From: Marinitoga hydrogenitolerans DSM 16785
GTDB taxonomy: Bacteria; Thermotogota; Thermotogae; Petrotogales; Petrotogaceae
Direction of reading: 5' to 3'
NCBI RefSeq assembly: GCF_900129175.1
Contig: NZ_FQUI01000026.1
Location: forward strand, 1-32,729
Length of the DNA stretch: 32,729 nucleotides
The position numbers and the translations under genes were made by a program. This document shows positions 1 to 32,729 of the stretch, in pieces. How positions within the stretch are numbered: the stretch's first letter is position 1; each line of letters begins with the position of its first letter. The notes under the pieces are model-generated. The model saw only the letters and a program-made list of their open reading frames with translations, made no database searches and had not been told where the DNA came from.

Positions 1-149
1 GACATTTTCCGGCAAGTGAAAAACTATACTCTAGTTTAGAAATCTTTTTTAAGAGAACAAGTCTCAGGGGGATGTTATCTAAAACTATTTTACCAGAGGT
101 AAAACTTAAAAACAAGCAAAAAATAAATACTGAAAAAGATGCTCAATAG
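1..149 (+). CDS. 3' end of an unrecognised gene (truncated by window edge)
   Basis: A frame is open from the first full codon (base 3) to a TAG at 147-149, about 48 codons. It reads HFPASEKLYSSLEIFFKRTS and continues with a basic, lysine-rich tail ending EKDAQ. The mix of hydrophobic and charged residues looks like a genuine C-terminus rather than random AT-rich DNA, but I do not recognise the family and the start lies outside the window. Chance openness over 48 codons cannot be excluded. It has the same orientation as the ABC operon but is separated from it by about 150 bp of very AT-rich DNA. Confidence 0.35.
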   Translation, partial: HFPASEKLYSSLEIFFKRTSLRGMLSKTILPEVKLKNKQKINTEKDAQ

Positions 150-297
150 AAAACTACTAATATAAAACATATAACTAAAAACACATAAATCAATATAAAT
201 AAAATATATTTACTTTTCAAAGAGCATATAAATAATAATAATAATCAATAACAATAATATAATTATTCTATACTAATTATACGAGGGGGGAATGAAA
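150..297. other. AT-rich intergenic region upstream of the ABC operon
   Basis: This stretch is almost pure A and T and contains an irregular run of AAT-type triplets at about 229-263. TATAAT (258-263) and TATACT (269-274) could be -10 elements, but neither has a convincing -35 box at 16-18 bp. I looked for a LacI-type palindrome with a central CG and found none; the only CG lies beside the ribosome binding site. A strong Shine-Dalgarno, GAGGGGGG (283-290), precedes the binding-protein gene. Confidence 0.4.
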
Positions 298-1509
298 ATG
301 AAAAAGTTTATTGTTATCTTTATGCTTATTTCTTTGATTGTTGTTGGATTTGGTGTGGAAACATTAGTAGTAACATCAAGATTATGGACTCCACCAACAG
401 AGAAAGAGTTTATTATTAATGAGATTATTAAACCTTTCGAAGATATGTATGGTGTAAAAGTTAGATTCCAAACTATGGATGATCAAAGTATATTAGATCA
501 AATCGATGTTCAGACAAAAACCAATAAAGTAACAACAGATGTAATAATTCTTTATGCTTCTAATATGCCAAAAGCAGTAGATAAAGGATATGTATATGAT
601 TTAACACCATTTGTTTCAAAATGGACAGATAGAACATTTTCTAAAGGATTTGATTCAATGACTGTTTTTAATGGGCGTAGGTATTTTCTTCCTGTTGGTG
701 CAGATGTATATTTAACATTGATAAATAAGAAAGCTTTAAAGTATAAACCAGAGGAGATTGATATAAATAATTTGACATGGGAACAATTGGCAGAATGGGC
801 AAATATTGTTGCCAGAGCAGAAGGGGAAGGAAAATTTGCTGTAACAGGTGTTCCAATGAAATCTCTTATTTATCAAATTGGAGCTATAGCTTTATCATAT
901 GGAGCAGATTGGCCAGATCTTGATAACCCTGGTTCTATGGCAGCATGGTATCTTTTATACAAAATGAAAGATGCATTTTCACCTTCTATAAAAACATATG
1001 ATGATACAAGACCACCTATGAAAAGAGAAGAAACCTGGATGACAGTTGCTCATAGTGCTCGTGTTGGAGAAGTTTATAATAGTAATCCAACACAGTTTAT
1101 TGTAGCGCCAGTTCCAAAAGGACCAGCTGGAAGAGGTTCAGTAGCAGGAACAAGTGGATTCGCTATAGTTAAAGGAACAAAACATTTTGATTTAGCTTTG
1201 AAATTTTTGGAATATATGACAAGACCAGATATAATGTTAAAAGCAAGTAAAGGAACTGGAGGTTTTATCCCTCCTGTTGATGAAGCATTGGAATTTTTGG
1301 GAAATGATTCTAAAGACATAATTATAAAAAATGCAGTTAAAGTAATGAATGAGGGAGTATTGGCATATATTGCTCCTATCTGGAAAGATTGGGGTCAAGT
1401 TAAATTAGTTTATGATGATTTATTCAAGAAAATGATTTTAGAGGATAAAAAGTTTGAACCAGATTTAATGGAATTATATCAATTTAAGATTGATGCAATG
1501 AGAAAATAA
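298..1509 (+). CDS. Sugar ABC transporter, extracellular substrate-binding protein (family 1)
   Basis: This is a family-1 extracellular solute-binding protein that captures a carbohydrate outside the membrane and hands it to the permease pair encoded next. The N-terminus is a signal peptide: MKK, then a hydrophobic stretch (FIVIFMLISLIVVGFG). There is no lipobox cysteine, so secretion or N-terminal anchoring is more likely than lipidation. The body has the features of the family: a VTSRLW opening strand, an ADVYLTLINKKAL segment after the hinge, and GTSGFAIVKGTKHFDLALKF near the C-terminus. An ATG at 292 is in frame, but GAGGGGGG ends one base before it. The ATG at 298 is seven bases away and is the better start, giving 403 residues. 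The ligand cannot be read from sequence; the family includes maltose, trehalose, glucose and inositol binders. Confidence 0.9.
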   Translation: MKKFIVIFMLISLIVVGFGVETLVVTSRLWTPPTEKEFIINEIIKPFEDMYGVKVRFQTMDDQSILDQIDVQTKTNKVTTDVIILYASNMPKAVDKGYVYDLTPFVSKWTDRTFSKGFDSMTVFNGRRYFLPVGADVYLTLINKKALKYKPEEIDINNLTWEQLAEWANIVARAEGEGKFAVTGVPMKSLIYQIGAIALSYGADWPDLDNPGSMAAWYLLYKMKDAFSPSIKTYDDTRPPMKREETWMTVAHSARVGEVYNSNPTQFIVAPVPKGPAGRGSVAGTSGFAIVKGTKHFDLALKFLEYMTRPDIMLKASKGTGGFIPPVDEALEFLGNDSKDIIIKNAVKVMNEGVLAYIAPIWKDWGQVKLVYDDLFKKMILEDKKFEPDLMELYQFKIDAMRK

Positions 1510-1521
1510 ATAATTTTGCGG

Positions 1522-1546
1522 AAGGGGCGTTCTTAAAACGCCCCTT
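1522..1546 (+). terminator. Hairpin between binding-protein and permease genes
   Basis: AAGGGGCGTT (1522-1531) and AACGCCCCTT (1537-1546) form a perfect 10-bp stem with a 5-nt loop, 12 bases after the binding-protein stop codon. Only a short, broken T-run follows, so it is probably a leaky terminator or a 3'-end stabiliser. Such an element would give more binding-protein mRNA than permease mRNA, which is the usual need in ABC importers. Confidence 0.7.
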
Positions 1547-1565
1547 TAATAAAGGGGTGATTTGT

Positions 1566-2438
1566 TTGAAAGATACTTTAGAAAAGAAATGGGTTCCATA
1601 TTTATTAATTACTCCTACAATATTATTTTATATGATTTTTTGGTTAAGACCGGTTTTAACTGCTGTAATTTATAGTTTTTTTGATGAAAATAATATTTTT
1701 ACATTTAATAATTATCTGACGATTTTAAAAGATCCTTTTTTTAAAAAAGCTGTTATTAACACATCTATATTTGTTTTTATATCTGTAACTTTAGAATTTG
1801 TAATCTCGTTATTATTAGCATTAATTATAAATAAAAAATTTAAAGGTGCTCAATTGCTATTATCTATTGCTCTTATACCAATGTCGCTTCCGGCAGTAGC
1901 AGTGGGTGCAATGTGGTCAAGTGGTTTTGCTTCCTATGGGTGGTTAAATAGTTTATTATACCATTTTGGAATAATAGATGCCAATCAAAAAATTCTTTTT
2001 TTAGCAGGAGATGATTTTCAATCTCTGATGCTAATTATATTAATAGATGCATGGCAGGTTATTCCATTTATGATGATTATTTTATTAGCTGGATTACAAG
2101 GGATACCAAAAGATTCTATTGAAGCTGGATATATTTTTGGTGGTACAAAAATTACAGTATTAAAGAAAATTACACTTCCAATGTTAAAATCAAGTATTCA
2201 AACAGCTTTAATATTAAGAATAATTTCAGCAATTCAAGTCTGGTTAATTATTGTAATGATATATGGTTATAGAAGAATTCCTGTTCTTTTAGAAGAAGTA
2301 GTTTTTTATAAAGAACAAATATTAGGATTTTATAGAGTGGCTTTAGCTTATTCTGTAATCGTTTCAATAATTGTTTCGTTTGTTTCTATAATTTATCTTA
2401 AAGTATCTGGTGCGTTTGAAAAGGGTGATGTTCAATGA
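1566..2438 (+). CDS. Sugar ABC transporter permease, MalF type
   Basis: One of two membrane subunits that form the translocation path. It has about six hydrophobic helices, starting with YLLITPTILFYMIFWLRPVL, and an EAA coupling loop (IEAGYIFGGTKITVLKKITL) about two-thirds along that docks on the ATPase. A GTG at 1557 opens a slightly longer frame, but it lies inside the Shine-Dalgarno AGGGGTGA (1553-1560). The TTG at 1566 is correctly spaced, giving 290 residues. It follows a hairpin after the binding-protein gene, and its stop codon overlaps the ATG of the next permease (ATGA), which implies translational coupling. The large periplasmic insertion typical of enterobacterial MalF is absent. 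Confidence 0.9.
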   Translation: MKDTLEKKWVPYLLITPTILFYMIFWLRPVLTAVIYSFFDENNIFTFNNYLTILKDPFFKKAVINTSIFVFISVTLEFVISLLLALIINKKFKGAQLLLSIALIPMSLPAVAVGAMWSSGFASYGWLNSLLYHFGIIDANQKILFLAGDDFQSLMLIILIDAWQVIPFMMIILLAGLQGIPKDSIEAGYIFGGTKITVLKKITLPMLKSSIQTALILRIISAIQVWLIIVMIYGYRRIPVLLEEVVFYKEQILGFYRVALAYSVIVSIIVSFVSIIYLKVSGAFEKGDVQ

Positions 2439-3733
2439 ATATAATAAAATCTCCTAAAAAAATAGTGTCTTCAACACTATTTTATATAGTAATTGCAGGA
2501 ATTATATTTGTTATAATAACACCTATTTATTTTTTGGTAACTATTTCTCTAATGTCTGATCAGGAAGCATATGACTGGCCTACAAGATTAGTCCCTTCAT
2601 TTTTTAATCAATTTCGTCTTGAGTTATCAGAAAATGATAAATACATAATAAGTGTATACAGTCCTTCAAAAGAAGCATATGTGACAATACTTGAAACAAA
2701 TGATTTTGATGAATTACAAACTTTTATTAGAAGAAAAACAAATAGCCATATAAAAAAGGATTTATTTGAAAATCAATTGGAGAAAGTAAAAGAATTAACA
2801 AAGAAAAATTCAAAAGAATTAAAAGTGTTAAATTTAAATAAAAAAAACTTAGAGAGTAAGATAAATTTTTTAAATGTTGAAATTGGTAGATTAAGAGAAA
2901 AAATGGAAATAGCGGAAAAAATGGGAGGTATGGATGAACTTCTGAAACAGATAAAAGAGGAAATAAATAAGAAAGATAAAGAAATAAAAGCGCTTGAAGT
3001 GGAATTAAAAAAAATTGAAGATGATTTTGATAAACTTGGAACTGTCCATTTTAAGGTTGCCAAAAAATTATTCGATAATTATGTAACATTTTTTAGAGTT
3101 ACAAGCGATGCATTTCCAGCGTTAATAAGAAGTATACAGGTTGCAGCACTTACAGTTTTGATTTCCTTAACTATAGGTGGTATGGCTGGATATGCTTTTG
3201 CAAGATATTATTTTAAAGGAAAAAATATGTTGAAATTAAGTGTTTTATTTGTAAGAATGTTTCCGGGTATTTCTATAGCTATGCCAATGGTAATTATTTT
3301 AATTAATATGGGATTTTACGATAAACCTATTGGATTATCTTTGGTGTATTCTGTTGGGCAAATTGGAATGACGATTTGGATAACAGCAAGTATATTTATG
3401 GGAATATCAGTTGAGTTGGAGGAAGCAGCTATGGTTTTTGGAACATCAAGGTTTGGTGCATTTATGAAAATTACACTTCCTTTGGCTTTACCAGGATTAG
3501 CAGCGAGTGCGATGTATGCATTTATAGGTAGCTGGGCAGAAACAGCTCAAGCTATAGTTTTAACACAATTTAACCCAACGTTTCCTGTTGTGGTTTATCA
3601 AACTTTGGTAGGAGCTAAGGGTTTAATAAATTTAAGTGCAGCAGGTGGCGTGGCTTTGGCACTTCCAGCTGTAATATTTACTTTAATTATTAGACGTTAT
3701 ATACTTCAAATGTGGGGTGGAGTGAGAGTATAA
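2435..3733 (+). CDS. Sugar ABC transporter permease, MalG type, with a coiled-coil insertion
   Basis: The second membrane subunit of the importer. At 432 residues it is about 150 longer than ordinary MalG-type permeases. Residues 11-38 form the first membrane helix. An insert then occupies about residues 61-215, and the remaining helices begin near 226. The core is otherwise normal, with a MalG-like AGYAFARYYF segment and an EAA loop (about 329-350, EEAAMVFGTSRFGAFMKITL). The insert contains a long charged helical stretch (about 108-200), rich in K/E/L and breaking only at MGGM (163-166), which looks like an antiparallel coiled-coil hairpin. By MalG topology the insert lies in the first extracytoplasmic loop, where it could contact the binding protein or the envelope; that role is my inference. 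The start overlaps the upstream stop. Confidence 0.88.
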   Translation: MNIIKSPKKIVSSTLFYIVIAGIIFVIITPIYFLVTISLMSDQEAYDWPTRLVPSFFNQFRLELSENDKYIISVYSPSKEAYVTILETNDFDELQTFIRRKTNSHIKKDLFENQLEKVKELTKKNSKELKVLNLNKKNLESKINFLNVEIGRLREKMEIAEKMGGMDELLKQIKEEINKKDKEIKALEVELKKIEDDFDKLGTVHFKVAKKLFDNYVTFFRVTSDAFPALIRSIQVAALTVLISLTIGGMAGYAFARYYFKGKNMLKLSVLFVRMFPGISIAMPMVIILINMGFYDKPIGLSLVYSVGQIGMTIWITASIFMGISVELEEAAMVFGTSRFGAFMKITLPLALPGLAASAMYAFIGSWAETAQAIVLTQFNPTFPVVVYQTLVGAKGLINLSAAGGVALALPAVIFTLIIRRYILQMWGGVRV

Positions 3734-3759
3734 ATAATAAAGATAAGGAGAGATAAGAT

Positions 3760-4854
3760 ATGGCTACATTAGAACTTATCCAACTTTCAAAAAAATATGG
3801 AAAAACAGTTTGGGGAGCTAAAGATGTTAACTTAAAGGTAGATAATGGAGAATTTGTAGTGTTTTTAGGTCCTTCAGGATGTGGAAAAACAACAACTTTA
3901 AGAATGATAGCAGGGTTGGAAGAGGTAACTATTGGAAAAATTTTTATTGATGGTAAAGATGTTACTTATTTAGAGCCAAGGAAAAGAGAGGTTAGTATGG
4001 TTTTTCAGAGCTATGCAGTATGGCCTCATATGACGGTGTATGAAAATATTGCGTTTCCCCTAAAACTGAAAAAAATGTCCAAATCAGAGGTGGATATAAT
4101 AGTAAAAGAAGTTTCTGAAATGGTTAAAATAAAAGAATATTTAAATCGTTATCCACGTCAATTATCAGGAGGTCAAAGACAGAGAGTAGCTTTAGCCAGA
4201 GCTTTAGCTGTTAAACCTAAAATATTTTTGATGGATGAACCTCTTTCTAATTTAGATGCAAAATTAAGAGTTAAAATGAGAACAGAGCTTAAAGCTATTC
4301 ATAATCAAACAGGAGCCACCACCATTTTTGTAACACATGATCAATCAGAAGCATTATCTATGGCAGACCGAATAGTGGTAATGAGAGATGGGCATATTGA
4401 ACAAGTAGGAACACCAGATGATGTTTATTTTGATAGTGAAAATATATTTGTAGCTGGATTTATAGGAACACCACCTACCAATTTTTTTGAAATGAATATA
4501 AATGTTGAAAAAGGAAAAGTTAAGTTTTTCAATGAGCATTTGGAATTTTATTTACCAGATAAAATAAAAAATATATTAAAAGATTATAATAAAAATAAAA
4601 TAATATTAGGAATTAGGCCAGAAAGTTTTGAAATAGTTGATGAAAAAGACAAATCGTATTTTACAGAAAAGGTTTTAGTTGTAGAACCTCAAGGATCTCA
4701 TCAAATTATAGCTCTTAAAATTGGGGAGCAAATAGTTAAAATAATTGCACCATCTTTTCCGAAATATAAACCAAATGATGTAATAAATATAGGTTTTGAT
4801 GAGGATAGAATAATGCTTTTTGATATTGACAATAAAAAAAGAGTAAGAGGGTGA
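3760..4854 (+). CDS. Sugar ABC transporter ATP-binding protein, MalK/UgpC type
   Basis: This ATPase powers the importer on the cytoplasmic face. All catalytic motifs are intact: Walker A GPSGCGKTT (37-45), Q-loop Gln83, signature LSGGQRQ (135-141), Walker B IFLMDE (155-160), D-loop and switch His193 (VTHDQ). Residues after about 240 form the C-terminal regulatory/TOBE-like region of MalK-type proteins (GIRPESFEI), and the total of 364 residues is normal. The ATG follows AAGGAGAGATA. Having the ATPase inside the operon suggests a dedicated energiser; in many Gram-positive bacteria a single MsmK serves several importers. Its end abuts the glycosyltransferase gene. Confidence 0.95.
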   Translation: MATLELIQLSKKYGKTVWGAKDVNLKVDNGEFVVFLGPSGCGKTTTLRMIAGLEEVTIGKIFIDGKDVTYLEPRKREVSMVFQSYAVWPHMTVYENIAFPLKLKKMSKSEVDIIVKEVSEMVKIKEYLNRYPRQLSGGQRQRVALARALAVKPKIFLMDEPLSNLDAKLRVKMRTELKAIHNQTGATTIFVTHDQSEALSMADRIVVMRDGHIEQVGTPDDVYFDSENIFVAGFIGTPPTNFFEMNINVEKGKVKFFNEHLEFYLPDKIKNILKDYNKNKIILGIRPESFEIVDEKDKSYFTEKVLVVEPQGSHQIIALKIGEQIVKIIAPSFPKYKPNDVINIGFDEDRIMLFDIDNKKRVRG

Positions 4855-4859
4855 TAAAG

Positions 4860-6164
4860 ATGAATGTGGCATTATTACATTATCGAGGAGGTTTAATGGA
4901 TGGAGTTTCATTGGAAATGGAAAAATGGAAAAAAGTGTTAGAAAAATTAGGGCATAAAGTAGATATTGTTGCAGGGAATAATAATAATGGCGTAGATGTT
5001 TATATCAAAGAAATAGGATTTGAAACACCAGAATATAAATTAATAAATAAAAATTCTTTTGAAAAACTAGAGGATTTTTCCGAGAATGAATTGATTGAAT
5101 TGATTGATTTAAAAAGCACTGAAATATTACATATATTCAATGAAAAATTAAGTAAATATGATATAATAATCTCAAATAATGTATGGTCGCTAGGTGCTTA
5201 TTTGCCAGTAGCAATAGCCTTGAAAAAATATGCAGATAAAAATAAAGAAAAAATATTTATTTCTCATCATCATGATTTCTGGTGGGAAAGAGAATATTTC
5301 TTACATCCAACTACTGAAAAAATAAAAGAACTGTTAATAAAATATTGTCCATCTGTTGGGAATAATATAAAACATGTAGTTATTAATTCTTTTGCAAAAG
5401 ATGAATTGTATAAGAGAAAAAATATTAATTCAACAATTGTTCCTAATGTTATGAATTTTGATGAACCTTTTGAAGTTAGTAAAATACTGAATAATAAAAT
5501 TAGACAGGAATTTAATATACCTTCAAGTAGTGTAGTATTTTTACAAGCTACAAGAATAACAAGAAGAAAAGCAATTGAATTGGCAATAGATTTAATGGAA
5601 AATGTCAATTATAAAATGAAAGATTATGTTGGAAAAAAATTATATAATGATGAAATATATAATGGAGAAAATTTTTTAGTATTTTCTGGTATGTCTGAAG
5701 ATGAAGAATATAAAAATGAACTTTATAAAAAAGCAGAAGAATTAAATGTAAAAATAATTGATATGTATGATTTTGTAGAAAAAGGGATATGGAGTTTTTG
5801 GGATATTTATAGTGTTTCAGATATAATAACCTATCCTTCAATTTTAGAAGGATGGGGGAATCAATTACTTGAAGCTATTATTGCAAAAAAGCCTGTAGTT
5901 TTGTTTGAGTATGATGTGTTTTTAAAAGATATAAAATTTTCAGGGTTAGAGTATATAAGTTTAGGAAATAAATATATAAAAAAGAATGGATTAATGGAAA
6001 TTGACAATAAAATTCTTGAAGATGCTTCTAATTCAATAATAAAAATTTTGTTTGATAAAAATAAATATTTTGAAATGGTAAACAAAAACTTCGGAATAGG
6101 AAAAAAAGAATTTGGTTTTAAAACGTTGGAAGAAATAATAAAAAGACTTTTAAATAATATATGA
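4860..6164 (+). CDS. GT4-family glycosyltransferase
   Basis: A retaining GT-B glycosyltransferase. The N-terminal acceptor domain opens with MNVALLHYRGGLMDGVSLEM, containing the glycine-rich loop of the GT4 clan. The C-terminal donor-binding domain has ITRRKAIELAIDL and an EX7E motif (EGWGNQLLE). The best-spaced start is the ATG at 4860, after AGAGGGTG that overlaps the ATPase stop; a GTG at 4851 is less likely. The gene sits inside a sugar-importer operon. This recalls the treT gene in archaeal trehalose/maltose operons, but the long N-terminal region of TreT is missing. The overall form also resembles mannosylglucosylglycerate synthases of Petrotoga, so synthesis or turnover of a compatible-solute glycoside is possible. 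The substrate is not established. Confidence 0.8.
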   Translation: MNVALLHYRGGLMDGVSLEMEKWKKVLEKLGHKVDIVAGNNNNGVDVYIKEIGFETPEYKLINKNSFEKLEDFSENELIELIDLKSTEILHIFNEKLSKYDIIISNNVWSLGAYLPVAIALKKYADKNKEKIFISHHHDFWWEREYFLHPTTEKIKELLIKYCPSVGNNIKHVVINSFAKDELYKRKNINSTIVPNVMNFDEPFEVSKILNNKIRQEFNIPSSSVVFLQATRITRRKAIELAIDLMENVNYKMKDYVGKKLYNDEIYNGENFLVFSGMSEDEEYKNELYKKAEELNVKIIDMYDFVEKGIWSFWDIYSVSDIITYPSILEGWGNQLLEAIIAKKPVVLFEYDVFLKDIKFSGLEYISLGNKYIKKNGLMEIDNKILEDASNSIIKILFDKNKYFEMVNKNFGIGKKEFGFKTLEEIIKRLLNNI

Positions 6165-6174
6165 AAACATATGA

Positions 6175-7159
<985 letters not shown>

Positions 7160-7161
<2 letters not shown>

Positions 7162-7190
7162 CCAGGGGTCAGTCCTCTGGTTATTTGTTT
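7160..7190 (+). terminator. Rho-independent terminator of the ABC/LacI operon
   Basis: AACCAGGGG (7160-7168) pairs with CCTCTGGTT (7174-7182), with one G-T wobble, around a 5-nt loop. ATTTGTTT follows. The stem starts within the lacI stop codon. Confidence 0.8.
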
Positions 7191-7225
7191 GTAAAGATAT
7201 TTTTAATTATAAAGAAATTTATCAA

Positions 7226-7234
7226 TGGTATAAT
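7226..7234 (+). promoter_or_regulatory. Extended -10 promoter for the small gene at 7266
   Basis: TGGTATAAT is a full consensus -10 hexamer with a TG extension, 32 bases upstream of the start codon. No good -35 box is visible at the right distance, which is compatible with an extended -10 promoter. Confidence 0.5.
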
Positions 7235-7265
7235 GAAAATGATAAAAAACAAAGGAGGGAAGAAG

Positions 7266-7535
7266 ATGCCTATAAATTATGGTACAGATACAGGAAAAGG
7301 TTATTACAAAGAAGAAGATTTATCAATATTTTTAAAAGCGATTGAAAGTTCGATAATTAAAGCACCTGTAAAGGATAATAGAATATTGTTGAGTGATTTG
7401 TGGGTTGTTTCATCGCTACCAAAAGATTTAATAATAGAAGTTTTAGAAAAGTATGAAGAGAATTTGACTGTACCTGAAGATATTGAAGAAATATATGATG
7501 ATAGAAATAATAAAATAATTTGGAAGAAAAAATGA
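7266..7535 (+). CDS. Small hypothetical protein upstream of groESL
   Basis: An 89-residue protein that I do not recognise. The frame can be extended upstream to 7185, but AAAGGAGGGA (7251-7260) places the start at the ATG at 7266 (MPINYGTDTGKGYY). The middle and end (ILLSDLWVVSS, LPKDLIIEVLEKY, then two strands ending NNKIIWKKK) suggest a small alpha/beta domain, possibly winged-helix-like with a C-terminal wing; this is only a pattern-based guess. It has its own extended -10 promoter, and the groE promoter starts about 80 bp after it, so it is probably transcribed independently of groESL. No signal peptide, membrane helix or cysteine motif is present. Confidence 0.65.
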   Translation: MPINYGTDTGKGYYKEEDLSIFLKAIESSIIKAPVKDNRILLSDLWVVSSLPKDLIIEVLEKYEENLTVPEDIEEIYDDRNNKIIWKKK

Positions 7536-7613
7536 ATATAAAGAAAAAAAGAGAAAATTAATATTAATCGATTTTATTTTAAAATAACATGCCGTAATCA
7601 ATTATAATCAAAC

Positions 7614-7642
7614 TTGAATATTTTTTCAAGAAAGGGTATCAT
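7614..7642 (+). promoter_or_regulatory. Sigma-A promoter of groESL
   Basis: TTGAAT (7614-7619) and TATCAT (7637-7642) are separated by exactly 17 bp, and transcription would start near 7649, just before the CIRCE operator. The decamer ATATTAATCG occurs at the -10 region (7641-7650) and again at 7561-7570; I attach no function to that repeat. Confidence 0.7.
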
Positions 7643-7654
7643 ATTAATCGGAAA

Positions 7655-7681
7655 TTAGCACTCGGATACTTTGACTGCTAA
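7655..7681 (+). promoter_or_regulatory. CIRCE operator (HrcA binding site)
   Basis: TTAGCACTC (7655-7663), a 9-bp spacer, then GACTGCTAA (7673-7681). The CIRCE consensus is TTAGCACTC-N9-GAGTGCTAA, so the left arm is perfect and the right arm differs at one base (C for G). It lies just downstream of the predicted groE start site, the normal position for repression by HrcA. hrcA itself is not in the window. Confidence 0.93.
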
Positions 7682-7713
7682 AAAATAAAAATTGAGTAAG
7701 GAGGGAGATATGA

Positions 7714-9617
<1,904 letters not shown>

Positions 9618-9630
9618 TAATAATCAATTT

Positions 9631-9660
9631 AAGCCGCCTCAGAAGGGCGGCTTATCTATT
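9631..9660 (+). terminator. groESL terminator
   Basis: AAGCCGCC (9631-9638) pairs with GGCGGCTT (9646-9653) around a 7-nt loop. A T-rich tail follows, 13 bases after the groEL stop codon. Confidence 0.88.
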
Positions 9661-9802
9661 TTATAATCCGAAAAAGAGTGGTTAATATTAGGAGATTAAA
9701 GACATATGTTAAAATTTATGTTCTTGATCAATGAAAAATTTTTCATATAAAAATAGAGAATTTTTAATTTATTTAAACATAATCATTAAAAATTGAGATT
9801 TA

Positions 9803-9811
9803 TGGTATAAT
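9803..9811 (+). promoter_or_regulatory. Extended -10 promoter of ybaB
   Basis: TGGTATAAT at 9803-9811, in the longer context ATGGTATAAT, the same decamer seen at 7225-7234. No good -35 box is seen. The 256-bp gap between groEL and this gene otherwise shows only the groE terminator and AT-rich DNA. Confidence 0.5.
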
Positions 9812-9873
9812 ATAACTGATAAGCGATTATTAATAATACTTTATATATAATAGTAGAAAAGTGAGGGGAAAAT

Positions 9874-10257
9874 ATGGCTAAAAAGATTAGAGGATTAGGT
9901 GGTAGGAGTTTAAAATCATCTGGCGGTAAAAAAAATGATATTATGAAATTAATGCAAGAAGCTCAAAAAACTCAGGAATTAATGGAACAAGAATTAAAAC
10001 AATTTGAAAATGAATTATCTATTAAAGAATTTGAAGCTACCAGTGGTGGTGGAGTCGTAAAGGTTATAGTTACAGGAGATCTAAGAGTTAAAGATATAGA
10101 AATTTCTGATGAGTTAGAAGATGAAGAATTTGAGATAATAAAAGATATGATAATAGCAGCAACGAATGAAGCTTTAGAAAAAGCAAAATTATATAAAGAA
10201 GAAGAAACGGAAAAAATATCTCAAAAATATCTTGGAGGATTAAATTTTGGTATGTAA
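9874..10257 (+). CDS. YbaB/EbfC family nucleoid-associated protein
   Basis: A 127-residue DNA-binding protein of the YbaB/EbfC family, which forms tweezer-like dimers that bind and compact DNA. The family core runs from KLMQEAQKTQELMEQELKQF through the conserved ATSGGGVVKVIVTGDLRVKDIEI strand region to the long C-terminal helix. A glycine/lysine/serine-rich N-terminal extension (AKKIRGLGGRSLKSSGGKK) precedes the core; it is basic and may add DNA contacts (inference). In many bacteria ybaB lies between dnaX and recR, but here it is alone between groEL and gap. ATG follows GTGAGGGGA. Confidence 0.93.
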   Translation: MAKKIRGLGGRSLKSSGGKKNDIMKLMQEAQKTQELMEQELKQFENELSIKEFEATSGGGVVKVIVTGDLRVKDIEISDELEDEEFEIIKDMIIAATNEALEKAKLYKEEETEKISQKYLGGLNFGM

Positions 10258-10368
10258 TTAACAATATCTAAATATAATTATCGATAATTTTTTATTTTAA
10301 TAAAGCTATTGTTAAAATAAGAAGGTTATAATATCATTAGAGAAAAAAATAACAATCATTTATCATAA

Positions 10369-11391
<1,023 letters not shown>

Positions 11392-11407
11392 TAAAAAGAA
11401 TGAAAAT

Positions 11408-11429
11408 AGGGGACTTATATAAGTCCCCT
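11408..11429 (+). terminator. Perfect palindromic hairpin between gap and pgk
   Basis: AGGGGACTTA directly followed by its complement arm through TATAAGTCCCCT is a perfect 22-bp palindrome, 16 bases after the gap stop. Only a weak T-run (TTAATGAT) follows, and the pgk ribosome binding site begins 12 bases later. It is more likely a partial terminator or RNA-processing and stability element that tunes gap against pgk than a full stop. Confidence 0.6.
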
Positions 11430-11454
11430 TTAATGATAAAAAGGAGGGAAATTT

Positions 11455-12654
11455 ATGGAAAAAATGACAATTAAAGATGTAGATTTAAAAGGTAAAAAGG
11501 TTATAATGAGAGTAGATTTTAACGTTCCAATGAAAGATGGTAAAATCACTAATGATAAAAGAATAAAAGCTGCTTTACCTACAATAAAACATGCGTTAAA
11601 TGAAGGAGCAAAGGTTATATTATTATCCCATTTAGGAAGACCAAAAGGTGAGCCTAAACCAGAATTTTCATTAAAACCTGTATCTGAAAGATTGAGCGAA
11701 TTATTGAATCAAGAGGTTAAGTTTGTTCCAGAAGTGATAGGTGAAGAAGTGAAAAAGGCCGTTGAGGGATTAAAGGAAGGGGAAGTTTTATTATTAGAAA
11801 ATACAAGATATATGAAAGGTGAAACAAAAAATGATTTAGAATTAGCAAAAAAGTGGGCAGAACTTGCAGATATACACGTTAATGATGCATTTGGAACAGC
11901 ACATAGAGCACATGCTTCAAATGTTGGTATTGCACAATTTATTCCAAGTGTTGCAGGTTTTTTGATGGAAAAAGAAATTAAATTCTTATCAAAAGCCACA
12001 GCAAATCCAGAAAAACCATATATAGTCATTTTAGGAGGAGCAAAAGTTTCTGATAAAATAGGAGTTATTAATAATCTTTTGGAAAAGGCAGATAAAATTT
12101 TAATTGGTGGAGCCATGATGTTTACATTTTTAAAAGCTCTTGGAAAAGAAATAGGTTCTTCAAAATTTGAAGAAGATAAGGTTGATTTAGCAAGAGAATT
12201 ATTAAGTAAAGCAAGTGAGAAAGGTGTAGAAATAGTTCTTCCAATAGATGCAATAATTGCTCAAAAATTAGAAGCTGGTGTTGAGAAAAAAATTGTAAAA
12301 GTTGAAGAAGGAATTGATGAAGGTTGGATGGGCTTAGATATAGGACCAGATAGCATTAAATTATTTAAAGATAAATTAGCAGGTGCAAAAACTGTTGTAT
12401 GGAATGGACCAATGGGTGTATTTGAAATAGAAGATTTTGCAACAGGAACAAAAGAAGTGGCAATGATGGTAGCTGATATTACTGAAGAGGGTGCTGTTAC
12501 TATTATTGGAGGTGGAGATAGTGCAGCAGCAATAGAATTGTTTGGTTTAGAAAGGAAAGTTTCTCATGTATCTACTGGTGGAGGAGCATCTTTAGAATTT
12601 TTAGAAGGAAAAGAATTACCAGGTATAGCAAGTATTGCATCAAAAAAAAAATAA
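11455..12654 (+). CDS. pgk: Phosphoglycerate kinase (N-terminal part of a PGK-TIM frameshift fusion)
   Basis: A 399-residue PGK that makes ATP from 1,3-bisphosphoglycerate. Signatures include [21 protein letters not shown], the hinge and nucleotide region [21 protein letters not shown], and the C-terminal [10 protein letters not shown]. Start ATG follows AAAGGAGGGA. The coding sequence ends TCA-AAA-AAA-AAA-TAA, with the stop directly after a run of ten A (12642-12651). The -1 frame crosses this run without a stop and enters the TIM frame, so normal termination gives PGK and a -1 shift gives a PGK-TIM fusion of about 655 residues. This matches the arrangement described for Thermotoga maritima. 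Confidence 0.97.
12642..12654 (+). promoter_or_regulatory. Candidate -1 frameshift site (A10 run plus stop codon)
   Basis: Ten consecutive A residues (12642-12651) are followed at once by the zero-frame TAA (12652-12654). Reading AAA codons in the P and A sites next to a stop is a classic setting for -1 slippage. A10 is also long enough for RNA polymerase slippage, which would give the same fused frame. The new frame continues [13 protein letters not shown] into triosephosphate isomerase. I see no convincing downstream pseudoknot; the nearest purine-rich Shine-Dalgarno-like sequence lies tens of bases upstream. Confidence 0.8.
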
Positions 12655-13421
12655 ATAAAAGAAAGTATATTTTAGCTGGAAACTGGAAAATGAATAAAAC
12701 AAATTTAGAAGCGGCAGAATTTATTTCAAAATTAACAGCAAATATTGGCAAAGAAAAGAAATTTGAAGTGGTTGTTGCACCAACATATATAGCATTGGAG
12801 AAAGTTGTGGATTTAACATCAAGTACCAATATTAAAGTATCAGCTCAAAATATGTATTTTGAAAATAATGGTGCCTTTACAGGGGAAGTTTCTGCAGATA
12901 TGTTAAAATCAATAGGAGTTAAATACGTTATTTTAGGTCATTCTGAAAGAAGAAATATTTTTGGTGAAACTGATGAATTAATAAATAAAAAAATAAAAAA
13001 AGCATTGGAAAAGAATTTAACTCCTATATTTTGTATAGGTGAAAAATTAGAAGAAAGAGAAAAAGGATTAACATTTAATATTGTTGAAAAACAGATAAAA
13101 GAAGGATTTTATGGATTATCTAAAGAAGAAACTAAACAAATAGTTATAGCTTATGAACCAATTTGGGCAATAGGAACAGGAAGAGTTGCATCTCCAGAGC
13201 AAGCAGAAGAAGTACATGCTTATATTAGAAATTTATTATCCGAAATGTATGATGAAGAAACATCAGAATCAATAACTATTTTATATGGTGGAAGTGTAAA
13301 ACCTGATAATTATTTTGGATTATTCACAAAGCCTAATATTGATGGCGGATTAGTTGGTGGAGCATCATTAAAAGAATCATTTATAGAATTAGCAGATATA
13401 ATGAGAACCATCATAATATAA
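12651..13421 (+). CDS. tpiA: Triosephosphate isomerase (C-terminal part of PGK-TIM; no own start codon)
   Basis: TIM interconverts dihydroxyacetone phosphate and glyceraldehyde 3-phosphate. The barrel is complete only if reading begins upstream of the first ATG (12690). The catalytic Asn and Lys are in [11 protein letters not shown], and the first ATG encodes the Met after that Lys. The other catalytic elements are intact: His in ILGHSERR, Glu in AYEPIW, loop 6 AIGTGRVA, and the phosphate loop YGGSVKPDN. No ATG, GTG or TTG and no Shine-Dalgarno lie between the pgk stop and this motif, so TIM should be made by -1 frameshifting at the A10 run. Coordinates start at the first post-shift codon. 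Initiation at 12690 would give an inactive enzyme; initiation at AUU 12669 is a remote alternative. Confidence 0.9.
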
Positions 13422-13436
13422 TTAACAGATATAATT

Positions 13437-13468
13437 AACAGCAGGCTTATGCCTGCTGTTATATTTTT
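13437..13468. terminator. Bidirectional terminator between tpi and the chemoreceptor gene
   Basis: AACAGCAGGC (13437-13446) and GCCTGCTGTT (13451-13460) form a perfect 10-bp stem with a TTAT loop and a T-rich tail (ATATTTTTAT). It ends the glycolytic operon. The convergent minus-strand gene stops within its right arm at 13459. Confidence 0.9.
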
Positions 13469-14307
13469 ATATCTTTTATTTTTTTCTGCATATTTAAAAC
13501 ATTTTTAATTACAGAATTAAGTGTTGTAATTGTTTTTATTAAATCTAACATTTCTTCTTTAGAAACAGATAAATTTCCAATATTATTTTCTAATAATACG
13601 GAATTTGAATGCAGATTTTTTATTAATTTATCAAGGAAATTTTCATTTCTTTCAATAATTTCCAAAGAATCTTCGGTAATTTCTGATACTGTATTGAAAA
13701 GATCTGAAATATAGTTTATCTTTTCCAAAACATCGCTTATTTTCTTTGAAAGTATATTTATTCTTTCATTTATTTTTTTTGCACTTTCATTAGTTTCTGT
13801 AGAAAGTTTTTGTATTTCTTCTGCAACAACAGCAAACCCTCTTCCGTGTTCTTTAGCTTTGGCGGCTTCTATTGAAGCGTTAATAGAAAGCATATTTGTT
13901 TTACGAGCTATTTTATTTATATTTTCCGTAATTTCAATGACTTCTTCAAAATTATTTAGAGCATCAGAGATCATATTAATAGATTCAGCAACATCATTTC
14001 TCACTTCACCTAAATTATTTCCAATATTACTTAAATTATCAATAATATTTTTATTATTGTTTGATAAAATTTTTTTTTCTTCTTCACTATGAATGGACAT
14101 TTCTTCAATTTCTTTTGTAATAATTTCTGTATTATCAATAGCATTAATTATTTTATTACCAACACTTTGTGTTAATTCAGATGCTTGTTCAAAACGTTCT
14201 CCAACAACATCATCAAGATTTTCTATAAACGAAGTTAATATATTTTCATGATAGATACTTTCTGCGATTTTTTCAATAATATTTTTAAGACGTTTGTAAT
14301 TATCCAT
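13459..14307 (-). CDS. Soluble methyl-accepting chemotaxis protein
   Basis: A 282-residue cytoplasmic chemoreceptor signalling domain with no membrane helix and no ligand-binding domain of its own. The hairpin tip that binds CheA and CheW is clear at residues 129-172: [20 protein letters not shown], then [20 protein letters not shown]. Long amphipathic coiled-coil helices flank it. There is no C-terminal CheR-docking pentapeptide; the end is [11 protein letters not shown] is preceded by TAGGAAGTGATA. It lies 11 bp downstream of an ODP-type diiron protein gene, so the likely arrangement is a receptor that takes its signal from that oxygen-binding partner. ODP-chemoreceptor pairing is known from Treponema denticola; applying it here is inference. 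Confidence 0.9.
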
Positions 14308-14318
14308 TTTATCACTTC

Positions 14319-15074
14319 CTAATAAATACTATCTATAATATCAACACCGCATTTTAAATCTTTAAACCAATCTAAAAATTTTAAATATTCATTTTTCTTA
14401 AACAGCAAACCATGTTGTGGTATCATCATTTCAACATCTAACTTTGAAACCATATTAACCCATTTCTTAGCCACTATATTTGAAGCCATATATCTTTTAT
14501 GAAATCCCTCCATGTATTCTTTATAATTTGAAAAATCTTCTACAAATATTTTTTCTTCAGATGGTTGGACAATACCGACACCAATATCACCAGAAAAAAG
14601 TATTTTAGATATAGAATCGTATACGCTAAAATTCCCCAATGAATGCAAAAAATGTGCAGGAATAATATTTAAAGAATATCCATCAGAAAAAGTAATTTTA
14701 CCGCCTTTGTCGTCAATTGGTACCAAAATAGATGAATCAAACACTCCGAAATGTGGAAGAAATCTTTCCCATAATTTAGAAATATAAATTTTAGCATTTT
14801 CTAAGGTGGAACTCCACAAAGCAACGCCTGATGAAACATCAGGATCTTGATGAGAATAAAATATAGCTTTTATATTTTTTGTATCTATTTGTTCTGAAAC
14901 ATTGGATAATACCCTTGGAAAAACATGAACTCCACCTGGATCCAGCAAAACGCCTTCATTATTATGAATAATAAGAAATTGATTGGTAAAAATACCCTCT
15001 AAATTATTTTTTTCAACACCTAAATAAATAAATTTGTGATTTTCATTTTCAAATAAAACAATTGAATTAGACAT
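14319..15074 (-). CDS. ODP-type diiron metallo-beta-lactamase-fold protein (putative oxygen sensor)
   Basis: A 251-residue protein with the diiron metallo-beta-lactamase fold of flavodiiron proteins but no flavodoxin domain. The metal ligands are readable: His75, Asp77 and Asp79 in [10 protein letters not shown], His144 in [11 protein letters not shown], Asp163 in LFSGDIG, and His221 in IPQHG. Flavodiiron proteins carry HxExDH at the first site; here it is HxDxDV, as in ODP (oxygen-binding diiron protein) sensors. Without FMN it is unlikely to reduce O2 catalytically, and a sensing role fits its place 11 bp upstream of a soluble chemoreceptor. ATG follows AGGGGAGGAA. The start lies 15 bp after the LVIVD gene, so the three genes form one operon. 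Confidence 0.85.
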
Positions 15075-15089
15075 AAAAGATTCCTCCCC

Positions 15090-17051
15090 TTATTGGATTT
15101 TTCCGTATGTTCCCCAAAATATTTTTTTAACGAATATAGGTTTTTGTGGGTTTTGAATATTAAATATCATCATACCATTCTTTCCATCAGCAATATAAAG
15201 ATAATTATTTTTAACAAATAAATCTTTTGTATTTCCCGGTGTATTAATTGAAGATAATATTTTTCCATTTTCCAAGTCAATAATTTCAAAACCATTTTCA
15301 CCTAATGCAACAAAACCCAAATTATTAAATATTCTTATTTTCAAAACACCACTATTTTTTATATTTATTACTTTTTCAATAACAGGTTTTTCTGGGTCTT
15401 TAATGTTTATAACGTATATCCCAGGGTTTCCTACAGGAATAGTATTATTTTTTAATACAGTATATTTCCAATCAACAGCAATATAAGCATAATTTCCATT
15501 TATTTCAATATCCTTTGCAAAACCATTAATTCTAAAATTAGGAGATAAGTACTTAACTTGGTTTCCGTTATTAAGTTTGAAAATTTCAAATCCAACATCG
15601 TCAGTAGCCAAGAAAATATAATTTCCCTTTTTAGCGACATCCATAGTTCTTCCCATTACTCTATTTATAGATATAATACTTGGTTTTGATTTGTTTGAGA
15701 TATCTAAAATAATAAGATCTTTATAACCGTCAGCAACAAAAGCAATATTATTCTCGATAATAAAATTATTTGTATATCCTAATATGACATTGTTGTTTTC
15801 TTTAACATCAACATAGTTTGATAACAATTTGGGATTATTAATATCAGAAATATCAAAGATAGTAAATCCATTTTGTCTGTCAGCAACAAAAGCTGTATTA
15901 TTTTCAGCATATACACTTACAGCATCATTTAATGTTTTTTCCAATTTTTTAGGTAATAATTTTAAATTTAATGTTTTCTTTGATGATATTTCTACAGGAT
16001 TTTCTGGGTTTGATATGTCAAAAATTATTAAACCATCTTTTTTATCAGCAGCATATAGATAATTTCCATTTGCATATAAGCCTTGTAAATCTGTATGATT
16101 ATTAAAAATCTTTACTAATTCTGGTCTTTTTGGATTTGATATATTAAATATTTCTAATCCGCCCCAGCCATCGGTAACTAATAAATAATTATCATATAAT
16201 TTTTTCAAATCAACGGGAGTATTTAAAGTATAATGTTTAAAAATAGGTTTAATTTTTTCTTGTTTATTTTCAACAGGTTTATTAATGGAATTTAAATCAA
16301 AAACTTCTAAACCATACCATTTGTCAGTAACATATAAATAATCTCCATTTTTTAAAATAGAGCTGACTCCTCCACCAGTATCAACAGTTTTTACTAAAAA
16401 TGGGAGCAATTTAAATGAAATATCAAATATTGAGATACCTTTAGCGCCATCTAATGTATAAAGATATGAACCATCAATATAAATTTTTTGAACATCTCCA
16501 CCTGTTTTCAGATGTCTCATATATTTGTAAGAACCATTTGCTTTTGAATAAATAGCTAAGCCTTTTATGCCATCAGCAACATATAAATAATTATCAGCAA
16601 AATCAAAATCAAAAGTATCCCCAATAGAATTTATTCTTAATTTTTTTATTACACTACCGTTATTTATTTCAAAAGGAATAATTTCATTTTTATATACAGA
16701 AATATAAATAGTATTTTCATATTTTTTTATTTGAGTTGGATAATTTTTTAGATTAAAAATTTGAAATTTGTTTGTTTTTAAGTTAATAAAATAAACCTTA
16801 TTTGATTTTAATCCTATAACCATAAAATTGTCATCAACAAAAAAAGAAGTAACTTCAGAATCAAAAAATACTGGCAAATTTTTTATGTTGAGAATATTAG
16901 GATAGGAAGCTATCAATTTTGGAGATAAAACATTATCAAAATTGACTAAACTGACACCTTCTTCATTGCTATTGATAAAAATGGATTTATTTGCTATTAT
17001 TAGAATGGAAAATAGCAAAAATACAGCTAAAAAGTAAATTTTTATTTTCAT
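15090..17051 (-). CDS. Exported LVIVD-repeat beta-propeller protein
   Basis: A 653-residue protein with an N-terminal signal or anchor sequence (MKIKIYFLAVFLLFSILIIA, no lipobox). About thirteen LVIVD-type repeats follow, each about 40-50 residues with the pattern YLYVADG..GL.IFDISNP..P. Good examples are YLYVADGIKGLAIY, YLYAADKKDGLIIFDISNPE and YLYIADGKNGMMIFNIQNPQ. Thirteen blades would make two propellers. Such proteins sit outside the membrane, here probably in the periplasm or under the toga; the ligand is unknown. ATG is preceded by AGGGGGAAG at a longer than usual distance. It is first in an operon with the ODP sensor and soluble chemoreceptor, an unexpected pairing because those two are cytoplasmic. 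Confidence 0.85.
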   Translation of the reverse strand: MKIKIYFLAVFLLFSILIIANKSIFINSNEEGVSLVNFDNVLSPKLIASYPNILNIKNLPVFFDSEVTSFFVDDNFMVIGLKSNKVYFINLKTNKFQIFNLKNYPTQIKKYENTIYISVYKNEIIPFEINNGSVIKKLRINSIGDTFDFDFADNYLYVADGIKGLAIYSKANGSYKYMRHLKTGGDVQKIYIDGSYLYTLDGAKGISIFDISFKLLPFLVKTVDTGGGVSSILKNGDYLYVTDKWYGLEVFDLNSINKPVENKQEKIKPIFKHYTLNTPVDLKKLYDNYLLVTDGWGGLEIFNISNPKRPELVKIFNNHTDLQGLYANGNYLYAADKKDGLIIFDISNPENPVEISSKKTLNLKLLPKKLEKTLNDAVSVYAENNTAFVADRQNGFTIFDISDINNPKLLSNYVDVKENNNVILGYTNNFIIENNIAFVADGYKDLIILDISNKSKPSIISINRVMGRTMDVAKKGNYIFLATDDVGFEIFKLNNGNQVKYLSPNFRINGFAKDIEINGNYAYIAVDWKYTVLKNNTIPVGNPGIYVINIKDPEKPVIEKVINIKNSGVLKIRIFNNLGFVALGENGFEIIDLENGKILSSINTPGNTKDLFVKNNYLYIADGKNGMMIFNIQNPQKPIFVKKIFWGTYGKIQ

Positions 17052-17118
17052 AATATAATACTTCCCCCTTTCAAAATTTTATTTTCTTATTTATAGTATA
17101 CCAGAAAAAAACTAAAAT

Positions 17119-17148
17119 TTGACGTTTTAAGATTAAAAATGGTAAAAT
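17119..17148 (+). promoter_or_regulatory. Promoter of the acylphosphatase gene
   Basis: TTGACG (17119-17124) and TAAAAT (17143-17148), the latter with an upstream TGG, are separated by 18 bp. This is the only plausible plus-strand promoter in the divergent region with the LVIVD gene. For the minus strand a TATACT (complement of 17095-17100) may be the -10 of the LVIVD operon, but no good -35 goes with it. Confidence 0.6.
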
Positions 17149-17182
17149 ATAAATAAAATTTCTGTTTTTGCGGAGGGAGAAA

Positions 17183-17452
17183 ATGATTGCAAAAAGATAC
17201 AAAGTGTATGGAAGAGTTCAAGGTGTAGGATTTAGATGGTTTATTAATAAAACAGCTGAATACTTAAATTTAAAGGGATATGTTATGAATATGCCTGATG
17301 GAAGTGTAGTTATATGGGCTGAAGGTAATATTGAAGATCATGAAAGATTAAAAGAATACATTATTAATGGTAATGGTTTTTCACAAGTTGAGGATATTGA
17401 AGAGGAAGTAGTCCCATTAGAAGGATATACACATTTTTCAATAAAATATTGA
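17183..17452 (+). CDS. acyP: Acylphosphatase
   Basis: An 89-residue acylphosphatase that hydrolyses the carboxyl-phosphate bond of acyl phosphates. The signature GRVQGVGFRWF (residues 10-20) supplies the phosphate-cradle backbone and catalytic Arg18. GYVMNMPDGSVVIWAEG (32-48) supplies the catalytic Asn36. An in-frame TTG at 17168 would add five residues, but GGAGGGAGA (17172-17180) points to the ATG at 17183. The gene has its own promoter and is followed after 44 bp by an alkaline-phosphatase-fold hydrolase, perhaps in the same transcript. A housekeeping role in clearing acetyl or carbamoyl phosphate is usual for the family. Confidence 0.96.
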   Translation: MIAKRYKVYGRVQGVGFRWFINKTAEYLNLKGYVMNMPDGSVVIWAEGNIEDHERLKEYIINGNGFSQVEDIEEEVVPLEGYTHFSIKY

Positions 17453-17496
17453 AATAAATTTAAAATACAAATTTGGAAAGCGTGGTGTATTTATAT

Positions 17497-18720
17497 ATGT
17501 GGAAAGATATTTTTAAAGAAATATATAATAATAAAATAGAAGGATTGGGTATATTACCTCATTATGAGAAATACTCTATTTTAAATATTTCAAATTGGAT
17601 TATTGATAATTTTGGAGGTTCTCCATTTTATGAACCTTATCCTATACCATATAAAAATAAAAGACATGTGATTTTATTTTTGGTTGATGCAATGAGCTAT
17701 AACACATTTAAACTTGTGTTAAAAGAAAAAAAGGATGATTTTAAATATTTAGGTAAGCATCAATTTTTTCCAGCGACATCAATTTTTCCCTCTACAACAG
17801 CAAATGCAATTACAACATTTATGACAGCTAAACCTCCAGCAGAACATGGAATATTAGGTTATATTTTATTTTTAAAAGAATTGGGAGCATTAGTAAATAT
17901 GATAGAATTTTCTCCGTTGTTTGGTGGGAAGGGAGCATTTGAACCTTATTTAGTAAATGATTTATTAGAAATTGAAACGATAAATGAAATTTTAGAAACT
18001 ATAGGTGTAAAAACTTTCACGCATACGCATGCGGATATTGTTAATAGCGGTTTAAGCAAAATCCATAATAAAGGTAGTAATATAAAGGGATATAAATCAT
18101 TGGTCGAAATGTTTGGGATGGTTTACGATAAGCTTGTAGATTTTATGGATAAAAAAGAAAAATCTTTTCAATTTGCTTATTATGGATACGTTGATGGAAT
18201 AGGTCATAAATATGGCTCAAACGATAATAAGTACAAATCGCAAATATATTGGTTTTTAAAAATGTTGGAATATGAATTCTTGGATAAAATAAGTAAAAAA
18301 GAATTGAAAGACATTGCTATTATTATTACAGCAGATCATGGTATGTTGGAAACCCCGTTAACAAAAGAATTAAGATTTTCTAATGAAAATGAAATATCCC
18401 AACACTTGTGGATTCCACCTGGTGGAGAAATGAGAATGATGTATTTTTACACAAAAAACAAAAAGAATTTTTATGAATTTTTTAATTCTAGATATAAAGA
18501 TTTTGGCAATCTTATAGATATAGATGAAGCAGAAAGAATTAATTTATTCGGAGCAAAATTGAATTCTAAATATAAAGAGAGAGTTGGTGATTATGTTATG
18601 ATTTCCAAAAGCAATTATAGTTTTGTGTATAAATATGGTAGTTCTTTTGTTCATTTAAAAGGAAAACATGGTGGTTTATCTTTTCATGAAATGATTGTGC
18701 CTGTTATAGTTTTTGGATAA
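17497..18720 (+). CDS. Alkaline-phosphatase-superfamily phosphodiesterase/hydrolase
   Basis: A 407-residue hydrolase of the type I phosphodiesterase/nucleotide pyrophosphatase clan. The two-metal active site is readable in order: metal Asp in ILFLVDAMSYNTF, nucleophile Thr in FPSTTANAITTFM, then YVDGIGHKYG, TADHGML, and a final His in KGKHGGLSFHEM. There is no signal peptide, so it is probably cytoplasmic. The chosen ATG at 17497 is weakly supported by GTGGTG nine bases upstream; the frame is open further upstream, with GTG at 17482 and TTG at 17473. The substrate is unknown. The related Thermotogota proteins I can think of are annotated only as nucleotide pyrophosphatases. Its last 45 bp overlap the convergent MFS gene. 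Confidence 0.82.
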   Translation: MWKDIFKEIYNNKIEGLGILPHYEKYSILNISNWIIDNFGGSPFYEPYPIPYKNKRHVILFLVDAMSYNTFKLVLKEKKDDFKYLGKHQFFPATSIFPSTTANAITTFMTAKPPAEHGILGYILFLKELGALVNMIEFSPLFGGKGAFEPYLVNDLLEIETINEILETIGVKTFTHTHADIVNSGLSKIHNKGSNIKGYKSLVEMFGMVYDKLVDFMDKKEKSFQFAYYGYVDGIGHKYGSNDNKYKSQIYWFLKMLEYEFLDKISKKELKDIAIIITADHGMLETPLTKELRFSNENEISQHLWIPPGGEMRMMYFYTKNKKNFYEFFNSRYKDFGNLIDIDEAERINLFGAKLNSKYKERVGDYVMISKSNYSFVYKYGSSFVHLKGKHGGLSFHEMIVPVIVFG

Positions 18721-19872
18721 AATTAAAAACATAATTATAAATAAGATAGTAAATATTATAATTAATAAAAAAATGTTAATATATAGATTTTTGAACATCA
18801 GAAAGGAAAAAAAAGAAGAAAAAATACCACCTAAAAAAAACATGAAAAATATTAATTTTATTACAGTATAAATTTCAAAAGTGTCAAAATAATTTATACT
18901 ATATATTAAAAAAATATTCCATAATATAGTTTGAATGATCATATTTGAAGATATAAAATAGATTTCTTGATTATAAGAAAAAATATTTAAACTTAGAAAA
19001 GAAGTAAAAATTAAAAGTAAATTTAATAATATAATTAAAGTTTTGAGATTGAAGTTTTTATATAAATAAATAGATATAAAATATCCCAAAATAATAGATA
19101 ATGAGAAAAGTATTAAATATATATTTGATACAATATGATTGTTTAAAAGAGAAACTAAAAGATATTTTATATTCATTACCAAAATATAAAAATTATTACC
19201 AATGATAAAGTAAATAATCATAAATTGTATTACTAAAAATTTTTTTTCTTTGGATAAATTTTTGAAGAGAGAAAATCGTATATTTTGCATATTTTGTATA
19301 TTGTGAATATTTGGTAAAAAACTAACTCCTATAATTACAAAAATACCGGTTAAAAGAAAATAAAAAGCGGATTTCCAACTTAATATTTGTACAAAATAAT
19401 AAGAAAAAAGAGAAGCTAAAAGTATTCCGAAAGGATTTCTCCATTCTAATGAAATACTTTTCACATTAAACTGTAATTTATAAAAATAATAGTAATTAAA
19501 CAGGTATCCTAAAAGTATTCCATAGCCCATAGCTGAAATTAATCGTGCTAAAATAAAATAGAGAAAGTTCCTTAATATTATAATAAATAGATTTATAAAA
19601 ATAGACATGATTAAAAACGAATAGAAGAATTTTTTATATTTAATTTTGGAATTATAAATATATATATAAAACCCTAATGAAGTCCCCAAAAAAATGGGTA
19701 TATTTAATAAAGGTACAATATTTTGATTGATATTAAAATAAATTTGGATTTCTGTTGATACAAATCCCTGTATAACAATTCCATAAGAAATGTACACATA
19801 AGAAAAGAAAATAATAGGTAATAATAGATGTTCTAAAGTTTTTATACGCAGTTTATTATAATGTTTTTCCAT
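18676..19872 (-). CDS. MFS-type transporter
   Basis: A roughly 398-residue, very hydrophobic protein with about 12 predicted membrane helices, consistent with the major facilitator superfamily. Helix 4 contains ILARLISAMGYGILLGYLFN, like the RxxQGxG-type motif C region of drug and sugar MFS proteins, but other motifs are weak and the substrate is unknown. Translation best starts at 19872 (MEKHYNKLRI) after GGGGATGA; an upstream ATG at 19887 lies before that site. The last 15 codons run antisense to the conserved C-terminal motif of the phosphatase gene, and no terminator lies between the two genes. Codon use is very AT-rich, like the rest of the window. Confidence 0.75.
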   Translation of the reverse strand: MEKHYNKLRIKTLEHLLLPIIFFSYVYISYGIVIQGFVSTEIQIYFNINQNIVPLLNIPIFLGTSLGFYIYIYNSKIKYKKFFYSFLIMSIFINLFIIILRNFLYFILARLISAMGYGILLGYLFNYYYFYKLQFNVKSISLEWRNPFGILLASLFSYYFVQILSWKSAFYFLLTGIFVIIGVSFLPNIHNIQNMQNIRFSLFKNLSKEKKFLVIQFMIIYFIIGNNFYILVMNIKYLLVSLLNNHIVSNIYLILFSLSIILGYFISIYLYKNFNLKTLIILLNLLLIFTSFLSLNIFSYNQEIYFISSNMIIQTILWNIFLIYSINYFDTFEIYTVIKLIFFMFFLGGIFSSFFSFLMFKNLYINIFLLIIIFTILFIIMFLILSKNYNRHNHFMKR

Positions 19873-19961
19873 TACAATCATCCCCATAAAAAAATTATTT
19901 AAACATTAGATTGTATATAAAATTATATAATAATGAAAAATAAATGTCAAATAAAGTAGTA

Positions 19962-19990
19962 TTGACTGATAAAATAAAATATGATATAAT
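19962..19990 (+). promoter_or_regulatory. Promoter of tRNA-Pro
   Basis: TTGACT (19962-19967), 17 bp, TATAAT (19985-19990): a near-consensus promoter, with the predicted start about 8 bases before the tRNA. Confidence 0.88.
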
Positions 19991-20005
19991 ATTTTGCAGT
20001 TCATT

Positions 20006-20081
20006 CGGGGCGTGGCGCAGATGGGAGCGCGTTTGCATGGGGCGCAAAAGGTCGCTGGTTCAAGTCCAGTCGCCCCGACCA
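20006..20081 (+). tRNA. tRNA-Pro (anticodon GGG)
   Basis: A complete 76-nt cloverleaf. The acceptor stem CGGGGCG (20006-20012) pairs with CGCCCCG (20071-20077), followed by A and an encoded CCA. D-stem is GCGC/GCGC, anticodon stem TTTGC/GCAAA, T-stem GCTGG/CCAGT with loop TTCAAGT. The 7-nt anticodon loop is ATGGGGC, so the anticodon GGG lies at 20039-20041 and reads CCC and CCU proline codons. C1 paired with G72 is typical of bacterial tRNA-Pro. It has its own promoter and terminator, so it is a single-gene transcript. Confidence 0.96.
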
Positions 20082-20113
20082 ATGCCAACCATTTTTTGGT
20101 TGGCATTTTTTTC
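20082..20113 (+). terminator. tRNA-Pro terminator
   Basis: ATGCCAACC (20082-20090) pairs with GGTTGGCAT (20098-20106) around a 7-nt T-rich loop, followed by seven T. The stem begins directly after the encoded CCA. Confidence 0.93.
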
Positions 20114-20182
20114 ATTTTATTAGGAATAATATTCATTTATATGGAAAAATCAATTGAATAAAATACATAGAGGTGATTAAAA

Positions 20183-22138
20183 TTGAAATTAAAATTTATA
20201 ATACTAGCTATATCTGCATTTATATTAGCAATGACAGGTGTTGTTATTTTGCCAATAGTTTTTAAAAATGACCCACCATCTATACCAGAATTATATTCTC
20301 CAATTAATGGAGCTACAGAGATTCCGGTAAATGCTGTTTTTACATGGAATGCAAGTGATCCAAATGGAGATTCTTTAACATATGACATATATTTATCAAC
20401 TGAAAAAGATAAATTAACTCCTATAGCATCAAACTTAACAGAAACATCATTTTCAAAAGTGTTAAATTATAATAAAACATATTATTGGAAAGTAGTTGCA
20501 AAAGACAAAAAAGATGCTACAGATAGTGATATTTGGTTTTTTAGTACAGAAAATTCAATACCTTTGAAACCGCATTCTCCAAATCCTAAAGATGGAGAAA
20601 TAAATGTTCCGCTAATAATAACCTTAAATTGGAAAAGTGAAGATTTAGACGGTGATAAAATATATTATGATGTTTATTTAGGGCGATCAATAGATACTAT
20701 GAAACCAATAGCAACTGCTCTTGAAGAGCCATCGATTGAAGTTAATTTAAAGGAAGATGCAAGATATTATTGGAAGGTAGTTGCAAAAGATGGACATGGA
20801 GGAATCAGATACGGTGATATTTGGGCATTTCAAACAAAATCTGTTAAAGAACTTGGAGTTCCGTTTGAACCAACTCCAACAAATGGTGCAACCGAGTTAG
20901 AAACAAATTTAACTTTGAAATGGAAATATGAAGGTAAAGAAGCATTATTTGATATTTATTTGGGAGTAGAGCCGCAAAATATGAGTTTAATAGCTCAAAA
21001 TTTGGGATATCAGTTTTATGATGTTTCAGTAGATTTTGGGAAAAATTATTATTGGAAAGTGATAGCCAAATCAGGAGATGAACAAAAAGAAAGTTCAATA
21101 TGGAATTTTTCCACAAAAAAAATATTAATTTCAGAAGAAATTTCTGAATTGTCAACCCAGGTAACTGTGGAAAGTACCACCGTAACCGTTGAATCCAGTA
21201 TTTTAACTCAAGAAGCAACAGTTGGAATATTTGAAGAAATAACGGATAATAAAAAATATGTATATACTACAGGCAGTGGAATTGGTATGTATATTATAGA
21301 TGTATCAGATCCTAAAAAACCTAAAATTGTTAATCATGTCTATACCGAAGGCTGGGCGGTAGGTTTATATGTTAGAGATAAACATGCATATATTGCAGAT
21401 TGGATAAATGGAGTTGTTGTTGCAGATATTAGTGATATAAAAAATCCAATAAAAGTTGGAAAACTAAAAACATTTGGAAAAGTTTATTCGATATTTGTTA
21501 AAGATAATATAGCATATATTCTTGAGGGAAGTTCTGGAATGGAAATTGCAAAAATTAACAAAGATTATTCTTTAACTTCGGCCAGTTATCTTGAATTGAA
21601 AGGTGCTTCTGGAAGAATATTTGTAGAAAATAATTATGCTTATATTCCTATGGGATATGATGGTTTTGTTATTGTTGATGTTTCTGATGAGAAAATACCT
21701 AAGTTATTAAGTTATTTTGATGCAGATGGTTTTGCATATAATGTGGTAGTTGAAAATGATATAGCATATCTTGCAGACGGAGGTGTTGGATTAAAAATAA
21801 TTGATGTAAAAGATAAAGAACATTTAAAATTAATTTCTAAGGTAGATATAAAATCAGAATGGGCTCGAGTTTTCTTTGATGGTAATATTGTTTTTTATGC
21901 GGAAGGTGAAAAAGGATTTTCTTTAATAGATGTTTCAAATAAAGAAAAACCTATATTGTTATCAGCTGTTGATACAAAAGGATTTTGTTATGGAGGATAT
22001 ATTAGTGATAATTATTTATACATTGCAGATGGAGAAAATGGACTTTTAATATATGACATATCAGATCCAGAAAAACCGATATTATTATCAAATTTAAAAA
22101 ATTTATATTTACAAAATATAATACTTGAAGTTAAGTAA
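20183..22138 (+). CDS. Secreted FN3-like and LVIVD-repeat protein
   Basis: A 651-residue exported protein. After a signal or anchor helix (LKFIILAISAFILAMTGVVI) come three fibronectin type III-like domains of about 95 residues (about 32-126, 127-220, 222-318). Each has the pattern P.P..GAT...N....W...D..GD...YD.YL and ends in YYWKV.AK and IW.FST. A Ser/Thr/Val-rich linker with the repeat VTVES follows (about 325-350). The C-terminal part has seven LVIVD repeats (for example HAYIADWINGVVVADISD and YLYIADGENGLLIYDISDPE), enough for one seven-bladed propeller. Translation starts at TTG 20183 after AGAGGTGATT. It is probably a surface or toga-associated adhesion or binding protein. Its propeller resembles that of the 653-residue protein at 15090-17051, suggesting paralogous origin of the repeats. 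Confidence 0.88.
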   Translation: MKLKFIILAISAFILAMTGVVILPIVFKNDPPSIPELYSPINGATEIPVNAVFTWNASDPNGDSLTYDIYLSTEKDKLTPIASNLTETSFSKVLNYNKTYYWKVVAKDKKDATDSDIWFFSTENSIPLKPHSPNPKDGEINVPLIITLNWKSEDLDGDKIYYDVYLGRSIDTMKPIATALEEPSIEVNLKEDARYYWKVVAKDGHGGIRYGDIWAFQTKSVKELGVPFEPTPTNGATELETNLTLKWKYEGKEALFDIYLGVEPQNMSLIAQNLGYQFYDVSVDFGKNYYWKVIAKSGDEQKESSIWNFSTKKILISEEISELSTQVTVESTTVTVESSILTQEATVGIFEEITDNKKYVYTTGSGIGMYIIDVSDPKKPKIVNHVYTEGWAVGLYVRDKHAYIADWINGVVVADISDIKNPIKVGKLKTFGKVYSIFVKDNIAYILEGSSGMEIAKINKDYSLTSASYLELKGASGRIFVENNYAYIPMGYDGFVIVDVSDEKIPKLLSYFDADGFAYNVVVENDIAYLADGGVGLKIIDVKDKEHLKLISKVDIKSEWARVFFDGNIVFYAEGEKGFSLIDVSNKEKPILLSAVDTKGFCYGGYISDNYLYIADGENGLLIYDISDPEKPILLSNLKNLYLQNIILEVK

Positions 22139-22185
22139 AATTGAACAAAATATAATTTTTATAGTCTAAAAAGATATAGTAGGAG

Positions 22186-22223
22186 CCTCTTTTGTGGTAT
22201 AATAAATAAAAACCGCAAAGAGG
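22186..22223. promoter_or_regulatory. Extended -10 promoter of the sigma operon inside an inverted repeat
   Basis: TGGTATAAT (22195-22203) is an extended -10 promoter about 30 bp before the sigma-factor start. An imperfect inverted repeat spans it: CCTCTTTTGTGGT (22186-22198) against ACCGCAAAGAGG (22212-22223), 12 pairs with one bulge and one G-T, spacer 13. The left arm lies upstream of the probable transcription start, so the symmetry would act in DNA as an operator and not as an RNA hairpin. No -35 match is seen, as expected for an extended -10 or a regulated promoter. Confidence 0.45.
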
Positions 22224-22232
22224 TGATTTTTC

Positions 22233-22793
22233 TTGAATGAAAAAAAATTAATTGAAAAATTAAAAGAAAAGGATAAAGAAGCTTTTGAAGAATTATATAA
22301 TACTTACGCACCTAAAATATATGTAACGTTAAAAAAGTTTGTTGATCCAAGTGAAATAGAAGATGCTCTTCAAGAGGTTTTTTTTAAAATATTTAAAGGC
22401 ATTCATACTTTTAGAGGTGATTCGAAACTTTCAACATGGATATATCAAATTACTATTAACGTTGGAAAAGATTATATTAGAAAAAAGAAAAAATACGCTG
22501 TTGAAAATATTGATTTAACAGAGAATTATACTGAAGGAATTGGAATTCAACCAGAAGCCGATGTAAATGTTTCCAGTGAAGTATTAGATGAAATGGAAAT
22601 GGAGAAAATAAAAAAAATTATGGAAAATCTTTCTGAAGAAGATAGAATGTTAATAAAGTTAAGAGATATTGATGGTTTAAGTTATGATGAAATAGCTAAA
22701 AAGCTCAATAAACCTTTAGGAAGCGTAAAGAGTAGATTGCATTACGCAAGGAAAAAGTTTCAAAAGTTGTTAAAGGAGGAGAACCTCGTATGA
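22233..22793 (+). CDS. ECF-type RNA polymerase sigma factor (RpoE/SigW-like)
   Basis: A 186-residue alternative sigma factor with only regions 2 and 4. Region 2 (about 17-84) contains FEELYNTYAPKIYVTLKKF, then DALQEVFFKIFKGIHTFRGD and the -10-recognising LSTWIYQITINVGKDYIRKK. Region 4 (about 126-180) has LSEEDRMLIKLRDIDGLSYD and the helix-turn-helix EIAKKLNKPLGSVKSRLHYA. The start is TTG at 22233 after AGAGGTGATT. The next gene overlaps its stop codon (ATGA), the usual sigma/anti-sigma coupling. An envelope-stress role is suggested by the RseC-type gene third in the operon. Confidence 0.94.
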   Translation: MNEKKLIEKLKEKDKEAFEELYNTYAPKIYVTLKKFVDPSEIEDALQEVFFKIFKGIHTFRGDSKLSTWIYQITINVGKDYIRKKKKYAVENIDLTENYTEGIGIQPEADVNVSSEVLDEMEMEKIKKIMENLSEEDRMLIKLRDIDGLSYDEIAKKLNKPLGSVKSRLHYARKKFQKLLKEENLV

Positions 22794-22999
22794 TAGATGA
22801 AAAAAAATATGATATATTAAATAAGGTTCTTGATGGTGAATATTTAGAACAGATAGATAAATCGTTGGAAGAAGAGGTAGAAAGATATAGAACATATATA
22901 AAAGCATATTTTCTTTCACAAGAAAGCTATGCAGTTATAAATAGATGTAAACATACAATAATTTCAAAAATTATTATTAATTTAGATATGGAGGAGTAA
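22790..22999 (+). CDS. Small protein in the anti-sigma position
   Basis: A 69-residue acidic/amphipathic protein (MIDEKKYDILNKVLDGEYLE, then a helical stretch). It overlaps the sigma-factor stop by 4 bp and has a strong AAAGGAGGAG ribosome binding site. Position and size suggest an anti-sigma-like partner. The N-terminus, with a short helix and the LDGE motif, resembles the start of RseA-type N-terminal domains. There is no membrane helix and no HxxxCxxC zinc motif; a single Cys occurs in NRCKHTI. The function is inferred from context only; a truncated anti-sigma factor or an unrelated regulator are alternatives. Confidence 0.65.
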   Translation: MIDEKKYDILNKVLDGEYLEQIDKSLEEEVERYRTYIKAYFLSQESYAVINRCKHTIISKIIINLDMEE

Positions 23000-23000
23000 G

Positions 23001-23459
23001 ATGAGAGAAGTATTTTTGGTTGATTCAATAGATGAAGAAAGAGTTAATTTAATAAGTACAAGAAGTTCAAGTTGCGAAAGCTGTTCTTTAAATGGTGCAT
23101 GTAATTTAACAGGTGGTAATAATGAAAGAACGATGAAAATAAAAAAGAAAGAGTTTGATGAAATTCCATCTATAGGTGATTATGTAATAGTTGAAATACC
23201 AGATTTTTCAATTTCTAAAATCTCCTTTATAATTTATGGATTTCCTCTTCTCTCCTTTTTAATTTTATTGTTAATAGCTTATTATATAACGAAAAACGAT
23301 ATACAATCATTTATTGTTGGTTTATTTGGAATGAGTGGAGCATATGGAATAATAGCTTATTTAGATAGAACTGTATTTAAGAAAAAATACAATCCAAAAG
23401 TAATAAAAATTTTGCCTAAACAGAAAAATATTCACGTTGAATTAGGGATTTTAAAGTAA
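23001..23459 (+). CDS. rseC: RseC/MucC-family membrane protein
   Basis: A 152-residue RseC-type protein (SoxR-reducing-system/sigma-E-regulator family). An N-terminal cytoplasmic domain carries a cysteine cluster, Cys25, Cys28 and Cys34 in SSCESCSLNGAC, which may bind a metal or Fe-S centre. Two membrane helices follow (about 73-97 and 101-121), then a short basic tail. The order sigma factor, small protein, rseC matches rpoE-rseA-(rseB)-rseC of Gram-negative bacteria. In Thermotogota and clostridia RseC homologues are also linked to Rnf electron transport, but no rnf genes are seen here. ATG at 23001 follows GGAGGA one base after the upstream stop. Confidence 0.88.
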   Translation: MREVFLVDSIDEERVNLISTRSSSCESCSLNGACNLTGGNNERTMKIKKKEFDEIPSIGDYVIVEIPDFSISKISFIIYGFPLLSFLILLLIAYYITKNDIQSFIVGLFGMSGAYGIIAYLDRTVFKKKYNPKVIKILPKQKNIHVELGILK

Positions 23460-23470
23460 TAAATAAAAAA

Positions 23471-23500
23471 ACATCCCATTTTTAGTGGGATGTTTTTTTT
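23471..23500. terminator. Bidirectional terminator between rseC and the MFS gene
   Basis: ACATCCCA (23471-23478) and TGGGATGT (23486-23493) form an 8-bp stem with a T-rich loop, flanked by A7 on the left and T8 on the right. It can stop transcription from both strands. The minus-strand gene stop lies inside it. Confidence 0.93.
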
Positions 23501-24732
23501 GATAAATGTAAAAGTAAAAAATTTACCATTAAAAACATTAAAGAAATTATAATTAATGCAGTGCTAAGACTAAATTTGTCAGCAATTATACCAATAATTG
23601 GAGTTATTATAGCTGCTAAAATAGTTTTTAGTTGTGACTCTACGGATAAAACAGAAGCTAAAATATTACTATTTATATTTTCTGAAATATAAGCAACACC
23701 AATAGGTCTTCTGAGATTTTCAATCAAATATATTCCAAGATAAAAAATAATAGAAACAAAAATAAATCCTTTGTGATAAGTAAATCCACTTATTATTCCA
23801 AATAAAAAACCCAAATTCATAGTAATTATTAAAGGTATATATAAATTTTTAAATCGTTCGGAAAATTTTCCAGAATTTCGTGAAAAAAACGATGTTAATA
23901 AATAAAGTAAAAAATACACAATACCGATCACAATAGATGAACGTTTTTCGCTTTCAAGTGTTATAAATATTGGCAGAGAAAGAGCGAATGCCTTTAATAT
24001 AGGTTGCAAAAAATCTTTAACAGCAGAATAATACCCGCTATAAGTAGCAGTTAATAAAACACTTTTAAATAAGTTAAAACTTTTAAATGATACAGCAAAT
24101 TCTTTTAAAACACCTGAAAAAGAAGCTTTGAAATTATTTAAATTAAATTCTTTTAACTCACCATCAAGCTCTTTTGGATAAGTAAACATTAAAATTAAAT
24201 CTAAAACGTAAGGGATTATAGAAAACAAGAATATTGATTGATAATTTCCCGAATAAAATACAATACCTGCAGCTAAAAGTGAAGAAATAGCTGAACCTAT
24301 TTGAGAACAAGATCGTGTATTCCCATAATAATGAACCTTCAAATCAAACCAACCTTTAATTTTTAAATATTCAAGAATCATAGCTTTATGAGTTCCTGAT
24401 CTAAAAGCTTCTCCGAAAGCATATAATATCATTGAAAAGGAGAATAAAAGGAAATTTTTAGAAAAATAAAAGATAAAAAATGAAATTATATAATTTGAAA
24501 AAGAAAAAACCATAGATCGTCTTCTGCCAATTGAATCTGCAATAATTCCAGTTGGTATTTCTAAAATGTTTGTTGCGATTTTCATTATAGAATATAAGAT
24601 ACCAATTTGGAAATACGTTAATCCTTTTTCTAAGAAAAAAAGAATTAAAAAAGGTTCAAAAAATCTCAAATTCTTTAAAAATCCATAAGAACAAAATTTA
24701 TAAAATTGAATATTTTTATATTTTCTTTCCAT
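23482..24732 (-). CDS. MFS transporter
   Basis: A 416-residue major-facilitator protein with about 12 membrane helices. The loop 2-3 signature is present as GIIADSIGRRRSM after the ILEIPTG segment, an opening seen in MFS_1 drug/unknown-substrate transporters (QIGILYSIMKIATNILEIPT). A C-terminal half-repeat includes ITPIIGIIADKFSLSTALII. ATG is preceded by TTTTAGGAGGGAATT. It is monocistronic and convergent with the sigma operon. The substrate cannot be read; efflux of a small molecule is the usual role of this group. Confidence 0.86.
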   Translation of the reverse strand: MERKYKNIQFYKFCSYGFLKNLRFFEPFLILFFLEKGLTYFQIGILYSIMKIATNILEIPTGIIADSIGRRRSMVFSFSNYIISFFIFYFSKNFLLFSFSMILYAFGEAFRSGTHKAMILEYLKIKGWFDLKVHYYGNTRSCSQIGSAISSLLAAGIVFYSGNYQSIFLFSIIPYVLDLILMFTYPKELDGELKEFNLNNFKASFSGVLKEFAVSFKSFNLFKSVLLTATYSGYYSAVKDFLQPILKAFALSLPIFITLESEKRSSIVIGIVYFLLYLLTSFFSRNSGKFSERFKNLYIPLIITMNLGFLFGIISGFTYHKGFIFVSIIFYLGIYLIENLRRPIGVAYISENINSNILASVLSVESQLKTILAAIITPIIGIIADKFSLSTALIIISLMFLMVNFLLLHLSKKTSH

Positions 24733-24788
24733 AATTCCCTCCTAAAATTATTCTGAAATATATTATAACATAAAAATTGTTCTATTTT

Positions 24789-24890
24789 GATAATTATCTT
24801 CTTAATCTTTAATTAATTTTTTGGAAATTTGATCTTAACATAAAAAATATAGAATTATCTTGTAATAATTTTAATTTTGTAATATATATT
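24789..24890. promoter_or_regulatory. Candidate promoter region of rubrerythrin
   Basis: TTGTAA (24860-24865), 17 bp, TATATA (24883-24888) is a plausible promoter for rubrerythrin. Upstream, GATAATTATC (24789-24798) is a perfect 10-bp palindrome resembling half of a Fur/PerR-family box. Neither match is strong in DNA this AT-rich. Confidence 0.3.
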
Positions 24891-24908
24891 ATATAGGGGG
24901 TGGAACAT

Positions 24909-25418
24909 ATGGTTAAAAGAGAGATGACAAGAAAATTTTTAGAAGATGCTTTTTGTGGTGAGTCAAAAGCTCACATGAAATATTCTATTTATGCTGAAGA
25001 TGCAGAAGCTCAGGGTAAAAAAAATTTAGCAAGATTATGGAGAGCTATAGCATATGCAGAATTTGTTCATGCAAGAAATCATTTTAAAGCATTGGGATAT
25101 TTAGGAGCAGTGGATGCAAATTTAGAAGATTCAGCTGCTGGAGAGCATTTCGAAATTGAAGAAATGTATCCAGTATATAAAAATGCATCAGAATTTCAAG
25201 AAGAAAAAGAAGCTATAAGAAGTGCGCATTTTGCTTTGGAAGCAGAAAAAATACATGAAAAAATGTATAATGATGCGCATGAGTATTTAAAAAATAACGA
25301 TGATTTAGAAGATAAAAAGATTTTTATTTGTGAAATATGTGGATATACTACATTTGACACAGTTCCAGATAAATGTCCTGTATGTGGAGCACCAGCAGAA
25401 AAATTCAAAGAATTTTAA
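24909..25418 (+). CDS. rbr: Rubrerythrin
   Basis: A 169-residue NADH-dependent peroxidase of strict anaerobes. The ferritin-like four-helix domain supplies the diiron ligands (ESKAHMKYSIYAEDAE, EFVHARNHF, and ALEAEKIHEKMY). The C-terminal rubredoxin-like domain has two CxxC knuckles (CEICGYTTFDTVPDKCPVCG). AGGGGGTGG (24895-24903) places translation at the ATG at 24909; an in-frame GTG at 24900 is part of that ribosome binding site. The superoxide reductase gene follows after 24 bp. Together they convert superoxide to peroxide and peroxide to water without releasing O2. Confidence 0.97.
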   Translation: MVKREMTRKFLEDAFCGESKAHMKYSIYAEDAEAQGKKNLARLWRAIAYAEFVHARNHFKALGYLGAVDANLEDSAAGEHFEIEEMYPVYKNASEFQEEKEAIRSAHFALEAEKIHEKMYNDAHEYLKNNDDLEDKKIFICEICGYTTFDTVPDKCPVCGAPAEKFKEF

Positions 25419-25442
25419 AAAATTTAAAAGAGGTGGGTAATA

Positions 25443-25799
25443 ATGAAATTAGGCGATGTAATTAAAAGTGCTGATTTTAAAAGTGAAAAACATGTTCCTG
25501 TAATAGATACTCCGGATAAAGTGAAATCTGATGAATTATTTAAAGTTGAAGTTCAGGTTGGTAAAGATATCCATCATCCTAATACTGTTGAGCATCATAT
25601 TTCCTGGATTGACTTATATATTCATTATGATGGAGATCCTAATACAGTTCATCTAGGAAGATTTGAATTTGGTCCAGCTGTAACTGAACCTCATGTTGTT
25701 ACACATATAAAACTTAATAAAAAAGGCACATTAATAGCGCATTCTTATTGTAATATCCATGGTTTATGGGAATCACAAAAAGAAATAGATGTAGAATAA
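25443..25799 (+). CDS. Superoxide reductase (neelaredoxin-type)
   Basis: A 118-residue one-iron superoxide reductase. It lacks the N-terminal desulforedoxin domain of two-iron desulfoferrodoxin, so it is of the neelaredoxin type. The iron site is readable: Glu15-Lys16-His17 (EKHVPVI), His45 and His51 (HHPNTVEHHISW), Cys103 and His106 (YCNIHGLW). It reduces superoxide to hydrogen peroxide with electrons from rubredoxin. ATG follows AGAGGTGGG. It is paired with rubrerythrin, which removes the peroxide formed. Confidence 0.97.
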   Translation: MKLGDVIKSADFKSEKHVPVIDTPDKVKSDELFKVEVQVGKDIHHPNTVEHHISWIDLYIHYDGDPNTVHLGRFEFGPAVTEPHVVTHIKLNKKGTLIAHSYCNIHGLWESQKEIDVE

Positions 25800-25826
25800 A
25801 GAATAGCCTTCGGGCTATTCTTTTTA
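25798..25826 (+). terminator. Terminator of the rubrerythrin-SOR operon
   Basis: GAATAGCC (25801-25808), a TTCG tetraloop, GGCTATTC (25813-25820), extended by A-T pairs on the flanks and followed by a T-run. The stem begins just after the stop codon. Confidence 0.93.
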
Positions 25827-25858
25827 TATTAGTTAATCTTTTCGTAACAATATAATGT

Positions 25859-25864
25859 TATAAT
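25859..25864 (+). promoter_or_regulatory. Candidate -10 box of the hydrogenase maturation operon
   Basis: TATAAT at 25859-25864 (another at 25851-25856) in the short gap after the SOR terminator. A -35 box is not obvious. Transcription would start near 25871, leaving a leader of about 127 nt. Confidence 0.45.
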
Positions 25865-25870
25865 AATCAC

Positions 25871-25997
25871 AATTAAAAGTGAATAAATTCTCCTGAGATG
25901 AAGGAAGAAATTCTGACATCAAGGGAGGGGATGAGTATTAAAGGAATAATAATATATTCCCCTTCCTTGGTGTTAAACGAAAGGAAGGGGATTTTTT
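25871..25997 (+). promoter_or_regulatory. Structured leader with mutually exclusive hairpins upstream of the hyd operon
   Basis: The leader contains a terminator hairpin (25959-25990) and a competing antiterminator. AAGGGAGGGG (25921-25930) can pair with CCCCTTCCTT (25959-25968), ten pairs with one G-T, which are the same bases as the left arm of the terminator. Further upstream, TTCTCCT (25888-25894) can pair with AGGAAGAA (25902-25909), and GATG (25897-25900) with CATC (25917-25920), giving a possible sensing domain. An alternative reading is a short leader peptide: ATG 25931, directly after the GGGAGGGG, opens a 25-codon frame (MSIKGIIIYS...) that crosses the terminator and stops at 26004-26006. 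I do not recognise a known riboswitch class. Confidence 0.65.
25959..25997 (+). terminator. Attenuator terminator covering the ribosome binding site
   Basis: CCCCTTCCTT (25959-25968), a 12-nt loop, AAGGAAGGGG (25981-25990): a perfect 10-bp stem followed by ATTTTTTAT. The right arm is also the only Shine-Dalgarno of the next gene (GGAAGGGG, ATG at 25998). The hairpin would therefore both end transcription and hide the ribosome site. A terminator directly before a start codon only makes sense as a regulated switch. Confidence 0.8.
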
Positions 25998-26246
25998 ATG
26001 GAAGATAAAATTAGTACAATATCTATTATTGTGTATAACAGGGAATTAGCTTATCAAAAGGTAAGTGATATCTTACATAATTACGGAGAAAAAATTTTAT
26101 TAAGAGTAGGATATCCGATGAAAGAAAAAGGGATAGCTATAATATTTTTAGTAGTAGAGATGACCACAGATGAATTGGGAGCACTTTCAGGAAAATTAGG
26201 TCAAATAGAGTCAGTTAAAGTAAAAACAAATACTTTAAAGATATGA
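25998..26246 (+). CDS. TM1266-family putative [FeFe]-hydrogenase system regulator
   Basis: An 82-residue ACT-like/NikR-C-like alpha/beta protein of the family called iron-only hydrogenase system regulator, after TM1266 of Thermotoga maritima. The fold is suggested by STISIIVYNRELAYQKVSDI and GIAIIFLVVEMTTDELGALS, two alternating strand-helix halves. There is no DNA-binding domain, so it may sense a ligand or assist maturation directly. It is first in the operon with hydG, 9 bp upstream, and its ribosome binding site lies inside the attenuator hairpin; autoregulation is conceivable but is inference. Confidence 0.9.
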   Translation: MEDKISTISIIVYNRELAYQKVSDILHNYGEKILLRVGYPMKEKGIAIIFLVVEMTTDELGALSGKLGQIESVKVKTNTLKI

Positions 26247-26255
26247 GGTGAGAGT

Positions 26256-27671
26256 ATGTATTTTATTAAAGATTCAGAGAATTTAAAATCATTTATTCCC
26301 GAAGAAAAAATCCAAGAATTACTTGAAAAAACAAAAAATCCAGATCCCGTTAGAGTAAGAGAAATAATACAAAAGTCTTTAGATAAAAATCGACTTGATC
26401 CAGAAGAAATGGCGATATTACTTAATGTTGAAGATAGAGATTTGCTCGAAGAAGTTTTTGAAGGTGCGCGTGAATTGAAAAGAAGAATATATGGTAATAG
26501 AATAGTTTTATTTGCACCTTTGTATATAGGTAATGAATGTATTAATAATTGTCAGTACTGTGGTTTTAGAGTTACAAATAATGCTATTGAGAGAAGAAGT
26601 TTATCAATAAATGAAGTTGTGGAAGAAGTGAAAGCTTTAGAAAATAAGGGACATAAAAGATTAATAGTTGTATTTGGAGAACATCCTAAATATGATGCAA
26701 AATTTATGACAGAAACGATTAAGGCAATATATAATACAAAATTAGGTAAGGGGGAAATTAGAAGAGTAAATGTAAATGCAGCGCCACAGACAGTAAAAGA
26801 TTATAAGTTGTTTAAAGAAGTGGGAATAGGGACATTTCAAATTTTCCAGGAGACATATCATTATGAGACATATAAAAAATATCATTTAAATGGTCCTAAA
26901 TCCAATTATCATTGGAGATTATATGGGTTAGATAGAGCATTTAAAGCGGGATTAGATGATGTTGGTATAGGTGCTTTGTTTGGTTTATATAATTGGAAAT
27001 TTGAAGCTATGGGTTTATTGTATCACACTATTCATTTTGAAGAAAGATTTAATGTTGGACCACATACTATATCTTTCCCAAGGATGGAACCAGCTTTAGA
27101 TACCCCAATTGCAGAAAAGCCACCATATGCAGTATCTGATGAAGATTTTAAAAAATTGGTAGCAATTTTAAGATTGGCTGTCCCATATACAGGATTAATA
27201 CTAACTGCGAGAGAACCAGTAGAGATAAGAAATGAAGTTATGAAATTTGGAGTGTCTCAAATAGATGGAGGTTCATCAATAGGCGTAGGTAGTTATCATG
27301 AAACAGATGATGAAAAAATTAAAAGAAGTCAATTTTTATTAGGTGATAATAGAACATTAGATCAGATTATTGAAGAATTGGCTGAAGAAGGTTATTTACC
27401 TTCATTTTGTACAGGGTGTTATAGGTTAGGAAGAACAGGAGAACATTTTATGGAATTTGCAATTCCGGGATTTGTAAAAAGGTTCTGTACTCCAAACGCA
27501 ATATTAACATTTTTAGAATATATTGAGGATTATGCGCCAGAAAGGACAAAAGTAATTGGTATTAGAAGAATAGAAGAAGAAATAAAAAACATGAAAAATA
27601 ATCCTTTAAAAGAGCAGTTACTTGAAAAAATAGAAAAAGTAAAAAATGGCGAAAGAGATTTATACTTTTAG
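26256..27671 (+). CDS. hydG: [FeFe]-hydrogenase maturase HydG (radical SAM, tyrosine lyase)
   Basis: HydG cleaves tyrosine to give the CO and CN ligands of the H-cluster, delivered as an Fe(CO)2(CN)-cysteine unit. The radical-SAM cluster motif CX3CX2C is Cys95, Cys99 and Cys102 (ECINNCQYCGF). The second, HydG-specific cluster motif CX2CX22C is Cys385, Cys388 and Cys411 (FCTGCYRLG ... KRFC), which separates it from the related ThiH. The length of 471 residues is normal. ATG follows GAGGTGAG. It is second in the operon, directly followed by hydE. Confidence 0.98.
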   Translation: MYFIKDSENLKSFIPEEKIQELLEKTKNPDPVRVREIIQKSLDKNRLDPEEMAILLNVEDRDLLEEVFEGARELKRRIYGNRIVLFAPLYIGNECINNCQYCGFRVTNNAIERRSLSINEVVEEVKALENKGHKRLIVVFGEHPKYDAKFMTETIKAIYNTKLGKGEIRRVNVNAAPQTVKDYKLFKEVGIGTFQIFQETYHYETYKKYHLNGPKSNYHWRLYGLDRAFKAGLDDVGIGALFGLYNWKFEAMGLLYHTIHFEERFNVGPHTISFPRMEPALDTPIAEKPPYAVSDEDFKKLVAILRLAVPYTGLILTAREPVEIRNEVMKFGVSQIDGGSSIGVGSYHETDDEKIKRSQFLLGDNRTLDQIIEELAEEGYLPSFCTGCYRLGRTGEHFMEFAIPGFVKRFCTPNAILTFLEYIEDYAPERTKVIGIRRIEEEIKNMKNNPLKEQLLEKIEKVKNGERDLYF

Positions 27672-28775
27672 GTGGTGATTATAATTTCAAAAAGATTTGA
27701 GAAATTAACAAAAAGATTAGTTGACATTAAAACTGAAATGCCAGAAGAAATAAATAAAATTATAGATTATTTCATAAAAAATAAAACATTAGATTATGAG
27801 AAAATACTGTGGATATTATCATTAAAAGACGAAGTCATAAAAGAAAAGATTTTTAAAGTTGCAGATATTGTAAATAAAATTCTGAATACTGATATAGTTA
27901 CATTAAAGGGAGTTATAGAATTTAGTAATTATTGTAAAAAAAGTTGTTATTATTGCGGTATTAGAGTTCAAAATGAAGAGATTAATAGATATAGAATACC
28001 AATTAATGAGATTTTTCAAATAGCAAAAAATGGAGTAGAAATGGGATTAACAACGATAATTTTACAATCTGGAGAAGATGATAATTATAGTGATGATGAA
28101 TTAGAAGCATTAATTTATAAAATACATCATGAGTTAAAAACAGCTGTATCAATATCAATAGGTGAAAGGAGTAAAAAAGCTTATGAAAGATTTAGAAAGG
28201 CAGGAGCTTCAAAGGTATTATTAAAGCATGAAATAATAAATAGAAAAATATTTGAGAGTATTCATCCAGATAAAGATTATGATTTAAGAATAAAACTGTT
28301 AGATCATCTTGTTGATTTAGGTTATATAACAGGTTCTGGTAATATAATAGGTCTTCCTGGTCAAACATTAGAAGATATTGCAAAAGATATTATTTTTATG
28401 AAAGAGCATAATATAAAAATGATAGGCATGGGACCGTTTATTTCTACACATAATACGCCATTAGAAAATTATAAAAATGGTTCAGCGGAATTGACGTTAA
28501 AGGCATATGCTGCAACTAGATTAGCTATACCATATGCGCAGATGCCAGCGACAACGGCACTTGGAACTATAGATAGAAAATATCAATTTAAAGCATTGAA
28601 TTGTGGGTGTAATGTTATTATGGTTAATTTAACACCTGATAAATATAGAGAAAATTATAATATTTATGACGAAAAAATAAAGGTAGATCTTATTGAAACC
28701 GCAAAAGAAATTATAAATATGGGATTGTCTATTCCGCCATATACATTAAGAAATTTGTTCATAAAGGAGGCATAA
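27672..28775 (+). CDS. hydE: [FeFe]-hydrogenase maturase HydE (radical SAM)
   Basis: HydE processes the HydG product on the way to the [2Fe] subcluster. The radical-SAM motif is Cys88, Cys92 and Cys95 (SNYCKKSCYYCGIR). The optional second-cluster cysteines near the C-terminus of T. maritima HydE are absent; the tail reads VDLIETAKEIINMGLSIPPY, as in many homologues without that cluster. The start is unclear. The only canonical in-frame start codons here are GTG at 27672 and 27675, but they lie inside the apparent Shine-Dalgarno GGTGGTGAT (27671-27679). A ribosome placed there would begin at AUU 27684 (SKRFEKLTKR follows). Coordinates use GTG 27672. Confidence 0.96.
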   Translation: MVIIISKRFEKLTKRLVDIKTEMPEEINKIIDYFIKNKTLDYEKILWILSLKDEVIKEKIFKVADIVNKILNTDIVTLKGVIEFSNYCKKSCYYCGIRVQNEEINRYRIPINEIFQIAKNGVEMGLTTIILQSGEDDNYSDDELEALIYKIHHELKTAVSISIGERSKKAYERFRKAGASKVLLKHEIINRKIFESIHPDKDYDLRIKLLDHLVDLGYITGSGNIIGLPGQTLEDIAKDIIFMKEHNIKMIGMGPFISTHNTPLENYKNGSAELTLKAYAATRLAIPYAQMPATTALGTIDRKYQFKALNCGCNVIMVNLTPDKYRENYNIYDEKIKVDLIETAKEIINMGLSIPPYTLRNLFIKEA

Positions 28776-28776
28776 T

Positions 28777-29988
28777 ATGGCTTCTCCAATGAAAGGATAT
28801 AGAAAATATATAGCAATAACTGGTAAAAGAAACGTAGGGAAATCCACGTTGATAAATGCTATATTAGATCAGGATATAGCGATAATAAGTGATAAACCTG
28901 GAACAACAACAGATCCAGTATATAGGAGTATGGAATTAGCTCCTTTAGGGCCAATTACATTAGTGGATACTCCAGGTATAGATGATGATGAAAATGAAAT
29001 TGGAAAAAAGCGAATAAACAAAGCGAATAAAGCATTATATAAAGCAGATATTTCTTTATTAGTTGTAACAGATGTAGTTTCTGAATATGAGAAAAAATTA
29101 ATCGACAATTTTAATAAATTAAACATTCCTTTTATAGTAGTGATAAATAAAATAGATGAGTTAACTAATATTGAAGAAATAAAAAAATCTTATATTGAGT
29201 TCACAAAAGAAATTGTAGAAATATCTGCAAAAGAACACAAAAATATTGAATATTTAAAAAAGAAAATATCAGAAATAACACCTAATGATGAAGAAATCCC
29301 CTTAATAGCAGATTTAATAGAACCGGGGCAACTTGTAGTTTTGGTTGTACCAATAGACTTAGGTGCTCCGAAAGGTAGGCTGATAATGCCCCAGGTTACA
29401 GCTATTAGAGAAATATTGGATAGAGAAGCTATAGCGATTGTAACTAAGGAAAGGGAATTAAGACACACTTTAGCAAAATTAAATCAAAAACCAGATTTAG
29501 TAGTTACTGATTCACAGAGTGTTATGAAAGTAGTTTCTGATATAGATTTTGATACACCGTTAACAACCTTTTCTATATTAGAAGCTCGTCATAAAGGTGA
29601 TTTAAATGTTTTATCAGATGGAATAAAAGCAATTGAAAATTTGGAGGAAAATGATAAAGTTATTATAATGGAAGGATGTTCTCATAGGCCATTAACAGAA
29701 GATATAGGAAGAGTCAAAATACCAAGATGGTTAACAAATCATTTAGGAATAAATTTAAATATAGAATTTTTTGCAGGTGTGGATTTTCCAGATTATGAAA
29801 TTATTAAAGATGCTAAATTAATTATACATTGTGGAGGATGTACTTTAACAAGGAAGAATATGTTAAGAAGAATACATATCGCAAACATGTATAGTATTCC
29901 GATAGTCAACTATGGAGTTATAATATCTTATTTACATGGTGTTTTAGATAGAGCATTAGAAATTTTTCCTGAATTAAAGAAGGTGTAA
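28777..29988 (+). CDS. hydF: [FeFe]-hydrogenase maturation GTPase and scaffold HydF
   Basis: HydF assembles the diiron subcluster and transfers it to apo-hydrogenase. The N-terminal GTPase domain has the P-loop GKRNVGKS (16-23), switch I PGTTTDP, DTPG and NKID. The C-terminal cluster site is CxHx47HCx2C: Cys301 and His303 (EGCSHRP), His351, Cys352 and Cys355 (IHCGGC), matching the HydF signature. 403 residues. ATG follows AAAGGAGG, one base after the hydE stop. The presence of HydE, HydF and HydG together shows that the cell makes an active [FeFe]-hydrogenase; the structural hyd genes are outside the window. Confidence 0.98.
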   Translation: MASPMKGYRKYIAITGKRNVGKSTLINAILDQDIAIISDKPGTTTDPVYRSMELAPLGPITLVDTPGIDDDENEIGKKRINKANKALYKADISLLVVTDVVSEYEKKLIDNFNKLNIPFIVVINKIDELTNIEEIKKSYIEFTKEIVEISAKEHKNIEYLKKKISEITPNDEEIPLIADLIEPGQLVVLVVPIDLGAPKGRLIMPQVTAIREILDREAIAIVTKERELRHTLAKLNQKPDLVVTDSQSVMKVVSDIDFDTPLTTFSILEARHKGDLNVLSDGIKAIENLEENDKVIIMEGCSHRPLTEDIGRVKIPRWLTNHLGINLNIEFFAGVDFPDYEIIKDAKLIIHCGGCTLTRKNMLRRIHIANMYSIPIVNYGVIISYLHGVLDRALEIFPELKKV

Positions 29989-29990
29989 TT

Positions 29991-31364
29991 GTGCGAAAAG
30001 AAAAAGATTTTATAGGAGAAGTTGAAATTTCTGATAATGTGTATTATGGTATACATACATTTAGAGCACTTAATAATTTTCCAAATACAGGTGAAAAGTT
30101 TAATGAAAGTTTTTTGTGGGCCTTTTTTATGATAAAAAAGGCCGCAGTAATTGTAAATTATGAATTGGGATATTTAAATGATAAAATTTATGAAAGCATT
30201 ATTAAAGCATGTGATGAATGGGAGATATTGAAAAATGATATTGTTGTTGATCCATTAAGTGGTGGGGCAGGAACTTCGATAAATATGAATGTTAATGAGG
30301 TTATAGCAAATAGGGCTACAGAACTTTTAGGCGGAGAAAAATCAGAATATATTGTTAATCCTTTAGATCATGTTAATATGCACCAATCAACAAATGATGT
30401 ATTTCCAACAGCCGGGAAGATAGCTATAATAAAGGAATTGAGAGAATTAGTTGAAAATATTATTATTTTGCAAGATAATATTCAAATTAAAGAAAAAGAA
30501 TTTATTAAAATACGAAAAATAGGTAGAACTCAATTAATGGATGCAGTTCCAATATTATTAGGACAAGAATTTGGTGCATGGGCAGATGCTTTGAGTAGAG
30601 ATAGATGGAGACTATATAAAGTTGAAGAAAGAATAAGAAGTGTAAATATTGGTGGAACTGCAATAGGAACGGGAATAGCAGCTCCAAAAAATTATATTTT
30701 AAAAATAACGAATAAAATTAGAGAAGTTACAAAAATTGGAATAGCTAAAGCTGAAAATTTAATAGATGCAACACAAAACTTGGATGTTTTTTCAGAAGTA
30801 AGTGGGTTATTAAAATCATTAGCTGTGAATTTAATAAAAATATCTAATGATATTAGATTGTTAGGATCAAGTTCAATAAACGAAGTAATATTGCCAAAAA
30901 TTCAAGCTGGAAGCTCGATTATGCCAGGGAAAATAAATCCTGTAATTCCTGAATATGCAATACAATTGTCGATGAGTGTAATAGCTTTTGATAATTTAAT
31001 AACAAATGCAGCAAGTTTAGGTAATTTAGAGTTGAATCATTTAACTCCTATGATAATACATTATACATTAAAATCAATAGAATTTTTAAAAAAATCAACA
31101 TATGCTTTAAAAAAATATATAAACTTAATTCAACCAAATGAAGAAAGATGTACAAAAAATCTAATGCAATCTTTTACGTTAATTACACCTTTAATTGAAT
31201 TATTTGGATATGAAGAAGTTTCAGATTTTTTGAAAAAAAATAATTATAATATTGAAAAAGCAGTAGAAGAACTATCAAAGAAATATAATGTAAATTATAA
31301 TGAATTAATAAATAAATTAAAATCTAATAAAACAGCCGGACTTGGTTATAATTTAAAAAAATGA
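29991..31364 (+). CDS. aspA: Aspartate ammonia-lyase (aspartase) in the hyd operon
   Basis: A 457-residue member of the fumarase/aspartase superfamily. The signature loop is GSSIMPGKINPVIPE; the VIPE ending and GTSINMNVNEVIANRA fit aspartase better than fumarase, which has PTQCE and GTQ.NMN. The substrate region HVNMHQSTNDVFPTAGKIAI is intact. The C-terminal segment after about residue 400 (YEEVSDFLKKNNYNIEKAVE) is typical. It starts with GTG at 29991, two bases after the hydF stop, with AAGGTGT as ribosome site. As the last gene of the hydEFG operon it may supply ammonium for the azadithiolate bridge of the H-cluster (inference), or simply feed fumarate metabolism. Confidence 0.9.
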   Translation: MRKEKDFIGEVEISDNVYYGIHTFRALNNFPNTGEKFNESFLWAFFMIKKAAVIVNYELGYLNDKIYESIIKACDEWEILKNDIVVDPLSGGAGTSINMNVNEVIANRATELLGGEKSEYIVNPLDHVNMHQSTNDVFPTAGKIAIIKELRELVENIIILQDNIQIKEKEFIKIRKIGRTQLMDAVPILLGQEFGAWADALSRDRWRLYKVEERIRSVNIGGTAIGTGIAAPKNYILKITNKIREVTKIGIAKAENLIDATQNLDVFSEVSGLLKSLAVNLIKISNDIRLLGSSSINEVILPKIQAGSSIMPGKINPVIPEYAIQLSMSVIAFDNLITNAASLGNLELNHLTPMIIHYTLKSIEFLKKSTYALKKYINLIQPNEERCTKNLMQSFTLITPLIELFGYEEVSDFLKKNNYNIEKAVEELSKKYNVNYNELINKLKSNKTAGLGYNLKK

Positions 31365-31390
31365 TCCTACAAAAATTGGATCATTTTTTT
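31355..31390. terminator. Bidirectional terminator of the hyd operon
   Basis: AATGATCC (31360-31367) pairs with GGATCATT (31378-31385), extended by A6/T7 flanks into a longer stem. The loop is 10 nt. Both the hyd operon and the convergent mscS gene end in it. Confidence 0.9.
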
Positions 31391-32250
31391 AAATATATTG
31401 TTTGACTCGGATAAGCTAAATTAATATCTTCATTATTAGAGAATTCTTCTAAAATAGATTCCCAAATTTCATGCGAAGACCCTCTTCTTTTTCTTGGATG
31501 TATTAAATATCTAATAGTTAATAAGACACCATTATCTTTAACACTTGTATAAACTATCGGGGTTAATTTGTTATAATATATCATATATTTTGCAGCAGCT
31601 TGTTTTAATTTTTCTTCAGCTTCTTTACTCAAATGTTCAGCGTGTTTTTTAGCAATATTCAATAAAATGTTTTTGGCTTTTTTCCAATTGCTGTCAAAAG
31701 TAATCAAAACAGGAATTTCATTCCATATAAATTTAAAATCCTTGGTATAATTAGCAAGATTTTGATTGAATATTATTCCATTTGGAATATGAATAATTCT
31801 TCCAGTACTTTGATCAGCATTAACCCAGTTTTTAATCTCCAATATAGTAAAATTAAGAATACTAATATCTATAACATCTCCAGCAAAATCACTTATTTCT
31901 ATTCTGTCTCCTATTATAAATGGTTTTTTAGTAATTATATATATCCAACCAGCAAAATTAGTTATCAATTCTCTTAAAGCAATTGCTAAACCGGCAGAAA
32001 ATAAACCTAAAAATGTTGAAAGAGATTGGAACCCTTCAAACCATAATCTTCCAATTAATAAAGCACCTATTAAGATTATAAAATAATTGGAAGTCTTATT
32101 CCAGTAGTATTTAGTTTTAGTTTCTTTTATTTTTTTTAAAACAATGGTATTATTTAGTTTTTTTAAAAGATAAAGTATGAAAAATATAGTAAAAGAAATT
32201 ATTATTTTTTTTCCATAATAAGTGCTTAGAAAAGAATTTATGTAATTCAT
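31381..32250 (-). CDS. Mechanosensitive channel of the MscS family
   Basis: A small-conductance mechanosensitive channel that vents solutes under hypo-osmotic shock. About three N-terminal membrane helices are seen; the third is the pore helix GLFSAGLAIALRELITNFAG. The MscS beta domain KKPFIIGDRIEI..FAGDVIDISI and HIPNGIIFNQNLANYT follow, with a C-terminal alpha/beta region. The total of 289 residues is standard. GTG at 32262 could extend it by four residues, but AAGTGAGGT overlaps that codon and points to the ATG at 32250. A TATAAT (complement of 32290-32295) is the likely -10 box. The gene is monocistronic. Confidence 0.93.
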   Translation of the reverse strand: MNYINSFLSTYYGKKIIISFTIFFILYLLKKLNNTIVLKKIKETKTKYYWNKTSNYFIILIGALLIGRLWFEGFQSLSTFLGLFSAGLAIALRELITNFAGWIYIITKKPFIIGDRIEISDFAGDVIDISILNFTILEIKNWVNADQSTGRIIHIPNGIIFNQNLANYTKDFKFIWNEIPVLITFDSNWKKAKNILLNIAKKHAEHLSKEAEEKLKQAAAKYMIYYNKLTPIVYTSVKDNGVLLTIRYLIHPRKRRGSSHEIWESILEEFSNNEDINLAYPSQTIYLKK

Positions 32251-32262
32251 AAAAAACCTCAC

Positions 32263-32644
32263 TTAAAAATGTTGTATTTAGTATACTATATTATATCATA
32301 AAAAAGATAAATAACGTTATTATTAACGAAATAAAAGAAATCATAACTTAAAAAACAACTTATATAATTCTTTAAGAAAGATAGGATCTTCAAAAATAGA
32401 GGAAAAAGAAAGTAACGGCAAAGCAAAAAAGATTACACAAAGGTAAACAGGGAAAAATTAGCAAAATTAGAGATAGGGGAAACAAAGAAGTAGAAAAAAG
32501 GAACGAAATCAAACTGAAAAGTAGTATGAAAAGCATAAACCAAAAGAATGAATCAAAAAGATTCGCTAATTTGAAAGATTGAAATTTCAAAAAAATAATA
32601 AATAATAAAAATAGTTAATAGTAAGTATATAGTAAGTATGTATA
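32263..32644. other. Non-coding region with a purine-rich stretch and a palindrome
   Basis: About 380 bp without a supportable gene. It holds the probable mscS -10 box (complement of 32290-32295) and a perfect 12-bp palindrome AATAACGTTATT (32310-32321) just upstream of it, a possible operator. From about 32390 to 32590 the plus strand is strongly purine-rich (A and G). One plus frame stays open from just after a TAG to a TGA near 32579-32581 but has no usable start; it would encode a very basic Lys/Arg-rich peptide. The opposite strand is also open there but encodes only a low-complexity Phe/Leu-rich string. This may be a gene remnant or an RNA; I cannot tell which. Confidence 0.4.
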
Positions 32645-32729
32645 TTATCTCCGAACAAAATTAGAACGAGTTGATTTAATAGAAGTAAGTAAATCATCTC
32701 TACCCATATCATGAGCTAAAAAAGCAGAA
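32645..32729 (-). CDS. 3' end of a minus-strand gene (truncated by window edge)
   Basis: The minus strand is open from the window edge to a TAA (complement of 32645-32647). The last codons read SAFLAHDMGRDDLLTSIKST and then RSNFVRR before the stop. The balanced composition, with Gly, Asp, Arg and Met in AT-rich DNA, looks like the true end of a protein, but 27 codons are too few to name it. No clear terminator follows it toward the mscS promoter region. Confidence 0.4.
   Translation of the reverse strand, partial: SAFLAHDMGRDDLLTSIKSTRSNFVRR

Follow-up and report, generated by a model that had tools for sequence, protein, structure and literature searches.

The window analysed here, i.e., the whole 32,729-nucleotide stretch of contig NZ_FQUI01000026.1 of Marinitoga hydrogenitolerans DSM 16785, contains an [FeFe]-hydrogenase maturation operon that opens with a TM1266-family gene and continues with hydG, hydE, hydF and an aspA-like gene (Table 1). 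AspA is a known companion of hyd operons, where it has been connected with the nitrogen in the dithiolate (DTMA) of the H-cluster (PMC11736057). Directly upstream (window 24900–25799) there are rubrerythrin-like and desulfoferrodoxin-type (superoxide reductase) genes, an oxygen-defence pair beside the maturation operon. The terminator of the upstream gene is located at 25798–25823, and the leader is the sequence between that terminator and the ATG of the TM1266 gene at 25998.

At the promoter, the palindrome ATGTTATAATAATCACAA has 10 of 12 matches to the Rex consensus TTGTGAN6TCACAA taken from PMC6391272 (shuffle p 0.01), and a Rex-like palindrome with at least 9 of 12 matches is found near the promoter in 33 of 52 related leaders. 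Rex is, from the operator-like sequence, a putative second layer of control at the TM1266 operon promoter. A two-gene unit of Caldicellulosiruptor bescii, in which a “CopG family” regulator is paired with hydG, is bound by Rex 181 bp ahead of its start codon, yet deletion of rex hardly altered expression of that unit (PMC6391272); a spacing of 181 bp would leave room for such a leader.

Table 1. Leader elements and genes of the maturation operon, in positions of the window.
Feature	Position	Strand	Basis or remark
Rex-like palindromic operator (putative)	25855–25872	+	ATGTTATAATAATCACAA; overlaps −10 element TATAAT, 25859–25864
Conserved symmetric hairpin (anti-antiterminator)	25889–25928	+	Covariance model, covariation counts, fold
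P1	25889–25894/25923–25928	+	Inward neighbour is GA/AA loop
P2	25897–25900/25917–25920	+	Inward neighbour is AA/GA loop
P3	25903–25906/25911–25914	+	
Antiterminator, 5' strand	25916–25930	+	ACAUCAAGGGAGGGG; overlaps 3' strand of P2 and P1
Antiterminator, 3' strand	25959–25973	+	CCCCUUCCUUGGUGU; overlaps terminator 5' arm
Intrinsic terminator	25958–25997	+	Arms 25958–25968/25981–25991 (11 pairs); U-tract 25992–25997
Shine-Dalgarno of TM1266 gene	25981–25990	+	AAGGAAGGGG; is the terminator right arm; seven bases 5' of ATG
TM1266-family gene (82 aa)	25998–26246	+	TIGR03959, 92.2 bits (cutoff 60.8); proposed RNA-binding autoregulator
hydG	26256–27671	+	TIGR03955, 502 bits
hydE	27672–28775	+	TIGR03956, 302 bits
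hydF	28777–29988	+	TIGR03918, 522 bits
aspA-like aspartate ammonia-lyase	29991–31364	+	NF008909, 554 bits

Architecture of the Leader

The leader folds with a z of −4.3 against dinucleotide shuffles, none of 200 shuffles being equally stable. Its first element is a hairpin of 14 pairs, in which P1, P2 and P3 are separated by two 2x2 internal loops, and which the covariance model R1 matches at 25884–25934 with 65.2 bits, where the window sequence is itself part of R1. The 3' side of this hairpin can instead form an antiterminator of 15 uninterrupted pairs between ACAUCAAGGGAGGGG and CCCCUUCCUUGGUGU (z = 11.7 when the downstream segment is shuffled); CCCCUUCCUUGGUGU in turn shares its bases with the terminator, whose stem is followed by UUUUUU and then immediately by the start codon. 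The original prediction had described a perfect terminator hairpin just before the first gene, with the Shine-Dalgarno as its right arm, and the sequence is as described; the alternative pairing that it gave to the left arm exists and is longer than reported, and the upstream pairings that it offered as a possible sensing domain prove to be one hairpin.

While the terminator still lacks its right arm, the antiterminator gives the best fold (−37.0 kcal/mol), and for the full leader the best fold is hairpin plus terminator (−38.0 kcal/mol); the two leader states are therefore nearly balanced. When the window was scanned with sigma-70 and terminator consensus patterns, the upstream gene's terminator was the only one recovered, and the leader terminator was missed because of its 12-base loop.

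Conservation and Covariation of the Hairpin

A DNA search of 103 Thermotogota genomes showed that the leader is also present in other families, and with a simple pattern the core CUGAGRUGRAGG...CUGACAYCRAGG, with variants, was found in 52 of 67 TM1266 upstream regions. Across 49 distinct Thermotogota sequences the 14-pair stem is supported, with 95.3% of cells paired and two-sided changes at 9 of the 14 pairs. The covariation score of this alignment equals 0.398, compared with 0.211 for shuffles, none of 500 reaching the observed value, and at most 0.227 for slid registers, and the RNAalifold consensus is the identical structure. A 47-sequence alignment of all lineages, with Ignavibacteria and Clostridia added, gave 0.476 versus 0.230 in shuffles.

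The variants of P2 are GRUG/CAYC, GAUC/GAUC, GGUC/GACC, GCCC/GGGC, GUCC/GGAC, AACC/GGUU and GUUU/AAAC, and in Clostridia all four of its pairs vary freely, GACG/CGUC included, with CUGA and RAGG constant. Both strands of the core read CUGA-NNNN-RAGG, and column statistics give CUGA/RAGG, with CUAA as a shared variant, for the outer as well as the inner half-site. On the basis of these consensus sequences, the hairpin is to be regarded as a pair of equivalent half-sites that a two-fold axis, running through P2, maps onto each other, and the internal loops would be tandem mismatches of the G-A type beside a U-G pair. A reading of the CUGA/RUGA elements as kink-turns was ruled out, as the loops are 2x2 without a three-base bulge.

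Distribution of the Motif and Its Gene Context

When R1 was run over the 103 Thermotogota genomes at E ≤ 1e-3, the motif was found in 64 of 67 TM1266-positive and in 0 of 36 TM1266-negative genomes, and its sites precede TM1266, hydG, hydE, hydF or hydA. In four genomes the motif precedes hydG and the TM1266 gene is elsewhere (motif-hydG is the arrangement of Kosmotogaceae-type genomes), one genome has it before hydE-TM1266-hydG, and three before hydA-TM1266-hydG (G066, G068 by inspection, and G070 by position). It precedes hydF-aspA in seven genomes, barely above threshold in G047 and G059, and the weaker matches in six others are hydF leaders with their own terminators; hydF carries the motif in Thermotoga, Pseudothermotoga, Fervidobacteriaceae and Mesoaciditogaceae-type genomes. 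Presence of the motif before two or more operons of the same genome points to a diffusible signal.

In Thermotoga and relatives the motif occurs a second time in the genome, in a more divergent form and with a short terminator of its own, before hydF (eight leaders). At another locus (G048:C38:17875-17921) a hydF-type motif is followed by an apparent mobile-element insert with an HNH-like frame in place of hydF. At five loci in genomes of family f7 the motif is just 3' of hydA, followed by a short frame (by eye), after which the next gene is hydG in all but one (L250); the short frame is possibly a TM1266 remnant or a leader frame.

Outside the phylum, the listed matches of an exact-pattern scan of 85,000 genomes were mostly chance, and one convincing match among those listed was a motif before the TM1266 gene of an Ignavibacteriales MAG. 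R1 applied to 245 Ignavibacteria-class genomes found seven sites before TM1266-like genes and one before hydG. At seven Ignavibacteria loci the motif and TM1266 are followed, by eye, by a TonB-dependent-receptor-like gene and not by hydG, a neighbour that suggests an uptake role tied to the H-cluster or its metal. Models R2 and then R3, used on 398 genomes (phylum including Lachnospiraceae; Clostridia and relatives), gave approximately 30 genomes with a hyd-linked motif, placed directly before hydG, TM1266-hydG, TM1266-hydE or hydF. R2 and R3 include sequences found by the earlier models, and the scores for those are not independent; gene context was never used in the model searches and is therefore independent evidence.

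Model matches away from hyd genes, e.g., those in rpoB-, sufB-, hslU- and topA-like coding genes, were judged to be chance, and the motif belongs almost exclusively to hyd genes. A weak motif-like match (G507:C16:90858-90908, 22.8 bits) with a hairpin downstream lies before a gene of no recognised identity, and is either chance or an unusual member. We are almost certain that a real regulatory RNA regulon for H-cluster maturation has been found. The original prediction concerned the leader of a single operon; the element is more widespread than that, and is shared by the members of a hydrogenase-maturation regulon that spans no fewer than three lineages.

Layouts of the Switch and Polarity

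For the 52 Thermotogota leaders, the strongest helix that the 3' strand of the motif can form with the segment downstream was determined, together with any hairpin that has a T-rich tail. Antiterminator complementarity with z > 2 is present in 47 of them (median z 7.3), a terminator-like hairpin with at least four T in the nine-base tail likewise in 47, and the arms of the two overlap in 45. The alternative pairings are thus kept in relatives, which was one of the points on which the original prediction was open to refutation: all three elements, i.e., hairpin, antiterminator and terminator, are found again across Thermotogota, and with covariation. The terminator version is also found in 9 of 10 hydF leaders.

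The five leaders without complementarity all belong to family f7, where the 3' strand of the hairpin reads GAGGAGG just before the start codon, evidently as the Shine-Dalgarno. This Shine-Dalgarno-in-hairpin layout also occurs in six Clostridial hydG leaders. As most of the Ignavibacteria and Clostridia leaders tested show no clear competing helix, it is in Thermotogota alone that the terminator version is established. Both the terminator and the Shine-Dalgarno layout place the gene under a folded hairpin that would shut it off, and we therefore infer, with considerable confidence, that the folded state is OFF.

Mutually exclusive anti-antiterminator, antiterminator and terminator arms, as found in the Thermotogota leaders, are the layout of PyrR-type attenuation. 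The leaders also contain a conserved, covarying, aptamer-like domain joined to an expression platform, which is the structural composition of a riboswitch.

Comparison with Known Systems

We know of no RNA-level control of [FeFe]-hydrogenase maturation. In the literature covered, outside which the survey 10.1093/nar/gkx699 falls, control of hydG, hydE or hydF by RNA was nowhere reported, and the only related mention concerned tungsten-cofactor riboswitches, which are unrelated, before a ferredoxin hydrogenase gene. The T. maritima transcript map (PMC3636130) does not mention TM1266 by name in its main text. The original prediction did not assign the leader to a riboswitch class, and Rfam 15 agrees, as the leader reached no family's gathering score and permissive E-values returned chance matches only; in the window and in 20 related loci from three lineages, all matches were to tRNA and rRNA. 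Two Rfam candidates were rejected, namely the PyrR binding site RF00515 (18.1 bits against a gathering score of 54, E = 2.5) and the ribosomal protein L10 leader RF00557 (22 bits against 44). The motif resembles published orphan riboswitch candidates in being a short conserved structure with alternative platforms before the genes of one pathway (PMC11109978, PMC8632094, PMC6429828, PMC2864571), and the main texts of these four articles mention no hydrogenase-linked motif, hydrogenase or hydG. The RNA family is therefore likely, not certainly, novel.

The closest system in mechanism is PyrR attenuation of the pyr operons of Bacillus subtilis, in which the protein of the first gene stabilises an anti-antiterminator hairpin with the consequence that the terminator forms, and in which the element stands before several genes of one pathway (PMC7430163). 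The RNA consensus, the arrangement of the loops and the proposed protein (TM1266, the candidate binder) are nevertheless unrelated to those of PyrR, and the site described here is two-fold symmetric and also has a form that would occlude the Shine-Dalgarno. In the LicT/BglG (RAT) system, a symmetric protein dimer sits on a near-symmetric hairpin, which has two internal loops and is in competition with a terminator. Our hairpin is alike in being near-symmetric, two-looped and in competition with a terminator, but the bound hairpin of LicT/BglG is the antiterminator (ON), whereas here it would be the anti-antiterminator (OFF), and the LicT/BglG protein differs from TM1266 in fold and sequence.

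TM1266 as the Candidate Effector

The predicted structure of TM1266 (pLDDT 95) matches best the solved homologue 2nzc, which dates from 2006 and carries no description beyond putative regulator; the second match is to the NikR C-terminal domain (TM-score about 0.8). By this model, TM1266 would have the fold of the regulatory domain of NikR, a symmetric tetramer. Unlike NikR, TM1266 has no N-terminal DNA-binding domain, so NikR-type action is not possible, and any regulation by this protein of 82 aa must act otherwise. Nor does TM1266 possess a recognised RNA-binding domain.

Every tested genome that has a hyd-linked motif also has TM1266, scored above the curated cutoff or recovered in the same search. 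These are 64 Thermotogota and 30 Clostridia, and among them are unlinked cases, such as G476, where the motif is located at 953 kb and TM1266 at 1,532 kb. Five HydG-positive Thermotogota genomes of one genus (g6) have neither TM1266 nor the motif, and a sister genome (G034) has all three; as these belong to one clade, the co-loss may be a single event. In four of the g6 genomes hydG was seen, by eye, just 3' of the tmRNA gene, with no motif and no TM1266. None of 13 HydG-positive, TM1266-negative Clostridia have the motif, a result that alone is not significant. On the other side, three TM1266-positive Thermotogota genomes (G041, G005 and G102) have no detected motif, and the same is true of most TM1266-positive Clostridia at the sensitivity of the model. 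Another TM1266 relative, a weaker one, is encoded in the genome from which the window comes (G000:C8:35019-35255; 32.8 bits, below cutoff), and an R1 search of this genome gave no second motif.

The co-occurrence, the two-fold symmetry of the site and the fold of the protein, which recalls the symmetric NikR tetramer, together tip the balance slightly towards TM1266 being the protein that would bind the hairpin. Several possible signals were listed in the original prediction, including the TM1266-type protein itself, and this is the option that the evidence favours, as a candidate. To hypothesize further, at odds that we consider even, TM1266 could be a stand-alone homo-oligomeric RNA sensor of a new type, similar to the NikR C-domain and ACT domains, which would sense the status of H-cluster assembly, through metal, an organometallic intermediate or the demand for maturases, and bind the two-fold site before maturation operons, thereby governing a trans-acting regulon in Thermotogota, Ignavibacteria and Clostridia.

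Proposed Mechanism and Alternatives

Our main reading, to which we assign a probability of roughly 0.6, is a new cis-regulatory RNA family that controls the [FeFe]-hydrogenase maturation regulon by PyrR-style attenuation, with TM1266 as the most likely effector. When maturation capacity is sufficient, the 40-nt hairpin with its two half-sites would be bound and stabilised, which would withdraw the 5' strand of the antiterminator and allow the terminator to form before the first gene, the formed terminator at the same time burying that gene's Shine-Dalgarno. With the hairpin unbound, the antiterminator would form and the operon would be transcribed. In lineages that have no terminator, the 3' strand of the hairpin would itself be the Shine-Dalgarno, and the same event would block translation. 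The binder would most likely be TM1266, whose gene comes first in many of these operons and whose product would be a small sensor resembling the NikR C-domain, acting much as PyrR does on pyr leaders. The structure, its covariation, the mutually exclusive pairings, the membership of the regulon and the co-occurrence with TM1266 are observed; the polarity, the contact of TM1266 with RNA and the physiological signal are the steps that we infer.

The OFF platforms would also suit a metabolite or metal riboswitch, whose hairpin would bind the Fe-CO-CN-cysteine synthon, Fe2+, SAM, CO or cyanide directly and for which TM1266 would be a mere member of the regulon. The conserved internal loops, the anti-antiterminator, terminator and Shine-Dalgarno platforms and the limitation of the regulon to a single pathway all fit such a switch. 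However, it does not lead one to expect absence of the motif where HydG is kept without TM1266, and a two-fold symmetric helix with two short internal loops only is more like a site for a dimer than a pocket; we hold the riboswitch to be unlikely, and still the leading alternative to TM1266-mediated attenuation. Considerably less probable is a different, general RNA-binding protein or a self-acting attenuator dependent on temperature or transcription speed, the link to TM1266 then being the shared hyd pathway. The near-equal folding energies given above make a passive switch possible, and TM1266 and HydG are correlated anyway, but the near-invariant loop residues in both half-sites and in three lineages argue for specific recognition, as does the near restriction of the motif to hyd genes.

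The remaining two alternatives concern the leader as a whole. A frame of 25 codons, which starts at 25931 and crosses the terminator, had been put forward as a second possible mechanism, that of leader-peptide attenuation; the frame is there, and several Thermotoga leaders are open over the corresponding stretch. Almost half of the 52 leaders, however, lack a start codon in that position, and the remaining frames differ in length and sequence and share no regulatory codons. The frame is thus not conserved, which refutes this mechanism for the family and makes it highly improbable for the leader in the window. Purine-rich and pyrimidine-rich arms can pair by chance, which is the case for an ordinary constitutive terminator with chance upstream complementarity, but covariation, phylum-wide conservation and the strength of the antiterminator pairing in the window speak against it; it is refuted by conservation, and we give it next to no weight.

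Significance

The motif defines a pathway-wide regulon of hydE, hydF, hydG and TM1266, with hydA in a few genomes, and gives a testable job to TM1266, whose solved structure is known only as that of a putative regulator. It could also be used to mark hyd gene clusters in metagenomes. In Caldicellulosiruptor, where Rex binds the hydG promoter and deletion of rex hardly matters (PMC6391272), the element may bear on this puzzle, if it is present in that operon. As the maturases are required for any active [FeFe]-hydrogenase, the switch would, if our reading is true, offer a natural place at which to control the biological production of hydrogen.
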